Positions 1 through 64,000 of a DNA stretch of 64,000 bases are shown piece by piece. The notes below the pieces were generated by a model. The model worked only from the letters and a program-made list of their open reading frames with translations. It did not search any database and was not told where the DNA came from. Within the stretch, counting starts at the first letter, position 1, and every line of letters begins with the position of its first letter. This stretch comes from Spirosoma taeanense (lineage in GTDB: Bacteria; Bacteroidota; Bacteroidia; Cytophagales; Spirosomataceae), in contig NZ_CP053435.1 in assembly GCF_013127955.1 (NCBI RefSeq), positions 1,054,001-1,118,000 of the forward strand, given 5' to 3'. A program made the position numbers and the translations under genes.

Positions 1-515
1 TTTACCTGTTTCAGTTGCTGAGTGGTTCCGGATGGATTTCGCGGATAACGTTCGCGCTTGGGCTGACCAATGCCCCCGACGCCTTTCCAGAACTGATTCA
101 GGACGGGGCCGGGATTGGTATAATCCTGGCTCATGTCGTGCTTGCTTTCCCTTTCTTTACGTTGCTGTTTCAATCGCTCCAGGCCGATGCCCGGCTGCAT
201 GATCTGCGCAGCCTGACCCGAACGCTGGGTGCATCGGCGGGGCAGTTTAACCGGCGGGTGGCCGCGCCGATTCTGTTACGCCGGGCTGCGCCTACGCTTG
301 TTCTGTATGGCGTGGCGGTGCTGGGAGCTTACGATATTCCGCTCGTACTGGGCCGAAATTACCCACAGATGCTGTCGGTATTGATCACGACCCGGCTTCA
401 GCGGTTTGATCTGGCCGAGTTGCCGATGGGCTACCTGATCGGGTTTCTGCTGACGCTGTTTTTGATGGTTATTATTTATCTGACCACCCGATGGACCCAA
501 CGCCATGCGCTCTAA
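1..515 (+). CDS. ABC transporter permease, 5'-truncated by window edge
   Basis: This is the C-terminal part of an inner-membrane permease of the PotB/FbpB/ThiP class. The reading frame is open from the first base (codons start at base 3), so the true start lies outside the window. Several hydrophobic segments are visible. The cytoplasmic coupling loop with the permease signature is at about 225-300 (SLTRTLGASAGQF, then a PILLRRAAP segment), where the ATPase docks. It overlaps the next permease gene by 11 bp, so the two subunits are probably translationally coupled and form a heterodimer. The ATPase at 3334 is the likely energy-coupling partner although one opposite-strand gene and two others lie between. 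The substrate cannot be read from sequence; the class moves ferric iron, polyamines or thiamine. Confidence 0.85.
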   Translation, partial: YLFQLLSGSGWISRITFALGLTNAPDAFPELIQDGAGIGIILAHVVLAFPFFTLLFQSLQADARLHDLRSLTRTLGASAGQFNRRVAAPILLRRAAPTLVLYGVAVLGAYDIPLVLGRNYPQMLSVLITTRLQRFDLAELPMGYLIGFLLTLFLMVIIYLTTRWTQRHAL

Positions 516-1272
516 GACGTTTTTAACCAGCTTTATGGTCGTGCTGTTCGGGCTGCCCTTTGTGCTGCTGGGATTGCTGGCGCTGGGGCAGTACTGGCGT
601 TTCCCGGACGTGCTGCCGCCAACGTTTTCGTTCGATGCGCTCGGACGGCTTCTGACGGCCGACAGCGGGCTGGCAACGGGCGGGCTACTGAGTCTGGGTA
701 TTGCAACAGGGGTATCGGTCCTTGCAACGGGGCTGGGTTTCTGGGTGGCGCGTGCCATTGCGCAAAGCCGACGGCCGAACCGCTGGGTTACGTTGAGCTA
801 TCTGCCTTACGCGATGCCGCCGGTTCTCTCGGCCGTACTGATTCAACCCTATATCATTCGGATGCACCTGTCCGGTACGCTGGCCGGCGTCGGACTGGGG
901 TTGTTGCTGGTGACGGTTCCATTCAGCACGCTTTTTTTTCGCTCATTCTGGAGCCAGCAGGCCCGTCAGTACGAACAGCTGAGCCGTACGCTGGGCTGCT
1001 CGCCAACGCAGGCGCTGACGCGCGTACTGCTGCCGCTGGCCCGGCCACTGCTGGTTACGTGCCTGTTCCAGACGTTTCTGCTGGCCTGGTTTGACTTCGG
1101 CCTGACGAACTACCTGAGCGTCGGCAAGGTTCGGACGCTGACCGTGCAGGTGTTTCTATTTATTGGGGAAGCGAACAGCCGACTGGCGGCTGTGGCGTCG
1201 CTGCTGCTGTTACTGCCGCCGGCCCTGCTGCTCTGGCTGAACAAACGAACCATTGTCCGGCGGGTATTCTGA
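505..1272 (+). CDS. ABC transporter permease, second subunit
   Basis: A 255-residue polytopic inner-membrane protein of the binding-protein-dependent permease family. It has about six hydrophobic segments. The coupling motif lies around residues 155-175 (LSRTLGCSPTQALTRV, followed by LLPLARP). It starts at an ATG inside the end of the upstream permease (11-bp overlap), a normal arrangement for PotB/PotC or ThiP-like pairs. The gene is followed after 23 bp by a convergent gene, so the importer operon may end here. No periplasmic binding protein is visible in the window; it may lie upstream of base 1. Confidence 0.85.
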   Translation: MRSKTFLTSFMVVLFGLPFVLLGLLALGQYWRFPDVLPPTFSFDALGRLLTADSGLATGGLLSLGIATGVSVLATGLGFWVARAIAQSRRPNRWVTLSYLPYAMPPVLSAVLIQPYIIRMHLSGTLAGVGLGLLLVTVPFSTLFFRSFWSQQARQYEQLSRTLGCSPTQALTRVLLPLARPLLVTCLFQTFLLAWFDFGLTNYLSVGKVRTLTVQVFLFIGEANSRLAAVASLLLLLPPALLLWLNKRTIVRRVF

Positions 1273-1295
1273 ACGCAGTATGGCGCGGATAATCC

Positions 1296-1796
1296 TCAGC
1301 GGCTGTACTGCTGCTTCTGGCGCTCGTGTTCCAGATACCAGCTAAAAGCGGCAAATGTAACGGCCCCCAGACCCACTAACCAGATGGCGCCCCACATGCT
1401 CAGATAAGACCAGGTTCCCCGGGCAATCATCTGGAGCAGCGCCATACCGATCAGGCACAGGCCCAGGGCCATAATAAAAGCGTTTCGCAGGGTTTTGTTA
1501 TAGGACTGCCGCAGGTCGTAGGCACCATAGGCTTTGTTCCGGAACTGGAAGACAATGTCGTCCAGACTGGCTTCCTGAAGCTCCCGGCCGCTTAGAGGTC
1601 GTCTGCTGATGGCTTCAATATTGGCTTCCAGCAGGGCCTTGTCCAGGGCCGATTCAAACGGCAGACCAATCCACATATAATGTTCAACTTCTCCGGCAAG
1701 GTGGTTGAATAACTCGTGGAGTACGGTGTCGCTGAGTCCGGCCTGAATGAGATGATTGTATATACGGGCTACTTGCTGAGGGTTTAGTTTTTCCAT
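1296..1796 (-). CDS. Membrane protein with TonB-type N-terminal box behind a helical prefix domain
   Basis: A 166-residue protein of unknown function. Residues 1-60 resemble the helical prefix found in front of some Bacteroidota ABC permeases (L..EL.NHL..EVE..M..G..F..AL). Residues about 85-103 read FRNKAYGAYDLRQSYNKTL, very like the N-terminal cytoplasmic box of Bacteroidota energy-transducing TonB proteins (EYGAYxLRxxY). Two transmembrane segments follow (about 105-125 and 133-152), ending in a charged tail. There is no periplasmic linker and no TonB C-terminal domain, so this is not a working TonB. It might modulate an Exb/TonB-like complex, but that is only inference. It is monocistronic and convergent with the permease gene. 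Confidence 0.7.
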   Translation of the reverse strand: MEKLNPQQVARIYNHLIQAGLSDTVLHELFNHLAGEVEHYMWIGLPFESALDKALLEANIEAISRRPLSGRELQEASLDDIVFQFRNKAYGAYDLRQSYNKTLRNAFIMALGLCLIGMALLQMIARGTWSYLSMWGAIWLVGLGAVTFAAFSWYLEHERQKQQYSR

Positions 1797-2025
1797 GACC
1801 GGATTTAGCTGAGCTAATAAAACGCCAGATCAGGCGACGTTTGATCTATTCAATAAGCAACTCAGTAGTAAATATAAACCCGTTTCGAATAAGAACCAGG
1901 ATAAATACTGGTTTTGATTGAACGAAATGTGGTTAACCTGAATGAGGAAACCCGCCAACGTATAGCCCACCTGAATCGGGTTTGTCTGAAAAATCGTAAA
2001 TCGTACCAAATTGTCCGGTTTACAG

Positions 2026-2646
2026 ATGCTCAACGCGCTGATTATATCCAACAACATTGTAGGTCTGACCGATTATTACGTCTCGAACGATCGGGTCTGC
2101 TATACCATAGCTCCTGTAACTAAAGCTTTTGATCCGGATTTGATGCCATATGATATACTGGTCGTGCCGAATGGCTCCGATCATGTTGCTATGCTGAAAA
2201 TCAAGGATAAGGTCCGGGCGTTTCTGGATGCGGGCAAAGCGGTGGTCTGCTCAGATGGCTGGTTCACTAATTGGGTACCGGGCAACCAGTGGGTTATGGA
2301 CAATACGAAGCCAACCATCGAAATCCGGTATTTTATCAATACCGACCGCCACCGACTATTTGAAGGAGTCCGGCTGGACGAACTTACCTTTTCGCACGGG
2401 ATGAGCGGCTGGTGGTCCTGCGGCTACATCGAAGCCGCCGACGGAGCCGACGTAGTGGTTGAAGACACCTGGCAGCGGCCAATAGTGGTACTCGACGAGG
2501 TCAGCACCGGCGGGACAATCTTTCTGACGGCCAGCGGCCCGATGGCCGACGTAACGTATTCCGGCGAGCAGGACGTAGCGCTGGTTAAACTGTACCGTAA
2601 TTTTTTGCAACTGGTAGCGCAGAAGAAGGAATCTGTTGCCGTGTAA
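2026..2646 (+). CDS. Class I glutamine-amidotransferase-fold protein (unknown function), copy 1
   Basis: A soluble protein of about 206 residues. It opens with a beta strand (MLNALIISNN), then a DILVVPNGSDHVAM segment and a helix ending in AGKAVVCSDGW, the pattern of a flavodoxin-like/GATase-1 or ThuA-like fold. Near the C-terminus GGTIFLTASGPMAD resembles the last strand of that fold. I see no clear catalytic Cys-His-Glu triad, so an enzymatic role is uncertain. I prefer the ATG at 2026; a TTG at 2011 adds five residues. Its stop is directly followed by the next start, and the next gene has the same fold, so this is probably an old tandem duplication co-transcribed with the ABC ATPase at 3334. 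Confidence 0.7.
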   Translation: MLNALIISNNIVGLTDYYVSNDRVCYTIAPVTKAFDPDLMPYDILVVPNGSDHVAMLKIKDKVRAFLDAGKAVVCSDGWFTNWVPGNQWVMDNTKPTIEIRYFINTDRHRLFEGVRLDELTFSHGMSGWWSCGYIEAADGADVVVEDTWQRPIVVLDEVSTGGTIFLTASGPMADVTYSGEQDVALVKLYRNFLQLVAQKKESVAV

Positions 2647-3333
2647 ATGCAGCGTGCATCCGTTAAAACCGAAAAAGCAATGCAAACGATAGGACTTATT
2701 TTCAATGGGGTATGGTCGCAGTATGCAATGGCTACCGCGCCCAAATACCGCGCTATCTATAAACTCATTTACGTTCATGACCTCAGCGATGCCGCCGTCG
2801 AGGGCCTGGAAGCGCTCGTAGTGCCTTTTCAGTCGAATCAGCAGGAACTGGCCCGGCAGAAAGAGGTGATGTATAACTTCCTGAAACAGGGCAAGAAAGT
2901 GTTCGTGGAGGGCGATAGCACGGCCGACTGGCTCGATGCGCAATGGGAAGACCGGCCCGTCAATAACTACTGGTGGGTCGAGAGTCCGAATAACCCGCCG
3001 GTGTCGGCAACGAACTACAATCACCCGATTTACCAGGGGTTAACGCCCCGTCAGGCCTGCTGGCACACGCACGGCGTGTATACCCGCATTCCAGCCCATG
3101 CCGGGATTGTTCAGTCGAATCCGGCAGGGGAAATTATTTCCTGGGAAACCCACGACTATGGCGGCACGTTGTTTGTCACCACACTCGACCCGATTGTGGA
3201 ACATGGCGTTCAGCAGATCAGCCACCTGGATAATTACGTTGACCGGCTGACCGAATGGCTCTCTGGGGTTAAGCCTGCACCGGGCCGAATGACTGTCGAT
3301 AAGGCGTTGTATGGCGCAGGAGCGCTGGTATAA
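2647..3333 (+). CDS. Class I glutamine-amidotransferase-fold protein (unknown function), copy 2
   Basis: A 228-residue soluble protein with the same layout as its upstream neighbour: first strand QTIGLIFNGVW, then EALVVPFQSN, a helix leading to QGKKVFVEGDS, and a late strand GGTLFVTTLDP. Between them lies a His- and Trp-rich segment (ACWHTHGVYTRIP) that could bind a ligand or metal. An ATG at 2680 would remove 11 charged residues and is an equally good start. The stop abuts the ATPase start at 3334, so the three genes form a very tight unit. The family and function are not recognised beyond the fold. Confidence 0.7.
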   Translation: MQRASVKTEKAMQTIGLIFNGVWSQYAMATAPKYRAIYKLIYVHDLSDAAVEGLEALVVPFQSNQQELARQKEVMYNFLKQGKKVFVEGDSTADWLDAQWEDRPVNNYWWVESPNNPPVSATNYNHPIYQGLTPRQACWHTHGVYTRIPAHAGIVQSNPAGEIISWETHDYGGTLFVTTLDPIVEHGVQQISHLDNYVDRLTEWLSGVKPAPGRMTVDKALYGAGALV

Positions 3334-4068
3334 ATGCTGCAGGTTTCATTACTCACCAAACAGTTTGGGGAAACGCCCGTTCTGACAGACCTTTCGTTTG
3401 AGCTGCCCGCCGGACAGGTGCTGGCCGTACTGGGCCGGTCGGGCTGCGGCAAAACGACTCTGCTCAAAATTCTGGCCGGGCTCGAAACGCCTGACTCGGG
3501 CGATGTCCGGATGGACGGTCAGAGCGTACTGACGGTAGTACCGGAACGCCGTCAGGTGGTGTATCTGTACCAGGAGCCGCTGCTGTTTCCGCACCTGAAC
3601 GTGTTTGAGAACATTGCATTTGGCCTGCGTATTCGGAAAGTGGAAAAGGCAGAGGTGGAGCGGCAGGTCCGGGCGATGCTGGCTGATCTGGAACTTAGCG
3701 ATCAGTTGGGTAAGCAGCCAAATCAGTTGTCGGGTGGCCAGCGGCAGCGGGTCGCGTTCGGTCGGGCGCTCATTATCCGACCCCGGTTGTTGCTGCTCGA
3801 CGAACCTTTTGGTAATCTGGATGCCCAGACCCGTGCTACGATGCAGGAACTCTTCAAGCGGGTTGCGGAACACTATTCGATGACGGCCCTGTTCGTCACC
3901 CACGACACCCGCGAAGCCTTAACCGTAGGAACGCGCTTCGGCTACCTTGACAAAGGCGTTTTGACGACCTATCCGTCGGTGCGTGATTTCATCGCCGACC
4001 CGCGCACCGGCGTTCGGGAAGAACTCGCTTTCTGGGAGTCGGTACAGTCAAAATCGCCGTTGCTTTGA
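3334..4068 (+). CDS. ABC transporter ATP-binding protein (PotA/FbpC type)
   Basis: A 244-residue nucleotide-binding subunit. The Walker A is GRSGCGKTT (about residues 34-42), the Q-loop lies near YLYQEPLLFP, the signature is LSGGQRQR, the Walker B is LLLLDEPFGNLD and the H-loop is FVTHD. The sequence type is that of importers for ferric iron, polyamines, sulfate or thiamine. It lacks the C-terminal TOBE regulatory domain of PotA/CysA (those run to about 350 residues), so it is a short form. It likely powers the permease pair encoded at 1-1272. The two GATase-fold genes directly upstream are an unusual partner for this class. Confidence 0.88.
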   Translation: MLQVSLLTKQFGETPVLTDLSFELPAGQVLAVLGRSGCGKTTLLKILAGLETPDSGDVRMDGQSVLTVVPERRQVVYLYQEPLLFPHLNVFENIAFGLRIRKVEKAEVERQVRAMLADLELSDQLGKQPNQLSGGQRQRVAFGRALIIRPRLLLLDEPFGNLDAQTRATMQELFKRVAEHYSMTALFVTHDTREALTVGTRFGYLDKGVLTTYPSVRDFIADPRTGVREELAFWESVQSKSPLL

Positions 4069-4116
4069 GGACGTAACGTCAGATGGATTTGCCTGGTTGC
4101 GCCCTGATTTTGCCCT

Positions 4117-5451
4117 TCAGACAATCGTGTCCCAGAGCAGATAGGCGTTCAGGCTAATGATGATTCCGGCAACAATCCAGGATAGAGTTCTGATCCATGT
4201 CGGGTTGGCAAATCGCCCCATCTTCAGCTCATCATTCGTGAACGAGACCAGTGGTACTACGGCAAAACTCAATTGCAGCGACAGAATCACCTGACTGAAA
4301 ACGAGCAACTCGGAAGTACCCTGTTCGCCGTATAAAATCGCCACCACTAGAGCTGGAACAATGGCCAGCAGGCGGGTAATGAGTCGACGCAGCCAGGGTT
4401 TGACCCGTAAATTAAGGAAGCCTTCCATCACGATCTGACCCGCCAGCGTGCCCGTCAGCGTGGAGTTCTGGCCGGATGCCAGCAAGGCTACAGCGAAGAG
4501 AATCCCGGCCATTTTTACGCCCAGAATCGGGTCGAGCAGGTGGTAAGCGTCGGTAATATCGGCAACGTGCTGGTTGCCTGTAAAGTGAAAGGCCGAAGCC
4601 GAAAGCATCAGAATTGCCGCGTTGATGAAAAACGCCAGAAACAGCGAAACGGTCGAATCAATGGTGGCGAACTTGATCGCTTTCTGTCGGCCAGCGTCGT
4701 CGCGCCCGAAATCACGGGTCTGCACAATACTGGAATGCAGGTACAGATTATGCGGCATGACTGTAGCGCCCAGAATACCGATGGCAATGTAAAGCATACC
4801 GGGGTTGGTAACAATTTCGGTTCGCGGCAGCAGACCATCGATTACATCGGCCATATCAGGCCGGGAAACCAGCAGTTCGTAGCCAAAGCAGCAGACGATG
4901 AGGAAAATCAGACTGGACACAATCCGCTCCATGAGCTGAAACCCTTTATTCTGCAGAAAGAGCAGCAAGAGCACATCCAGGGCGGTGATCAGAATACCGA
5001 CCGTCAGGGGCAGACCAAACAGCAGGTTAAGCGCAATAGCCGAGCCAATTACTTCGGCCAGATCAGTCGCGGCAATGGCAATTTCGGCCAGTAACCACAG
5101 AACGAAAGCTACCGGACGGCTGAAATGATCCCGGCAGGCCTGAGCCAGATCGCGGCCGGTGGCAATGCCTAGCTTTAGTGCCAGGTGCTGAAGGAGAATG
5201 GCAAACAGGTTGGAAATCAGCACAACCGAAAGCAGCCGGTAGCCAAACTGCGCTCCGCCCGCAATGTCGGTCGCCCAGTTGCCGGGGTCCATATAGCCAA
5301 CGGCTACCATCATACCAGGACCGAGGTAAGCCATTAGGGTTTTGAAAAAACCGGCGTTGGTCGGTACGTGGATCGAACTGTGTACATCCCCCAACGAGTT
5401 CGTCACCTTCTCCTGCCGCCAACCTTTCATTGAGGTATTTGTCGCTTCCAT
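4117..5451 (-). CDS. mntH: Nramp-family divalent metal (Mn2+/Fe2+) transporter
   Basis: A 444-residue inner-membrane protein of the Nramp/MntH family, which imports Mn2+ and Fe2+ with protons. The metal-binding motif DPGN is at about residues 55-58 in helix 1 (YMDPGNWATD), and the helix-6 motif MPHNLYLHS is present. Around eleven hydrophobic helices are visible. A 40-residue N-terminal cytoplasmic tail precedes helix 1. The gene diverges from the MntR-type regulator at 5654 across a 202-bp gap holding a strong palindrome, which fits repression by metal-loaded MntR. Confidence 0.95.
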   Translation of the reverse strand: MEATNTSMKGWRQEKVTNSLGDVHSSIHVPTNAGFFKTLMAYLGPGMMVAVGYMDPGNWATDIAGGAQFGYRLLSVVLISNLFAILLQHLALKLGIATGRDLAQACRDHFSRPVAFVLWLLAEIAIAATDLAEVIGSAIALNLLFGLPLTVGILITALDVLLLLFLQNKGFQLMERIVSSLIFLIVCCFGYELLVSRPDMADVIDGLLPRTEIVTNPGMLYIAIGILGATVMPHNLYLHSSIVQTRDFGRDDAGRQKAIKFATIDSTVSLFLAFFINAAILMLSASAFHFTGNQHVADITDAYHLLDPILGVKMAGILFAVALLASGQNSTLTGTLAGQIVMEGFLNLRVKPWLRRLITRLLAIVPALVVAILYGEQGTSELLVFSQVILSLQLSFAVVPLVSFTNDELKMGRFANPTWIRTLSWIVAGIIISLNAYLLWDTIV

Positions 5452-5546
5452 TTAACTCCCGTATTGTACTTGCTTTTCAGAACGTATTCCTGCTGGTTTC
5501 GTCAGGCCGACAGGAAGATAACGCATAAAGATAAGGATTGTTGAAA

Positions 5547-5574
5547 TAAAAATTTAGGCTGATCTAAATTTTTA
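5547..5574. promoter_or_regulatory. Palindromic operator between mntH and mntR
   Basis: A perfect inverted repeat with 11-bp arms, TAAAAATTTAG and CTAAATTTTTA, separated by GCTGAT. Its centre (TTTAGGCTGATCTAAA) resembles DtxR/IdeR/MntR boxes, which have TTAGG..CCTAA-like halves. It lies in the only gap between the divergent transporter and regulator genes, about 20 bp upstream of a TAnnTTTG element reading towards mntR. I infer it is the MntR binding site controlling mntH and possibly mntR itself. Confidence 0.8.
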
Positions 5575-5593
5575 GAAAGTTTAACATAAAAAC

Positions 5594-5601
5594 TATATTT
5601 G
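5594..5601 (+). promoter_or_regulatory. Bacteroidota -7 promoter element for mntR
   Basis: TATATTTG matches the Bacteroidota -7 consensus TAnnTTTG. It lies 52 bp before the mntR start, with the palindrome at the position of the upstream -33 element, so repressor binding would cover it. Confidence 0.5.
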
Positions 5602-5653
5602 TCGGTAAACTGTTTGACCTTACTCCGCCGTTTTCAGGAAGTAGCCGTAGCTT

Positions 5654-6313
5654 ATGCAGTCGTTCACGGAAGAAAATTATTTAAAGACAATTTATTACCT
5701 CGCTACCCGGCAGGAAGGAGAGGTGAGCACGAACGCGCTGGCTGAAATGACGGCTACCAAGGCGGCATCCGTGACGGATATGCTCCGCAAACTGGCTGAT
5801 AAGCAACTGATTCACTATAAAAAGTACCAGGGGGTGCGGCTAACGGAAGAAGGCGAGCGACTCGCGCTGCAGATTATCCGGCGGCATCGGCTCTGGGAAG
5901 TCTTTCTGGTCGAAAAACTGGGGTTTGGCTGGGACGAAGTGCATTCGATCGCCGAAGAGCTTGAACATATCCGCTCGGAACAACTGGTGACGCGTCTAGA
6001 TGCGTTTCTGGGGAATCCGCAGTTTGATCCGCACGGCGACCCGATTCCGACTCCGGCCGGGCAGATGCCCGAAATGGGTTACCGTAAACTGGCCGATGTG
6101 GACGTAGGGGAAAGTGTTCGGTTGATGGCCGTGCTGGAACACTCGACGGAATTCCTGAAACATCTCGATCATTCGAACTTAACGCTCGGCTGCGCCGTAA
6201 CCATTACGGAAGCCAACGCCTTCGACAAGTCGGTGCTGGTGCAGATCGAAAGCGGCCGAACGGTGTTTGTCAGCCAGGAGGTCGCTAAAAATTTATTGGT
6301 CAGTGGGGAGTGA
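5654..6313 (+). CDS. mntR: DtxR/MntR-family metal-dependent transcriptional repressor
   Basis: A 219-residue three-domain regulator. The N-terminal winged helix spans residues 1-65 (EENYLKTIYYLA, then VTDMLRKLADKQLI). The dimerisation/metal domain follows, with HRLWEVFLVEKLG, HSIAEELEHI and DPHGDPIPTP carrying the usual His/Glu/Asp ligands. The C-terminal 75 residues form an FeoA-like SH3 domain, as in DtxR and long MntR. Divergent pairing with mntH across a palindrome supports its role as Mn/Fe-responsive repressor of that transporter. Confidence 0.93.
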   Translation: MQSFTEENYLKTIYYLATRQEGEVSTNALAEMTATKAASVTDMLRKLADKQLIHYKKYQGVRLTEEGERLALQIIRRHRLWEVFLVEKLGFGWDEVHSIAEELEHIRSEQLVTRLDAFLGNPQFDPHGDPIPTPAGQMPEMGYRKLADVDVGESVRLMAVLEHSTEFLKHLDHSNLTLGCAVTITEANAFDKSVLVQIESGRTVFVSQEVAKNLLVSGE

Positions 6314-6378
6314 TGCGTGGCTGGTGGTGAATAGACTGCCCGTTTGCGCCAGCACCACGAACCGCCAATTACGTAAAA

Positions 6379-7455
6379 ATGAAACTACTCGACTGGTATA
6401 TTCTTAAGCGCTTTCTCCAGACATACCTGTTCGTGGTGCTGGTGATCGTGCTGGTTGTTGTGATGATTGACTACACCGAGAAGGTGGATAATTTTCACAA
6501 AAACAATGCGCCCGGCGGCAAGATCCTGCTGGATTATTACCTCAACTTCATTCCCTACTGGGCTAACTACATCAGTCCGCTGATGGTCTTTATCGCGACG
6601 GTGTTCCTGACCTCGCGGCTGGCGGCCCGCACCGAAATTATTGCTATCCTGAGCAGTGGCGTCAGTTTTATCCGACTGCTGTTCCCTTACGTCCTGGGCG
6701 CGTCGGTGCTGGCCGTGCTGACCTATTTCATGGTCAACTACATTATTCCGAAGGCCAACAAAACCCGGATTGCCTTTGAGGTACAGTATATCAACGACGC
6801 TTATACGTACTCGGGCCGGAACGTTCACCTGAAGATTGCGCCCAATACCTATGCGTACCTGGAAAGTTATAATAACCTGAGCAACACGGGGTATAAGTTT
6901 ACCCTGGAACGGGTAGAAGGGAATCAGTTAAAACAGAAGCTCTCGGCCGACCATATCGAATGGGATGCTAAAAAGAAGAAGTGGGCGGTGTATGATTACA
7001 AAATCCGCAGCATCGATGGGCTGAAGGAAACGCTCACGCCCGGAGTGCGGCTGGATACGACGCTGAACCTGAAACCGGACGATTTCAGCTCCGATTTTAA
7101 CCTGTACGAAACCTTTACGCGCCCCGAGCTGAATCGGCACATTGACCTCCTGCGAAGCCGGGGAGCCGATGGGGTTGAAACGTACCTGCTGGAGAAATAC
7201 AGCCGCGATACCCGCCCCTTCGCCATTATCATCCTGACGATTATTGGCGTGATTATGTCGGCCCGCAAAAGTCGCCGGGGGGTGGGCTGGCAGGTAGCGC
7301 TGGGTTTCTTTCTGGCCTTTACGTATCTGCTGTTTTTCATGCTGGCCAAAGGCATTGCCGAATCGGGCAATCTGAACCCGGTGGTGGCGGTCTGGCTGCC
7401 AAACGCTATTTTTGCAGGAATTGGCGTGCTGTTGTATAACACCATTCCGCGGTAA
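6379..7455 (+). CDS. LptF/LptG-family LPS export permease
   Basis: A 358-residue inner-membrane protein of the YjgP/YjgQ family. Together with LptB and LptC it extracts lipopolysaccharide from the inner membrane. Three N-terminal helices (first from about residue 12, LQTYLFVVLVIVLVVVM), a periplasmic beta-rich domain (about 130-270) and three C-terminal helices give the usual layout and length. In the Bacteroidota two such genes usually occur apart; whether this one is LptF or LptG cannot be settled by eye. It follows mntR by 65 bp without obvious functional link. Confidence 0.9.
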   Translation: MKLLDWYILKRFLQTYLFVVLVIVLVVVMIDYTEKVDNFHKNNAPGGKILLDYYLNFIPYWANYISPLMVFIATVFLTSRLAARTEIIAILSSGVSFIRLLFPYVLGASVLAVLTYFMVNYIIPKANKTRIAFEVQYINDAYTYSGRNVHLKIAPNTYAYLESYNNLSNTGYKFTLERVEGNQLKQKLSADHIEWDAKKKKWAVYDYKIRSIDGLKETLTPGVRLDTTLNLKPDDFSSDFNLYETFTRPELNRHIDLLRSRGADGVETYLLEKYSRDTRPFAIIILTIIGVIMSARKSRRGVGWQVALGFFLAFTYLLFFMLAKGIAESGNLNPVVAVWLPNAIFAGIGVLLYNTIPR

Positions 7456-7514
7456 AGTAGGGTAAACAGTCTGTTTGCCCGAACTCAACAGGCGGACAGG
7501 CTGTCCACCCTCGT

Positions 7515-8447
7515 ATGCAGACTAAAGCAACGTTTTCGGATTATTTTCAACTCCATTTCATTGTCCTGATCTGGGGGTTCACGGCTATTCTGGGAAAGCT
7601 GATGCAGCCGCTCGACTCCTCGGCGGTGGTCCTGTTCCGGACGATTCTGGCCGTGCTGGGAATGGGCGCCGTGCTGATTGCGCGGAGACAATCATTTCAG
7701 GTGCCGCCAACCGATCGCTGGCGGCTGCTGGCGACGGGCGGGCTGATTGCCCTGCACTGGATGACGTTTTTCCTGGCGGCCCGTATTGCCAACGTTTCGG
7801 TTTGTCTGGCGGGTCTGGCAACGAGTTCGCTCTGGGCGAGTGTGCTGGAACCCCTGCTGTTACGTCGGCGCGTGCGGCCTATCGAAGTAATCCTGGGCGG
7901 GGTGGTGCTGGCCGGACTGTACCTGATTTTCCGGTTTGAATTCGACAAAGTCGTCGGGCTGGCAATGGCCGTTTTTTCGGCCATGCTGTCGTCGCTGTTT
8001 ACCATTATCAACAGCCGGTTTACGCGCCGGTACGATGCCCTGCTGATCTCATTTTATGAGATGGCTGGCGCTTCGGTGGGGGCGCTGGCCATGTGGCTGC
8101 TGGTCTGGCTGCTGGACCCGCTCCGGACGAGTCATCCAGAGCGTTACGTGCCCAACACACCCATGCAATGGCTCTGGCTGCTGATCCTGTCGCTGGTCTG
8201 TACGGTCTATGCCTATTCGGTCGGCGTTCGGCTGTTGCGTAAGTTTTCGCCGTATATGGCCATCTTAACCGTAAATTTGGAGCCGGTGTATGGGATTGTG
8301 CTGGCGGTGCTGATCTTTGGCGATGCCGAGCGCATGACATCGGGCTTCTACGTGGGCACTCTAGTCATTCTGGCGGCCGTGCTGGTTTATCCATTCTGGA
8401 ATAGCCGGTTAACCAAAGCCGAAGCCCGGTTGCCGACGTCGACTTAA
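7515..8447 (+). CDS. EamA/DMT-superfamily transporter
   Basis: A 310-residue inner-membrane protein with ten predicted hydrophobic helices in two EamA repeats. The first begins at HFIVLIWGFTAILGK, and the second begins near GLAMAVFSAMLSSLFTI. The end of repeat 2 has the typical EPVYGIVLAVLIFGD. Members export metabolites such as amino acids; the substrate is unknown here. The start ATG at 7515 precedes a short cytoplasmic head. It runs in the same direction as lptF/G and the glycan cluster starting 10 bp later. Confidence 0.88.
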   Translation: MQTKATFSDYFQLHFIVLIWGFTAILGKLMQPLDSSAVVLFRTILAVLGMGAVLIARRQSFQVPPTDRWRLLATGGLIALHWMTFFLAARIANVSVCLAGLATSSLWASVLEPLLLRRRVRPIEVILGGVVLAGLYLIFRFEFDKVVGLAMAVFSAMLSSLFTIINSRFTRRYDALLISFYEMAGASVGALAMWLLVWLLDPLRTSHPERYVPNTPMQWLWLLILSLVCTVYAYSVGVRLLRKFSPYMAILTVNLEPVYGIVLAVLIFGDAERMTSGFYVGTLVILAAVLVYPFWNSRLTKAEARLPTST

Positions 8448-8457
8448 CCGTATTGAT

Positions 8458-9897
8458 ATGGCTGATGCTACGCCTTTGCTGCGTTTCGTTACTGGTCTGC
8501 TGGTCAGTTTTGTGTTGATTCTGTTCGTACCGCTGGTTGTCTTATCGTTCTATAACCACCCGTCACCCGCCGATGATTACTGCTTTGCCAACACGGCCAT
8601 GCAGTACGGTTTCTGGCGGGCGCAGCAGTTTTATTATGATGGCTGGAGCGGCCGGTTCTTCCATAATTTCCTGGTGCATTCCAGCCCGCTGACCATAGGC
8701 TGGTACGACGGCTATAAAATTTATCCGATTATTCTGCTGGCCTTGCTGCTGCTGGGCTTCTACGCGCTGGCGAGCCAATGGCTGTACCGGTTTGGCAAAG
8801 GGCTTAAACTGGCCCTCGCAGCCGGGTTGTTTGTCGGGTTCATGGCGACGCTGGCGGGCCTGCCCGAGTTTCTGTACTGGTATGCCGGCATGGCCTGCTA
8901 CAGTCTGTCGGTGGTGCTGTTTCTCTTCCTGCTTGCTACCCTGCTGGCGCATCAACGCCATGGATTTGGTCTGCATCCCGGTTATCTGGTAGGCGAGGGG
9001 CTGCTCATTACGGCCATTGTCGGTTCCAGTGAAACCAGTATGGTGATGGTGATATCGCTGCTGGCAATGGTTGCCTTTGGCGAATTGCTCCAGCGTCGGC
9101 GGGTGTCGGCAACGATTCTGGTGCTGCTGGGCGTGGGCGCTGTTGCCTGTTATTACCTGTTGGCGGCACCCGGCAATGCCGTCCGGATGGCTTCGAATCC
9201 AAACAGCAGCAACATTCCGCTGACACTGATCTCGTCGCTTCGCTTTGCGGTGACTTATCTGGGACATCAGTTGTTTCTGACACCCCTGCTGCCGCTGTCA
9301 TTACTCTATATTCCCGTTGCTTACCAGCTAACCGGACTGTGCTCGCCCGCTCAGCCGTTACCACCGTACCTGCGCCTGCACCCGGTCTGGGCCCTGCTGC
9401 ATGGTGGGGCGACCGTTCTGGCGCTGATTTCGCTGCACTTCTTTGGCGTGGGGATTCCGCCGGTGCCGCGCCTGATCAACATCATCAATCTGGTTTTCTG
9501 GCTTAGCTGGGGATATAACCTGACGCTTTGGGTGGTCGCGTTACGTCCCCGGCTGCGCCCTGACCGGTGGGCAGGCGTTGCCCGGCCGATAGTCTTGACG
9601 GCGCTCGTGCTGACAGCGCTTGCCGTTGGCTTTGGGCCTGTTCTGCCGGTAGCCTATGGCGACTGGCTAAGTGGCCGGGCCGCGCAGTATGACCAGGCCA
9701 TGCAGCAGCGTTACGATCAGTTGACCTTATCGACCGACGGGCCTGCCCAACTGGCTCCGCTGCCATTCTATCCGGCTTCGCTGTTTCTGGAAGATGTGAA
9801 AAACGACCCGCAGCACCTCTGGAATCGCTGCTGGGCCGATTATTACCATAAAAAAACGATTGTGCTGAACGAGGCTCCGCACCGGTCAGCGCAGTAA
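8458..9897 (+). CDS. DUF6056-like polytopic membrane protein (putative GT-C glycosyltransferase)
   Basis: A 479-residue protein with about eleven hydrophobic segments. After helix 1 comes a periplasmic loop with PADDYCF (about residues 38-44) and a WSGRFF motif, as in DUF6056/GtrII-like proteins. An acidic pair in the first periplasmic loop is the catalytic feature of lipid-linked-sugar-dependent GT-C enzymes, so I infer a glycosyltransferase acting outside the membrane. It is the first of six same-direction genes (to 16586) for surface glycan assembly. The next gene shares the same architecture. Confidence 0.7.
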   Translation: MADATPLLRFVTGLLVSFVLILFVPLVVLSFYNHPSPADDYCFANTAMQYGFWRAQQFYYDGWSGRFFHNFLVHSSPLTIGWYDGYKIYPIILLALLLLGFYALASQWLYRFGKGLKLALAAGLFVGFMATLAGLPEFLYWYAGMACYSLSVVLFLFLLATLLAHQRHGFGLHPGYLVGEGLLITAIVGSSETSMVMVISLLAMVAFGELLQRRRVSATILVLLGVGAVACYYLLAAPGNAVRMASNPNSSNIPLTLISSLRFAVTYLGHQLFLTPLLPLSLLYIPVAYQLTGLCSPAQPLPPYLRLHPVWALLHGGATVLALISLHFFGVGIPPVPRLINIINLVFWLSWGYNLTLWVVALRPRLRPDRWAGVARPIVLTALVLTALAVGFGPVLPVAYGDWLSGRAAQYDQAMQQRYDQLTLSTDGPAQLAPLPFYPASLFLEDVKNDPQHLWNRCWADYYHKKTIVLNEAPHRSAQ

Positions 9898-9901
9898 CCG
9901 T

Positions 9902-11641
9902 ATGAATCCAACCCTCACGACTCGACGTCAGACAACCGGCCAATCGTGGCTAAACCGTATTGGGCCCGTATTGCTTGCGATACCGTTGGTAGGTTTCACC
10001 GCATTTCTGCTGGCCTACGCCGTCAACGTACCGTGGATGGACGATATTGACGCATTCCTGAACTTCATTGTGGGCTATACCGACGCCCAAACCTTCTCCG
10101 ACAAATTGAGCTGGCTGCTCCGCCCGAACAACGAACACCGGATTCTGATCGCCAAACTCATTACGCTGGGGATGTATAACCTGACGGGTGAGGTCAATTT
10201 TCGGGGGCTCATCCTGCTGGCGTTTGTGTTTCTGCTGGGTATCCTGTACCTGTTCTACCACGTGTTCCGATCGTTCCGGCTGCCACTGCTGGCCTTCGCG
10301 CCGGTGGGGTTCCTGCTGTTGCAGCCTCAGCATTACCTGACCAGCATCTGGGCCATTACGGGCCTGCAGCATCAGGTCGTGGTCTGTCTGACGTTTACGG
10401 CCATGTATCTGCTGGCCGCGGGCGGACGCGGTCGGTTCGTGGGCGCAACGGGACTACAGTTGCTGGCTTCGCTTTCCATGAGCAACGGCCTGTTTGGGTG
10501 GGTAGCTGGCGCGGTCGTGCTCGCCCTGCAACGGCACTGGCGCCGACTTGGTGCGTGGCTCGTGGTAGGTGTCGCAACGATTATTTTTTACTTCCACGAT
10601 TTTCAGAGTCCGCAGGGAAACGAAAGTAGTTTTTCGTTTTTCCTGAAGTATCCCTATCTGGTCTTTTCAGGGTTCTTTACGTTTACCGGCGCTTTATTCG
10701 ACTTCTTCCCCGACAGCACTATTTTCTGGCGGAGCGTGTTGCCAACGCTGGCTGGGCTGCTGCTGATCGGGCTACTGCTGTGGATGCTCTGGCGAATGAA
10801 CGAGCCCCTGCTTCGCCATCCGGCCAGTCGGCTGGACGGTTGGGACAGCGCGGCCGTTTCCATGAAAAAACGGCGTTACTTCTTTACGGGCTGCTACGCG
10901 TTTCTGATGGTCAACGCCGTCATCGTGGCGTTTTTGCGGCCACGAATGGGCTACGGGGTTATGCTGGTCAGCAATTATATGCTCTACCCGGCCGTGCTGG
11001 TGATCCTGCTGTATCTGAACGTAATTAGCGAGTTTGCGGCCCGGCGCGATGTGATGCGGTGGGTGCAGCTGGGTCTGACAATCAGCCTAATTGTCTGGGG
11101 CGTATCCTATGGTGTGCGCTGGCCGAAAGTGGCCTACCGGAAGCAGCAACTGCTGACGAATGCCTTCAACCAAAAACACAATGATACGGGCCTGGGCGCT
11201 ACCTGGGGAACACCTTTTGCCGAAGTGGCTGCCCGCACGATGAGGCAAACAGTTCAGCGCGGCATGTATCACTATCCCGATCAGGCTTACTACACGCCCT
11301 ATGAATCGCTGCTGACAGTTCCTGGTCGCCCGACCGGTACTGAAGCGATGAGCATCAGTGGGGGCGGGTACAGCTATATCGCCGAAACTAACCGGGCCGA
11401 CATACCGGTTGAGGCTGGACCATCGGCCGTGGTCGTGCAGTCGGAGCAGCGGACGTATCTGTTCGTTTCGGAAGCGCCCTATACGCTCACGAATTTCTGG
11501 TTGAACCGGACTAGTACGCCAATCCGGGCCGAAATCGTGAACAGTATGCTGGCACCCGGTACTTACCGGGTTGGCGTGCTGACTCCGGCCAATTCGGCCC
11601 AGCCCCTGCGGTTCAGTACCCAGCAGATTGCGATTCCCTAA
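9902..11641 (+). CDS. Polytopic membrane protein, putative GT-C-type glycosyltransferase
   Basis: A 579-residue protein with about ten hydrophobic helices, followed by a soluble C-terminal domain from about residue 400 that probably lies in the periplasm. The first external loop has PWMDDIDAF, an acidic motif placed like the catalytic DD of GT-C enzymes, and then NNEHRI. It starts 4 bp after the preceding gene, so the two are co-translated. The late domain is beta-rich with no motif I can name. Donor and acceptor are unknown; the flanking GT2 enzymes could provide a polyprenyl-phosphate sugar. Confidence 0.65.
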   Translation: MNPTLTTRRQTTGQSWLNRIGPVLLAIPLVGFTAFLLAYAVNVPWMDDIDAFLNFIVGYTDAQTFSDKLSWLLRPNNEHRILIAKLITLGMYNLTGEVNFRGLILLAFVFLLGILYLFYHVFRSFRLPLLAFAPVGFLLLQPQHYLTSIWAITGLQHQVVVCLTFTAMYLLAAGGRGRFVGATGLQLLASLSMSNGLFGWVAGAVVLALQRHWRRLGAWLVVGVATIIFYFHDFQSPQGNESSFSFFLKYPYLVFSGFFTFTGALFDFFPDSTIFWRSVLPTLAGLLLIGLLLWMLWRMNEPLLRHPASRLDGWDSAAVSMKKRRYFFTGCYAFLMVNAVIVAFLRPRMGYGVMLVSNYMLYPAVLVILLYLNVISEFAARRDVMRWVQLGLTISLIVWGVSYGVRWPKVAYRKQQLLTNAFNQKHNDTGLGATWGTPFAEVAARTMRQTVQRGMYHYPDQAYYTPYESLLTVPGRPTGTEAMSISGGGYSYIAETNRADIPVEAGPSAVVVQSEQRTYLFVSEAPYTLTNFWLNRTSTPIRAEIVNSMLAPGTYRVGVLTPANSAQPLRFSTQQIAIP

Positions 11642-11655
11642 GAAAGCGGGGGCGT

Positions 11656-12672
11656 ATGTCCCCCCTTGTGCAAAAAGACGTATTTTTGCCCGCAACCAAC
11701 CGTCCATTCATTACCACGTTGTCTGAACCGCAGATTTCCATTGTTGCTCCGCTTTATAACGAAAGCCAGTCGTTTCCGCACCTTGTTGCCCGGCTCAACG
11801 CTGTCATGGATGCGTCTCCGCTGGCTATCGAAGCCGTTCTGATTGACGATGGGAGCCGCGACGATACGGCCGCGCTGATGCAGCAACTAGCGCTGGCGGA
11901 CGGGCGTTACCAGTGCGTATTTCTGTCGCGCAACTACGGTCATCAGATCGCTCTGTCGGCGGGTATGGCTTCGGCGCGCGCTACCGAAGCCCTGTTTATC
12001 ATCGATGGCGATTTGCAGGACCCGCCCGAGCTACTGACCCAATTTTACCAGAAGTTTCAGGAGGGGTACGACGTAGTGTATGCCGTTCGGAAGAAACGTA
12101 AAGAAAGCTGGTTCAAGCGAACGGCTTATGCATCGTTTTACCGGTTTATGCGGTCTATTTCTTACGTGGATTTACCGCTGGACAGTGGTGACTTCTCGCT
12201 CATTAGCCGACGCGTCGCCGATGTACTGAAGCAGATGCCCGAGGAAAGCCGGTTTATCCGGGGCATGCGGAGCTGGGTGGGTTTCCGGCAGACGGGCATT
12301 GAGTATGAACGCGACGCCCGCGTGGCCGGGGAGCCGAAATACTCGTTCAAAATGTTACGTCGGCTGGCCTACAACGGCATATTTAATTTCAGCGAGTACC
12401 CGATCAAGCTGGTTACGCGCCTGGGTATGCTGACGCTGGGGGTCGCTCTGCTGTATTTTATCCAGACCATCATCAAGAAATATTTTTACGGCGATGTGCC
12501 GCAGGGTTTTACGGCCCTGCTGTTTGTGATTATTCTGTTCAGTGGCGTACAGTTAATTGCGCTGGGCCTGATTGGCGAATACGTCCTGCGTATTTTCTTC
12601 CAGACCAAAGGCCGACCGCTCTACGTCATTAAGGAAGTCATCCGGCAGCAGCAGCGTCAGCCGTTTTTATGA
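11656..12672 (+). CDS. GT2 family glycosyltransferase (polyprenyl-phosphate type)
   Basis: A 338-residue enzyme of the DPM1/GtrB/ArnC type. The GT-A domain begins with ISIVAPLYNES (about residue 27) and has VLIDDGSRDDT and IIDGDLQDPPEL, the metal-binding D-x-D region. Two transmembrane helices near the C-terminus (about 257-275 and 288-312) anchor it. Such enzymes move a sugar from a nucleotide donor to undecaprenyl phosphate on the cytoplasmic face, for use by GT-C partners after flipping. That fits the two GT-C-like neighbours. Confidence 0.88.
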   Translation: MSPLVQKDVFLPATNRPFITTLSEPQISIVAPLYNESQSFPHLVARLNAVMDASPLAIEAVLIDDGSRDDTAALMQQLALADGRYQCVFLSRNYGHQIALSAGMASARATEALFIIDGDLQDPPELLTQFYQKFQEGYDVVYAVRKKRKESWFKRTAYASFYRFMRSISYVDLPLDSGDFSLISRRVADVLKQMPEESRFIRGMRSWVGFRQTGIEYERDARVAGEPKYSFKMLRRLAYNGIFNFSEYPIKLVTRLGMLTLGVALLYFIQTIIKKYFYGDVPQGFTALLFVIILFSGVQLIALGLIGEYVLRIFFQTKGRPLYVIKEVIRQQQRQPFL

Positions 12673-12746
12673 TACGCAATGCGGCCGGCAGGAGACGTAA
12701 CGCAGCTCATGACCCTAGCCGGCTCCCATTTTAACGACTTATTGAC

Positions 12747-13715
12747 TTGATTAACCAACCAGACGATTTACCCGAACGCATCAACGTCGTTATTCCCCTG
12801 TTTAATGACTGGCAGGCCGTTGGGCTGTTGCTGGAGCGAATACGGGACGTGGTCGACGCACCGATTCGCAGCCGACTGGCGTTTCTGATTGTGGACGACT
12901 GCTCGTCGAAGGATTACGAAAGTTTGCCTTCGGGTATTGGGCATTCACTGTCGGTGCTGCGGCTCTATCGTAACGTTGGCCATCAGAAGGCCATCGCTCT
13001 TGGGCTGGCCCATCTGGCCGATCAGCCTGAACCCTATCCGACGGTGGTGATGGACTCCGACGGAGAGGACCGGCCTGAAGATATCATTCGGCTGCTGCAG
13101 CGCGGAGCCGAAGCGCCAGGACATGTGGTGTTTGCACATCGGTCCAAACGGCATGAAAGTCTGCTGTTCCGGACGTTTTACGTGGTGTACAAAGCGGTAT
13201 TCCGGTTGCTGACGGGTAAGGTTATTACGTTCGGTAACTTCAGCCTGATTCCGGCCCGGCAACTGCGCAAGCTGGCGCACGTGTCTGAAATCTGGAACAA
13301 CTACCCCGGTGGCGTAATCCGGTCGAGGCTACCCTACACGGCCGTACCGCTGGAGCGGGGACGTCGGCTGGCGGGCGAGTCGAAGATGAATTTCGTTTCC
13401 CTGATTCTGCACGGACTGAGCGCCGTTTCGGTCCTGATGGATACTACGGCCGTTCGGCTGGTGCTGTTCTGCGTACTAATGGTGGCAGCTATGGTATGTG
13501 GTATTGGGGTGGTGCTGTGGCTTAAATTTTTCACCAACACATCCGTACCCGGCTGGACGAGCTATCTGGTTTCGTCATTTCTGATCGTTATTCTGCAGGC
13601 GTTTCTGATTTCGCTGCTGCTGGTGTTTGTGGTGCTGTCGTACCGGACGCAGCCTCAGTTCATTCCGGCGCGGCAGTTCAAGGATTTTGTGGAGCGGCTG
13701 GAGCGTATTTATTAA
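12747..13715 (+). CDS. GT2 family glycosyltransferase, second copy (TTG start)
   Basis: A 322-residue paralogue-type protein of the upstream GT2. It has INVVIPLFNDW, LIVDDCSS and VVMDSDGEDRPEDI as the donor/metal motifs, and two C-terminal transmembrane helices (about 230-255 and 270-298). No ATG precedes the first motif; the in-frame stop at 12732 leaves the TTG at 12747 as the natural start. It would also transfer a sugar to polyprenyl phosphate. The paired GT2 genes suggest two different lipid-linked sugars or a branch. Confidence 0.85.
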   Translation: MINQPDDLPERINVVIPLFNDWQAVGLLLERIRDVVDAPIRSRLAFLIVDDCSSKDYESLPSGIGHSLSVLRLYRNVGHQKAIALGLAHLADQPEPYPTVVMDSDGEDRPEDIIRLLQRGAEAPGHVVFAHRSKRHESLLFRTFYVVYKAVFRLLTGKVITFGNFSLIPARQLRKLAHVSEIWNNYPGGVIRSRLPYTAVPLERGRRLAGESKMNFVSLILHGLSAVSVLMDTTAVRLVLFCVLMVAAMVCGIGVVLWLKFFTNTSVPGWTSYLVSSFLIVILQAFLISLLLVFVVLSYRTQPQFIPARQFKDFVERLERIY

Positions 13716-13768
13716 GGCTGGAATCGCCGTGGATCAGTAGTCATCCGGCGTTACTTAGACGAAAAGGT

Positions 13769-15064
13769 ATGGTTATCGTATACATCAAAACGGCCGTTTC
13801 AATTGCGCTGGGTCTGTTCCTGCTCGGACTCCTGTGGCAGCGAACGACTGTAACCAACTGGCTGCAGCGAACCGGCGCGTGGGTGCTGGATGCGGGCTGG
13901 ATCGTGCTGCGGTTCGTGCCGTTTCTGCTGACTTATCTGGTGCTGGGCTATATGCCGCAGTCGGACGTGGCCGAGTTTTATTATCCGATTGGGTTGTCGG
14001 CGCTGGAAGGCGGGGTTCCGTACCGCGACGTGTATAGCTGTTATTCGCCCTTGTTTGGCCACTGGATTGCTCCGTTTCTGGCGCTCTGGCGCGACCCGCG
14101 CATGGTCGTTCTGGTGATGATGCTCGTAGAATGGGCCGCCGTGCGGCTGACGTTCCGCTACTACCAGACGCAGGAGTCGCTGGGCGAACGGTTGTTCCGG
14201 GGGGTGTTCTATTACCTGCTGCCGCTGCCGTTTGTGATGTGCGTATTCAGTGGTCAGGAAGATATTATCCTGTGGCTGTTCATGCTGCTGGCCCTTCCCC
14301 TGATGCCGCGTCGGCCGTTTGCGGCCGGGCTGGTGCTGGGTCTGGGAATGGTGGCCACGAAAGCCGTATTTGTGCTGCTGCTGATTCCGGTCTGGCTGCT
14401 GGTCAGCCGAAATTTGTCATTCCTGGTTCGGTTCACGGCCGGGCTGCTGACGGTGGGGCTGCCGGTGGTGGTATTTATGTACTGGAAAACCGATCTGCTT
14501 TTTCTGACCCAGCAGGCCCACGAAGGCGATTTTCTGAAAGCCCCAAACTGGCGGTCGGTACTGAACCCGTTCCTGAACGAAGGTATGCGGTCGGCAGTAG
14601 GTCTGTGGAAATGGGGCGGACTCGCCATTACGCTGCTGGTGCTGCTGCGGGGCGTCTGGATTGTCCGGACAAAACAGCCGCGCTGGACGTATCGTGAATA
14701 CGCGCCGTTTCTTTATATCCTGATCTTCAGTACCATGACGGTTGTGCAGCAGAACGCCATCAGCAATTACGCCTACCTGTTCATGTTGCCGCTGGTGTTT
14801 ACCCTGACCAATTTCCGGCGGATGGGCTGGTGCGTCGGACTGCTGGGATTCAACGTGCTGGCGGCCATTCATCCATCGCTCTGGTGGCGGCTGGGGCAGC
14901 CCTATTACGATCGGCTTACGGCGGTACTGGGCCAGCCAACCGCGCTGCTCGACTATTCCATTGAAATCCTCTTGGTCGTTGGTTTTATTTATTACGCCAC
15001 TCAGGCGATGAAAGCGCTGCGCCGACCGGCTCCGGTTGAGCAGGCCGAACCGTATGCTGTTTAA
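13769..15064 (+). CDS. Polytopic membrane protein, GT87-like putative mannosyltransferase
   Basis: A 431-residue protein with around ten hydrophobic helices. Its first external loop contains GYMPQSDVAEFYYPIG and then GGVPYRDVYSCY, matching GT-C enzymes of the GT87/DUF2029 kind, where an Asp in this loop is catalytic. The assignment is by architecture only. The end overlaps the start of the MBOAT gene by 11 bp, indicating translational coupling with an acyl-modifying enzyme. Confidence 0.65.
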   Translation: MVIVYIKTAVSIALGLFLLGLLWQRTTVTNWLQRTGAWVLDAGWIVLRFVPFLLTYLVLGYMPQSDVAEFYYPIGLSALEGGVPYRDVYSCYSPLFGHWIAPFLALWRDPRMVVLVMMLVEWAAVRLTFRYYQTQESLGERLFRGVFYYLLPLPFVMCVFSGQEDIILWLFMLLALPLMPRRPFAAGLVLGLGMVATKAVFVLLLIPVWLLVSRNLSFLVRFTAGLLTVGLPVVVFMYWKTDLLFLTQQAHEGDFLKAPNWRSVLNPFLNEGMRSAVGLWKWGGLAITLLVLLRGVWIVRTKQPRWTYREYAPFLYILIFSTMTVVQQNAISNYAYLFMLPLVFTLTNFRRMGWCVGLLGFNVLAAIHPSLWWRLGQPYYDRLTAVLGQPTALLDYSIEILLVVGFIYYATQAMKALRRPAPVEQAEPYAV

Positions 15065-16586
15065 CTCGCTTCAGTTTTTACTTTTTTTCATTGTCGTTAC
15101 GCTGAGCTACTTCGGGCTGAAGTGGCGGGGGCGGTGGATTTTGCTGCTGGTGGCCAGCTGCTATTTCTACATGGTCCTCAAGCCGCAGTACATCCTGATT
15201 CTGTTCCTGACGATTGTGATTGATTACATCGCCGGTATCTGGATTGAGCAAACAACGGGAAAGGCCCGGCGGTGGCTGCTGATTCTGTCGCTGGTTTCCA
15301 ACCTCGGCATTCTGGCGTTTTTTAAATACCTCGGCTTCTTCACCGAGAACCTGTCGCTGCTGCTGGAACAGATCAGCCTGCCCGAAGCCGCCGACCGGGT
15401 GATGAATCTGGGCAACCGGGTGTTTGTCAAGGTGCTGCATCTGTTTGGTGAGAGTGGCGTTTCGTCGTTCAAGGACAACATGAGTATTCTGCCCGTTGGC
15501 CTGTCGTTCCATACGTTTCAGGCCATGAGCTATACCATCGAGGTGTATCGGGGCAACCACAAAGCCGAGCGGCACTTTGGTATCTACGCGCTCTACGTCA
15601 TGTTCTATCCACAGCTGGTAGCCGGGCCCATCGAGCGGCCCCAGAACGTGCTGTGGCAGTTTCACCGGACGTTTCCCTACGACTTCGAGAATGTTAAGTC
15701 GGGACTGATGCAGATGGCGTTCGGGCTGTTCAAGAAAGTTGTCATTGCCGACCGGTTGGTGATGATGGCCGATTATGCCTTTACCGACCCGGCAGAGCAT
15801 AACGGACTGACGCTGCTGGTCGGGACGTTCTTCTTTACGTTTCAGATCTACTGCGATTTTTCGGGCTATTCCGACATTGCCATCGGAGCCGCCCGCGTCA
15901 TGGGCTTCAACCTCATGGAAAACTTCCGGACGCCCTACATTGCGCAGTCGGTTTCGGAGTTCTGGCGACGCTGGCATATTTCGCTCTCGACCTGGTTCCG
16001 TGACTATCTCTATATTCCCCTCGGGGGCAACCGCAAAGGCGAAGTCCGGCAGTACATGAATATGATGATCGTGTTTCTGGCGAGTGGTCTCTGGCACGGC
16101 CCCAACTGGACGTACGTGATCTGGGGCGGCCTGAACGGCTTTTATCAGATTCTGGCTGTGCTGCGCGATAAACTCCTGGCCCGGTTAGGCATTTCATCGA
16201 CCCCGCCCCGGATGGTGACCTCGCCCGTGCATGAACAACCCGCGCATAAATCAGCTCTGCGGGTAGCGGGCAATGTTCTCTTTACGTTCGTGCTGATCAT
16301 GCTGACCTGGGTGTTCTTCCGGGCCCGCAGCGTGGGCGACGCCTTCCTGATTCTACAACGTATCGCGACGCTGTCGTTTGACCAATCGATTGAGAGCCCG
16401 ATGAACGAAATCGAAATGTGGTTCAGCGTGGCCCTGATCGTGTTTCTGCTGGTGAAGGAATACTTCTACCTGTACATCCCAACGCGGAACACGGTGCGGT
16501 TCTACGCCCTGTTCGTGCTGATTACGTTCGTCACCTACCTGTTCGGGGTTTTCTCTTCCAACCAGTTCATTTATTTTCAGTTCTGA
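15054..16586 (+). CDS. MBOAT-family O-acyltransferase (AlgI-like)
   Basis: A polytopic inner-membrane enzyme of about 510 residues that carries an acyl group across the membrane to modify surface polysaccharide. Family motifs are clear: VGLSFHTFQAMSY, PQLVAGPIERP, FSGYSDIAIGAARVMG, SEFWRRWHISLSTWF and SGLWHGPNWTYVIWGG with the catalytic His. I choose the ATG at 15054, overlapping the upstream gene by 11 bp; a TTG at 15036 is possible. The usual periplasmic SGNH partner (AlgJ/AlgX/DltD-like) is not next to it. Its 3' end overlaps msrB convergently by 20 bp. Confidence 0.92.
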   Translation: MLFNSLQFLLFFIVVTLSYFGLKWRGRWILLLVASCYFYMVLKPQYILILFLTIVIDYIAGIWIEQTTGKARRWLLILSLVSNLGILAFFKYLGFFTENLSLLLEQISLPEAADRVMNLGNRVFVKVLHLFGESGVSSFKDNMSILPVGLSFHTFQAMSYTIEVYRGNHKAERHFGIYALYVMFYPQLVAGPIERPQNVLWQFHRTFPYDFENVKSGLMQMAFGLFKKVVIADRLVMMADYAFTDPAEHNGLTLLVGTFFFTFQIYCDFSGYSDIAIGAARVMGFNLMENFRTPYIAQSVSEFWRRWHISLSTWFRDYLYIPLGGNRKGEVRQYMNMMIVFLASGLWHGPNWTYVIWGGLNGFYQILAVLRDKLLARLGISSTPPRMVTSPVHEQPAHKSALRVAGNVLFTFVLIMLTWVFFRARSVGDAFLILQRIATLSFDQSIESPMNEIEMWFSVALIVFLLVKEYFYLYIPTRNTVRFYALFVLITFVTYLFGVFSSNQFIYFQF

Positions 16587-17100
16587 TGGCCGTTGGAGCG
16601 GGAAGAAACCGCAGGGCTTCGCCATTGATACAGTAGCGTAAACCCGTTGGCTCGGGGCCGTCGGTAAACACATGGCCGAGGTGGGCGTCGCAGACGGAGC
16701 AGCGGACTTCTGTGCGCTTCCCGTCGGGTTCGGTATACATGGCATTGGCCCGGATGAGGACGTAAAAACTCGGCCAGCCGGTGTGGGAATCAAACTTGGT
16801 TTTCGATGAAAACAGCGGGTTTTTGCAGCCCATGCAGCAATACATCCCTACCCGGTGTTCAGACGTGAGTGGGCTGCTGTTGGGCCATTCGGTGTCGCGG
16901 TCGCGCATGACGTTATACTGCGCCCGCGTCAGCACACGGCGCCATTCGGCATCGGTTCGTTCAAGGCGTCGGCCACCCGGCGACGTAACGCCCGCGGGTC
17001 GGCGGTGGGGTGGACGAGCCGTGGCGAAATACGACTGGTAACCCCAGAGGCTCCCTACGACCAGCAGGGCAATCAGCAGAAAAATCCGGTTTTGCTTCAC
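16567..17100 (-). CDS. msrB: Peptide-methionine (R)-S-oxide reductase MsrB
   Basis: A 177-residue reductase repairing methionine-R-sulfoxide in proteins. An N-terminal hydrophobic segment (about residues 6-20) is a signal peptide or anchor, so it probably works outside the cytoplasm. The MsrB domain follows, with two zinc CxxC pairs (CCMGC and CSVC), SHTGWPSF, the HLGHVF segment and the catalytic cysteine in RYCINGEALRF. All key residues are present. Convergent with the acyltransferase gene. Confidence 0.95.
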   Translation of the reverse strand: MKQNRIFLLIALLVVGSLWGYQSYFATARPPHRRPAGVTSPGGRRLERTDAEWRRVLTRAQYNVMRDRDTEWPNSSPLTSEHRVGMYCCMGCKNPLFSSKTKFDSHTGWPSFYVLIRANAMYTEPDGKRTEVRCSVCDAHLGHVFTDGPEPTGLRYCINGEALRFLPAPTAIRTENK

Positions 17101-17165
17101 AGACAGTAATCGGTTCCATCCTTAGAACACCGATTGAGGCCCAATCCGTTTAGCCCGAATACGGC

Positions 17166-17546
17166 TTATTTTTTCTCCAGTACGTAGCGGTCCAGATCGC
17201 GCTGCAGGATGAGTTTACCGTTACGTAGTTCGGCGTTGTACTTGCCCTGAAGCGCAGCCGACAGGTCGGTGTTGGCGGGATATGCCGTTTCGTCGGTAAA
17301 CGAAACCGTTTTGCCGGAAGTCGAAAACGTGCCTTTGCCAATAACGGGGGGCAGAACCAGCAGGTTGCTCGTTTTTCCGACGGTTCCCGAGTAGCGGCCG
17401 TTAGTAAAGGTAATCGTTACCTGCGCGGGTTCGTTGATGTCGCGCTGGAAGGTACCGCCGTACAGGCCTTCCAACGGGCCGATGGAAGCTTCATTGCGAC
17501 AACCAATGAGGAGAGTAAACAAAAGAAGGAAAAAGGCTGGTTTCAT
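17166..17546 (-). CDS. Small lipoprotein of unknown function
   Basis: A protein of about 126 residues. Starting at the ATG at 17546 gives a lipoprotein signal peptide (MKPAFFLLLFTLLIGC) with the lipobox cysteine at residue 16; an upstream GTG/ATG-type extension to 17579 would spoil it. The mature part is beta-rich (VTITFTNGRYSGTVG, KGTFSTSGKTVSFTD), resembling small lipocalin-like lipoproteins of Bacteroidota. No function can be named. It shares direction with msrB 65 bp downstream. Confidence 0.75.
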   Translation of the reverse strand: MKPAFFLLLFTLLIGCRNEASIGPLEGLYGGTFQRDINEPAQVTITFTNGRYSGTVGKTSNLLVLPPVIGKGTFSTSGKTVSFTDETAYPANTDLSAALQGKYNAELRNGKLILQRDLDRYVLEKK

Positions 17547-17740
17547 AGTATGTACTATCCGTTTTACGCAAAGATTCACTTTTTCGCTGAACGTTGGATA
17601 GACCGAAAAATTACAATCTGCAACCCGGTAGGCAGCGGCCGTAGCTGGCTAAATAAATTGAAAATAGCGTTGCCGTGCCGGTCAGATGGTTAAACTTGCG
17701 TTCCGGTTTACTTTCTCTGCAAAGCCTGTTTAAAATCTGC

Positions 17741-18595
17741 ATGAAACTTTTTCGCTTCGGCCCCGCCGACCACGAACACCCCGGCGTGTTGCTGCCAACC
17801 GGCCAGCGCCTTGACGTAACCCACTTCGGCGAAGATTACGACGAATCGTTTTTCGCCAGTAACGGCCCCGAGCGGCTGGCTCACTGGCTCACCGCCCACG
17901 CCCAGCACTGCCCGGACGTTGGCCCGGACGTACGATTCGGACCCTGCGTGAAACGGCCGTCCAAGATTATCTGCGTTGGCCTGAACTACGCCAAACACGC
18001 GGCCGAAACCAACGCGCCCACCCCGGCCGAGCCGATTCTGTTCTTTAAGTCAACAACGGCGCTCTGCGGACCGAACGATAACGTGGTAATCCCGAAGCGT
18101 TCCGAAAAAACGGACTGGGAGGTTGAGCTGGCTATCATTATCGGCAAGAAAGCCCTTTACGTCGAGCTGGACGAAGCGATGGATTACATTGCGGGGTATG
18201 CCGTGCACAACGACTATTCCGAGCGGGCGTTTCAGCTTGAGCGCGGTGGACAGTGGGTAAAAGGCAAAAGCGCCGATACGTTCGCACCGCTGGGGCCTTA
18301 CCTCGTCACGAAAGACGAAGTCCCCAATCCGAATGACCTGCGCCTGTGGCTCCGGCTCAACGATCAGCAACTGCAGGATTCGAATACCAACGACATGATT
18401 TTCAACGTGCCGACGCTCGTCAGCTACATCAGCCAGTTTATGACGCTGCTTCCCGGCGACGTCATCTCGACCGGTACGCCGGCCGGGGTCGGCATGGGCC
18501 TGAGTCCGCAGCGGTTCCTCAAACCCGGCGACGTGGTTGAGCTGGGTATCGAAGGGCTGGGCGAGCAGCGTCAGCAGGCCGTTGCGTTTGTCTGA
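17741..18595 (+). CDS. Fumarylacetoacetate-hydrolase-family enzyme, probable 2,4-diketo-3-deoxy-L-fuconate hydrolase
   Basis: A 284-residue FAH-superfamily enzyme starting at MKLFRFG (17741). The catalytic domain begins near KIICVGLNYAKHAAE. Metal ligands are visible in DWEVELAIIIGKKA and in the HNDYSERAFQ segment, and the terminal STGTPAGVGMG is present. The family cleaves or hydrates diketo acids. Because the next three genes are a sugar-lactonase, an L-fucose permease and a mutarotase, I infer it cleaves 2,4-diketo-3-deoxy-L-fuconate to pyruvate and lactate, the last step of the oxidative L-fucose route. First gene of a four-gene operon. Confidence 0.85.
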   Translation: MKLFRFGPADHEHPGVLLPTGQRLDVTHFGEDYDESFFASNGPERLAHWLTAHAQHCPDVGPDVRFGPCVKRPSKIICVGLNYAKHAAETNAPTPAEPILFFKSTTALCGPNDNVVIPKRSEKTDWEVELAIIIGKKALYVELDEAMDYIAGYAVHNDYSERAFQLERGGQWVKGKSADTFAPLGPYLVTKDEVPNPNDLRLWLRLNDQQLQDSNTNDMIFNVPTLVSYISQFMTLLPGDVISTGTPAGVGMGLSPQRFLKPGDVVELGIEGLGEQRQQAVAFV

Positions 18596-18624
18596 TCGGT
18601 TGTAGCCCTTAAATCCCGGTTCGG

Positions 18625-19455
18625 ATGATTATCGATGCGCATCAGCATTTCTGGCACTACGACCCCGTTCGCGACAGCTGGATCACGGACGACATGGCCG
18701 CTATCCGGCGCGACTTTCTGCCGGCCGATCTGGAACCGGTACTCAGCCAGAACGGCGTGGATGGCTGCGTTGCGGTGCAGGCCGACCAGTCGGAAGCCGA
18801 AACCCGGTTTCTGGTCAGCATGGCGCAGAATTACGACATCGTGAAAGGGGTTGTGGGCTGGGTAGACCTGCAGTCCGAACAGTTACCCGAACGCCTGGCG
18901 GTGCTGACGCAGCATAAGGAAATTAAAGGGTTTCGGCACGTAGCGCAGGCGGAGCCGGAGGACTTTCTGAGCCGGCCCACTGTTGTGCAGGGCATTCGCC
19001 AGTTAGCGAGCTTTGGGCTAACCTACGACATCCTGATCTATCCCAGCCAGCTCAAAGCGGCTCTGCATCTGGTGCGGGCTGTGCCGGAGGTCAACTTTGT
19101 GATTGACCATCTGGCAAAGCCCTATATCCGGAAGCGAGAGATCAGTCGCTGGGCGAACTTCATGGCCGAAATTGCCCGAAATCCGAACGTGTCGTGCAAA
19201 TTGTCGGGCCTGGTTACGGAGGCTGACTGGCAGAATTGGAGCAAAAAAGACTTTTTTCCGTATCTGGATGTGGCCTTTGAATATTTTGGTCCCGACCGGC
19301 TGCTGTTCGGCTCCGACTGGCCCGTCTGTCTGGTGGCGGCCAATTACACGCAGGTTAAAACGCTCGTTGACGAGTACGTGGAGCCCTGGGGCGAAGAGGT
19401 CCGGGCGAAGGTGTTCGGCGGCAATGCCACCGCGTTTTATCGGCTTGACACGTAA
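18625..19455 (+). CDS. Amidohydrolase-family sugar lactonase (L-fuconolactonase type)
   Basis: A 276-residue metal-dependent hydrolase of the COG3618 lactonase family. The N-terminal metal site DAHQHFWHY is followed by the typical FLPADLEPVL, then FVIDHLAKP, SCKLSGLVTEADW and LLFGSDWPVC with the catalytic Asp. It opens L-fucono- or a related aldonolactone to the acid. Located 29 bp after the FAH gene and 36 bp before fucP, in one operon. Confidence 0.9.
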   Translation: MIIDAHQHFWHYDPVRDSWITDDMAAIRRDFLPADLEPVLSQNGVDGCVAVQADQSEAETRFLVSMAQNYDIVKGVVGWVDLQSEQLPERLAVLTQHKEIKGFRHVAQAEPEDFLSRPTVVQGIRQLASFGLTYDILIYPSQLKAALHLVRAVPEVNFVIDHLAKPYIRKREISRWANFMAEIARNPNVSCKLSGLVTEADWQNWSKKDFFPYLDVAFEYFGPDRLLFGSDWPVCLVAANYTQVKTLVDEYVEPWGEEVRAKVFGGNATAFYRLDT

Positions 19456-19491
19456 TGAAGCAGAATAACCATCCTAAATCCTAGTGTAAAT

Positions 19492-20883
19492 ATGGCTCTA
19501 CCAACGCCGACAACCCCGCCTAAAATAAAATCCGGTTCGTCCGGTAACTACGGCCTTGCCTTTGCCCTGGTGACGAGCCTGTTTTTTTTATGGGGGCTGG
19601 CCAACAGCCTGAACGGCTCGCTGATCAAACAGTTTCAGATTGCCCTCGATCTGAATCGGTTTCAGGCCGGTATCGTAGACTTTGCGTTCTATCTGGGCTA
19701 CTTCTTCATGGCTCTGCCGGCCGGGTACGTCATGCGCCGGTTTGGCTATAAACGGGGCATTCTGCTTGGTCTGCTGCTCTATGGAGCCGGGGCGTTTCTG
19801 TTTTATCCGGCTGCCGAGGTGCGCGTTTACAGCTATTTTCTGGTAGCGCTGTTCACTATGGCCTGCGGCATTGCCTGTCTGGAAACGGCGGCTAACCTGT
19901 ACGTAACGGTGCTGGGCGACCCGGCCAAATCCGAATGGCGACTGAATTTTTCGCAGTCGTTCAACGGCATCAGCATCATTCTGGGGCCCATCATTGGCGC
20001 GCTGTTTATCTTCTCCCAGACGGAATACACCCCGGAAATGCTGACGGCGATGGCCCCGGCGCAGGCCGAGGCTATTCGGGTGCAGGAAGCGCTGTCGGTG
20101 CAGGGGCCGTATCTGGCCATTGGTTCGATCATTGCGCTCGTAACCATTTTGTTTGCCGTAACCAAAATGCCCGAAGTTGGGTCTGAAGAAGAACAGGCGG
20201 CTGGCGATATGTCTATTCTGGGCGTGCTGCGGCACCGGCACTTGCTGCTGGGCGTTATTGCGCAGTTTGCCAACGTTGGGGCGCAGGCCACGCTCTGGGG
20301 TTACTTTGTCGATCTCAAGCTCGATTTTTCGCGTGAAGGGCATTGGGCGCTGGCGGAAGGGTATATGAACCTGATTAATGCATTGACGGGTTCGCCCACC
20401 GACCTCTCGCCCACGCAGATCGCCGGCTTTCACGCATCGTTTGCGCTGGTGCTGTTTATGTTCGGCCGCTTCGTGGGGACGTCGTTGATGACGCGCATTC
20501 GACCGAATATCGTTCTGGCTATATACTCCGCCGGGGCGGTGCTGATGGTGATTCTCGCCATTGTTGCCGGGGGGCTGACGGCCGTTATCGCGCTGAGCTT
20601 TACGTATTTCTTTCAGAGCATCATGTTCCCGACAATTTTCGCACTTGCGACCAAGGGGCTTGGTGTTGAGTCGAAAATTGCTTCGTCGCTGGTCATTATG
20701 AGTATTGTGGGCGGAGCGCTGATGCCGATGGTTGCCGGGGCTCTGTTTGCTAGTGGGCCGGTCTTCGCGCTGCTGGTTCCTCTGGTTTGTTTCGCTTTTA
20801 TCGTCTACTTCGCGGCCAAAGGCTATCAGATCACCTCTGATGATCTGCATACACCGAACACACCTCCTGAACTGGCTCCGTAA
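19492..20883 (+). CDS. fucP: L-fucose:H+ symporter (MFS)
   Basis: A 463-residue 12-helix major facilitator protein. The FucP pattern is clear: FFLWGLANSLNGSLIKQFQ in helix 1, FYLGYFFMALPAGYVMRRFGYKRG in helices 2-3, and a glutamate in the CLETAANLYV segment, equivalent to the essential helix-4 Glu. It would import L-fucose (or a close deoxy/galactose-like sugar) with protons. The stop is 2 bp from the mutarotase start. Confidence 0.9.
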   Translation: MALPTPTTPPKIKSGSSGNYGLAFALVTSLFFLWGLANSLNGSLIKQFQIALDLNRFQAGIVDFAFYLGYFFMALPAGYVMRRFGYKRGILLGLLLYGAGAFLFYPAAEVRVYSYFLVALFTMACGIACLETAANLYVTVLGDPAKSEWRLNFSQSFNGISIILGPIIGALFIFSQTEYTPEMLTAMAPAQAEAIRVQEALSVQGPYLAIGSIIALVTILFAVTKMPEVGSEEEQAAGDMSILGVLRHRHLLLGVIAQFANVGAQATLWGYFVDLKLDFSREGHWALAEGYMNLINALTGSPTDLSPTQIAGFHASFALVLFMFGRFVGTSLMTRIRPNIVLAIYSAGAVLMVILAIVAGGLTAVIALSFTYFFQSIMFPTIFALATKGLGVESKIASSLVIMSIVGGALMPMVAGALFASGPVFALLVPLVCFAFIVYFAAKGYQITSDDLHTPNTPPELAP

Positions 20884-20885
20884 CA

Positions 20886-21212
20886 ATGCGCTACTGCTTT
20901 GCCCTCGACCTGAAAGATGACCCGGCACTGATTGCCGAATACGAACGATACCACGAACGCATCCGGCCTGAAATTGAGACCAGCATCCGCGAAGCGGGTA
21001 TTACCGAAATGGAAATCTACCGAATAGGCAACCGGCTGTTTATGATCATGGAAACCGATGTTTCCTTTTCGTTTGAAGCTAAAGCGGCCGCCGATGCCGC
21101 CAACCCGAAGGTGCAGGAATGGGAAGCGCTCATGTGGCAGTACCAGCAGGCTTTACCCATGGCGAAACCCGGTGAGAAATGGGTCCTGATGAAACAGATT
21201 TTCCGCCTGTAA
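20886..21212 (+). CDS. L-rhamnose/L-fucose mutarotase-type protein
   Basis: A 108-residue protein of the L-rhamnose mutarotase (RhaM/DUF718) family, which interconverts alpha and beta anomers of 6-deoxy sugars. Visible features are the YCFALDLKDDP start, the YHERIRPEI segment with the likely catalytic His, and a C-terminal WVLMKQIFRL. In this operon it probably supplies the anomer used by the sugar dehydrogenase, which is not encoded in the window. A perfect hairpin follows. Confidence 0.88.
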   Translation: MRYCFALDLKDDPALIAEYERYHERIRPEIETSIREAGITEMEIYRIGNRLFMIMETDVSFSFEAKAAADAANPKVQEWEALMWQYQQALPMAKPGEKWVLMKQIFRL

Positions 21213-21226
21213 TGGCTCAGGCAAAA

Positions 21227-21286
21227 CTGCCAATAAAAACAGCGCGAAGCAGTGAGTCCACTGCTTCGCGCTGTTTTTATTGGCAG
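21227..21286. terminator. Perfect 28-bp hairpin, bidirectional terminator
   Basis: A 28-base arm (starting CTGCCAATAAAAACAGCG) is exactly complementary to the second arm (ending CGCTGTTTTTATTGGCAG) around a four-base loop AGTC. It lies between the convergent mutarotase and subtilase genes, with A and T runs in both arms that give a U-tract on either strand. The stem is much longer than a normal terminator. Confidence 0.85.
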
Positions 21287-21294
21287 AGCCGGAT

Positions 21295-22515
21295 TTACGG
21301 AACGCGCGAGGCTTTGTAGTCTGCGTTGCTGTCGTAATCGCCGGTGACGCGGCCTTTTTTATAAACCTTTCCGGCGCCGTTAGCCAGCATAATCCCCGCT
21401 ACGTGCGGAGCCGCCATCGATGTGCCGCTATAGGTTGTGTAGCCACCATCTTTAAAGGTCGAATAGACACTGACGCCGGGGGCAGCGTATTCAATGGGCG
21501 GGTTGCCATAGTTCGAGAAATAAGCAAACACGCTGTTTACGTCGTGTGCAGATACCGTGCGGATGTTCGTTCCGTTGGCCCGGGCGGGCGAGTGGTTGTT
21601 GGCCTTATCCGCATCATTACCCGCGGCCAGTGAAAAATAAATGCCTTTGGCGGCTGCATTTTTAACGGCGTTATCGAGCGCGGTATAGGGGGAGCCACCC
21701 AGACTCATGTTGGCTACATCCCCTTTTTTGCCGTTTGCCCCTACGTAGTTCACGCCCGCTATCACGCCAGAATACGAACCGCTGCCTGCGCTGTTGAGCA
21801 CCTTCACCGGAATAACCTGCGCACCGGCCGCTACGCCTACGACGCCAAACCCGTTGTTTTTAGCGGCAATCGTACCCGAAACGTGCGATCCGTGGCCATT
21901 GAGATCGTTCAGAGAAGCGGCATCCGGTGAGCCATCCGTGAAGGCGTTGTAGCCCCGGCTGGCGTTGACGTTTAGGTCCGGGTGCGTCAGGTCAATACCC
22001 GTATCGATAACCCAGGCCACCGCCGAACCTACGTAGTTGACCGAGCCGCCTACGGCTGTAATACCCCAGGGAACGGTCTGTACATCAGACGTAGTTACGC
22101 CTTCGGCTTTGGGGAAAATGAGCGCCACCGGCCCATCGGGCTCAACGGCTTCAATGATTGGGCTGCTGCTCAGTCTGGCAACGGCCTCCGCCGAAAGTCT
22201 GGCCGCAAAACCCACAATTGTGGAGCCATAAACCTGCGTCATCTCATCGACCCGAATACCCCTTAAGGCCAGAAACTGGAGGATATACTGACGCGCAGCG
22301 GCCGTTTCAGTCGCATAGTCGCCCGATGGCAGGGCATTCCGAACCTCGTCCTTAAACGAGACTACGTACCGGCCTTCGAACGAACCAACGCGGGCACCGG
22401 TGGTTGGCGGAGGGGTTGACACCGGGCCATCGGGGCTATTGGGCTGACAGCCATTGAGCAGAAGAGCAGCAGCCGTAAGGACTGTACCCAAAACTAAGTT
22501 GCGTGTAAGGCGCAT
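21295..22515 (-). CDS. Subtilisin-like serine protease lipoprotein (S8, proteinase K type)
   Basis: A secreted protease of about 406 residues. Starting at 22515 gives a lipoprotein signal ending LLLNGC. An I9-type propeptide covers roughly residues 45-130 (GRYVVSFKDEV ... IIEAVEPDGPV). The catalytic domain shows Asp in WVIDTGIDLTHPD, His in LNGHGSHVSGTIA and Ser in YSGTSMAAPHVAG, with the oxyanion Asn in SLAAGNDA. It ends soon after the catalytic domain, with no sorting domain, so it is probably lipid-anchored at the cell surface. An upstream start (22569) would bury the signal peptide. Confidence 0.92.
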   Translation of the reverse strand: MRLTRNLVLGTVLTAAALLLNGCQPNSPDGPVSTPPPTTGARVGSFEGRYVVSFKDEVRNALPSGDYATETAAARQYILQFLALRGIRVDEMTQVYGSTIVGFAARLSAEAVARLSSSPIIEAVEPDGPVALIFPKAEGVTTSDVQTVPWGITAVGGSVNYVGSAVAWVIDTGIDLTHPDLNVNASRGYNAFTDGSPDAASLNDLNGHGSHVSGTIAAKNNGFGVVGVAAGAQVIPVKVLNSAGSGSYSGVIAGVNYVGANGKKGDVANMSLGGSPYTALDNAVKNAAAKGIYFSLAAGNDADKANNHSPARANGTNIRTVSAHDVNSVFAYFSNYGNPPIEYAAPGVSVYSTFKDGGYTTYSGTSMAAPHVAGIMLANGAGKVYKKGRVTGDYDSNADYKASRVP

Positions 22516-22703
22516 GAAGAAAGGAAGAGAAGGTTGTTGTATGAAAACCAGCAGACCATCTGCTGGCAATCAAAGTTGTGAATACGATTCGGTCAAACGA
22601 ACAGGTCATTTATCCTACGGTAAATTCGTATGTATATGGTAATCCAATGGCTGTCCGGGCCGAATGTGTATCTTTATGGCTGGTTCATCAAGCACACTTC
22701 CTT

Positions 22704-24626
22704 ATGAAAATTTGGTTACTCACCGCATTTGTTGGCTTTTTCGGCGTAATCGCACAGGCGCAAACGACCCCGCCCGCCAACAGCTATGTCCGCGACAACT
22801 ACCAGAAGTTTGAATATAAAATCCCGATGCGCGACGGGGTTAAGCTGCATACCGCCGTTTACGTACCCAAGGATGCGTCGGCCGGCAGCAAGTATCCGTT
22901 TCTGATGCAGCGCACGTGCTATAGCGTAGCGCCCTATGGCGCATCAGCGTACCCCAATGCTATCGGGCCATCGGGTACGCTGATGCGGGATAAGTTTATT
23001 TTCGTATACCAGGATGTTCGGGGCCGCTGGGCCTCGGAAGGCACCTGGACCAACATGACGCCTATTGTTACCGACCAGTCCTCAGCCGTGGCATCCGCCC
23101 GAAAGAAAGGGAAAGCACCTGCCCGGCAGTCGGCAGCGGCCGTTGACGAAAGTTCGGATACCTACGACACCATTGACTGGCTACTGAAGAACGTGCCGAA
23201 TAACAACGGCCGGGTCGGGCAGTGGGGCATCAGTTACCCCGGTTTCTATACCATTGCCGGGGCCGTTGCTGCCCACCCGGCCCTGAAAGCCTCGTCGCCC
23301 CAGGCCCCGGTGTCGGATTTCTTCTTCGACGATTTCCACCATAATGGGGCGTTCATTCAGGCGTATCTGTTTACGTATCCAGTATTTGGGGTTCAGCATC
23401 CGGAGCCAACGACGAAGGCCTGGTATACAGATGATTTTATCAAAACCGGCTCGACCGATGGCTACCAGTGGCAGCTTGATCTTGGCCCGCTTAAAAACGC
23501 CAGCAACTATTATAAAGATAATTTCTTCTGGCAGGAAACGGTCGAGCACCCGAACTACGATGAGTTCTGGCAGAAACGTAGCATCCTGCCGCATCTGAAA
23601 CAAATCAACCACGCCCTGATGACGGTTGGCGGCTGGTTCGATGCCGAGGACCTGTACGGTCCGCTCAATATTTACAAGACCGTCGAGAAGAACAACCCCG
23701 GTATCTACAACACGCTGGTAATGGGGCCGTTCGGACACGGCCGATGGTCGCGGGAAACGGGCCATACTCTCCATAGCAACGTGTATTTTGGCGACAGCAT
23801 CGCTACGTTCTACCAGCGGAATATTGAAGCGAAGTTCTTTAACCACTTCCTCAAAGGGGCGGGCGACGGCAAGACCGGCCTGCCCGAAGCGTATCTGTTC
23901 AATACCGGCCGGAACGAATGGCGCACGTTCGATAAGTGGCCCGCGACTAATACCCAGACGATACAGTTTTACTTATCGAGTAACGGCCAGCTGGCGCAGT
24001 CGGGCGGCTCAACGGGGTATTCGGAGTTTGTCAGCGACCCCATGAAGCCCGTACCCTATACGGAGGACAACACCACCACGCTCGGCTTTACGCCCTTCAA
24101 CTATATGTCGGAAGATCAGCGGTTTGCTAGCCGACGTCCCGACGTCTTGACGTTCCAGACCGACGTGCTAACCGAAGACCTGACGCTGGGCGGGGAGATT
24201 ACGGCCAAGCTGAAAGTCAGCACCACCGGCACCGATGCCGACTGGGTTGTAAAACTGATCGACGTGTATCCGCCCGATGAGCCGAACCATCCCTACCTGC
24301 CGAACAAAAACATTACGCTCGGCAACTACCAGCAGATGGTGCGTTCGGAGGCCATGCGCGGGCGGTTTCGGAATTCATTCGAAAAACCCGAACCGTTTAC
24401 ACCCAACCAGGTAACCGACGTAACGTTCCGCCTGCAGGATGTGCTGCATACGTTTAAGAAAGGCCACCGGGTCATGGTGCAGGTGCAGAGTACCTGGTTC
24501 CCACTCATTGACCGCAACCCGCAGACGTACGTTGAGAACATATTCAAAGCCGACGAAAAGGACTTTACGAAACAAACGCACCGGGTATACGACAATTCGA
24601 TGATTGAGGTACAGGTACTTAAATAA
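22704..24626 (+). CDS. CocE/NonD-family hydrolase (alpha-amino-acid ester hydrolase/X-Pro peptidase type)
   Basis: A 640-residue secreted alpha/beta hydrolase. The start at 22704 gives a signal peptide ending GVIAQAQ. The catalytic domain begins with YKIPMRDGVKLHT; the nucleophile Ser lies in GQWGISYPGF, the Asp in GGWFDAEDLYG and the His in MGPFGHGRW, the order known for alpha-amino-acid ester hydrolases. The C-terminal jelly-roll domain (from about residue 440) carries the DWVVKLIDVYPPDEP motif. It likely hydrolyses amino-acid esters, amides or dipeptides in the periplasm. Divergent from the protease gene. Confidence 0.92.
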   Translation: MKIWLLTAFVGFFGVIAQAQTTPPANSYVRDNYQKFEYKIPMRDGVKLHTAVYVPKDASAGSKYPFLMQRTCYSVAPYGASAYPNAIGPSGTLMRDKFIFVYQDVRGRWASEGTWTNMTPIVTDQSSAVASARKKGKAPARQSAAAVDESSDTYDTIDWLLKNVPNNNGRVGQWGISYPGFYTIAGAVAAHPALKASSPQAPVSDFFFDDFHHNGAFIQAYLFTYPVFGVQHPEPTTKAWYTDDFIKTGSTDGYQWQLDLGPLKNASNYYKDNFFWQETVEHPNYDEFWQKRSILPHLKQINHALMTVGGWFDAEDLYGPLNIYKTVEKNNPGIYNTLVMGPFGHGRWSRETGHTLHSNVYFGDSIATFYQRNIEAKFFNHFLKGAGDGKTGLPEAYLFNTGRNEWRTFDKWPATNTQTIQFYLSSNGQLAQSGGSTGYSEFVSDPMKPVPYTEDNTTTLGFTPFNYMSEDQRFASRRPDVLTFQTDVLTEDLTLGGEITAKLKVSTTGTDADWVVKLIDVYPPDEPNHPYLPNKNITLGNYQQMVRSEAMRGRFRNSFEKPEPFTPNQVTDVTFRLQDVLHTFKKGHRVMVQVQSTWFPLIDRNPQTYVENIFKADEKDFTKQTHRVYDNSMIEVQVLK

Positions 24627-24719
24627 AACCTGTTGTCAACAGTAGAGTTGTTACGTTGTAGAGTTACCTGGTTCGGTTACCCGCTCTGCACGGTAATAAC
24701 CCTATAAACTTTTGACGTC

Positions 24720-25001
24720 ATGAAAGCGATCTGGAACGGTCAGACTATTGCTGAGAGCGATGACACCGTCGTGGTTGAAAACAACCATTATTTTCCGAAA
24801 GAATCGGTCAGGTCTGAGTTTCTGGCCGATAGCTATACGCATTCAACCTGCCCTTGGAAGGGCGAAGCGTCCTATTATTCGCTGTCGGTGGACGGCCAGA
24901 CCAACCCGGATGCCGCCTGGTACTATCCGAACCCGAAGCCAGCCGCCAGCCAGATCAAGGATTACGTAGCTTTCTGTAAAGGCGTTAAAGTCGTTGAGTA
25001 A
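24720..25001 (+). CDS. DUF427 domain protein
   Basis: A 93-residue small protein with the DUF427 fold: MKAIWNGQTIAESDDTVVVE, the YFPKESV segment and STCPWKGEASYYSL near the middle. The biochemical role of the family is not established. Its stop is followed after 2 bp by the ABC ATPase gene, so it is co-transcribed with that importer. Confidence 0.88.
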   Translation: MKAIWNGQTIAESDDTVVVENNHYFPKESVRSEFLADSYTHSTCPWKGEASYYSLSVDGQTNPDAAWYYPNPKPAASQIKDYVAFCKGVKVVE

Positions 25002-25003
25002 CG

Positions 25004-25717
25004 ATGATTGAAGTCCGCAACCTGACCAAACGTTTTGCTTCCCAACTAGCCGTTGTTGACGTATCGCTGCACGTCGGGCGGGGCGAAACGCTGGTTCTGC
25101 TGGGAACGAGTGGCTGCGGCAAAACGACGACGCTCAAGATGATCAACCGGCTGATTGAGCCGACCAGCGGCTTCGTCCGCGTAGACGGCGTGGACGTTCG
25201 GCAGCAGCCCGGAGCCGACCTGCGCCGACGCATTGGTTACGTTATTCAGGATGGGGGCCTGTTCCCGCATTATACCGTTGCCGATGCCATCGCTACCGTG
25301 CCGAAGTTGCTGGGCTGGGCGCCTGCCGATACCCAGCAGCGAACCCTCGAACTGATTGCCAAGCTTCAGTTACCCGAAACCGCTCTGAAACGATTTCCTG
25401 CCGAGCTCAGTGGCGGGCAACGCCAGCGGGTGGGTCTGGCACGGGCCCTGGCGGCCCGCCCGCCGGTGGTGCTGATGGACGAACCGTTCGGGGCTCTTGA
25501 CCCGTTTACGCGTCGGCATGTCCGGCGCGAACTGTTCGGGCTTAGTGAACTGAAAGAAACGACCGTTGTGCTGGTGACGCACGACGTTGGCGAAGCGCTC
25601 GAACTGGCGGACCGGATTGCGCTTATGCACCAGGGGCGGATCGTGCAGATTGGCCCGCCGGATGACCTGCTGAACCGGCCCGCCAATGGCTTCGTCCGCG
25701 ATTTTTTAGATTTATAA
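25004..25717 (+). CDS. ABC transporter ATP-binding protein (OpuCA/EgtV type)
   Basis: A 237-residue ATPase of the quaternary-amine/osmoprotectant class. Walker A is GTSGCGKTT, the Q-loop lies at YVIQDGGLFPHYTV, the signature is LSGGQRQRVG, Walker B is VVLMDEPFGALDP and the H-loop is LVTHD. It ends without the C-terminal CBS domains of OpuCA, like the ergothioneine transporter ATPase EgtV. The next gene, 9 bp on, encodes a permease fused to its binding domain. Confidence 0.9.
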   Translation: MIEVRNLTKRFASQLAVVDVSLHVGRGETLVLLGTSGCGKTTTLKMINRLIEPTSGFVRVDGVDVRQQPGADLRRRIGYVIQDGGLFPHYTVADAIATVPKLLGWAPADTQQRTLELIAKLQLPETALKRFPAELSGGQRQRVGLARALAARPPVVLMDEPFGALDPFTRRHVRRELFGLSELKETTVVLVTHDVGEALELADRIALMHQGRIVQIGPPDDLLNRPANGFVRDFLDL

Positions 25718-25726
25718 CCCCCACCG

Positions 25727-27277
25727 ATGCTCGAATTTCTCCGCCAGAATGCCGATAAACTCCTGGAACAGACGCTGACGCATATCGGTCTGACGTTCGT
25801 ATCGCTGCTGCTGGCCCTGCTGATTGGGGTACCCCTGGGCATTCTGATTGCACGCCAGAAACGGCTGGCGAGCGGGGTGCTGGGCGTAGCGGGCATATTG
25901 CAGACCATACCCAGCGTAGCCCTGCTGGGGTTTCTGATTCCGTTACTCGGTATTGGCGTTGGGCCGGCGCTGATGGCCCTGTTTCTGTATGCGCTGCTGC
26001 CCATCATTCGCAATACCTACGTCGGTATTACGGAGGTCAGCCCATCCGTAAAGGAGGCCGCGCGGGGCGTGGGCATGACCGATAACCAGATTCTGACGAA
26101 GGTAGAACTGCCTCTGGCGCTACCGGTGATCTTCGCGGGCGTTCGCACCGCAACGGTGATTAATGTGGGCGTGGCTACGCTGGCGGCTTACGTAGCGGCT
26201 GGTGGACTGGGTGAGTTTATTTTCGGAGGCATTGCCCTCAGCAACGTCAACATGATGCTGGCGGGGGCTATCCCGGCTGCTCTGCTGGCCGTTGGGTTCG
26301 ACTTCGGACTGGCGCGATTGCAGCGGCTTTCGGTGAGAAAACTGCGCCTGAGCGCGGGGGTGTTTTTGGTTCTGCTGCCGTTTCTGTCGGCGTTTTATCT
26401 GCTGCCCGGCCGCTCGGATAAACTCGTCGCCGGTTTTGCGCATGAGTTTTACGGTCGCGCGGATGGCTATCCGGGCTTGCAGAAAACCTACGGCCTTCAA
26501 TTGCGGCCCCGACTGATCGATCAGAACCTAATGTACGAAGCCATTCATCGGGAGCAGGTAGACATCATCAGCGGCTACTCGACCGACGGACGTATTAAGG
26601 CGTTCGATTTGCGGGTGCTGGCCGACAACCGCCACGCGTTTCCCCCCTATGATGCGGCTCCGGTCGTGCGCCAGGCTACCCTCGACCGGTATCGCGACCT
26701 GGCACCTACGCTCAATCTGCTGGCGAATAAACTGACCGATTCAGTCATGACTGCCCTGAATTATCGGGTCGATTATCGGAAAGAAAGCCCGGAAACCGTA
26801 GCGCGCGATTTTCTCAAACAGGTCGGTTTATTGAAAATACCCTCGCCGGGCGACCGGTCGCAGACGATCGTGATGGGCTCAAAGGTGTTTACGGAGCAGT
26901 ACATTCTGGCCGAAATCTATCGTCAACTCATCGAAGGACATACGCGTCTGCGGGTGGCCTCACGAACTGGGCTGGGCGGTACTCAAATCTGCTTTGACGC
27001 CCTTCGTACCGGCGCCATTGACTTCTATCCCGAATACACCGGAACGGGCTTACTGGTTATTTTGCAGCCATCGCCTGCTACGTTACGTTCGCTGCCCATG
27101 CAGCCCGACTCGGTTTATGAATTCGTTCGGCAGCAGTTCGCGCAGACGTATCGGCTAGCGTGGCTGCGACCGCTGGGCTTCAATAATAGCTATTCGCTGA
27201 TGATGCGCCGGACGCAGGCAGGGCAGTTGGAAATCCGTTCCATAACCGACCTGGTGCAGTATCTGGGCAGGAACTGA
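25727..27277 (+). CDS. ABC permease fused to a circularly permuted OpuCC/EgtU-type substrate-binding domain
   Basis: A 516-residue fusion. Residues 1 to about 225 form the permease (TIPSVALLGFLIPLLGIG, then EAARGVGMTDNQILTKVELP as coupling loop). The external part has the family's binding domain with its two halves swapped. Residues 231-368 match what is normally the C-terminal half (AHEFYGRADGYPGLQKTYG, YSTDGRIKAFDL, FPPYDAAPVV). Residues 378-516 match the normal N-terminal half (MGSKVFTEQYILAEIY, IDFYPEYTGTGL, RPLGFNNSYSL, ending SITDLVQYLG). Substrate could be choline, glycine betaine or ergothioneine. Paired with the ATPase at 25004. Confidence 0.9.
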   Translation: MLEFLRQNADKLLEQTLTHIGLTFVSLLLALLIGVPLGILIARQKRLASGVLGVAGILQTIPSVALLGFLIPLLGIGVGPALMALFLYALLPIIRNTYVGITEVSPSVKEAARGVGMTDNQILTKVELPLALPVIFAGVRTATVINVGVATLAAYVAAGGLGEFIFGGIALSNVNMMLAGAIPAALLAVGFDFGLARLQRLSVRKLRLSAGVFLVLLPFLSAFYLLPGRSDKLVAGFAHEFYGRADGYPGLQKTYGLQLRPRLIDQNLMYEAIHREQVDIISGYSTDGRIKAFDLRVLADNRHAFPPYDAAPVVRQATLDRYRDLAPTLNLLANKLTDSVMTALNYRVDYRKESPETVARDFLKQVGLLKIPSPGDRSQTIVMGSKVFTEQYILAEIYRQLIEGHTRLRVASRTGLGGTQICFDALRTGAIDFYPEYTGTGLLVILQPSPATLRSLPMQPDSVYEFVRQQFAQTYRLAWLRPLGFNNSYSLMMRRTQAGQLEIRSITDLVQYLGRN

Positions 27278-27290
27278 CCTCTGCTTCAGC

Positions 27291-27923
27291 TTATTTCCGA
27301 CTGATGAATCGATTCCCCTTGATATAATAGCGATACGGCAGTTCAACGCCCTGCGTAATGCCAATCCGCGTCGTCGTAACCTGGTCAAAATCGTGCAGAA
27401 CCGGCCCCCGAATTGAGATTGGTCCGGTCGACAGCGAGGAGAAATTGTGCTCCAGCCGACGAATGCCCATGGCGATCACCAGCTTGCCGGGGCCGTTGCA
27501 CAGGTTCCGTTGGCCATCTGGCGTAGCCGGGTCAATCGTATTATTTCGGTACCGCTCAAAGCCCCTCTTAAACGCTTGATTGCGCCGGAGGCCCATAAGC
27601 TCAAGACCTTCGGTCGGTTCGAGCGCCCGGATTAGCACAGCCTCGCCAACGCCTTCGGGTGCCGTAACGACGTTGACACAGTGGTAATGGTTGTAAATCT
27701 GGTAGACGTAAAGCGTGCCGGCTGGACCGAACATGGCCGCATTCCGGGGTGTCGGCCGGCGGTAAGCGTGGCAAGCCGGGTCGCCGGTGATATAGCCTTC
27801 GGTCTCGACGATGACTCCCGCCGTTGTGCCCTCCGGCGATTCGTGAACCAGCTCGCAGCCGAGCAGGAGTTGAGCCAGCGTAAGCGTGTCGTGCTTTTCG
27901 TAAAAGTCAGGCAGAAGTTTCAT
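27291..27923 (-). CDS. DNA-3-methyladenine glycosylase (AAG/MPG family)
   Basis: A 210-residue base-excision repair enzyme removing alkylated purines. Family motifs: LLGCELVH near the start, [19 protein letters not shown] with the catalytic Glu, [24 protein letters not shown], and [13 protein letters not shown]. Length is typical. It is convergent with the ABC importer and divergent from the glycosyltransferase gene at 28034. Confidence 0.95.
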
Positions 27924-28033
27924 GGATCAATAATAAGCAAATTGCCGTTCTGCTATAATTTCTACCGTTCGCTAACCAGGCTGGTGCTGACGTAACGCCA
28001 GGCGCTATCTTTCTTTGGTTAATCAGCGGGGAT

Positions 28034-28918
28034 ATGGCGGACATATACGTACAGATACCAGCCTATCGCGATTCGGAGTTGCCCAAAACGCTCCGAAGCC
28101 TGCTGGCTATGGCTACCCAGGCCGGTCGTCTGCGCATCGGTGTGTTCTGGCAACGCGCTGCCACCGACCGATTGCCCCGAACCCTGCTGAACCACTCGTT
28201 GATTGAGATTACAGACATCCCCTACTGGCAAAGTAAGGGCTGTAACTGGGCGCGGAGTCTGTTGCAGCAGGGCTGGCAGGGTGAGCCCTACACGTTACTG
28301 ATTGATTCACACCAGCGATTCGTGCGGGGATGGGATCAGCTCATGATTGACCAGTATGAAGAATTACGACGGATTGGGGTTGAAAAACCGATTTTAACGG
28401 GTTACCTGCCTCCTTACAATCCCGTCAATGAACCGCATGGGCGGCTGCATAAGCCAATGGAAATGTACGCGCTCAGGCATGATAATGGGTTGCTGACCAA
28501 GTTGGTCAGTTACCCTATGCCGTTCTGGAAGCGGCTTGAGCAGCCTAAACCGGCCCATTTTGTGTCCCTGCATTTTCTGTTCACGGCGGGGCAGTTTAAC
28601 CGCGAGATTACCTTCGACCCGGACATTTATTTCTTCGGGGATGAAGTTGTTACGAGTCTGCGCGCTTATACGAACGGGTATGATCTGTTTCATCCGCACC
28701 GCGTTCTGGGCTGGCACGCCTACGACCGCCGGACCCGCACGCCCCATTGGAACGATCATACGGCCTGGTCGGAGCAGGAACGTATATCATCTGAACGAAT
28801 TCGTGCCTTATACAGCGGGCATCTCACTGGTCCGTACGGCCCCGGTTCGGTGCGGAGCATCAATCAGTATGAATCCTATATCTACCAAAACCTGATTAGC
28901 CATGAGTCTGCTGCCTGA
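28034..28918 (+). CDS. GT60-like GlcNAc transferase (Skp1 hydroxyproline GlcNAc-transferase family)
   Basis: A 294-residue cytoplasmic glycosyltransferase without membrane segment. It opens with IYVQIPAYRDSELPKTLRSL (residues 4-23), the GT-A start of the family. At residues 88-101 is LLIDSHQRFVRGWD, matching the DSH..F...WD signature of eukaryotic UDP-GlcNAc:Skp1-hydroxyproline transferases, where this region holds the metal-binding residues. Late motifs include YFFGDEVVTSLRAYTNGYDLFHPHR. In Dictyostelium this family adds GlcNAc to a hydroxyproline made by a prolyl hydroxylase. Here the next gene, overlapping by 17 bp, encodes just such a hydroxylase. A substrate other than hydroxyproline cannot be excluded. 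Confidence 0.85.
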   Translation: MADIYVQIPAYRDSELPKTLRSLLAMATQAGRLRIGVFWQRAATDRLPRTLLNHSLIEITDIPYWQSKGCNWARSLLQQGWQGEPYTLLIDSHQRFVRGWDQLMIDQYEELRRIGVEKPILTGYLPPYNPVNEPHGRLHKPMEMYALRHDNGLLTKLVSYPMPFWKRLEQPKPAHFVSLHFLFTAGQFNREITFDPDIYFFGDEVVTSLRAYTNGYDLFHPHRVLGWHAYDRRTRTPHWNDHTAWSEQERISSERIRALYSGHLTGPYGPGSVRSINQYESYIYQNLISHESAA

Positions 28919-29531
28919 ACCGTTAACCAGCCGTCCGAAAGGGAAAAACCTGTTCTGGATAGACGATTTCATCACCCCGGCCGAATGCGCGTTCGTGTGT
29001 CAGGAACTGGAGTTTTCGTTCTGGCAGCGCAGCTCGGTGATCCGGAAAGTCGAAAATAACCAGATTCAGTCCATGCACAGTCCGACGCGAATCAGCGAAA
29101 CGTCGGGGCAGGAATGGTTCAGCGACGAGCTGCTGGACTTTCTGCAGGTGCTTGAAACCCGGCTCGAATCGCTGCTCGGTACCAGTCGACAGCGGTTGGA
29201 ATTCTGGCAGGCTACCCGGTATGAGCCGGGCGGGCAGTTCGACTACCATCATGATGCCGGTTTTTGGGAAGATGACCCGGCCGGTGAGCGGAGGCACACC
29301 ATCCTGCTTTATCTGGATACGCCCGAGCGGGGTGGGCAGACGCATTTTCGGGCCCAGGACGTAAGCGTACGGGCCGTTGCCGGGCGGCTTCTCGTCTGGA
29401 ATAATCTCTTGCCCACCGGGAGTTGCAATTACGGTATGATTCACGCCAGTACGCCCGTCCTCGAAGGGCAAAAAACCACGCTCGTTACGTGGGAGCGACT
29501 TAATCCATTCAGAACCGAACCTTTAAACTAA
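28902..29531 (+). CDS. 2-oxoglutarate/Fe(II) prolyl-4-hydroxylase-type dioxygenase
   Basis: A 209-residue soluble enzyme of the P4H/EGL-9 superfamily. The iron ligands are H116 and D118 (DYHHDAGFW) and H181 (MIHASTPV); K191 in GQKTTLVTW should bind 2-oxoglutarate. The double-stranded beta-helix core runs from about residue 100 (FWQATRYEPGGQF) to 197. It would hydroxylate proline using oxygen and 2-oxoglutarate. It overlaps the GT60-like gene and is 6 bp from a gene for a small protein with Gly-Pro triplets, so that small protein is the obvious candidate substrate (inference). Confidence 0.88.
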   Translation: MSLLPEPLTSRPKGKNLFWIDDFITPAECAFVCQELEFSFWQRSSVIRKVENNQIQSMHSPTRISETSGQEWFSDELLDFLQVLETRLESLLGTSRQRLEFWQATRYEPGGQFDYHHDAGFWEDDPAGERRHTILLYLDTPERGGQTHFRAQDVSVRAVAGRLLVWNNLLPTGSCNYGMIHASTPVLEGQKTTLVTWERLNPFRTEPLN

Positions 29532-29537
29532 ACAGTC

Positions 29538-29807
29538 ATGGCAAAGGCAGCCCAAACCAACGAAAAAGTCGTCAATGACATCATCAAGCGTTATGGCGAC
29601 GTAATCAATCTGAAAGAGAATCCGGCGCTGATCGTTGAAATCGTCCGAAACTTCGGCAAGAAGCTCCACAACGACGGAGGGCTGCCGGGTGGCGTTGGCC
29701 CCGTCGGCCCTACCAGCCATATCGAAACGGTCACTAATGCTGAGCTGATGAAGCAACTGCTGAAGCTGTCTAAAGAAATCGCGACGATCAAGTCAAAATT
29801 AGGCTAA
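29538..29807 (+). CDS. Small protein with four collagen-like Gly-X-Y triplets; candidate hydroxylase/glycosyltransferase substrate
   Basis: An 89-residue protein that I do not recognise. Residues 1-44 are probably helical (NEKVVNDIIKRYGDVINL, then ALIVEIVRNFGKKL). Residues 48-59 read GLP-GGV-GPV-GPT, four consecutive Gly-X-Y triplets with prolines at 50, 55 and 58. Residues 67-88 form a Lys/Leu-rich C-terminal helix (ELMKQLLKLSKEIATIK). There is no signal peptide and no cysteine. P50 sits in the Y position, which collagen-type hydroxylases modify. Position 6 bp after the hydroxylase and in the same unit as a GT60-type enzyme suggests it is their shared substrate. A ribosomally made, modified peptide precursor is an alternative. 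Confidence 0.8.
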   Translation: MAKAAQTNEKVVNDIIKRYGDVINLKENPALIVEIVRNFGKKLHNDGGLPGGVGPVGPTSHIETVTNAELMKQLLKLSKEIATIKSKLG

Positions 29808-29980
29808 TGGGGAATCCTGGAGTAGCCACACGAGAGTTCGTGCGAGTACGATTTTACGGAAAAATGCTACGTTTATAAAAACGTCTGCAGAATTGTAGGT
29901 AGACGTAAGTTGGTGTCCTTAAGTGGGTAACTTCCCGAAATTTTATACTGGTTATCTTATATCTATACCTGACTAATTCT

Positions 29981-31003
29981 ATGCGCAAATTTATTCTGCC
30001 AGCGTCCTTTCTGGGAATGCTGTACGTCGCTTCGGCCTGTCTGGAATCATCCGTGCAGGAGCCTGCTAATTCCGCTGCTTATTCATCAGCCCGTGGCGCA
30101 CGTACCGGTGCCATGCACCGTACCTGCGCGTCGCACGCCATTTATGTCGCTAAACTTCAGCGGGACCCGGCCCTGCGTGAGCGCATTCTTCGCATGGAAG
30201 CGCGGGTTCAGGCCGATACCGACGAAGAAAACCAGTCGGTTGGAGCAAAATCTAACCCCTATCAGGGCACAATCACGATACCGGTCATCGTCAATGTTCT
30301 CTACAGCAATCCGTCGGAGAACGTCAGCGACGCCCAGATCGCTTCGCAGATTGCGGTGCTGAACCAGGACTTTAACCGCCGGAACCCCGACGTAACCCTT
30401 ACCCCGAGTCTGTTTAAGGGCCGCGTGGGTGATATGCAGATGAATTTTGTGCTGGCCGGGGTGAACCGAAAAGCCTCGAATCAGGCGGTCTGGCAGGCCG
30501 ATGATTCCATGAAATTCTCCGCGTTGGGCGGTATCGACGTTACCCAGCCTGACAAGTACCTGAATATGTGGGTGTGCCGCATCGAGGATTCCGGCTATGA
30601 ACTGCTGGGTTATGCGCAGTTTCCCGGATTTCCGCCGGAAACCGATGGGGTGGTCATCAATCCCAGAAGCTTTGGAACTATCGGCCAACTCTATCCCGAA
30701 TACAATAAGGGCCGTACGGCCACTCACGAAATCGGGCATTGGTTAAGCCTGCAGCATATCTGGGGCGATGGTCCCTGTGGCGTAGACGATTACGTACGGG
30801 ATACGCCCGACTCCGACTCGCCTAACTTTGGCTGTCCGGCATATCCAACAAAAGCCTGCGGGGGAACGCTGATGACCATGAACTTCATGGATTATAGCGA
30901 TGACCCGTGCATGTATATGTTTTCCCGGGGGCAGGTCACCCGCTCGCGGTGGATGTTCTCATCACCCTACGGCCCCCGGCAGAGCTTCGTAGCCTCCATG
31001 TAG
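29981..31003 (+). CDS. M43-family zinc metalloprotease (cytophagalysin/pappalysin type), lipoprotein
   Basis: A 340-residue secreted protease. The signal peptide ends in ASAC with a lipobox-like cysteine at residue 20. After a prodomain, the catalytic domain starts near TITIPVIVNVLY. The zinc motif is HEIGHWLSLQH (HExxHxxxxxH), and the Met-turn is MNFMDYSDD, both typical of M43. Cysteines in the GPCGVDDY and CPAYPTKACG loops probably form disulfides. No sorting domain is visible. It probably degrades extracellular protein or processes surface proteins. Followed by a strong terminator. Confidence 0.93.
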   Translation: MRKFILPASFLGMLYVASACLESSVQEPANSAAYSSARGARTGAMHRTCASHAIYVAKLQRDPALRERILRMEARVQADTDEENQSVGAKSNPYQGTITIPVIVNVLYSNPSENVSDAQIASQIAVLNQDFNRRNPDVTLTPSLFKGRVGDMQMNFVLAGVNRKASNQAVWQADDSMKFSALGGIDVTQPDKYLNMWVCRIEDSGYELLGYAQFPGFPPETDGVVINPRSFGTIGQLYPEYNKGRTATHEIGHWLSLQHIWGDGPCGVDDYVRDTPDSDSPNFGCPAYPTKACGGTLMTMNFMDYSDDPCMYMFSRGQVTRSRWMFSSPYGPRQSFVASM

Positions 31004-31020
31004 GCCATTCATAGCCTGAA

Positions 31021-31056
31021 AAAAAAGACCTCCCGATTCGTCAGGAGGTCTTTTTT
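31021..31056. terminator. Rho-independent terminator
   Basis: AAAAAAGACCTCC and GGAGGTCTTTTTT form a 13-bp stem around a 10-base loop, with A and T runs suiting both directions. It separates the M43 protease gene from the convergent yicC. Confidence 0.92.
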
Positions 31057-31090
31057 GGTTAAAACGGGGCAGCCTGCCGGTATCGGGCGT

Positions 31091-31978
31091 TTAGATTACG
31101 TTCATGGTCTGCTCCTTGATCTTCTCCAATTCGTCTTTCATCTGGACAACGAACCGCTGAATCGTGGCGTCGTTGGCTTTGGAGCCGATGGTGTTGATTT
31201 CCCGGCCGATTTCCTGCGAGATAAAGTTCAACTTTTTGCCGTTGGCTTCTTCCGTTGCCAGGACTTCCAGGAAGTAGCTCAGGTGATTCTTGAGCCGGAC
31301 TTTTTCTTCCGAGATGTCGAATTTCTCTACGTAATAGACCAGTTCCTGCTCAAAGCGGTTCTGATCGAAGGTTTCGCTATCGAGCAATTCGCTGACGCTG
31401 GCGCGCATCCGGTCACGCACGGCCGGAATACGCCGGACATCCTGCTCTTCGATGTCGGCCAGCCGGTCGCGAATAGTCTGGATATACTCCTGGAATTTGC
31501 TTTCCAGAACGGCTCCGTCCTGGCGTCGGAACGCGTCGCACCGGCGAATGGCTTCCTGCACGGCAGCCTGCACCGTTGCCCAGTCCGACGAGTCGGCTGT
31601 TGGGTCGGCCGACTCGGTCAGGTAAGCATTGGGCTGCTGCAGCGCCAGTTGCAGCACGTCGCTGTCCGATACGCTCATCAGCATGCTGTTGGCGGTTTCT
31701 TTCAGATCACTGACGTAAGCCGCTACGAGGGGGCGGTTAATTGTTACGCCCGGCCGGATGGCGCTCGTTCGGGCCAGATTCAGCGAGAGTTCAACTTTAC
31801 CGCGCTCCAGTTGCTGGGTAAGCAGCGCGCGCAGCTCAATCTCTTTATCGGAAAACTGCCGGGGCAGTCGGCAATAGATGTCCAGGAATTTTGAGTTCAG
31901 CGTCTTGACTTCCGCCGTTACGGACAGGCCACCGGCCTCCACCGTTGCGTTGCCGAAGCCGGTCATGGATTTTAACAT
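31091..31978 (-). CDS. yicC: YicC-family endoribonuclease
   Basis: A 295-residue protein with the YicC/YloC hallmarks: MLKSMTGFG at the start, EVKTLNSKFLDIYCRLP, and the C-terminal FISQEIGREINTIGSKAND. The family includes a cytoplasmic endoribonuclease acting on RNA turnover. It starts 20 bp downstream of the pdxA stop and so is probably co-transcribed with it. Confidence 0.95.
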   Translation of the reverse strand: MLKSMTGFGNATVEAGGLSVTAEVKTLNSKFLDIYCRLPRQFSDKEIELRALLTQQLERGKVELSLNLARTSAIRPGVTINRPLVAAYVSDLKETANSMLMSVSDSDVLQLALQQPNAYLTESADPTADSSDWATVQAAVQEAIRRCDAFRRQDGAVLESKFQEYIQTIRDRLADIEEQDVRRIPAVRDRMRASVSELLDSETFDQNRFEQELVYYVEKFDISEEKVRLKNHLSYFLEVLATEEANGKKLNFISQEIGREINTIGSKANDATIQRFVVQMKDELEKIKEQTMNVI

Positions 31979-31998
31979 TCGATAGGTCGTTTTACTGC

Positions 31999-33555
31999 TT
32001 ATTTAAGCGCTCCGGCTTCCAGTTCCATGTACTCCCGGCGCTGACGGGCAACGTCAACGGCGGTGTAAATGGCCTGAAGCATGGAGGTTTCGTCGGCAAG
32101 GTCTTTCCCGGCGATGTCGTAGGCCGTTCCGTGATCGGGCGACGTTCGGACAACGGGCATTCCGGCCGTAAAATTAACGCCCTCTTCGAAGGCAATGGAT
32201 TTAAACGGAATCAGGCCCTGGTCGTGGTACATGGCCAGTACGGCATCAAATTTTTTGTAGCCCCTCGTGCCAAAGAAGCCATCGGCCGGATAGGGACCAA
32301 AAACGAGCTGACCTTTGTTGCGCCACTCCGCAAGGAGCGGTTTGATAATGTCCTGTTCTTCATTACCCAGCAGTCCTTCTTCGCCCGCGTGCGGGTTCAG
32401 CCCCAGCACCGCAATCTTAGGTTTCTCGATACCGAAGTCCTGTTTGAGCGACTGCATCATCAGGGTCAGTTTCTGGGCAATCCGGTCGCGGGTTATGTTC
32501 TGGCGGACGCGCCCCAGCGGAACGTGACCCGTAACGACACCGACGCGCAGGGTTTCGCTGACCATGAACATCAGGTTATCCGGCACGCCGAATTCCTGCG
32601 CCAGATACTCGGTATGCCCCGGAAACTTGAACTCCTCGGACTGGATATTATACTTATTAATCGGCGCCGTGACGAGCGCATCGAGCTTGCCTTCTTTCAG
32701 GTCGTCAACGGCCCGCTGCAGGCAGGCAAACGCAGCCTGACCGGCTTCGGGCGTAACCTGACCCGGCTGAATATCCTGATTCTGATCAGGCCAGCACGTA
32801 ATGACGTTCGTCATCTTATGGCTGATCTGCCCGATGGTGGGAGCACCATTCAGGTTCCAGTCCTTCATATTCAGCAGGTTGCGGTACCGGTTCAGCACCC
32901 GCATGGACCCGTAAATAACCGGCGTACAGATTTTTTGCAGCCGGTTGTATTGCAGCGCTTTCAGAATGACCTCGGGACCGATGCCGTTGTAATCGCCCAG
33001 ACTGATGCCAATCACCAGCCGGTCTTCTCGGCCGGATGATTCCCCTGACTCATTGCCGAGGTCACGTCCGCCCTGCCGCGAACTGCGCTCTGGCCGATCA
33101 AATCCGGAAGTATCGGCTCCTCTGGGCATTTCACTGCCATCGCGCTCCATTTGGGCCTCCCGTTCACGGGGAGGATTGTTCCGATCACGGTCATTGCGAT
33201 TTTCCCGCTGGCGATTCTCGGGCTGACCAGTCGCTTCGTCCTGCGGTTTAGCATCCCGTGGTCCGGCATCCCGGCTATTTCGGTTTTCCCGTTGCCGATT
33301 GTCGCGTGGGTTAGGGCCGTTCTGACGCTGGCCCTCCGGGCGTTGTCCATCGGGTCGGTTGCCCGGAGGGTTGTTACGGCCGTTGGGTTGCCGGTTCTCC
33401 CGCCGTTCGGTAGGCCCCGGCTGGCTGCCTGTGGGCTGCTCGGCTTCGGCCTGCGGCTGGCTGGGCTGGGTATCGTCTGGCCGGGCTTCGGGGTCCGGGC
33501 CAGCTGGAGGGTCGTTACGTAGATCGTTCGGTTCGTTGGGTTGGCGTTGTTCCAT
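31999..33555 (-). CDS. pdxA: 4-hydroxythreonine-4-phosphate dehydrogenase PdxA with long disordered N-terminal extension
   Basis: The catalytic part starts near residue 179 (RLVIGISLGDYNGIGPEV). It shows the family motifs VTAPINKYNI, FPGHTEYLAQ, GVVTGHVPLG, LGLNPHAGEEG, MYHDQGLIPFK and RTSPDHGTAYDIAG, with metal-binding histidines. It makes the pyridoxal-phosphate precursor. Normal PdxA has about 330-350 residues; here about 177 residues rich in Arg, Asn, Pro, Gln, Glu and Gly precede it, almost without hydrophobics, so probably disordered. Internal ATGs (for example in SEMPRGADT, residue about 143) could give a shorter product. The extension's composition bias over 130 codons argues that it is coding. 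Confidence 0.93.
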   Translation of the reverse strand: MEQRQPNEPNDLRNDPPAGPDPEARPDDTQPSQPQAEAEQPTGSQPGPTERRENRQPNGRNNPPGNRPDGQRPEGQRQNGPNPRDNRQRENRNSRDAGPRDAKPQDEATGQPENRQRENRNDRDRNNPPREREAQMERDGSEMPRGADTSGFDRPERSSRQGGRDLGNESGESSGREDRLVIGISLGDYNGIGPEVILKALQYNRLQKICTPVIYGSMRVLNRYRNLLNMKDWNLNGAPTIGQISHKMTNVITCWPDQNQDIQPGQVTPEAGQAAFACLQRAVDDLKEGKLDALVTAPINKYNIQSEEFKFPGHTEYLAQEFGVPDNLMFMVSETLRVGVVTGHVPLGRVRQNITRDRIAQKLTLMMQSLKQDFGIEKPKIAVLGLNPHAGEEGLLGNEEQDIIKPLLAEWRNKGQLVFGPYPADGFFGTRGYKKFDAVLAMYHDQGLIPFKSIAFEEGVNFTAGMPVVRTSPDHGTAYDIAGKDLADETSMLQAIYTAVDVARQRREYMELEAGALK

Positions 33556-33703
33556 GCACTTTTTGTAGTTTCGCCAATTCTTAAAAATAGACGTTGCAGC
33601 GCGGACGTCAGATGAGAAATGCGGAATAACAGATCCGCGTAATCTGACGGCTTTCGCCCAAAGCTGGCGTCCTTACTTGCCGCAAGTTACGAAAACCCTA
33701 CAG

Positions 33704-34645
33704 ATGTCCCAGAACCAGTCTGCCATTCTGATTGCCGACGAAATGCACTCGTCGCTGTTTGCCATGCTCGACAACGCTGGCTTTACTTATTCCTACCAGC
33801 CGAAAATCAGCCGGGCCGAACTACTCCAGCAGCTTGCGCCCTTTGCCGGACTTATTATCCGCAGTAAAACCAACGTAGACGAGGAGCTGCTTAACCACGC
33901 ACCTAATCTGCGGTATATCGGTCGGGCTGGTGCCGGACTGGATCTGATTGATCTGGCTGCCGTTGAGCGTCGGAACATCCGGGTGTTTCATGCCGGTGAA
34001 GGCAACCGCGACGCCGTTGCCGAACACGTCGTCGGGATGCTGCTGGCGCTGTTAGCCAATATCCTGAAAGCCGACCGCGAGGTGCGGCAGGGCATCTGGG
34101 ACCGCGAAGGTAACCGGGGGTATGAACTCGGTAATCTGACGGTCGGGCTGATTGGCTATGGCAACAACGGACGCGCTACGGCCCGGCGACTCAGCGGCTT
34201 CGGCTGCCGCGTGCTGGCCTACGATAAATACCTGACCAACTATGGCGATACATTCGCAGAGGAAGCCACGCTGGATCAGCTCCTGAACGAAGCGGATGTT
34301 GTGAGTCTACACATTCCGCTGACCAGCGATACGCGGATGCTGGTGAATGACGAATTCATTGAGCGGGTCAGCAAACCCTTTTACCTGATTAACATTGCGC
34401 GCGGTGAGGTTGCCTCTCTGTCGGCGATCGTGCGGGGACTGGAGCAGGGCAAGCTGCGGGGGGCCTGTCTGGATGTGCTGGAAAACGAAAAACTGGCCAA
34501 ACTGACGCCCGATCAGCAGACAGCTTTTGATTCTCTCCGCCAGTCAGATCGGGTGGTGCTGACTCCGCACGTTGCCGGCTGGACCCACGAGAGTTACGTC
34601 CGGATCAACGAAGTGCTAGTCAGACAGTTGGCGGAGGTGGTATAG
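33704..34645 (+). CDS. D-2-hydroxyacid dehydrogenase (phosphoglycerate dehydrogenase-like)
   Basis: A 313-residue NAD-dependent dehydrogenase, starting at the ATG of MSQNQSAILIADEMH. The substrate domain has IIRSKTNVDEELL. The Rossmann fold has VGLIGYGNNGRATA. The catalytic Arg lies in NIARGEV, the Glu in CLDVLENEK and the His in TPHVAGWTHES. It lacks an ACT regulatory domain, so if it makes serine precursors it is the short SerA-like form. Alone in its direction. Confidence 0.88.
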   Translation: MSQNQSAILIADEMHSSLFAMLDNAGFTYSYQPKISRAELLQQLAPFAGLIIRSKTNVDEELLNHAPNLRYIGRAGAGLDLIDLAAVERRNIRVFHAGEGNRDAVAEHVVGMLLALLANILKADREVRQGIWDREGNRGYELGNLTVGLIGYGNNGRATARRLSGFGCRVLAYDKYLTNYGDTFAEEATLDQLLNEADVVSLHIPLTSDTRMLVNDEFIERVSKPFYLINIARGEVASLSAIVRGLEQGKLRGACLDVLENEKLAKLTPDQQTAFDSLRQSDRVVLTPHVAGWTHESYVRINEVLVRQLAEVV

Positions 34646-34699
34646 CTCTGCGGAGCGAAAGCGGGCTGAACTAACTACCGCTTCCGCTCTTCGCCGGAA

Positions 34700-36499
34700 T
34701 TACTTGGCCAGCGTAAAGTTGGCGCTGGTGCAGGCCGTTCCGGCGTCGTTGGTGAGACAGATCTGGCCGGTTGATACGTTGGCCGGGACCGTAACGATCA
34801 GCGAATTGCCCGACAGTCGGAAAGTAGCTGGTGCCGATGTGCCGCCGTTAAAGCGAACTTCCGATACGTTGCTCAGGTTCTGACCGGTAATGGTCACTTC
34901 CGTACCGGCCTTACCAGTTTTAGGTGTAAAATCCGTAATAGTCGCCAGCCGGATAACCGTAAAAGCTGCGGTGTAAGTGTTCTCGCCCGATGCGTTGAAT
35001 ACGCGGATCGGGCCGGTCTGTGCATCCGCCGGAACCAGCACCCAGCGTTCGGTGTCTTCGTTCTTGCCGCCGTCCGGAGCCGGGTTTGCCGATCCGGTAA
35101 AGAAAATCTGTGCGTTGAGCAACTGATCGCCCAGGAGCACGACCCGTTCACCGGGCCGGGCCTTGCGCGGAACAATATCGGTTACGGTGGCAGGCTGAAT
35201 CACCACGAGTGGACGGCTGGTGGTGGCCGTACCTGCCCGGCTGGTAACGCTGACAATGCCGCTAACGGCGTTGACGGGTACGCTGACGATTAGTTGAGAG
35301 CCTTCAGTGCGCTCCGTGATGGGTACAGGCTGACCACTGACCCGTACTTCCGTGATGCGGTACAGATTCTGCCCCGTGATGGTTATGGGCCTATCTCGAA
35401 ACTGGCGGGCTGGATTTACCGTCAGATTGGACGGAGGCAGGTAGAAAAAGAACGGATCGGTTGCGCTGGCACTGCCGCCGGGGCCAGTTACGGAAACGGT
35501 TACCTGGCCTGACGCAGTCAGAGCCGGTACGGTAGCTTCGAGCTGCGTGTCATTCAGCACCCGAAAGCTAACGGGCGTGCTGCCAAACCGCACCCCCGAT
35601 ATATCCCGCAGATTCAGGCCCGCCAGAATGATTTTATCGCCTGTGACCCCGTCCCGCGCGCTCAGGCTGGCCACGGAAGGCTGCAGAACAATCTGAACGC
35701 TGTCGGCGCTGGTGGCTACCAGCTTCTCGAAGACCGTAACTGTGACGCGTCCCGATGTCGCGAAGGTGGGAACGATGGTCCGGATCTCGGTATTTTTAAT
35801 GCTTGTCTGACTCCGGTCGGTAGCCATGCCGTTGATCCGTACGACGCCATCCAGCAGATTGTTTCCCTGAATGACCAGCTCCGAGCCGGGTTTGACCTGT
35901 TTCGGTGAAACGCTGGTAATCTGGGGCGTTCCAGCAACGATGAAGCTGCTGGTCAACTGCCCGCCCTTTGTTTCAACTACCAGCGCCACCGGACCCCGCT
36001 GTACATTGGGGGGTACAACAACAGTCAGCTTTTCTGCCGAGCTGTCCTGAACAACGGCATCGGCGTCGGCAAAGCGAACGAACGTAAGCTGGTTCAGATA
36101 ATCCCCGGTCAGCACAACTGTTGAGCCGGGTAAACCATTGGCGGGCGATACGCTGCTAACCGCCGGGACTGGCTGCTGAACAATGAATGGTAACGGATCG
36201 GATATGCCCTGACTCGTGCGGACCCGAACCTGGGTTATGCCCGGCCGGATGCGCGGCACCACAACCCGAATCTGCTGTTCGGTCGAGCTGACGACGGTTG
36301 CCGTCAACGCCGTGCCTGATTCACCGAACGTAACGATTGGCTCCTGCCCAAACTGATACCCCGAAAGCGTCACTTCCTGGCCGACAAACGACTGTGCAGG
36401 CGAAATCTCCGTTAAATCGGGCGGGGAAGTTCTGACGCGACAGGTTGACAGACCAAACAGCAGGAAGAGGAAGGAGAAAAGGGGTAATACTGATTTCAT
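34700..36499 (-). CDS. Lipoprotein made of seven IPT/TIG repeats
   Basis: A 599-residue surface or periplasmic lipoprotein. Starting at 36499 gives a signal ending LFGLSTC. Then come seven Ig-like TIG repeats of about 80 residues, each opening with a (V/I)T.(I/V)(S/V)P.....G..V.(I/L).G.NL pattern (for example SVSPANGLPGSTVVLTG and DFTPKTGKAGTEVTITG). The last repeat has two cysteines (GQICLTNDAGTAC). The repeats are diverged from each other, so they are old. Such proteins usually bind carbohydrates or partners at the outer surface; no catalytic domain is present. Confidence 0.9.
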   Translation of the reverse strand: MKSVLPLFSFLFLLFGLSTCRVRTSPPDLTEISPAQSFVGQEVTLSGYQFGQEPIVTFGESGTALTATVVSSTEQQIRVVVPRIRPGITQVRVRTSQGISDPLPFIVQQPVPAVSSVSPANGLPGSTVVLTGDYLNQLTFVRFADADAVVQDSSAEKLTVVVPPNVQRGPVALVVETKGGQLTSSFIVAGTPQITSVSPKQVKPGSELVIQGNNLLDGVVRINGMATDRSQTSIKNTEIRTIVPTFATSGRVTVTVFEKLVATSADSVQIVLQPSVASLSARDGVTGDKIILAGLNLRDISGVRFGSTPVSFRVLNDTQLEATVPALTASGQVTVSVTGPGGSASATDPFFFYLPPSNLTVNPARQFRDRPITITGQNLYRITEVRVSGQPVPITERTEGSQLIVSVPVNAVSGIVSVTSRAGTATTSRPLVVIQPATVTDIVPRKARPGERVVLLGDQLLNAQIFFTGSANPAPDGGKNEDTERWVLVPADAQTGPIRVFNASGENTYTAAFTVIRLATITDFTPKTGKAGTEVTITGQNLSNVSEVRFNGGTSAPATFRLSGNSLIVTVPANVSTGQICLTNDAGTACTSANFTLAK

Positions 36500-36629
36500 A
36501 AGGGGCAGAGGGCAGCTGCGCCCGGTGCATGATGGAGTAAAAATAGTCATTTTCAGCGTCGAAAAACCATTTCTTCCGAAAGCCTGTTATCCACACACAA
36601 GTCCTACTCTTGTAATCGACATCTTTTTA

Positions 36630-38159
36630 ATGAACTACCGCAGCCTGAAATCATCAAATTTATTAAAAATAACAACGCTTGGCGAATTGAAAGCCGCTGG
36701 GTATCAGCCCCGGTCAATCAAGCAGGAATTACGCGAGAATCTTATTGAGCGAATTCGGGACAAAGAGGTGGTTTTCCCCGGCATCTGGGGGTACGAAGAC
36801 ACGGTTATCCCCGATGTTGAGCGGGCTATTCTGTCCATGCACCATATTAACCTGCTGGGTTTGCGGGGTCAGGCCAAGACCCGTATTGCCCGCCTGATGG
36901 TGAACCTGCTCGATGAATACATTCCGGTCGTAACGGGTTCTGAACTCAACGACGACCCCATGCAGCCACTCTCCCGATTTGCGCTGGATTTGATCGCCGA
37001 AAAAGGTGATCAGATGCCAATTTCGTGGCTGCACCGGAATGACCGCTACACCGAAAAGCTGGCTACGCCCGATGTGTCGGTGGCCGATCTGATTGGCGAC
37101 GTAGACCCAATTAAAGCTGCGACGCTCAAACTGCCCTATTCCGACGAACGAACCATTCACTTTGGCCTGATTCCCCGTTCGCACCGCTGCATTTTCGTCA
37201 TCAACGAATTGCCTGATCTGCAGGCCCGGATTCAGGTGTCACTGTTCAACATTCTGCAGGAAGGCGACATTCAGATTCGGGGCTTCAAGCTACGTCTGCC
37301 GCTCGACATTCAGTTTGTCTTTACGGCTAACCCTGAGGATTATACGAACCGGGGCAGCATCGTTACGCCCCTGAAAGATCGAATTGATTCGCAGATTGTG
37401 ACGCACTACCCGAAATCTATCGAGATCGGGAAGAAAATTACGATGCAGGAGGCCGTCATCAAGACCGAGCAAAAAGGCATGGTTAAAACCAACGACCTTG
37501 TTGCCGACCTCATTGAGCAGATTGCCCTCGAAGCGCGTGAGAGTGAGTACGTTGATGCTAAAAGTGGCGTGTCGGCCCGGATGACTATTTCGGCCTATGA
37601 AAACCTGCTCTCGTCGGCCGAACGGCGGGCGCTGCTGAACGGCGAAAAAGATACGTATGTCCGCATTGCGGATCTGTATGGTGTTGTACCGGCCATCTGT
37701 GGTAAGGTTGAACTGGTCTATGAAGGCGAAGTGGAAGGACCGGTTATTGTCGCGCAGAACCTGATCGGTAAAGCCATTCGGAACCAGTTTTTGCAATATT
37801 TTCCAAATCCTGAAAAGGCCAAGAAAGACAAGCGCGGCAACCCATATAAGAAAATAACCGACTGGTTTGGGGATGGTAACACCATGGACATCCTGAACGA
37901 CCTGACCAATCGCGATTATGAAGCCCGATTAAAAACGATTGACGGCCTCGACGATCTGGTGGATCAGTTTCATCCCCGCTTGAGCAAGCCCGAAAAGCTG
38001 TTTATGATGGAGTTTGCCCTGCACGGTCTGGCCGAACATTCGCTGGTGGGCAAAAAAGCGATGGATACGGGTCAGTCATTCAAAGATCTGCTGGGTTCGA
38101 TGTTCAACCCCGGCAATCGCTTCGGCGAAGAAGAGGAAGACGAGGACGATCGGTATTAA
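36630..38159 (+). CDS. AAA+ ATPase of the MoxR/magnesium-chelatase-I type
   Basis: A 509-residue ATPase, starting at MNYRSLKSSN. Walker A is GLRGQAKT (about residues 79-86). The Walker B position reads CIFVINELPDL, with Asn before the Glu. The sensor is FVFTANPEDY, and SRFALDLIAEKGDQ follows Walker A. The C-terminus ends in an acidic tail (EEEEDEDDRY). Such proteins act as chaperone-like remodelers with a VWA-domain partner. A matching VWA protein is encoded 2.8 kb away at 40956 on the other strand. The target is unknown. Confidence 0.88.
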   Translation: MNYRSLKSSNLLKITTLGELKAAGYQPRSIKQELRENLIERIRDKEVVFPGIWGYEDTVIPDVERAILSMHHINLLGLRGQAKTRIARLMVNLLDEYIPVVTGSELNDDPMQPLSRFALDLIAEKGDQMPISWLHRNDRYTEKLATPDVSVADLIGDVDPIKAATLKLPYSDERTIHFGLIPRSHRCIFVINELPDLQARIQVSLFNILQEGDIQIRGFKLRLPLDIQFVFTANPEDYTNRGSIVTPLKDRIDSQIVTHYPKSIEIGKKITMQEAVIKTEQKGMVKTNDLVADLIEQIALEARESEYVDAKSGVSARMTISAYENLLSSAERRALLNGEKDTYVRIADLYGVVPAICGKVELVYEGEVEGPVIVAQNLIGKAIRNQFLQYFPNPEKAKKDKRGNPYKKITDWFGDGNTMDILNDLTNRDYEARLKTIDGLDDLVDQFHPRLSKPEKLFMMEFALHGLAEHSLVGKKAMDTGQSFKDLLGSMFNPGNRFGEEEEDEDDRY

Positions 38160-38179
38160 TCCGACAACCGCCCGCATCA

Positions 38180-38226
38180 GAAATCAAAAAGGCAGGACCC
38201 ATCAGGAGTCCTGCCTTTTTGATTTC
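38180..38226. terminator. Perfect 19-bp hairpin terminator
   Basis: GAAATCAAAAAGGCAGGAC pairs exactly with GTCCTGCCTTTTTGATTTC around a nine-base loop, with A and T runs that work for both strands. It lies between the ATPase gene and the convergent YbjQ-type gene. Confidence 0.92.
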
Positions 38227-38268
38227 TTGGAAATGTTCCTGCCTTCGGAAGCAGGATGCATTCCGGTT

Positions 38269-38589
38269 TTATTCAAGCATGACCGCGGTGCCGTTGGCGC
38301 TCACCATCAGCATGGAACCGTTACCCCCGATGGTCTGGTAGTCCAGGTCTACGCCAATGATGGCGTTTGCCCCCAATCGGGTAGCCTGATCAATCATTTC
38401 CTTGATGGCAATACTCTTGGCTTCGCGTAGTCCCTGCTCATAGGCACCGGACCGCCCTCCGACCACATCGCGGATGTTGGCGAAGAAATCCTTAACCAGA
38501 TTGGCACCAATAATGGCCTCGCCATTAACCAGACCTACGTATTGTTTAATGCGTTTGCCTTCAATGTTAGGTGTAGTCGTGATGAGCAT
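38269..38589 (-). CDS. YbjQ/UPF0145-family protein
   Basis: A 106-residue protein with the family pattern: [12 protein letters not shown] at the start, [25 protein letters not shown] in the middle, then [28 protein letters not shown]. Members form small pentameric rings; a heavy-metal-binding role has been proposed but is not established. It is convergent with the AAA+ gene. Confidence 0.92.
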
Positions 38590-38804
38590 GAACGGGAAGT
38601 TGACAGGTTATCGGGTTGTAAAGTTATAAAGTTGTTGGTTCCGCTGGTATTTATCGTCATATTTTAGCCTGGAAGTCCTGGAGGCCATGTTAGATGGTCA
38701 GACCGTTTACAAAGTCAAGCTGCCGTTCAATCAAAAACAGAATTAGTCTTCTGCGTTTGTCCACCAATTTCGGCGCGGTTATCCCCATGTACAGATCATA
38801 CAGT

Positions 38805-39314
38805 ATGAAAAATATGAATACAGTTCGCCTGTTGGCTTTGATGCTGGTTATCGCTCTACCTATGTGGTTTGGTAGTTGTAAGAAAGACGGCACGGAAGCC
38901 GTTATGCCTACTAACACGTCGGTTGAAGGAAATTATAAAGTGAGTGCGATAAAGGTCGACCCTAAGATTGAGGGTTTTGATGATATACTGCCTCTGTATT
39001 CGCTGCTGCTGGGCAACACCTGCCTTACCGATATCACTATTTCGTTTAAGAGTAACGGTACGATTACGACCGACTATCCACCGTCCTGCCAATCGGCCGG
39101 TGACGATATCAGCGATGCAACCGGTATCGACAGTGACAGCAAGTGGGCTTTGAACGGCAGTAAACTTACCATTACTGACGAAAACGGTACCCAAACGGCT
39201 TATGATGCCACCTTTAACGGGGGTAATATGCAGTTGAAATGGCAGGAGGACGATGGCGATGCCAGCGGGAAGACGTTTAAGCAAACCTACATCATGGAAC
39301 TGAAACGGCTATAA
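38805..39314 (+). CDS. Lipocalin-like lipoprotein
   Basis: A protein of about 169 residues. The ATG at 38805 gives a lipoprotein signal with WFGSC lipobox. The mature part begins with a KKDG linker and has alternating strands (VEGNYKVSAIKVDP, DITISFKSNGTITTD, SKLTITDENGT, YIMELKRL), the pattern of lipocalin-like proteins common in Bacteroidota. It has a second cysteine pair (NTCLT and PSCQS). The ligand is unknown. Confidence 0.78.
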   Translation: MKNMNTVRLLALMLVIALPMWFGSCKKDGTEAVMPTNTSVEGNYKVSAIKVDPKIEGFDDILPLYSLLLGNTCLTDITISFKSNGTITTDYPPSCQSAGDDISDATGIDSDSKWALNGSKLTITDENGTQTAYDATFNGGNMQLKWQEDDGDASGKTFKQTYIMELKRL

Positions 39315-39344
39315 CCAGCCGCAGTCCGATACACTTGCCAAGGC

Positions 39345-39370
39345 AAAACCGGTTATCATGAACCGGTTTT
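39345..39370. terminator. Bidirectional terminator
   Basis: AAAACCGGTT and AACCGGTTTT pair perfectly around ATCATG and are followed by more Ts. It separates the lipocalin-like gene from the convergent glycosylase gene, whose stop codon begins right after it. Confidence 0.85.
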
Positions 39371-40054
39371 TTATGCTCCTTCCAGACAGTCCTGCAACGT
39401 AGCGATGTAGCGTTCGACGTACAGCGGAGCGTCTTTGGTTTTGTACTGCAGAATATAGCGGGGATGATCGAGCGTAACGATGTGGTCGAAAAACCGTTGC
39501 TGCTCATTCAGTCGGCGCAGGAAAACTTCATTTTTTCGTCCCAGACAAACCGCTACGCGCCGGTCAGCGCCAAACGTAAGCTGAGTCTGAACAGTTTGGG
39601 TAATGGCGGGCCACAGGGTGTTAGTGGTAATCCGGTCGTCGTAGAAATTGTAATTTTTTCCATCTTTAGTCAGGGCCAGCGGAAACAGCGACGTCAGAAA
39701 AAACCGGCCGTAAAACGCCTGTGCGCCCCCAAACGCTTCGACAATCTGGTAGATAAACCGGCTCGATAGTTCGGGCGTATCGCGGAGGTCGTTTTCGATG
39801 CCGCAGTACCGGCGCAGATTCTGGGGTGTTGTGAACGAAATACCCGTTACACCCGCGCCAAAACGACCGGGATTTATGCCCAGCACAAACACGCGTGGGC
39901 TTGTATCGCTGAAAAATCGAGTGTAAAATTCGCCAACAATCTTCCTGACCTCCGGCTGCTGATACGGATTCATCGCGCCCACGCCGGGCGGCAGGCTGGC
40001 CGGGGCCGTCAGACTGTTGTAGTAGGCAATGGCCTTATCGGCGAAAGTACTCAT
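39371..40054 (-). CDS. SMUG2-type uracil-DNA glycosylase family protein (DUF4918)
   Basis: A 227-residue enzyme of the uracil-DNA glycosylase superfamily. The first active-site motif is LGINPGRFGAGVTGISFT (about residues 57-74) and the second is TLDHPRYILQYK near the C-terminus. It probably removes uracil or oxidised pyrimidines from DNA. It overlaps the upstream serine-hydrolase gene by 4 bp, in an operon running from the VWA gene at 42059. Confidence 0.88.
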   Translation of the reverse strand: MSTFADKAIAYYNSLTAPASLPPGVGAMNPYQQPEVRKIVGEFYTRFFSDTSPRVFVLGINPGRFGAGVTGISFTTPQNLRRYCGIENDLRDTPELSSRFIYQIVEAFGGAQAFYGRFFLTSLFPLALTKDGKNYNFYDDRITTNTLWPAITQTVQTQLTFGADRRVAVCLGRKNEVFLRRLNEQQRFFDHIVTLDHPRYILQYKTKDAPLYVERYIATLQDCLEGA

Positions 40055-40953
40055 GGAGATGTAAACAGATTATAACAACGTAAGGCAATCTCGCCGATTA
40101 TCCGCTCGGCCTCGGGTGTTGGAACTCCTTCAACAAACACCGCAAGCACAAACGGTTCCGTTCGGCCAGCCCGTTGGTTCGCCGGTGGATAAACAATCCC
40201 CACATCGCCCCGAACGTAAGCCAGCGTGCCGGTTTTGTGCGCAATAACGGTGCCTTCCGGTAAAAGCCGGGGAATGGTGGCCGTGTCTTCGTTCTGTTTT
40301 AGAATGGCCAGCATCTGCTCGCAAAGGTCAGGCGTAGCGACCTGGTGCCGGTAGATTTTTGCCAGCAGGCGGTTCATTTCGTGCGCTGTTACGTAGTTCT
40401 CACGACCCTGCCGGGCGGCCAGTGTGTCCATCATCACCCGATTTAGCCGGGTTTGGGTTAAGCCAAGCGCCTGTATGCGCCGGTTGATGGCGCTCATGCC
40501 CAGTTCGTTGATGAAAATATTGGTGGCCGTGTTGTCGCTGTAGACCATCATCAGCCGGAGCAGATCGCGGTAGGCAACGCGGCTGCGGTGCGAGTACGTT
40601 TTCAGAACGCCGTCGCCCCCAGTTTTTTCGGAATCCGTGAGAATATGGATTTCATCAAGGTCAAGCGCACCGGCTTTAACCCGCTCCATTATCTCAATCA
40701 TAATGGGCAGCTTGATAACGCTCGCCGATGGAACGCGCTCGTTGGCGCGGTGCTCAAACGATACGCTGCTGTCCTGGAGTGACTCCACCGCAAGGCTTAC
40801 GCGGGCAGTTGATGGCAACTGACGCAGGTAGGTCGTCATCGAGTCGGTTAGAGTCAGGCGGGTCTGCCCAAATGTATTCAGAACCATACCTAAAAGGAGA
40901 GTCGGGACTAAAGCCTCGACTCTCCGGAATTTTGTTAATCGGCTGGTCTGCAC
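40051..40953 (-). CDS. Class A beta-lactamase-like serine hydrolase
   Basis: A 300-residue secreted penicillin-binding-fold enzyme. Motifs are SxxK as SASVIK (about residues 77-82), SDN as YSDNTA and KTG as AHKTGTL. The omega-loop Glu-x-x-x-Asn of true class A lactamases is not obvious; the matching region reads GRENYVTAHEM, common in hydrolases of the COG2367 group. The start is ambiguous. A GTG at 40953 gives a plausible signal peptide (KFRRVEALVPTLLLGMVLNTFGQ region), while the ATG at 40887 gives almost none. Beta-lactam resistance should not be assumed. Confidence 0.85.
   Translation of the reverse strand: MQTSRLTKFRRVEALVPTLLLGMVLNTFGQTRLTLTDSMTTYLRQLPSTARVSLAVESLQDSSVSFEHRANERVPSASVIKLPIMIEIMERVKAGALDLDEIHILTDSEKTGGDGVLKTYSHRSRVAYRDLLRLMMVYSDNTATNIFINELGMSAINRRIQALGLTQTRLNRVMMDTLAARQGRENYVTAHEMNRLLAKIYRHQVATPDLCEQMLAILKQNEDTATIPRLLPEGTVIAHKTGTLAYVRGDVGIVYPPANQRAGRTEPFVLAVFVEGVPTPEAERIIGEIALRCYNLFTSP
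40896..40925 (-). terminator. Terminator-like hairpin overlapping the hydrolase signal-peptide codons
   Basis: Read on the minus strand, GGAGAGTCG pairs with CGACTCTCC around a 12-base loop and is followed by TTTT. It lies 30 bp after the VWA stop codon. It is either an attenuating terminator between the two genes or, if the GTG start is used, an element within coding sequence. Confidence 0.5.
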
Positions 40954-40955
40954 GC

Positions 40956-42059
40956 TTACTTAATGTTTTTCCGGCGGTTACGCTGGAAGTCCTCAAACAT
41001 CATATTGCCCAGACCCTGCAAACCGCTGTAGTAGGCCCGGCCGTTGTTGACCTTCGTAAACTCCTGCACGAACTGCTTCAGATACGGGTCGGAGGCAATC
41101 ATGAACGTCGTGATCGGAATCTCCAGTCGACGACACTGGGCAGCCAGGGTCAGCGTTTTGCTGACGACTTTCCGGTCGAGGCCGAAGGAGTTTTTATAAT
41201 ACTTGATCCCTTCTTTTAGGCAGGTCGGTTTCCCGTCCGTAATCATAAAAATCTGCTTGTTCTTGTTCTTGCGCCGACGCAGCAGGTCCATGGCCAGTTC
41301 CAGACCCGCAACGGTATTGGTATGGTACGGGCCGACTTCCAGATAGGGGAGGTCTTTGGCCTGAATCTGCCAGGCGTCGTTACCAAATACCACAATATCG
41401 AGCGTGTCTTTCGGGTACTTCAGCTTAACCAGTTCGACCAGTGCCAGCGCTACTTTCTTGGCGGGCGTAATGCGATCTTCGCCGTACAGAATCATGGAGT
41501 GGCTGATGTCGATCATGAGCACCGTCGAAGTCTGCGTTTTCTGCTCTTTCTCGGTTACTTCGAGGTCGCGCTCCATAAGCGTAAACTCCTCAACCCCGCT
41601 GTTGATCTGCGCGTTTTTGATCGATTCGGTCATTGAAATCTGTTCCAGCGTATCGCCAAACTGGTAGGTACGGAGGTCGCTGCTCAGCTCGTCGCCGGAG
41701 CCGGTATAGGGCGTGCTGTGGTTGCCGCCCGATTTTGACCGTTTCAGTTTACCAAAAATTTCTTCGAGGGCCGACCGCCGGATCGTTTGTTCGCTCTTGG
41801 GCGTCATTACGATCTTGCCTTCCTGATTCTCTTCGGTCAGGTAGCCTTTCTCTTTCAGATCGTCGAAGAAGTTGCCAATGCCGTATTTGTCGTCGGTCAG
41901 GCCATATTGCCGGTCGAGCTGGCTCATCCACGCCATAGCCTGCTCCACATCGCCGGAGGTCAGCAGCAGCAATTGCTGGAAGATGTTGAGCAGTTTATCG
42001 AAGTTACTGCCTTCTTTCTGTTCGGGCGGCACAAAGTCGGAGAATTCAAAGCCTTTCAT
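40956..42059 (-). CDS. VWA-domain protein, partner of the MoxR/ChlI-like ATPase
   Basis: A 367-residue soluble protein. The N-terminal 160 residues are helical. The von Willebrand A domain starts at TVLMIDISHSMILYGEDR, with the MIDAS motif DxSxS in DISHS, followed by VVFGNDAW and MITDGKPTCLKEG with the other metal-ligand residues. It resembles BchD/ChlD-like proteins that partner AAA+ ATPases, such as the one at 36630. It heads the minus-strand operon with the hydrolase and the glycosylase. Confidence 0.88.
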   Translation of the reverse strand: MKGFEFSDFVPPEQKEGSNFDKLLNIFQQLLLLTSGDVEQAMAWMSQLDRQYGLTDDKYGIGNFFDDLKEKGYLTEENQEGKIVMTPKSEQTIRRSALEEIFGKLKRSKSGGNHSTPYTGSGDELSSDLRTYQFGDTLEQISMTESIKNAQINSGVEEFTLMERDLEVTEKEQKTQTSTVLMIDISHSMILYGEDRITPAKKVALALVELVKLKYPKDTLDIVVFGNDAWQIQAKDLPYLEVGPYHTNTVAGLELAMDLLRRRKNKNKQIFMITDGKPTCLKEGIKYYKNSFGLDRKVVSKTLTLAAQCRRLEIPITTFMIASDPYLKQFVQEFTKVNNGRAYYSGLQGLGNMMFEDFQRNRRKNIK

Positions 42060-42228
42060 AAATCAATGAGTGAATTAGCTAATAAGCGAATGTCTAGTCA
42101 AGGTAAGGGTACGAACAGAACAGCGTGTTTTCCGGATTTGTTCGCCTGCTGTCGTTCGCTCACAGGTCAATTTGCAGGCTCAGTTCCGGCAAAACAGACT
42201 CGCCCGACAGGGTAACCGTTTTGCCGGG

Positions 42229-42768
42229 CTAAATATCAATGGAGCCGTTTTCGCGGTAGATAAATACCTGCTTTTCTGCCCGGTCAATGAGCCAGCCAAG
42301 TCGGCACCCGTTATCGCGGTACTCCTCCATTTTACCCTTCAATACCTTCAGGTCATCGGTCGTTGAAATCCGTTCAACGACAAAGTCTGGACAAAGTGGC
42401 ACGAATGTTTGTCTGTCCTTCTCTGAAATAGCTTCCCACCGCCCCTGACTGACCCAGGCAATATCGGGCGAACGAACGGCGGAGTTCGGCAGCTTAAAAC
42501 CCGTCGATGAATCAAAAACATGTCCTGGTTTTTTACGGCGGTTCCAAATGCCAATTTCAACCGACAATTCGGCATTATAACGACCTGTTTCACTTCCGGT
42601 TGGGGGCATAAGAATGATGTTTCCGTTGGCATCGCGCTCCAGCTGGGTCGTTTCATTGGCTTGCCATAAGGCAAAGAAAAAGTCCTCGTCAAATATCCCG
42701 TTGGCGGGGTGGGTGCAGCGTCCGAAGTTCCAGTTCCATGTGCAATAAGCTTTGTCAAATATAACCAA
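42229..42768 (-). CDS. Uma2-family nuclease-like protein (DUF820), non-ATG start
   Basis: A protein of up to 179 residues with the Uma2 restriction-endonuclease-like fold. The domain opens at FDEDFFFALWQANETTQLERDANG, then IILMPPTGSETG, VRSPDIAWV with the catalytic Asp, and CPDFVVERIS with the Glu; the last strand has GWLIDRAEKQVFIYR. No ATG precedes the domain. The TTG at 42768 opens the frame but adds an odd Trp-rich leader, so the true start is probably another alternative codon further down. The role of the family is unclear. Confidence 0.75.
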   Translation of the reverse strand: MVIFDKAYCTWNWNFGRCTHPANGIFDEDFFFALWQANETTQLERDANGNIILMPPTGSETGRYNAELSVEIGIWNRRKKPGHVFDSSTGFKLPNSAVRSPDIAWVSQGRWEAISEKDRQTFVPLCPDFVVERISTTDDLKVLKGKMEEYRDNGCRLGWLIDRAEKQVFIYRENGSIDI

Positions 42769-42987
42769 AAAAACATCGGTGCTGTGGGATACAGCACCGG
42801 CGCCTACGACAAATTATGGCCTTACCAGCCTGAAAAACGCTCCATTTGCCCCACCATTCGCCCCAAAGGTGTCAATCGCCCCAAGATCAGGCAGTTCGTC
42901 CCTTCCGTTTGGCGGGGGCAAAAGGCCGGGTGTAGGTTTGCATCGTCGGACAACAACGCCCGGCATCCCAAACCGAATACAAAGACC

Positions 42988-43434
42988 ATGAAAACGCTCC
43001 TGATTTGTTTCGCCCTCCTCACTGGTTCATTTATCAGCGCAGTTGCCAACGGCGCATCGGCTACCGCACCTGCCGATTCGGTCACGTACAAGCTAACCGT
43101 TGAGTTCGCGAATGTGGTAAAACGTACCGGCATGATTTACGTTGCCCTCGTAAACAACGCAGCCGATTTCAACGGTAAGTTCTACCGTAAAACCCGGGTT
43201 GAGGTACCCTCCACCGGCGACTTTCAGGTGAACTTCGATGGCCTGCCCGCGGGTCAGTACGCGGTTCAGGTGTTTCAGGACCTGAATGACAACCAGAAAC
43301 TGGACTTCAACGGTGTGGCCGAACCGTTTGGCTTCTCAAACATAACGAGTTTACTGGGACCGCCTTCCTTTGCCCAGGCTGCCTTCGACCTCAACACACC
43401 TAAAACCGTTACCATCAGTTTAATTGGACAATAA
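42988..43434 (+). CDS. DUF2141 domain secreted protein
   Basis: A 148-residue periplasmic protein. The ATG at 42988 gives a signal peptide (MKTLLICFALLTGSFISAVANG). The DUF2141 domain begins with YKLTVEFANVVKRTGMIYVAL and has GLPAGQYAVQVFQDLNDNQKLDFN, the conserved DxNxNxxLD element that may bind calcium. The function is not known. It is followed by a DinB gene 28 bp downstream. Confidence 0.88.
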   Translation: MKTLLICFALLTGSFISAVANGASATAPADSVTYKLTVEFANVVKRTGMIYVALVNNAADFNGKFYRKTRVEVPSTGDFQVNFDGLPAGQYAVQVFQDLNDNQKLDFNGVAEPFGFSNITSLLGPPSFAQAAFDLNTPKTVTISLIGQ

Positions 43435-43462
43435 GTACTTATCCCCTTACTTCTCTACCATT

Positions 43463-44011
43463 ATGAACCGACTCACTTTTCTGAAAAACCTGCTGGGTGC
43501 CGGGCTGATGCCCGCTGTTGCCCTGGCCAGCCCCACTGATATGGAAACCGAAGCCCAGCGCATCCGTCGGGAACTGCTCGAAGCCTGGGTCATGTCGGAA
43601 AAAATGACCCTCATTACCGCCGTACAGATGCCCGCCGATTCGTTCGACTTTCGCTATACTCCAGAAGCCATGACCTTTGCCGAACAGTGGCGTCACTGCT
43701 GCCAGTTTACGGTGAGTCAACTGGCGGTCCGATTAGGCGTTAGCAATCCGTACCAGGCTCGCGAATTGCCAAAGACAATGGCCAAACCGGAGGTGCTGAA
43801 TGAACTAAAAGTGATGTATACCTTTGTGCGGCAAACCATTACGACTGTGCCGGATGCCAAACTCCTGGAAATGGATGATTACCTGGGCGACAAAATCCCC
43901 AACTGGCGGTTACTCTACGCAATGGAGAACCACCTCATTCACCACCGAGGTCAGTGCATGGTGTATCTGCGGCTAAAGGGTATAAGCCCCGAAGGGTATC
44001 TTGGCTGGTAA
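43463..44011 (+). CDS. DinB-family protein with signal peptide
   Basis: A 182-residue protein starting at MNRLTFLKNLLGAGLMPAVALA, a Tat/Sec-like export signal. The four-helix DinB-like fold shows metal-binding histidines in EQWRHCCQFTVSQ and in ENHLIHHRGQCMVYLRLKG. DinB-fold enzymes are often metal-dependent thiol transferases; the exported form is common in Bacteroidota. A start at 43424 would bury the signal. Confidence 0.88.
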   Translation: MNRLTFLKNLLGAGLMPAVALASPTDMETEAQRIRRELLEAWVMSEKMTLITAVQMPADSFDFRYTPEAMTFAEQWRHCCQFTVSQLAVRLGVSNPYQARELPKTMAKPEVLNELKVMYTFVRQTITTVPDAKLLEMDDYLGDKIPNWRLLYAMENHLIHHRGQCMVYLRLKGISPEGYLGW

Positions 44012-44079
44012 CGTAGTGAGGGTACTCATGACAACATTGGCACCCAGTAGGTTTGATATCTTTGATAAGGATACGCACC

Positions 44080-45003
44080 TTACAATTGTGCCAGCAAGTA
44101 CAGTACCGCCATACGAACCGCTACGCCGTTCTCGACCTGATCCAGAATGATGCTGTGCGATGAATCGGCCGCGTCGGACGTAAGCTCAACGCCCCGGTTG
44201 ATGGGGCCGGGGTGCATTAAAACGATGGGCCGGTCCAGTTCGTCGAGCATCTGCTTGGAGATACCAAAATACAGCGAATACTCGCGCAGCGACGGGAAAT
44301 ACTTGATCTGCTGCCGTTCCAGCTGAATCCGCAGGACATTGGCAACGTCGCACCAGGCTAGGGCCGCCCGAACGTCATGGCCAACCCGGACGCCCAGCGC
44401 TCCGATATGTTTGGGAATAAGCGTTTTGGGGCCGCAGACCATCACTTCGGCGCCCTGTTTCTGAAGGCAGAAAATGTTTGACAGCGCCACCCGCGAGTGA
44501 GTAATATCGCCGATGATGGCGATGCGTTTCCCAGCGACATCACCAAATTTTTCGCGGATCGAAAACGAGTCGAGCAGGGCCTGCGTCGGGTGTTCGTGGG
44601 TGCCGTCGCCCGCGTTGACTACGTTCGCTTTAATGTGCCTGGTGAGGTAGTGGGGCGCGCCGGGGCTGCTGTGGCGCATAACGACCATGTCGACCTTCAT
44701 GGCCAGAATGTTGTTGACCGTATCCAGCAGCGTTTCGCCTTTCTTGACTGAACTGCCCGAGGCCGAAAAGTTGACTACATCGGCAGAGAGCCGCTTTTCG
44801 GCCAGCTCGAACGAAAGCCGGGTACGGGTTGAGTTTTCAAAAAAAACGTTGGCAATCGTCACGTCGCGCAGAGACGGGACTTTCTTGATGGGCCGATTAA
44901 TGACTTCCTTAAACTGCCCGGCCGTTTCCATAATCAAGTGAATATCGGACTCGGTCAGGTCTTTGATGCCCACCAGATGGCGGACGCTGAGGGATTGGGC
45001 CAT
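44080..45003 (-). CDS. pyrB: Aspartate carbamoyltransferase catalytic subunit
   Basis: A 307-residue pyrimidine-biosynthesis enzyme joining carbamoyl phosphate and aspartate. Motifs: FENSTRTRLSFE for carbamoyl-phosphate binding, SVKKGETLLDT, the GDGTHEHPTQALLD segment, and MHPGPINRGVE near the end. Length is normal. No regulatory PyrI gene is adjacent, so it is probably the unregulated trimeric form or is controlled elsewhere. Confidence 0.97.
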   Translation of the reverse strand: MAQSLSVRHLVGIKDLTESDIHLIMETAGQFKEVINRPIKKVPSLRDVTIANVFFENSTRTRLSFELAEKRLSADVVNFSASGSSVKKGETLLDTVNNILAMKVDMVVMRHSSPGAPHYLTRHIKANVVNAGDGTHEHPTQALLDSFSIREKFGDVAGKRIAIIGDITHSRVALSNIFCLQKQGAEVMVCGPKTLIPKHIGALGVRVGHDVRAALAWCDVANVLRIQLERQQIKYFPSLREYSLYFGISKQMLDELDRPIVLMHPGPINRGVELTSDAADSSHSIILDQVENGVAVRMAVLYLLAQL

Positions 45004-45042
45004 GAGGGAGCGATGCGGCTAAAACTGGGCAAAGATAAACGG

Positions 45043-45099
45043 CAAATTCGGCAAGCGGTAACAGAAGCGCATCCTTTACGTTACCGCCTGCCGAATTTG
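45043..45099 (-). terminator. Long hairpin after the GH13 gene
   Basis: CAAATTCGGCA-a-GCGGTAAC and GTTACCGC-c-TGCCGAATTTG pair over 19 bp with one mismatch around a 17-base loop. It sits immediately after the stop of the GH13 gene and before pyrB, both on the minus strand, so it likely ends the starch operon transcript. Confidence 0.75.
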
Positions 45100-46677
45100 T
45101 TAGTCAAGTACCGCGCAACTGTAGCCGGGCAGCGTCAGGCGTCCGTTGGCCAAACTGACTCCTTCGGTCGTTGAAAATACGAGCTGGCGGCACCAGTCCT
45201 CGTCGGGCGAAAAGACAACCTCAATCGGCTTACCCGTCAGATTGTGAACCACTAACGCGCGCTGATCGCTTCCGGCGCGACTCGACCGGCGCGTAAAAGC
45301 CACCACGCCGTTTTGGCGGATACCGGTCGGCTCCAGCCGGCTCAGATTGTCATTGAGCACCAGATGGCTGTTTCGAAACTGAATCAGCCGTTTGTAATGA
45401 TTGAAAAGCGAATTCGGGTCGGTCTGCTGGGCGGCCAGCGGCCGGATGGTGCGACTGGTGCTATACTGCCCCCGACGCCAGCGGGTGCGCTGACGGTCAT
45501 TGGCCCGGATGTCCCAGAGAAACGGCTCCCGAATGTTTTCGTCGGGTTTCATCCCCAGCATGCCAATTTCCTCGCCATAGTACAGGTAGGGAAGGCCCGG
45601 CAGCGTCAGCAGCAGATTGGCGGCTGCTTTCAGGTGGTTCAGATTGCCTTTCAGCAAACTGCCAATCCGATTCTGGTCGTGGTTTGACAAGATCAACCCG
45701 TCAATAAACTGCGGGTTTACCAGCGCAAACGTTTTATGCACAAAGTCCAGAAATTCAATCAGGTCTTCGGTGTCGTCTTCCCGACGAACCACTTCTTCAA
45801 TCATGAGACGGAAGTCCATGTTGAAGGTTGCTTTCAGACCCCGGAAATAAGGCGCAATATGCTGGGGGCGGGTCCAGACCTCACCAATGGTAAACGCACC
45901 GGGTTTAGCCGTTTCCACCACGCGCCCGAACTCCTCCCAGAATTCATGGTTTTTCGGCTCCTCCGACTCGCGGTAGAGATGGCGGGCCGCATCCAGCCGA
46001 AAGCCGTCAACGCCGATTTCCGTAAGCCAGTAACGAACAATCTTAAAGACTTCCTCCCGCACGGGCCGGTGGTCGAAGTTGAGGTCGGGCATACCGCTCC
46101 AGAACATACCGTAGTAGCGTTCCGGGTATTTAGCGCCCCGTACCGCATGCCAGGGGTTCCGCTCGTCGGAGTCGGCTGTAATGTCGCGGGTGGCTAACTT
46201 ACGCGCCCGAATCTCGTCCGGCCGCAGCCATTTGTAGTAGTTCCAGTACGGGTTGTCCGGCCCTTTGCTGGCTTCTTTGAACCACGGGTGCAGTATGCTG
46301 GTGTGGTGAATGACCAGATCGATGATGACGGCAATACCGCGCTGGTGCGCTTCAGCTAACAAACGCTTGAAGTCATCCAGTGTGCCGTATTCCGGGTCGA
46401 TGCCGTAATAATCCGTTACGTCGTACTTATGCGAGGTGGGCGACGGACTGATGGGCATCAGCCAGATTGCCGATACGCCAAGGCTTTTCAGGTAATCCAG
46501 ATTACTGGTAACCCCATTCAGGTCGCCGATGCCGTCGCCGTTGGAGTCGGCAAACGAGCGAACGAAGATTTCGTAGTGAACCCCGGTCTGGCCAACGGGC
46601 GACAGTTGCGGTCGTGCCCGTTCGGCTTGGGAATAAACAGAATTTGTATCGGGCTGAGCGTTATGCGCTGAGGTCAT
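45100..46677 (-). CDS. GH13 alpha-glucosidase/alpha-amylase-type glycoside hydrolase
   Basis: A 525-residue enzyme (ATG at 46677). GH13 motifs: VIIDLVIHHTS, GFRLDAARH with the nucleophile Asp, FTIGEVW with the acid Glu and ILSNHDQNR with the transition-state Asp; the C-terminal beta domain is present. The opening VHYEIFVRSFADSNGDGIGDLNG is typical of oligosaccharide-acting members (trehalose synthase/oligo-1,6-glucosidase group). No signal peptide is clear, so it may act in the cytoplasm on imported malto-oligosaccharides. Last gene of the Sus-type cluster. Confidence 0.92.
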   Translation of the reverse strand: MTSAHNAQPDTNSVYSQAERARPQLSPVGQTGVHYEIFVRSFADSNGDGIGDLNGVTSNLDYLKSLGVSAIWLMPISPSPTSHKYDVTDYYGIDPEYGTLDDFKRLLAEAHQRGIAVIIDLVIHHTSILHPWFKEASKGPDNPYWNYYKWLRPDEIRARKLATRDITADSDERNPWHAVRGAKYPERYYGMFWSGMPDLNFDHRPVREEVFKIVRYWLTEIGVDGFRLDAARHLYRESEEPKNHEFWEEFGRVVETAKPGAFTIGEVWTRPQHIAPYFRGLKATFNMDFRLMIEEVVRREDDTEDLIEFLDFVHKTFALVNPQFIDGLILSNHDQNRIGSLLKGNLNHLKAAANLLLTLPGLPYLYYGEEIGMLGMKPDENIREPFLWDIRANDRQRTRWRRGQYSTSRTIRPLAAQQTDPNSLFNHYKRLIQFRNSHLVLNDNLSRLEPTGIRQNGVVAFTRRSSRAGSDQRALVVHNLTGKPIEVVFSPDEDWCRQLVFSTTEGVSLANGRLTLPGYSCAVLD

Positions 46678-46815
46678 TCTGGCTAAAAGACTATTTCCCC
46701 AAAACGGCGGATACACGTAACGAGTTTAGAAAACCGTCAAGTTTAGTGTATAATCCAACTGTTTATTGCCTGGATGCACAGACTGGGTATGGAGAATCAA
46801 ACGGGTTTATAAGCC

Positions 46816-46847
46816 ATGGGGAGCGACCTGGTCAGGTCGCTCCCCAT
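46816..46847. terminator. 15-bp perfect hairpin between susE-like and GH13 genes
   Basis: ATGGGGAGCGACCTG and CAGGTCGCTCCCCAT are exactly complementary with two bases between. It lies after the SusE-like stop and 139 bp before the GH13 start. It could terminate or attenuate the surface-protein operon, or protect its 3' end. Confidence 0.65.
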
Positions 46848-46866
46848 ACTGTTATACGGCAATAGC

Positions 46867-47934
46867 CTATTGCTTTGTTAGCGAATAAGTATAGTTTCCA
46901 GGGTTGCTCAGGTTCATCCTGATTAGATACCGACCCGCCGACGGTACTTTGATGTTGTCGCCGTTATAGTCCAGTAAGCCATCCGGGTTTACATTAGTCT
47001 TGCTGTCACCATCGCCGAAGTTAAGATCCCAGGCGCTATTGGCCCGAAACTTGAACTCGTCGGCTTTCAGGTCAAGCGTGACCTGCCAGGTATTGGTGGC
47101 GGGGTCGAAAGCCATGGGCGTATCGGCATCCCAGCCTTTGGGCGTTGCTGCGCCAATGACCGCCCAGGTGGTAGGCGTGGCGCTGAAGGTCAACGCGTTC
47201 AGGTCGGCCCGGATCAGGTAATAACCGCCCGATGGTACGCTGAGATTACCCGCAGCGCCAGCCGCAGACAGTTTATTGGCCGTACCTGCCCCATAATTGG
47301 TGCCGTTCCAGTCCCGGCCTGAGGTGAACTTAAACTCCGAAGGACTCTGGAAGTAGATGTACCCCTCATACACTTTGTTGTCTTTTACCGAAGCGATGGC
47401 CGGCGCTTTATCGGGTGCCCACCCCTGATAGGCACCCGGCACGTAGATGGATGGGTAGCTGATCAGGACCAGGTAAGGCGTTACCGACAGGGTCGTTGGT
47501 GCTGAATACACCCTGTTGCTGGGGTCATTACCGGGCCGGGTAATGGCGGCCATCACCCGCACGTCAACCTGACTCGCATTGTTGGGAGCCAGCCCCAGTC
47601 TGAGCAGGTTCTGGTTCAGATTAGCCCCCGTAACGCTGAGCGACGTGCTAGTGCCGGCCGAAAGATTAACCGGCGCTTCGAAATTACCGCCTTTTTTGTC
47701 CAGCTGAACGGTATAGTTAACAGCCGCATTAAAGCCATAGTTAGCCGGTGACCAGCTCAGTCGCAGCGCTTCATTGGTGGCCGTCGCGCTCGTCAGCGAT
47801 ACGCTCGTTGCGCTCGTGGTCAGCCTGGTCGGCTGGGGCGTGGTGAGCGTAAGCTGATCCCCGTCTTTTTCGCAGGCCATAAGCGTTGTCAGCGCCAGAC
47901 CCGCTATGAATAAATAGGTGTGCCAGGTTTTCAT
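46867..47934 (-). CDS. SusE/SusF-like surface starch-binding lipoprotein
   Basis: A 355-residue lipoprotein (signal ends TTLMAC). The SusE N-terminal domain covers about residues 25-150 (EALRLSWSPANYGFNAAVNYTVQLDK). Two carbohydrate-binding domains follow, each with an Ile/Val-x-Gly-x-x-x-x-x-W pattern: VPGAYQGWAPDKAP and IGAATPKGWDADTP, plus EFKFTSGRDWNGTNYG and EFKFRANSAWDLNFG. It would hold starch chains for the SusC/SusD complex. It follows the susD-like gene by 47 bp. Confidence 0.92.
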   Translation of the reverse strand: MKTWHTYLFIAGLALTTLMACEKDGDQLTLTTPQPTRLTTSATSVSLTSATATNEALRLSWSPANYGFNAAVNYTVQLDKKGGNFEAPVNLSAGTSTSLSVTGANLNQNLLRLGLAPNNASQVDVRVMAAITRPGNDPSNRVYSAPTTLSVTPYLVLISYPSIYVPGAYQGWAPDKAPAIASVKDNKVYEGYIYFQSPSEFKFTSGRDWNGTNYGAGTANKLSAAGAAGNLSVPSGGYYLIRADLNALTFSATPTTWAVIGAATPKGWDADTPMAFDPATNTWQVTLDLKADEFKFRANSAWDLNFGDGDSKTNVNPDGLLDYNGDNIKVPSAGRYLIRMNLSNPGNYTYSLTKQ

Positions 47935-47981
47935 TGTCGTTTGCTATTGAGATTGAATAACTGTGCAGTTAACCGGGTAGC

Positions 47982-49571
47982 TTAATAGCCTGGGTTCTGT
48001 TTCAGATTTGGGTTGGCGACCAGGTCGGAGGCCGGAATGGGATACAGGGTACGGAAGTCCTCAACCGCGCGCCCTTCTTTAACGCCCCCTTTCCAGGGCC
48101 AGAGATAAGTTGCATTGGTGAATCGACCGTAACGAATCAAATCGGTCCGGCGCTTGGCTTCCCAGTACAGTTCCCGGCTGCGCTCGCCTAGCAGAAAGTC
48201 CGTTGTCAGGGCCGATGCCGTAATGGCGGGTGCACCAGCCCGGGCCCTCAGGGCGTTTACGTAGGTTAAGGCCGTAGCTGCGTCGCCCCCCGTGCCGCCC
48301 CGTAAGACCGCTTCGGCATAGATCAGATATACCTCGGCCAGCCGGAACAGCGGAAAGTCGGTGTCGGGGAAGTTGCCCGACGGGTCCGAACCGGCCCGGC
48401 CCGTTGAGGTGACGTTCCGGAACTTGGTTATAGCGTACCCATCTGTAAACTGGGTGATGTCGTTGATCTCTAAACTCTGGCCCTGGGTATAGAACAAGGC
48501 GCGTTTGTCGGTGGCCCCCGTTACGTCCGGAAACTGGTTAACCAGCGCTTTGGTTGTTCGTAAGCCGCCCCAGCCGCCGTTGATTCCAAACTGCGCGACG
48601 GGCATGGAACCGCCCACCGGTGCGTGAATCAGGAATGTCATGCCGCCGTAGGTCTGGGTGCGCAGCCCGTCGAATGTAACCGGAAAAATGATCTCGCGCG
48701 AAGTGTTATTGTCGGCCAGAAACAGGTTGAGGTAGTTCGGCTCCAGCGCATACGCATTTGCCTGAATGACCCGGCTGGCGTAGGTCACGGCGTCGGTATA
48801 ACGGGCCGTGCCGGTGTAGACCTGCGCGTTCAGGTATAGTTTCGCCAGCAGCGTCTGGGCCGCGGCCCGGTCGGCCCGGCCGTACTCAGCCGCGCGGGAA
48901 GCCGCCAGCTCATTTTCGATAGCTTTGAGTTCGCTCTCCACGTAAGAAAACAACTCGGTTCGCGAGATTTGCCGGGGCAGGAACGAGCCGGGGGCATCGG
49001 CCTCGGTGACGAACGGTACGCTCCCAAACAGGTCGATGGCGTGCGAATAAGCCAGCGCCCGCAGGAAGCGTGCTTCGGCCCGGTACGTACGCGCGTCGGC
49101 CGCGGCCTGACCGGTGATGTTACGGCTCGCCAGCTTTTCGTCGGATGTTTCGCGGATGAACTCGTTGCTGGCGGCAACCAGGTAGAAAATCCGGTTGTAC
49201 ATACCCGTAATGAAACCATCGGACGATGTCCAGCGCAGGTTATGAAAATCCTGAATCGTCTGGTCGTTCCAGCCGATAACGGCTTCATCGGTCGGTAATT
49301 CCTGTAGGCACCACAGCAGCCGGATATAGTTGGAAGTTCCTTCATCAATCCCGCTGATGTCGGGCTTACCAGCCGGACCCTGCTGGCCGCTGACGGCCAG
49401 AACGGCGTATAGTTTGGCCAGAACAGATTTATAATTGCTCGGGTCGGCGTAGACCGTTGCCGACGTAACATCAAAAGCAGGCGTCCGGTCCAGGTCCTGA
49501 ACGCAGGATGAAGCGATGGCCAGCAACGCGGTCAGGATGCCGGCTTTACGTATAGTTTTTATCGTAATCAT
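47982..49571 (-). CDS. SusD/RagB-family nutrient-binding lipoprotein
   Basis: A 529-residue outer-membrane lipoprotein. The ATG at 49571 gives a signal ending LLAIASSC. The TPR-like helices (RAEARFLRALAYSHAIDLFGSVPFV) and the C-terminal FPLFRLAEVYLIYAEAVLRGG and RSRELYWEAKRRTDLIRYGRF are diagnostic. It caps the SusC channel and captures glycans. Context with two GH13 enzymes and a SusE-like protein indicates starch or maltodextrin. Confidence 0.95.
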   Translation of the reverse strand: MITIKTIRKAGILTALLAIASSCVQDLDRTPAFDVTSATVYADPSNYKSVLAKLYAVLAVSGQQGPAGKPDISGIDEGTSNYIRLLWCLQELPTDEAVIGWNDQTIQDFHNLRWTSSDGFITGMYNRIFYLVAASNEFIRETSDEKLASRNITGQAAADARTYRAEARFLRALAYSHAIDLFGSVPFVTEADAPGSFLPRQISRTELFSYVESELKAIENELAASRAAEYGRADRAAAQTLLAKLYLNAQVYTGTARYTDAVTYASRVIQANAYALEPNYLNLFLADNNTSREIIFPVTFDGLRTQTYGGMTFLIHAPVGGSMPVAQFGINGGWGGLRTTKALVNQFPDVTGATDKRALFYTQGQSLEINDITQFTDGYAITKFRNVTSTGRAGSDPSGNFPDTDFPLFRLAEVYLIYAEAVLRGGTGGDAATALTYVNALRARAGAPAITASALTTDFLLGERSRELYWEAKRRTDLIRYGRFTNATYLWPWKGGVKEGRAVEDFRTLYPIPASDLVANPNLKQNPGY

Positions 49572-49637
49572 TGGTGTAACAGGCTTAAGCCGAGGGTCGC
49601 CTGCTCCAGTGTCAGGCAACCACCAGTTGTTGATGAC

Positions 49638-52600
49638 TTAGAAATCCAGATTTAAACCCAGCGAGAAAATGCGCGGGCGGGGGTACAGGTTGTTGTCGAT
49701 ACCGTTCGCCACTTCGGGGTCAACGCCCGTATACTTCGTGATCACGAACACGTTCTGCGCGTTCAGTGAAGCCCGCAGCGCACCCGTGTTGCCGAATACT
49801 TTACCGAAGTTGTACCCGAGGTTCAGGTTGTCCATCCGGACAAACGACGCATTCTCCACGAAATAGTCGGAGAAGTACTGATTGATGACAAAGCCCGTCG
49901 TGAGCACATTGGGCGACGCATTGCCTAAATAGCCCAGCGAATTGATGACGTTGCGATACGCTGCGTTGTTGGAGCGGACGTTGTTGTAGAGGTAATTGCC
50001 GAAGTTGCCCCGCAGGGTGAAGCCCGCGCTGAAATTGCGATAGGTCAGCTGGCTCGTCATTCCCAGGAATAGTCGTGGATTAGCCGTCTGGTAGCGAACC
50101 CGGTCGTCGACCGTAATCTGTCCGTCGCCGTTGCGGTCTTCATACACGCCTTCGAGCGGCACCCCCGATTCATTATACACCTGCCGCAGTACGTAGAAGG
50201 TGTTTGTCGGGTAACCCACAGTCTGAATCTGGATGGTATTCCCCGTACCTCCGCTGATGGCGCCAACCAGAATCCCCGGATCGTTCGGCGTGGGCACTTT
50301 CAGCAGGTTGGTGATTTCGTTTTTGTTGAACGTCGCGTTGAAATTGACGTCCAGGTTCAGTCCTTCCCGCTGAATGGGCGTCGTGTTGATGGTAAATTCA
50401 ACCCCGGTGTTGCGCAGGTTGCCCACGTTGGTCAGAATATAATTGGTCAGGTTCGAGCCCGCAGCTACCGGAATGGTCGCCAGCAAATCCTTGGTTGTTT
50501 TGCGGTAGACATCAATGCTGCCCGAAATCCGTCCGTTGAAAAAGGCATAGTCTACAGCCGCGTTAATCGCCTGGGTTTCCTCCCATTTAATGTTGGCGTC
50601 GTAGCCCTCCGCCCGCAGGGTTCGGTAGAATGTATTACCAAACTGATACTGTGCCGTTGGGTCAGAGATGGTGTAGCGCGGCAGATACGGATAATCGTTG
50701 GACAGATTGGACAGGTCCTGCTGCCCGGTAACGCCGTAACCCAAGCGCAGTTTCAGGGCCGACAGCGCTTTGGTATCTTTCAGGAACGGCTCGTCTTTCA
50801 GGCTCCACGACACGCCCAACGACGGGAAGGTACCCCAGCGCTGGTCTGGCGCAAACCGGGAGGTCGCATCCCGACGCAGCGTTGCCGTCAGCACGTAACG
50901 ATCCCGGAAGGTATAGTTCAGGCGACCGAATATCCCCAGCAGGGTGTACTGGGTGCGAAACGCAACCCCGGCCGCGCTGATGGTGTCGCTGGCGGGCCGA
51001 CCGTCGATTTGAATGGAACCCGACCGCAGACTCGGAAAACTGGGGTTTTCGCGGATGAAGTCCTGATACGAATAACCGGCCGTTACGTCCACGCGGCTGC
51101 GAACCGACCGCAGGTCTTTGGTATAGTTGAAATAGAACTCCAGCGTTTTGTTGTTACGCGACCCCGCCGACTGGTTGTTCTGACCACCCTGGTTAAACAG
51201 GAGGCCCGCCGTGGCCGGTACGAAATTGGTGCCGGTTGACTTCGAGATGTCGTAGCCGAGGTTCAGGTTCGCCCGCAGTTCGGGCAGAAAATGAAAGCGA
51301 TAATCGAGCTGTACGTTACCGATGCTGCGCTGTACCTCCGTGCGATCCTGCCGCTGATAAAGGAGTCCCAGCGGGTTGCGCGGAGCCAGCTGGTTAGGCC
51401 GGCCCGTGGTGGGGTCGAGCCACTCGAAGTAACCGCCGTACTTGTCATTGCCGCTGTAAACAGGCTGCGTTGGGTCGAAGGACACAGCCGCGCCAATGGC
51501 AGCCTGGTCAGCGAAGCGGTTGTTGATAATCGAGCCCTTCAGGTTGATGTCTACCCGCAGGTGGTCGTTCAGGAAGCGGGGCGTCAGCCCCAGCGAACCC
51601 GACACGCGCTGAAAGTTCGAGGTCTTGAGCGTACCGTTCTGGCTGATATACCCCACCGATGCCCGGTACGGAATGTGTCGGTAGGCACCCGTTACGGCCA
51701 GGTTGTTGTCGCTGCTGAGCGCGGGACCGAAAATCTGATCCTGCCAGTTGGTGTTGGCGCTGCCGAGCAAGGCCCGCTGGTTCGCATTACCCAGCCGGTT
51801 AACCACCTCCCGGAACTGATCGGCCGACAGCACCGGCAGTTGTTTTGGATTGTAGGATACGGAACCGAGCGTACTGAAACTTACGTGCGTTTTGTCGCCC
51901 GCCCGGCCTTTCTTGGTCGTGATCAGAATAACCCCGTTGGCGGCCCGTGACCCATAAATGGCCGCGGACGACGCATCCTTCAGGACCGTAAAGGTTTCAA
52001 TATCCTGCGGGTTAATCAGGCTCAGCGCGTTGGAGGCTCCCGTAACGCCGTTGTTATCGACCGGTACGCCATCAATCACGATGAGCGGGTCGTTGCTGGC
52101 ATTGAGCGATGAGCCGCCCCGAATCCGGATCTGACTGCCCCCGCCCGGCTGACCGCTGGGGGGCGTAATGCTGACGCCAGCCAGTTTACCCGCCACCAGC
52201 TGCTCGGGGTTCACGATATTACCCCGCTGAAATTCGGAAGAAGAAATGGCCGCAATCGAGCCGGTTACGTCCTGTCGGCGCTGCGTACCGTACCCAACTA
52301 CGACAACTTCCTGTAGGGCCTTTGAGTCGTCGGCCAGAGTGACGTCGACCGTCGTGCGATTCCCTACCACTATTTCCTGGGCTGTTTTGCCGATGAAGCT
52401 AAAAACCAGCGTTGCGCTGGTGGGCACATTGGGAAGACTGTACGCGCCTTCAACGTCGGTCTGCGCTCCGCGATTGGTGCCTTTGAGCTGCACCGTTGCA
52501 CCCGGCAGGGCGTTTCCGTCGGATTCCTTAACTGTTCCTGTAATGGTCAGGCCCTGTGCTGTAGCCGAAAGGCTGATCAGCACAACCAGTAACACTGTAG

Positions 52601-52661
52601 CAGCCTGCCCCATCAAACGCCCGTTTCTGGTCTGTTTTATCCCTACCTTAAACGTGTTCAT
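49638..52661 (-). CDS. SusC/RagA-family TonB-dependent outer-membrane receptor
   Basis: A 1007-residue barrel protein. The start at 52661 gives a signal peptide ending LSATAQG. A carboxypeptidase-like domain follows (ITGTVKESDGNALPGATVQLKG), then the TonB box region EVVVVGYGTQRRQDVTGSI, the plug with IRIRGGSSLNASNDPLIVIDGVP, and the barrel ending in FSLGLNLDF with terminal Phe. It imports malto-oligosaccharides with SusD using TonB energy. First gene of the susC-susD-susE-GH13 operon. Confidence 0.96.
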   Translation of the reverse strand: MNTFKVGIKQTRNGRLMGQAATVLLVVLISLSATAQGLTITGTVKESDGNALPGATVQLKGTNRGAQTDVEGAYSLPNVPTSATLVFSFIGKTAQEIVVGNRTTVDVTLADDSKALQEVVVVGYGTQRRQDVTGSIAAISSSEFQRGNIVNPEQLVAGKLAGVSITPPSGQPGGGSQIRIRGGSSLNASNDPLIVIDGVPVDNNGVTGASNALSLINPQDIETFTVLKDASSAAIYGSRAANGVILITTKKGRAGDKTHVSFSTLGSVSYNPKQLPVLSADQFREVVNRLGNANQRALLGSANTNWQDQIFGPALSSDNNLAVTGAYRHIPYRASVGYISQNGTLKTSNFQRVSGSLGLTPRFLNDHLRVDINLKGSIINNRFADQAAIGAAVSFDPTQPVYSGNDKYGGYFEWLDPTTGRPNQLAPRNPLGLLYQRQDRTEVQRSIGNVQLDYRFHFLPELRANLNLGYDISKSTGTNFVPATAGLLFNQGGQNNQSAGSRNNKTLEFYFNYTKDLRSVRSRVDVTAGYSYQDFIRENPSFPSLRSGSIQIDGRPASDTISAAGVAFRTQYTLLGIFGRLNYTFRDRYVLTATLRRDATSRFAPDQRWGTFPSLGVSWSLKDEPFLKDTKALSALKLRLGYGVTGQQDLSNLSNDYPYLPRYTISDPTAQYQFGNTFYRTLRAEGYDANIKWEETQAINAAVDYAFFNGRISGSIDVYRKTTKDLLATIPVAAGSNLTNYILTNVGNLRNTGVEFTINTTPIQREGLNLDVNFNATFNKNEITNLLKVPTPNDPGILVGAISGGTGNTIQIQTVGYPTNTFYVLRQVYNESGVPLEGVYEDRNGDGQITVDDRVRYQTANPRLFLGMTSQLTYRNFSAGFTLRGNFGNYLYNNVRSNNAAYRNVINSLGYLGNASPNVLTTGFVINQYFSDYFVENASFVRMDNLNLGYNFGKVFGNTGALRASLNAQNVFVITKYTGVDPEVANGIDNNLYPRPRIFSLGLNLDF

Positions 52662-53006
52662 AGTGGACTGATTTAGTAAGATCAATGCGAGCAAAACACC
52701 TTGTTGTATGAGTTGTTTTACGCAAAAAGCGGTTTCTTCTAAAAGTCCAAAGGGGTAAAACAGGCGAATTGACAGGAGTAAAAATTCGGGTCAATAAGAC
52801 GATTTATTTAAAATATTGGTTGATAGCTATTTAGGGCAAAAAGGGACGGAAGTTAGTATAGGCAACTAGTAGGAATTGCCGATTTTCGGTCGGGCGCGGC
52901 TCGTGTAAGATAAGTGATATAGACTGGCCGATGGCTCGTTTCGGCTGTTCCGGCGGGTTCAGAAAGGACCGACTCCCGCAGAATGCCTCGCCCAAATGCT
53001 ATGGCT
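52662..53006. promoter_or_regulatory. 345-bp gap upstream of the SusC gene
   Basis: This gap lies between the stop of the large GH13 gene and the susC-like start, both on the minus strand. The part nearest susC (52680-52860) is AT-rich and must hold the operon promoter. I did not find a full TAnnTTTG element or an inverted repeat there. No gene is visible. Confidence 0.4.
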
Positions 53007-55871
53007 TCAGCGTTTCAGCACCTTCATGGTTCGCTGACGTTCGCCCTGCTGAACACGTAAAAAATAAACTCCGGACGGGAACAAATGCAGATCAATCGGC
53101 TGACGGAGCCGGTCGCTGTTTTTCGAGCTGCGGGCCGTTCGAATCAGTCGTCCGCCGGTGTCGCGCAGGCTTAGTTCAACCATACCCCGAAAGCCGCTGG
53201 CAACCTCAACCATTACCTGATCGTCAACAGGATTGGGCGACAGCGTAATCTGGTCGAGTGCGTCTTCGGCAACGGCCGTCACCTGACCCGGCACGACGGA
53301 AAAAGGAACTAGTCCGGCTTCGGGCGTCGGTAATTTACTCGTCGAGTACAGATGAAATGCGCCCGGTTCGAGCGTTACGGACTGGCTGACGTCGTTCACC
53401 TGCACTTCCTGACCCGAAAAGAAATGAAACCACTTCCCGGCCGACGGAAAACCCGCGTTGATGATCTGCGGGCGTGTGTCGAAGTTGCCAATCAGAAACA
53501 CCGTACCCGACGCGCTGCGGAGCGTCAGCCGCTTAACCGGATTGGCAAAGTCGGTTGTGAAATCGGTTGTGGCAAAGGCGGGTACCGTTGTTTTGAGTTT
53601 AATCAGTTCACTGTACACCTTATACAGTTTCTGCCGGTCGGGGTTCTGGTAATCTTCCCAACGGACAGGCTTGGCGGCTGTCCGGCAGTCGTCGCGGATG
53701 GTGGTGCCGTCGGAGCAGGTGTTGATGCTCAGGTCGTAGCCCAGCTCGCCAAACTGCCAGATCATCTTCGGCCCCGGCACGGTCAGCAGAAAGGCCGCGG
53801 CCAGTTTAGCCCGGTCGAGGGCAGTCGGCAGCGATTTAATGGAATAGTTACCTTCAGTCAGACCGTTCTGTCGCAGGTCATACACGAGCCGTTCCTCATC
53901 ATGACTTTCCAGATACCCCACCAGACTGGGTCTTTGAAACCCGCGTTTCTGGTAAGAGATACCCTCAAAATTACCCTGCGCCGAGCGGATGGCCCCCCGG
54001 AAATCGCCGTTGTGGTTGCCCCACAGCAGCATCCCGTAGTCGGCCAGCTCTTTCTCTTCCTGATTATCGGCGAAGTGTTCCAGAATGACGTAAGCCGTTG
54101 GGTCAACCCGGCGAATCTGGTCGTAGATTCGCTTCCAGATGGCTACCCGGCTGGCATCATAGTTTCCCCAGGCCGCTACGTCGCCACCCGTCTGTTTCTG
54201 GGTAAATCCCTTCGATAGATCGAATCGAAATCCGTCCACGTTATATTCCTGCAGCCAGAAGCGGCAGACGCGGTCCACGAACGCTTTCGTGTCGGGACTT
54301 TCGTGGTTGAAATCAAAAAATACGCTGAACGGGTGTGTCGCCTGCTGATTGAAATACGGGCTGTCGGCCGAAGGGCGGTCGCCGTTCCAGTAGAGTTTAA
54401 CGTACGGGAACTCGTAGTCGGCCTGGTTCAGCACCATATCCAGCACCACGGCGATGCCCTGTCCGTGAGCCGCGTCGATAAAGCGTTTCAGGGCGTCTTT
54501 GGGACCATAGGCTTTGTCGGGCGCGAAGTAGAAAATAGGATTATAGCCCCACGAATCGTTGCCGGTGAACTCGGTAACCGGCATCAGCTCAATTGTGTTG
54601 ATACCCAGCTGTTTCAGGTACACCAGACTATCGGTTAAGGTCTGGTAGCTGCGGTTCTGGACGAAGTCGCGCACGAGCAGCTCATAGACTACCATCGTGT
54701 TGACCGCGGGCCGCTGAAAGCCGGTCGTTTTGAACGTAAAGGGTGTCTGTCCCGGCTGCAGAATGGATACGGTATTCCCCTGCGCATTTTGGGGAAAGGC
54801 TTTCAGGTTCGGGTAGGTTGTAGCCGGGATAAATCTATCGTTGCTGCGATCCAGAATCTTCTCGGCGTAAGGATCAGCGATGGGGATGGTGCCATCAACC
54901 AGATACTGAAAGGCAATTTCCTGGCCCAGCGTCAGGTTGGGCAGGTCAATCCAGTAGCGGTTGCCATCGGGCGTCCGGTTCATTAGATAGTCCGGGCTGA
55001 TAGTCCAGTTGTTGAAATCGCCGAGCAGATAGACGAAGCTCTTTTTTGGCGCGTAGAGCGCCAGCGTCGCCCGTCCCTGCCCCCGGTTGGATGCGGTATA
55101 ATTAATCCCGTCCTGCACTCCTGCGGGCAGGTCGGCAATAGCAGGCTGCGGCTTTACGGTGAAAAAGAATGTATCGGCGGCTGTTTCGCCCGTCGCCGGG
55201 GCAGTCGCCGTGAGAATAACCGTTCGGCGGGTTCCGGGCTGCGTACCGGCGTTAAGCGTAGCGCGCAGGGAATCGCTGTCCGTTACGGTGGCAACCGGCT
55301 GCCCGTCGAGCGTCAGGGCGAACGTGGCCCGTTTAGAGGTTCTGTACCGAACCAGCAACGCGCTGTTTGGGTCAACATAGAAATTTTTCTGGAGAGGTTC
55401 GAGCCGGGAGAGGTTGAACCGATCGTCGTAAATAGTGATGATCAGATCTTCGGTCTGCGCCCGGCCATCGCCACTTTTCAGCAGCAGTCCTAGCTTTCGG
55501 ATAGGCGTTCCGGCTGGTACGCCGAAATAGCTGCGGGGAACGAGTTTGATCTGCCAGCGGTCGTTGCCAAGAGAGGTCATCCGACCGGGGAGAAATGGCT
55601 TTGAAAAATCGGTCTGCCCGACGGGTTGAAATGCAAAGGCGTTGCCGGTTTCGGTTGACCCCGCTCCCGACCACAGATATACATCGTCGGTTTTGCCCAG
55701 CAGGGCTTTGGCCCGGCTGTCTTTCGCCTGCTTCAGATCAAAGATAAGTGTTACTTCCGCGTCGGCGGTGGGGAAGGCCGGCTGGGTCGTAACGACGGGG
55801 CTATCCGACTGGGCGAAGGCCGGAACCAGAACGCAGAGATAAAGAACGATTACTCGGTAAAGTGTTTGCAT
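53007..55871 (-). CDS. Large secreted GH13 alpha-amylase/pullulanase-like enzyme with T9SS sorting domain
   Basis: A 954-residue secreted enzyme. Signal peptide at residues 1-20 (LCVLVPAFAQ). Two Ig-like N-terminal regions are followed by a CBM48-like domain (SFVYLLGDFNNWTI, about residue 280). The GH13 barrel has VVLDMVLNQ, VDGFRFDLSKG (nucleophile), AYVILEHFADN (acid) and GYLESHDEER. The C-terminal 85 residues (ITLSPNPVDDQVMVEV ... GVYFLRVQQGERQRTMKVLKR region) form a type IX secretion sorting domain. It would cut starch at the cell surface and feed the SusC/D system encoded downstream. Confidence 0.94.
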   Translation of the reverse strand: MQTLYRVIVLYLCVLVPAFAQSDSPVVTTQPAFPTADAEVTLIFDLKQAKDSRAKALLGKTDDVYLWSGAGSTETGNAFAFQPVGQTDFSKPFLPGRMTSLGNDRWQIKLVPRSYFGVPAGTPIRKLGLLLKSGDGRAQTEDLIITIYDDRFNLSRLEPLQKNFYVDPNSALLVRYRTSKRATFALTLDGQPVATVTDSDSLRATLNAGTQPGTRRTVILTATAPATGETAADTFFFTVKPQPAIADLPAGVQDGINYTASNRGQGRATLALYAPKKSFVYLLGDFNNWTISPDYLMNRTPDGNRYWIDLPNLTLGQEIAFQYLVDGTIPIADPYAEKILDRSNDRFIPATTYPNLKAFPQNAQGNTVSILQPGQTPFTFKTTGFQRPAVNTMVVYELLVRDFVQNRSYQTLTDSLVYLKQLGINTIELMPVTEFTGNDSWGYNPIFYFAPDKAYGPKDALKRFIDAAHGQGIAVVLDMVLNQADYEFPYVKLYWNGDRPSADSPYFNQQATHPFSVFFDFNHESPDTKAFVDRVCRFWLQEYNVDGFRFDLSKGFTQKQTGGDVAAWGNYDASRVAIWKRIYDQIRRVDPTAYVILEHFADNQEEKELADYGMLLWGNHNGDFRGAIRSAQGNFEGISYQKRGFQRPSLVGYLESHDEERLVYDLRQNGLTEGNYSIKSLPTALDRAKLAAAFLLTVPGPKMIWQFGELGYDLSINTCSDGTTIRDDCRTAAKPVRWEDYQNPDRQKLYKVYSELIKLKTTVPAFATTDFTTDFANPVKRLTLRSASGTVFLIGNFDTRPQIINAGFPSAGKWFHFFSGQEVQVNDVSQSVTLEPGAFHLYSTSKLPTPEAGLVPFSVVPGQVTAVAEDALDQITLSPNPVDDQVMVEVASGFRGMVELSLRDTGGRLIRTARSSKNSDRLRQPIDLHLFPSGVYFLRVQQGERQRTMKVLKR

Positions 55872-55906
55872 ACGCTGAGCAGAAAACGGCTGCTAAACTT
55901 ACGCCT

Positions 55907-56503
55907 TTATCCCTTCTGTTCATACGGCTTCAGCGCCTGATAAACGCGGTGCGTCGGCAAACCCATGACCGTATAAAAAGACCCTGCCAGCCGGGTAATG
56001 CCCACCAGGCCGATAAAGTCCTGTGCGCCATAGGAACCGGCCTTGTCGAACGGTTTGCATTCGCGGAGGTAGTACGTAATCTCGTCGTCGGACAGGTCGG
56101 CAAAAAACACCGTCGTTTCGTCGATGAAGGACTGCATTTCCGGCTGGCCGGCTGCGTTGGGAGCCAGCAGGCACACCCCCGTCCGGACGCGGTGGGCCCG
56201 TCCCGACAAGGTCCGCAGCATACGCCGGGCATCGGCTTCGTCCTGTGGCTTATTCAGAATCTGATCGTCTAAGATAACGACCGTGTCGGCGCAGAGGATA
56301 ATCCGGTTGCCGGCGTCGGCCAGGAACTGCTCCGCTTTCTGGCGGGCGAGGTATTCGGCGACTTCATCCACGGGCATGGTTGCCGGAAAGGTTTCGTCGG
56401 TTGGGCGGGTCTCGATGGTGAATAGAAAACCGGCATCGGTCATGAGTTGCTTCCGGCGGGGCGACCCCGACGCCAGAACAAGCGGGTAACGTAACGTGAG
56501 CAT
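55907..56503 (-). CDS. maf: Maf-family nucleotide pyrophosphatase
   Basis: A 198-residue cytoplasmic enzyme hydrolysing non-canonical or modified nucleoside triphosphates. Motifs: LVLASGSPRRKQLM at the start, DETFPATMPVDEVAEYLARQKAEQ, ILCADTVVILDDQILNKPQ with the catalytic Asp, and the KAGSYGAQDFIG segment. I use the ATG at 56503; a TTG at 56527 adds eight residues. Confidence 0.95.
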   Translation of the reverse strand: MLTLRYPLVLASGSPRRKQLMTDAGFLFTIETRPTDETFPATMPVDEVAEYLARQKAEQFLADAGNRIILCADTVVILDDQILNKPQDEADARRMLRTLSGRAHRVRTGVCLLAPNAAGQPEMQSFIDETTVFFADLSDDEITYYLRECKPFDKAGSYGAQDFIGLVGITRLAGSFYTVMGLPTHRVYQALKPYEQKG

Positions 56504-56575
56504 AGATTCGCGTAAATCGAAACGCAAAAGTAACGCTGTCGCCGGGTTTTACGTAAATTGGAAAATTGCTCACTC

Positions 56576-57103
56576 ATGATTATGACAATCCGAACTGCAA
56601 CCGTGTCCGATGCTGCTCTGCTAACCGAGCTGTCGGCCACGACCATGCGCGAAGCCTTTGGGCCACCCCATAACCCGGCCGAACTGGTTGAAGAATACGT
56701 TCAGTCAGCCATCACAGAAGCCCGGCTGACCGCGGAGCTGGCCGATCCCCGTTCCACGTTTTTTCTGCTCCTGAACGACCAGCAGTCACCCATCGGGTAC
56801 GCCAAGATGCGCCGACACGCGCCCCCGCGCCGGATGCGGGAACGTAACGCCGTCGAGATCCAGCGGATCTATCTGTTACAGGATCAGATCGGGCAGGGGC
56901 AGGGCCGCTACCTGATGGATTATTGCCTGCAATGGGCCACGCAGGCGGGCTACCGGGCCGTGTGGCTCGGCGTCTGGGAACGTAACGAACGGGCGCTGGG
57001 CTTCTACCGGAAGTTAGGTTTCGAACGCTTCGGTTATCACTATTTTCTGTTTGGCTCCGAACGTCAGCGGGATTTTTGGCTGCAGAAACAGTTAACTAGC
57101 TGA
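56576..57103 (+). CDS. GNAT-family N-acetyltransferase
   Basis: An acetyltransferase of about 175 residues. The fold starts at MTIRTATVSDAALL. The acetyl-CoA loop reads IYLLQDQIGQGQGRYLMDYCLQWA (Q-x-G-x-G form), followed by VWLGVWERNERALGFYRKLGFERFG. The substrate is unknown. Divergent from maf. ATG at 56576 or 56582 is possible. A short CTCACTCAT sequence precedes the start, like the 5' element described at 60872. Confidence 0.9.
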   Translation: MIMTIRTATVSDAALLTELSATTMREAFGPPHNPAELVEEYVQSAITEARLTAELADPRSTFFLLLNDQQSPIGYAKMRRHAPPRRMRERNAVEIQRIYLLQDQIGQGQGRYLMDYCLQWATQAGYRAVWLGVWERNERALGFYRKLGFERFGYHYFLFGSERQRDFWLQKQLTS

Positions 57104-57178
57104 TGAATCATGGACCCGGCTGAGCATCGGCATTAAACCATCGGTTCGCAATGCATTCTAACCACTATTCAAACAATA

Positions 57179-59152
57179 ATGAACTACCTGTATCCGGAAC
57201 CGTATCGGCCCTTTCTGCGCCAGTGTCTGGTGGGGCTGATACTGTTTGCCGGATGCAGCCTGAACGCGTTTGGTCAGCAGCCCGATACAACCCAGCGTCT
57301 GGTTCCGGTTGGTACGAGCGATTCACTGGCAACGGTGCTCTCAACAGCCGTCGCCGACAGTGTTCTCATGCAGCGCGACAGCGTGTTCTATACAAAGCTG
57401 AAAACGCGCATGTACAAGCATCGGCTGACGCGGAAGCTCTATGACGCTGTTTTTCGGGATGTGTATAACAGCCGCGTCCAGACGGGTGAGGTCAATAAAC
57501 TGGAGGTAAACCCCTTCAGGCGCTTTCAGGGGCGGATCATCGGCACGATTTATATCCGGCGGCTGGGCGTATTCGGGCAGACGGTTTACGATACGCTCCG
57601 CCAGCCCGGTAATTGGTTCGAACGGGTTGGCAACCGGCTGCACACCAATACCCGCGAGAATGTCATTCGTCGGTCGTACCTCCTGTTTAAGGAAGGCGAT
57701 GTAGTCAATCCTACCCTTCTGCGGGATAACGAGCGGCTGCTGCGCAATACCTCTATTTTCCACGACGCCCGGATTCTGGTGCTGCCCCGCGAGGGCAGCC
57801 GGCAGTTTGTGGATGTGTACGTAATCACGCAGGATGTCTGGTCGCTGCTGCCCAATGGTGGGGTAGGGGCGCTCAACCGGTTCAGTGTGGGTTTTGAGCA
57901 GCGTAACTTCCGGGGGCTGGGTCATCTGCTTTACACGCAGGTGGCGTATAATGGCGCCGATCCCCGGCAGAAACTGGAGTACCGGGGTCGTTACACGGTT
58001 CCGTTCATCGGTAAAACGTTTCTGACTGCCCAGGCCGATCTGCTGTATCTGCGCGACCAGAAACAGGCTACGCTTCAGCTGTACCGGCCGTTTCTGACGC
58101 CCGATACTAAGTATGCCGGGTCCATATCGCTGAGCCACGCCCGCATCAACAACCGGGTCATCACCCGCGACAATGTGGTTCAGCTCGTGCCGCTGAAATA
58201 CAATTACTCCGATGTCTGGATCGGCCGTTCTTTCCGGCTGTTTTATCGCGAGAATGAGCAGGAAACGGATGAGAAAGGGCGAGCGCGGCTCATCATCGCT
58301 CTGCGGAACACGAACTACGAATACCTGAGCCGCCCCACCGTAACGGCCGACACGAACCAACTCTATCAGGATAGCCGCACGACCCTGTTCAGCGTTGGCT
58401 TTTCCCGACGTAAATACATCCGCGACGTCCTGATCTACGGCTTTGGCCGGACCGAGGACGTGCCCATTGGTGAAACCATTTCGGGGGTTGTCGGCTTCGA
58501 CAATGCCGAACTGGGACAGCGTCTGTATTCCGGGCTGAACTATTCGCAGGGCAAGTATATCAACAGGTTCGGCTATCTCTACGGACTGGCCAGCATTGGT
58601 GGCTACTTCCGTACTAAAGGCGTTGAGCAGGGCGTGCTCTCACTCGAAACCAACTACTTTAGTCCGCTGCTGCCAACCCGCTGGGGCAACATGCGCCACT
58701 TTTTTAATTCACGCTACACGACCGGTATCGGTCGGTTCGAGAACGAATACATCTCCCTGAGCAGCACCGGCAGTGGTATTAACACCGATGGCATTGGGAT
58801 TAACAACGACGCCCTACGCGGCACCCGGCGCTGGCTCATCAACTACGAGAACATCCTGTTCTCGCGTCTGAACGTAATCGGCTTTCGGGTCGCCTTCATT
58901 ACATTTGCCAACCTCGGGCTGGTTACGTTTCCGGATCGGCGGCTGCTTCAGGGACCGCTCTACCAGGGCTATGGTATCGGATTTCGCCTGCGTAACGAAA
59001 ACCTGACGTTCAACAGCTTTCAGATCCGCCTGGCCTATTACCCTAATATTCCCAACAACCGGGCCCCTTTCCGTACAGCCTTCGAAGGGGTAACGGGCCT
59101 GCGGTTCCGGGACTTCGATCTGTCGGCTCCACAAATTATTCCCTACCGATGA
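57179..59152 (+). CDS. Outer-membrane barrel protein of the Omp85/BamA-like type
   Basis: A 657-residue protein with a signal peptide (LILFAGCSLNAFGQ). The region to about residue 225 contains one or two POTRA-like units (VIRRSYLLFKEGDVVNPTLLRDNERLLRNTSIFHDARILV, with the QFVDVYVITQDVW strand). The remainder is a beta barrel with many aromatic-ended strands (GLGHLLYTQVAYNGADPRQKLEYRGRY). The protein is shorter than BamA (five POTRA domains), so it may be a TamA-like or accessory barrel of Bacteroidota rather than the essential assembly factor. Confidence 0.75.
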   Translation: MNYLYPEPYRPFLRQCLVGLILFAGCSLNAFGQQPDTTQRLVPVGTSDSLATVLSTAVADSVLMQRDSVFYTKLKTRMYKHRLTRKLYDAVFRDVYNSRVQTGEVNKLEVNPFRRFQGRIIGTIYIRRLGVFGQTVYDTLRQPGNWFERVGNRLHTNTRENVIRRSYLLFKEGDVVNPTLLRDNERLLRNTSIFHDARILVLPREGSRQFVDVYVITQDVWSLLPNGGVGALNRFSVGFEQRNFRGLGHLLYTQVAYNGADPRQKLEYRGRYTVPFIGKTFLTAQADLLYLRDQKQATLQLYRPFLTPDTKYAGSISLSHARINNRVITRDNVVQLVPLKYNYSDVWIGRSFRLFYRENEQETDEKGRARLIIALRNTNYEYLSRPTVTADTNQLYQDSRTTLFSVGFSRRKYIRDVLIYGFGRTEDVPIGETISGVVGFDNAELGQRLYSGLNYSQGKYINRFGYLYGLASIGGYFRTKGVEQGVLSLETNYFSPLLPTRWGNMRHFFNSRYTTGIGRFENEYISLSSTGSGINTDGIGINNDALRGTRRWLINYENILFSRLNVIGFRVAFITFANLGLVTFPDRRLLQGPLYQGYGIGFRLRNENLTFNSFQIRLAYYPNIPNNRAPFRTAFEGVTGLRFRDFDLSAPQIIPYR

Positions 59153-59196
59153 GAATTTTTCTGTATTTATTGTTGTTACATTAAATGCAGACGCAC

Positions 59197-59204
59197 TATA
59201 TTTG
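59197..59204 (+). promoter_or_regulatory. TAnnTTTG -7 element just upstream of the marR start
   Basis: TATATTTG matches the Bacteroidota -7 consensus; a TTG pair lies about 20 bp upstream (near 59172). It ends 4 bp before the preferred MarR ATG, so transcription would begin at or just inside that codon. Either the mRNA is leaderless or the real start codon is later. Confidence 0.4.
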
Positions 59205-59208
59205 CCTC

Positions 59209-59670
59209 ATGTCTATCGAAACCGATATTAAACAAACGACCCCATTCAAGACGCCTTACCAGCGGGTGATGGTTAACCTGATGTTCACCAGCAACTGGCT
59301 GGTGGATAGCCAGTCCCAGGTGATGAAACCATTTGGGTTAACCCTCCAGCAGTACAACGTGCTGCGGATTCTGCGGGGTCAATATCCCAATCCGGTGAAG
59401 GTAAGTGACATCACCGAGCGGATGCTCGATAAAATGTCGAACGCGTCGCGGCTGGTCGATAAGCTGGTTGCCAAAAAGCACGTGCTGCGCACCGAGTGTC
59501 CAAGCGACCGCCGGGCAGTTGACGTCGTCATTACGGAGCCGGGGCTGACCCTGCTGAAAAAAATCGACGTTCACCTGAATGAATGGGACGAAATCATGCG
59601 GTCTAAGCTCAGCGAAGAAGAAGCTGTCAGTCTGAGCCAGTTGCTCGACCGTCTGCGTGGTTCCGTCTAA
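59209..59670 (+). CDS. MarR-family transcriptional regulator
   Basis: A 153-residue winged-helix regulator. The DNA-binding part reads LTLQQYNVLRILRG, VKVSDITERMLDKMSNASRLVDKLVAKKHV and CPSDRRAVDVVITEPG for the wing. It stands 54 bp upstream of a yceI-type gene in the same direction and probably regulates it. ATG at 59185 would add eight residues but lies upstream of a promoter-like element. Confidence 0.9.
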   Translation: MSIETDIKQTTPFKTPYQRVMVNLMFTSNWLVDSQSQVMKPFGLTLQQYNVLRILRGQYPNPVKVSDITERMLDKMSNASRLVDKLVAKKHVLRTECPSDRRAVDVVITEPGLTLLKKIDVHLNEWDEIMRSKLSEEEAVSLSQLLDRLRGSV

Positions 59671-59724
59671 TATCTCCTGCATTTCCAATCTAATCTATAC
59701 AACCACAAGTTTAAACTAATACTC

Positions 59725-60333
59725 ATGAGAACTCGTCAATTTCTGGCAAGTCTGGCGGCTGTTGTGCTGCTGGCAGGTGGATCGGCCTTCGTTGGCCCCG
59801 GTAAAAAAGCAGCGTCCTACAAGGTAGACGCCGAGAAAAGCGTCCTGAAATGGAACGGTAAGAAAGTGACCGGCGAACACTTCGGAACGGTTAAGCTGAG
59901 CGACGGCGCCCTGACCGTTGACGGCGGCAAGCTGACCGGCGGTACGTTCACCTTCGACATGAACAGCATCGCCTGCACCGACCTGACTGACGCTGGCTAT
60001 AACGCGAAGTTCATCGGCCACATGAAGTCGGAAGATTTCTTCAACACGGCGAAGTTCCCGACCTCGACTTTCAAAATCACGAAAGTGACGCCGAAGGGTG
60101 GCAATGCCTACGACATCACCGGCAACATGACCATCAAGGGTATCACCAACGCCGTTACGTTCCCCGCTACGGTGAAAGTGACGGGTAACACGATTGAAGC
60201 CGACGGTAAAGCCACGCTCGACCGGACTAAGTATGACATTCGCTACGGTTCGAAATCGTTCTTCGAGAACATCGGTGACAAAGCTATCTACGACGATTTT
60301 ATCGTTGAAATGAAGCTGGTTGCCGGCAAATAA
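59725..60333 (+). CDS. YceI-family periplasmic lipid-binding protein
   Basis: A 202-residue lipocalin-like protein with signal peptide (FLASLAAVVLLAGGSAFVG). The YceI domain reads YKVDAEKSVLKWNGKKVTGEHFGTVKLSDG, then GTFTFDMNSI, the HMKSEDFFNTAKFPTSTF segment and IKGITNAVTFPA. Members bind isoprenoid or other hydrophobic molecules in the periplasm. The MarR gene upstream is the likely regulator. A terminator follows. Confidence 0.95.
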   Translation: MRTRQFLASLAAVVLLAGGSAFVGPGKKAASYKVDAEKSVLKWNGKKVTGEHFGTVKLSDGALTVDGGKLTGGTFTFDMNSIACTDLTDAGYNAKFIGHMKSEDFFNTAKFPTSTFKITKVTPKGGNAYDITGNMTIKGITNAVTFPATVKVTGNTIEADGKATLDRTKYDIRYGSKSFFENIGDKAIYDDFIVEMKLVAGK

Positions 60334-60355
60334 GCCTTCGTCCGGAACCCACCGC

Positions 60356-60388
60356 AATCCCCGGTGCCCAATGGTGCCGGGGATTTTT
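60356..60388 (+). terminator. Rho-independent terminator of yceI-type gene
   Basis: AATCCCCGG pairs with CCGGGGATT and is followed by a run of T (GGATTTTTAT). It lies 23 bp after the YceI stop. Confidence 0.88.
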
Positions 60389-60408
60389 ATGTTTAAATAA
60401 GTCAGTGC

Positions 60409-60852
60409 TTATTCGAACGTTGGAAAATCGTCCAGAAAACGTATTTCAGCCGTCTCGTGGTTGACGCAGCAGCAGTAATGCGTCAGGCCATTGGAGATGA
60501 CCAGGTAGGGCGCGCGGTGCACGTGGTTATAGCGGGTCACCTGATCGAACACCGCCTGCGTCAGGGGAACGTGGGGTGCCTTGCACTCAACGATCAGGAA
60601 CGGCTGCCCCTGCCGGTCAAAGGCCACGACATCGGTGCGTTTCTGCGTCTGGTTCAAGACCAGCCCGCCCTCCGACCGAATCAGCGCCTTCGGGTAGGCG
60701 TAATGCGTCAGCAGCAGGTTGACAATGTGCTGCCGCACCCATTCCTCGGGCGAGAGCCGCACATACTTCCGGCGTAACAAATCGAAGATATAAGGTTTCC
60801 CCTCGACTTGCTTAGTTTTGCAGTCAAAAGCAGGCAGGTTCAGCGTAACCAT
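60409..60852 (-). CDS. Orphan type I restriction HsdR N-terminal-like domain protein
   Basis: A 147-residue protein of the HSDR_N/PD-(D/E)xK fold. The visible motifs are SPEEWVRQHIVNLLLTHYAYPKALI near the start, KRTDVVAFDRQGQPFLIVECKAP with the nuclease D..ExK residues, and the DQVTRYNHVHRAPYLVISNGLTHYCC segment. No HsdM or HsdS gene is nearby. Stand-alone copies are frequent in Bacteroidota; the role is unknown. Its upstream region carries the inverted repeat at 60872. Confidence 0.88.
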   Translation of the reverse strand: MVTLNLPAFDCKTKQVEGKPYIFDLLRRKYVRLSPEEWVRQHIVNLLLTHYAYPKALIRSEGGLVLNQTQKRTDVVAFDRQGQPFLIVECKAPHVPLTQAVFDQVTRYNHVHRAPYLVISNGLTHYCCCVNHETAEIRFLDDFPTFE

Positions 60853-60871
60853 ATTGCGAAGGTAATGAGCG

Positions 60872-60951
60872 ATTGAGTGAGTTAGTGAATGAGTGAATAA
60901 CTTTTCGTTCCTTGATATTCGCTCAATCGCTCATTCACTAACTCACTCAAT
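60872..60951. repeat. Inverted repeat made of a 5' leader element in two orientations
   Basis: ATTGAGTGAGTTAGTGAATGAG-type arms (22 bp, perfect; 60872-60893 and 60930-60951) lie between the divergent HsdR_N-like and AMP nucleosidase genes. Seen from either gene, the sequence TTCACTAACTCACTCAAT precedes the start codon. A related copy lies directly upstream of the VWA gene start (42060-42092). Confidence 0.8.
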
Positions 60952-60958
60952 AAAGAGC

Positions 60959-61729
60959 ATGAAAACTAAAGAAGAAATCGTTGAGAACTGGCTGCCGCGC
61001 TATACAGGTACGCCCATCGAGTTGTTCGGTGAATATATTCTGCTGACCAATTTCATTAATTACGTTGAGCTGTTTGCCCAGAAGTTCGACGTCGAGATTT
61101 TCGGCATGGGGCGGGCCATGCAGACGGCCACGGCTAACAACATCACTATTATCAACTTCGGCATGGGCAGCGCCATGGCCGCTACCGTCATGGATCTGCT
61201 GTCGGCCATCCATCCCAAGGCCGTGCTGTTTCTGGGCAAGTGCGGTGGGCTGAAAAAAACGCAGGTGGGCGATCTGATTCTGCCTATTGCCGCCATCCGG
61301 GGCGAAGGCACCAGCAACGACTACATGCGGCCCGAAATCCCGGCTCTGCCGTCGTTCCGGCTGCAACGGGCGGTATCGTCCACCATCAAACGCTACGAAC
61401 TCGACTACTGGACAGGCACCGTCTACACCACCAACCGGCGCATCTGGGAGCACGATGAGGTATTCAAGGATTACCTGCGCGAGACTCGGGCCATGGCGAT
61501 TGACATGGAAACCGCTACGGTCTTTACGGTAGGCTTCATCAACTCCATTCCGCACGGCGCCCTGCTGCTGGTGTCGGACAACCCCCTGGTGCCCGAAGGC
61601 GTAAAAACCGAAGAAAGCGACAAGCGCGTAACGGGCCAGTTCGTCAACAAACACCTCGAAATTGGCATCGACGCCCTGCTCGAACTCGAATCCTCCGGCG
61701 AATCGGTGAAGCACTTGCGGTTTGAGTAA
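60959..61729 (+). CDS. amn: AMP nucleosidase (short form)
   Basis: A 256-residue phosphorylase-fold enzyme that cleaves AMP to adenine and ribose-5-phosphate. Motifs: VEIFGMGRAMQTATANNITIINFGMGS, the LFLGKCGGLKKTQVGDLILPIAAIRGEG segment, MAIDMETATVFTVGF with the catalytic-region Glu, and LLLVSDNPLVPEG. I choose the ATG at 60959; an upstream ATG at 60893 would make the inverted repeat coding. Length fits the short Bacteroidota form without the N-terminal regulatory domain. Confidence 0.92.
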   Translation: MKTKEEIVENWLPRYTGTPIELFGEYILLTNFINYVELFAQKFDVEIFGMGRAMQTATANNITIINFGMGSAMAATVMDLLSAIHPKAVLFLGKCGGLKKTQVGDLILPIAAIRGEGTSNDYMRPEIPALPSFRLQRAVSSTIKRYELDYWTGTVYTTNRRIWEHDEVFKDYLRETRAMAIDMETATVFTVGFINSIPHGALLLVSDNPLVPEGVKTEESDKRVTGQFVNKHLEIGIDALLELESSGESVKHLRFE

Positions 61730-61765
61730 AATAGCGTTTCTTCACGCTATGCTTACCTACCGTAC

Positions 61766-62938
61766 ATGATAACGATCCAGATAGACGAAAACGACGGGGC
61801 TTTGTTAGCCGTCTCGTTCCCGCATGACCCCATTGGCAACCACCTTATTGGTCAGGTGCCCGGCCGACGCTGGAGCTACAGCCGCCGGTGCTGGGTTGTG
61901 CCTAACACCCGCGAAAGCGTTGTAAAACTGGGCCAGTTGTTCGGCAAAGACTACTGCCGTTTTGATGAGGCAGTCGTGCGGTTCTACAAACCTGCTGCCA
62001 CTCCGGTAGAAGTTGAACAAGCGACTAATCCGGTTTGGCCACCTAAGAGCAGGCAACAGGCTCGTAAACTGTTCCGGTACGTTCCGCCTGTGCGCGAGTA
62101 TGATCAGCACCCGGTTATCGTGGCCGTCACCGAAGTGTTGCGCGTGCAGAACTATAGTTACAAGACGTTCAAGAATTACAAGCAGGCCCTCATTACGCTC
62201 ATCCGGTATATCGGAAACAAGCCAATTGAGGAAGTAACAAAGGGACAATACCAGAAGTACCTGCTGTTTTTGATTGAAAAAAAAGGACTGAGCAGCGCTA
62301 CGCTCAACGTACACATCAACGCCTGGAAGTTTTACCAAGAAAAGGTGCTTTTACGGGATAAGGAAGTTTACGACGTTCCGTATCCACGGCAGGCCGTCAA
62401 ATTACCTACGGTTTATAGTATCGCTGAGGTAAAAGCCATTTTCAACGCTACAACCAGCTTAAAATACCGGACGTTATTCAAGCTGGTGTACGCCACTGGC
62501 TTAAGACTAAGCGAGGTAGCAGCCCTTCGGTTAACCGACATCGACCGCGTTCGTCGACTCATCAATGTACGGGGCGGTAAGGGAAAGAAGGACCGCATTG
62601 TTATGTTTTCCGAGAAGCTGGAAACTAATATTGATGAATACCTAAGCCGGTATAAACCGAAAACGTATTTGTTCGAAGAAGCTGAAACGAAGGAGCCGCT
62701 TGCGAAGCGGGCTATTCAACAGGTCTATAGCGACGCAGTTATGCACGCCCGCATCAACAAACGGGGTGGTATTCATACGCTGCGGCATTCCTTCGCTACT
62801 CATCTGCTCGAAGTCGGCACCGATATTCGGTATATTCAACAGTTGCTCGGCCACGAAAGCATTCTGACCACCATGCGCTATACGCATGTGACCGCCGACA
62901 AAATCAGTGCACTCAAAAGCCCGCTGGATAACCTGTAA
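61766..62938 (+). CDS. Tyrosine recombinase (XerC/D/IntI-like) with N-terminal extension
   Basis: A 390-residue site-specific recombinase. Residues 1-60 form a small domain (VPGRRWSYSRRCWVVPNT) seen in some Bacteroidota integrases. The SAM-like core-binding domain covers about 112-200. The catalytic residues are R247 (GLRLSEVAAL), K272-275 (RGGKGKKDR), H337 and R340 (HTLRHSFATH), H363 (LLGHES) and Y372 (MRYTHV), a complete set. The C-terminal KSPLDNL resembles integron integrases, but the extra IntI segment between strand KDRIVMF and the HxxR helix is missing. It reads towards the 254-bp repeats at 63316, its likely substrate sites (inference). Confidence 0.92.
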   Translation: MITIQIDENDGALLAVSFPHDPIGNHLIGQVPGRRWSYSRRCWVVPNTRESVVKLGQLFGKDYCRFDEAVVRFYKPAATPVEVEQATNPVWPPKSRQQARKLFRYVPPVREYDQHPVIVAVTEVLRVQNYSYKTFKNYKQALITLIRYIGNKPIEEVTKGQYQKYLLFLIEKKGLSSATLNVHINAWKFYQEKVLLRDKEVYDVPYPRQAVKLPTVYSIAEVKAIFNATTSLKYRTLFKLVYATGLRLSEVAALRLTDIDRVRRLINVRGGKGKKDRIVMFSEKLETNIDEYLSRYKPKTYLFEEAETKEPLAKRAIQQVYSDAVMHARINKRGGIHTLRHSFATHLLEVGTDIRYIQQLLGHESILTTMRYTHVTADKISALKSPLDNL

Positions 62939-63173
62939 GATCATGCCGGCGTAGCATGGGGCGTAACTGAGACAAGCTATAGAATTGGCTTTTGATTACG
63001 TAGCCTTGCGTGTACCGCTTCATGCTGCGCCGAATGCGTCGGAGTTCACCCCGTTTAGTGATCCGATACAGTTCGTTATCGTCGCCGAAAAAATGATTGG
63101 GATAACCTTCAATATCCCAGATTCGCTGCACAACTGCCGTTAACTGATACCGTATAGTCAATCCGCTAAACAA
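62913..63173 (-). CDS. Small NUMOD4-like hypothetical protein
   Basis: Up to 86 residues; convergent with the recombinase and overlapping its last 26 bp. The segment IWDIEGYPNHFFGDDNELYRITKRGELRR resembles the W.xIEGYP.Y..S..G motif of NUMOD4-type DNA-binding modules; RYTQGYVIKSQFYSLSQLRPML follows. There is no ATG before this; TTG at 63173 or GTG at 63131 must start it, or it is the remnant of a longer HNH-type protein. Confidence that it is expressed is moderate. Confidence 0.55.
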   Translation of the reverse strand: MFSGLTIRYQLTAVVQRIWDIEGYPNHFFGDDNELYRITKRGELRRIRRSMKRYTQGYVIKSQFYSLSQLRPMLRRHDLTGYPAGF

Positions 63174-63244
63174 GGCTTTGCTTATTCAAGGCGAAAGATA
63201 GTTATTTGTTTCAACTCAGAGACGTGAATTTAGGTTAAAAAAAT

Positions 63245-63295
63245 GCGGAACTATAATCCGCTGATAGCCAATCTGTCATAAGCGAATAGTTCCGC
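63245..63295. repeat. Imperfect hairpin downstream of the recombinase
   Basis: GCGGAACTAT pairs exactly with ATAGTTCCGC around a 31-base interior that can continue pairing (CGCTGAT with ATAAGCG, one mismatch, unequal spacers). It stands 20 bp before the first array junction and may be a terminator or part of the recombinase's attachment region. Confidence 0.55.
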
Positions 63296-63303
63296 GAAAT
63301 CGC

Positions 63304-63322
63304 GTACAATACTATGTTGTAC
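63304..63322. other. Possible attI-like core at the array's left edge
   Basis: GTACAA-N7-TTGTAC is an inverted pair of 6-base boxes. The right box is the first six bases of the repeat unit, placed directly after G, so the junction has the G/TT form used by integron recombinases. Tyrosine recombinases bind two inverted boxes separated by 6-8 bp. Assignment is tentative. Confidence 0.4.
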
Positions 63323-63569
63323 GGAGATGCTCCCTACCTCCCCTTGCTTTTGTCCTATTTTTGGGCTAGCTTGTCGGCGCGGGGAAGCTCGCTTACAAAG
63401 CTCCCGACAAGCTAGCCCAAAAATGCACGGCCAACCGCTTCAGCCCATCCCCCGGACTGGATGGGTGTAAACGGACAGTCAAGCTGTCGGTCGAGCCGGT
63501 CGACGCTCGTACAACATCGTGAGGGTGTAAGCCGCTGTCGCTACGCTCCCCGGCTTCACCCTCACGGTC
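63316..63569. repeat. 254-bp tandem unit, copy 1 (cassette-like)
   Basis: Begins with GTTGTACGG and runs to CGGTC. As read by eye it is identical to the next unit. No convincing reading frame is present. It contains a 21-bp-arm inverted repeat (63357-63424) and ends in an attC-like hairpin (63509-63576). Confidence 0.9.
63357..63424. repeat. 21-bp inverted repeat inside unit 1 (again at 63611-63678 in unit 2)
   Basis: Arms starting ATTTTTGGGCTAGC (63357-63377) and ending GCTAGCCCAAAAAT (63404-63424) are exactly complementary with a 26-base loop. The stem could be a terminator for the cassette or a structured RNA. Confidence 0.85.
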
Positions 63570-63576
63570 GTTGTAC
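63509..63576. other. attC-like recombination hairpin, copy 1
   Basis: Outer boxes GTACAAC (63509-63515) and GTTGTAC (63570-63576) are complementary. Inside them are unpaired spacers ATC and GGTC. Next come L boxes GTGAGGGTG-T-AAGCC and GGCTTCACCCTCAC, which pair over 14 bp leaving one extrahelical T at 63528. The apical loop is 18 bases. This is the architecture of integron attC sites; the boxes differ from the GTTRRRY/RYYYAAC consensus at one paired position. Confidence 0.65.
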
Positions 63577-63823
63577 GGAGATGCTCCCTACCTCCCCTTG
63601 CTTTTGTCCTATTTTTGGGCTAGCTTGTCGGCGCGGGGAAGCTCGCTTACAAAGCTCCCGACAAGCTAGCCCAAAAATGCACGGCCAACCGCTTCAGCCC
63701 ATCCCCCGGACTGGATGGGTGTAAACGGACAGTCAAGCTGTCGGTCGAGCCGGTCGACGCTCGTACAACATCGTGAGGGTGTAAGCCGCTGTCGCTACGC
63801 TCCCCGGCTTCACCCTCACGGTC
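63570..63823. repeat. 254-bp tandem unit, copy 2
   Basis: Second identical unit, from GTTGTACGG to CGGTC. It is followed by GTTGGGT instead of GTTGTAC, so the right-hand neighbour is a different sequence joined at the same GTT. Confidence 0.9.
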
Positions 63824-63830
63824 GTTGGGT
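63763..63830. other. attC-like recombination hairpin, copy 2
   Basis: Same GTACAAC, spacer and L boxes as copy 1 with the extrahelical T at 63782, but the last box is GTTGGGT (a full GTTRRRY match). The outer pairing is lost here exactly as expected when a different cassette follows; excision as a circle would restore GTTGTAC. Confidence 0.6.
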
Positions 63831-64000
63831 GCAAGCTAAGCCGTAAAAGTGTGTTTGTGGGCATCGTGTGACACACCGCCCGGCTCGTTGGGGAAGTCTG
63901 AGTTTTCATTTCCGGTGTGTCCGCGACAGCCTAAGCGCCCCAGCTAGGCTGACTTTGGCTCGTTGGGCGGCTTGGGTGTGACACCAGAAACTCTCCATTG
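63824..64000. other. Non-coding edge of the array, not assigned
   Basis: No gene is visible. Two further GTTGGG sites occur, each preceded by GGCTC (63887 and 63962), and a small AGCCTA/TAGGCT hairpin (63928-63950). A GTGTGACAC word appears on either side. This looks like the start of another, different unit that continues beyond the window. Confidence 0.4.

Follow-up and report, generated by a model that had tools for sequence, protein, structure and literature searches.

What does a three-gene operon of Spirosoma taeanense, which encodes a GT60-type glycosyltransferase, a prolyl-4-hydroxylase (P4H) and a small protein, modify, and is it a bacterial form of the pathway that acts on Skp1 in protists? 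The operon lies in a stretch of 64,000 nucleotides that was analysed as a whole (hereafter the window). A sequence-only reading had proposed a compact bacterial Skp1-type system with the substrate encoded in the operon. In the protist pathway, as described in passages of PMC6939170, the GT60 enzyme Gnt1 puts GlcNAc on a hydroxyproline of Skp1; in plants, algae and protists, hydroxyproline is known to be glycosylated, again according to published passages. Among the matches listed in a search of open-access literature, which were excerpts, none described a bacterial pairing of P4H with GT60.

The operon and its conservation in Spirosoma

The three genes lie on the + strand. The first (28034..28918, +) encodes the GT60-type glycosyltransferase of 294 aa (PF11397), assigned from its ORF, Pfam match, alignment, tree and model. 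The second (28902..29531, +) encodes the P4H of 209 aa, nearest to the CrP4H/collagen-P4H type by ORF, Pfam, profile and alignment, and the third (29538..29807, +) a substrate-like protein of 89 aa, referred to hereafter as SP, which was defined by ORF, alignment and model. The GT60 and P4H reading frames overlap by 17 bp and a gap of 6 bp separates P4H from SP, exactly as had been read from the sequence. Whole-genome search found a single gene each for GT60, P4H and SP, the two PF11397 stretches matched in this genome being one and the same gene. A promoter scan gave nothing useful.

SP was present in 3 of 222 genomes of the window's family, all three in the genus Spirosoma, and the same three genomes carried the GT60 gene and a close homologue of the P4H (73-76%). 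Identity to the window in the other two (G208 and G212) was 74-78% for SP, 71-75% for P4H and 77-80% for GT60. As raw codon counts, synonymous/non-synonymous differences in SP were 40/20 and 36/23 relative to the window and 34/26 between G208 and G212, and this excess of synonymous differences is a sign that SP is a real protein under purifying selection. In one congener the Gly-Pro segment of SP has a PPPP insertion and is otherwise unchanged; in the other it is unchanged and is preceded by a Lys and a short insertion.

In the window and in G208 the cassette is flanked by yicC and a methylpurine-DNA-glycosylase gene. It adjoins yicC in G212 as well, where the glycosylase gene is on a different contig. 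Among 29 loci of relatives (L054-L082), yicC was at most 1.5 kb from the glycosylase gene, with no cassette, in 19 and was not inside the 1.5-kb flank of that gene in nine; the remaining locus (L071) is that of G208 and has the cassette. Its absence from the yicC-glycosylase site in relatives marks it as a discrete unit that was gained or lost within the genus. Across the phylum, PF11397 matches were found in 11 of 395 genomes, and all except the window's own reached only 19.6-22.6 bits.

The two enzymes

The window GT60 matched the PF11397 profile at 205.5 bits (cut-off 21, E 2e-60). It carries D91-S92-H93 (28304..28312, +) and W100-D101, the signature named in the sequence-only reading. D91, S92 and H93 are invariant in 25 of 25 aligned clade members and recur in an alignment of 11 GT60 sequences; we take the DSH motif to be the metal/nucleotide-sugar site. 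The enzyme is a short form, lacking the C-terminal extension of about 100 aa that most other aligned bacterial GT60s have. No PDB sequence match was found for it. A Foldseek structure search was run with the GT60 model only (AlphaFold, mean pLDDT 94.6), and its best 27 matches were all polypeptide GalNAc-transferases (best E 9e-10), with TM 0.55-0.65 on the query, 11-15% identity and large rmsd. The modelled fold fits a peptide-modifying enzyme.

The window P4H matched PF13640 at 43.3 bits (cut-off 27). Searched as a single sequence, its nearest solved relative was the algal-type 2JIG (E 2.5e-11). H116-x-D118, H181 and K191 are all present, which bears out the complete H-x-D...H and Lys set read earlier, and the four residues are invariant in 23 of 23 aligned P4Hs; H116, D118 and H181 are presumably the iron ligands and K191 the 2-oxoglutarate-binding residue. 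A P4H profile matched CrP4H (2JIG, 3GZE) at 8e-27, collagen P4H subunit alpha-2 (7ZSC) at 3e-25 and the bacterial P4Hs 5IAX, 3ITQ and 5HV0, which we take to be from Bacillus, at about 3e-24. The match to the Dictyostelium enzyme PhyA (DdPhyA, 6T8M) was only 9.4e-4. CrP4H and collagen-type P4Hs act on Pro-rich and collagen peptides. Judged by 8e-27 against CrP4H versus 9.4e-4 against DdPhyA, the cassette P4H would group with these enzymes and not with the Skp1 hydroxylase. A further P4H relative (36%) was seen in G065 amid ORFs that look phage-like by eye, with no SP there.

The small protein and its linker

The 89-residue protein contains GLP-GGV-GPV-GPT at residues 48-59, within a Pro/Gly linker (residues 47-60, GGLPGGVGPVGPTS; 29676..29717, +) that sequence and alignment mark as the likely modification segment. 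The description of SP as collagen-like did not survive comparison, as the linkers of most relatives, for example PPPPPP or PPGGVGPP, have no Gly-X-Y periodicity. In an alignment of 23 members, G20, L25, P29 and P55 are invariant and I35, G47, G48, P50, G51, G52 and P58 nearly so, although where residues fall within the gapped linker varies with the alignment. The linker sits inside the protein, and the C-terminal helix that follows it is conserved. The SP model has helices at 2-19 and 30-43, a disordered stretch at 47-61 and a helix at 67-88; with mean pLDDT 73 and pTM 0.39, only its helices are to be trusted.

The window SP had no match over any Pfam cut-off, and across the 23 members the best Pfam match was no better than 2e-4 and the best NCBIfam match no better than 0.003. 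No match to the Skp1 family was obtained among the 23 at E 0.1. Zw10_N was considered and rejected as helix noise: 2 of the 23 members matched it, at 22.1 bits where the cut-off is 26.3.

The linker is set apart by its composition. With bounds that we set, proline makes up 166 of 511 linker residues (32%) versus 61 of 1765 (3.5%) outside in the 23 type I SPs (defined below). Every linker has proline (23/23), from 3 to 14 residues, and the SP of L102 carries the motif in two copies. A loose linker motif, written after the family had been seen, matched 37 of the 15,745 ORFs called mechanically in the loci under study; 22 of these were among the 30 SP or SP-like genes, and the other 15 were scattered. 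In whole-genome searches of 14 genomes, 12 had a single SP match, located at the cassette; the Nocardioides genome of L107 and the Rhizobium genome of L110 had none.

Distribution of the unit

We surveyed 84,980 species genomes with two peptide patterns drawn from the 11-sequence GT60 alignment, which surely missed some relatives. The survey found 313 GT60 relatives; the best 80 of the 313 were examined, and all 80 loci were checked for P4H and SP by BLAST and profile. The 32 loci nearest to the window GT60 (L083-L113, L142) include 25 in which GT60, P4H and SP are all open frames, side by side. These are called type I here. Seven loci are without a complete type I unit. Four of these (L094, L095, L107, L108) have another oxygenase and a repeat SP and are called type II; L142 is degraded (short SP, truncated GT60, intact P4H), L110 lacks SP and its oxygenase is broken, and the contig of L105 (49% identity) ends just past GT60. 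The 25 type I loci are spread over Bacteroidota, Actinomycetota, Cyanobacteriota and Pseudomonadota, and type II adds Nitrospirota. Co-occurrence of the three families, for which a search of Bacteroidota had been proposed, is therefore found in several phyla. The conservation on which the sequence-only reading depended is also present: SP and its Pro/Gly linker persist beside the enzymes and form a tandem repeat in type II.

The other 48 loci had, in the available flanks, neither an SP match at E 0.01 nor a P4H adjoining GT60, and the type II oxygenase and type II SP were likewise not found there. L135 has a P4H-like ORF about 7 kb from GT60. Flanks were short on one side in L118, L129, L138, L146 and L149, and just 293 bp were available downstream in L119, where absence of partners is hard to judge. 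As shown by a GT60 tree of 94 rows, a branch with SH-aLRT 100 splits 62 rows that we had labelled partner-less from 32 rows, namely 27 of type I (the window, the 25 loci and L142), four of type II and L110; this is a quick LG+G4 tree with SH-aLRT only, weaker than a careful one, with long branches among the outside rows, and L105 and L119 were left out since their ORFs run off the contig.

In all 22 type I units measured, out of 26 including the window, the GT60 and P4H frames overlap or are separated by no more than 3 bp. In type I, SP lies downstream of the enzymes except in three mycobacterial loci (L098-L100), where it precedes GT60; its linkage to the unit even there indicates that SP is part of the unit regardless of position. 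Pairwise distances of GT60, P4H and SP correlate with r 0.88-0.89 over 20 units, and 0 of 2000 permutations gave a value as high. The correlation reflects a joint history of the three proteins, which may in part be shared species history. Comparison of these loci supports the view that the three families occur jointly in a compact bacterial unit which also encodes its likely substrate.

In the family of the Mycolicibacterium genome of L091 (G614), SP was found in 4 of 301 genomes, with at most 17 candidates scored per genome; two of these were newly found and have GT60 and P4H beside SP. At 4 of 301 here and 3 of 222 in the window's family, the unit is rare. Phage origin of the cassette was also considered and rejected, as 0 of 80 viral GT60 loci examined (80 of 258) matched SP or type I P4H; none matched the type II proteins either. 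Viral contigs scanned for the window GT60 or Spirosoma SP gave no relative, and plasmids gave no SP match with two queries, nor any for the Nitrospira repeat SP.

Units with a repeat SP and a different oxygenase

Type II units occur in two Nitrospira, a Nocardioides and a Paracoccus. Their SP is about 215-240 aa long and holds 3-4 units like PPDGGxPEPGVPPxGP. The oxygenase has two domains, 2OG-FeII_Oxy_3 followed by Cupin_8/JmjC (Pfam, L094 and L107); that of L108 is 43-45% identical over its length, and that of L095 is cut off by a contig end. Between the Nitrospira repeat SP and the type I SP there is weak N-terminal similarity (E 1e-4). A strict skeleton, DGGxPxxGVxPxGP, is shared by all four repeat SPs; the only type I ORF to match it is that of L109. 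The window sequence DGGLPGGVGPVGP comes near to it, being one residue shorter, and does not match; other type I linkers are likewise near only. Similar GT60s thus go with similar linkers although the oxygenases are not the same, which is a good hint, though only a hint, that GT60 acts on the linker.

Proposed modification and alternatives

The operon, the motif and its repeats all point to SP as the likely substrate. We give a probability of about 70% to the reading in which P4H hydroxylates prolines of the SP linker and GT60 then adds a sugar, probably GlcNAc. In the first step P4H would use O2 and 2-oxoglutarate to form one or more hydroxyprolines in the disordered linker, for which P50, P55 and P58 of the window SP are candidate sites; in the second, GT60 would transfer the sugar, most likely alpha-GlcNAc, to hydroxyproline. 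More speculatively, a bulky polar tag on a linker between helical parts might alter the assembly or binding of SP, and it might report O2 or 2-oxoglutarate, like the glycosylation of protist Skp1. Passages of PMC12101541 describe how glycosylation weakens homodimerisation of Toxoplasma Skp1 by breaking up a fuzzy contact that a disordered region makes; they also report that PhyA and a chimeric Gnt1 were co-expressed in E. coli for Skp1. By analogy, one can speculate that tagged SP, with its helical parts around a disordered linker, could act in the same way.

The best surviving alternative, itself unlikely, concerns the acceptor. Mucin-type GT60 enzymes use Thr or Ser, and the cassette GT60 might glycosylate linker Ser/Thr in a mucin-like manner while P4H modifies proline independently, so that the marks would be parallel and not sequential. 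Ser or Thr occurs in 21 of 23 type I linkers, often as PTS, and the GT60 model is nearest in fold to polypeptide GalNAc-transferases. However, the linkers of L103 and L109 have 4 Pro each and no Ser or Thr at all. That some linkers lack Ser/Thr while all have Pro favours hydroxyproline as the acceptor. Similarly, the repeat blocks of type II, delimited by eye, contain 24-32 Pro versus 2-8 Ser/Thr. The family itself does include initiators of mucin-type O-glycosylation (PMC3188802, in part) and polypeptide alpha-GlcNAc-transferases of that type (PMC3188802 and PMC6939170, in passages), but GT60s outside the clade are found without the oxygenase, and inside it all have one except the contig-cut L105, that of L110 being broken.

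A second alternative, which we regard as improbable, is that SP is a precursor, with a leader helix, a Pro-rich core and a follower helix, that is matured, cut and exported like a modified natural-product peptide. A short precursor-like gene beside two tailoring enzymes, a patchy distribution and the repeated core of type II would all suit it, and some neighbouring genes would as well. Clustering of mechanically called ORFs revealed three cross-genus neighbour clusters: Neprosin-family proteins (L091, L093, L102), TetR-type regulators (L092, L093, L097) and very large proteins (L094, L104, L107), of which the L107 protein is a subtilase. Neprosin is a proline-specific endopeptidase. An M43 peptidase gene directly follows SP in the window, and in L099 the gene after P4H encodes an MFS transporter, homologues of which occur in L098, L100 and L142.

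None of these is general, however. Clustering gave no general fourth gene in the 32 related loci. When 78 neighbours from 22 units were scanned with Pfam, generally the two closest per side with one of the three Neprosin genes (L102:77-499) added on purpose, Neprosin was found 3 times and Peptidase_S8 and MFS twice each, among the 25 of 105 families listed. In a control of 83 neighbours of 22 loci outside the clade, only HtrL_YibB, Gly_transf_sug and Fimbrial had at least 2 members among the families listed, and none of Neprosin, S8 and MFS reached 2. The M43 gene is not beside the cassettes of G208 and G212, and the internal linker and conserved C-terminal helix of SP also argue against a precursor. 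The secreted peptidases near some units are a lead to a possible role in peptide processing or secretion. A defence system received no support, as only generic 2OG models matched.

That SP is an adaptor or regulatory subunit which recruits the enzymes to a different, unlinked substrate, its linker being merely a docking segment, is very improbable: SP is small and helical and its C-terminal helix has weak matches to coiled-coil chains, but the proline motif comes in 3-4 copies in type II and in two in L102, as expected of a substrate, and the loose-motif ORFs beyond the 22 SP-type genes (15 of 37, from 15,745 scanned) are scattered.

Relation to known systems

Sequential hydroxylation and glycosylation of SP, the reading we prefer, has its closest parallel in the Skp1 pathway of Dictyostelium and Toxoplasma (PhyA, Gnt1). 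Shared with it are a P4H followed by a GT60 and a small protein with a flexible region (passages of PMC6939170, PMC12101541 and PMC7864055), features predicted for the cassette, and a GT60-family enzyme as the first glycosyltransferase (PMC6939170, in part), which in the cassette is known by family membership. In contrast to that pathway, SP is not a Skp1 homologue, the cassette P4H is by sequence nearer to CrP4H than to PhyA, the genes form one operon and no further glycosyltransferase family recurs near the cassette (78 neighbours, among the 25 of 105 families listed). The proposal of a compact bacterial Skp1-type system is accordingly supported in part: a compact unit with a likely substrate inside is found in 25 of the 32 loci, but SP without a Skp1 match and a P4H far from PhyA are not the Skp1 pathway itself. 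On our best reading, the cassette would work like the protist modification of Skp1, yet it is not that pathway. New here are the likely substrate family, the gene organisation and the bacterial host; the predicted chemistry is the same GT60-after-P4H order as on protist Skp1.

Other bacterial and phage GT60s (PF11397) share the family and the DSH motif with the cassette enzyme. They differ in that they mostly have the C-terminal extension, fall outside the clade and are without oxygenase and SP in the stretches examined. The algal- and collagen-type P4Hs (2JIG, 3GZE, 7ZSC, 3ITQ, 5HV0) have the catalytic residues of the cassette P4H and a clear sequence relation to it, but the cassette enzyme shares an operon with a GT60 and has a dedicated small protein for its likely substrate. 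The Pseudomonas prolyl hydroxylase of EF-Tu, unlike the cassette P4H, presumably belongs to the PHD-type branch. It resembles the cassette in that a bacterial protein undergoes prolyl hydroxylation, which for the cassette is predicted, and differs in that passages of PMC7864055 describe no glycosylation partner.

If sequential modification is true, a three-gene unit that brings its substrate along would be simple to express and would offer a minimal model for hydroxyproline O-glycosylation; it would be relevant to how the Skp1 pathway arose, and a portable protein tag is conceivable. A wider reading, possible but doubtful, is that of a dispersed bacterial signalling module in which O2 and 2-oxoglutarate levels would be written as hydroxyproline-GlcNAc on SP as a dedicated scaffold; the oxygenase could be exchanged and the number of modification units tuned. 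It would be a prokaryotic counterpart, possibly a relative or source, of Skp1 oxygen sensing.

A UDP-galactopyranose-mutase-like flavoprotein gene adjoins GT60 in L102, and an amine-oxidase-like flavin oxidoreductase gene adjoins it in L094, with a homologue in L095; these flavoprotein genes beside GT60 make a sugar other than GlcNAc possible.

Genes flanking the cassette

In the window, an M43-type metallopeptidase gene (29981-31003, Pfam match to PF05572) lies between the yicC gene and the cassette of GT60 glycosyltransferase, prolyl-4-hydroxylase (P4H) and small protein (SP). No M43-type gene is present between cassette and yicC at the corresponding loci of two other Spirosoma genomes, G208 and G212. 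In G212, the 3' end of yicC occurs a second time, across the cassette from yicC itself (L011 11395-11619), as if the cassette had arrived together with the duplicated yicC end.

Two mycobacterial genomes and an acidimicrobial one each carry a Neprosin-family gene (PF03080) close to the cassette (L091 3443-4792, L093 1150-2475 and L102 77-502). Neprosin is a proline-specific endopeptidase, and the Neprosin-family enzyme may therefore act on SP as its target. Flavoprotein genes also adjoin GT60: one resembling UDP-galactopyranose mutase precedes it in L102 (4280-5458), while in the version of the cassette with a repeat-containing SP an amine-oxidase-like gene follows it (L094 1988-3460) and has a homologue in L095 (835-2307).

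The Rhizobium member of the clade, L110, is a decayed cassette. Only the N-terminal piece of a P4H-like gene is left (8726-9148), and a search of that genome returned no match to SP. A transposase-like ORF was also called by eye at this locus.

GT60 genes in other settings

In L013 and L014, a gene lies between two divergent GT60 genes, and in L014 this middle gene encodes a long protein with PTPSPT-type repeats. These GT60 genes and the gene they flank are possibly another enzyme-substrate pair, one that lacks P4H. The GT60 genes of L029 and L030 adjoin type VI secretion genes on a Burkholderia plasmid and are close to annotated phage-tail-sheath genes on an Azospirillum plasmid. GT60 enzymes are frequent in viral contigs, where 258 relatives were found; the 80 of these taken further (L163-L242) are 37-41% identical to the window enzyme.
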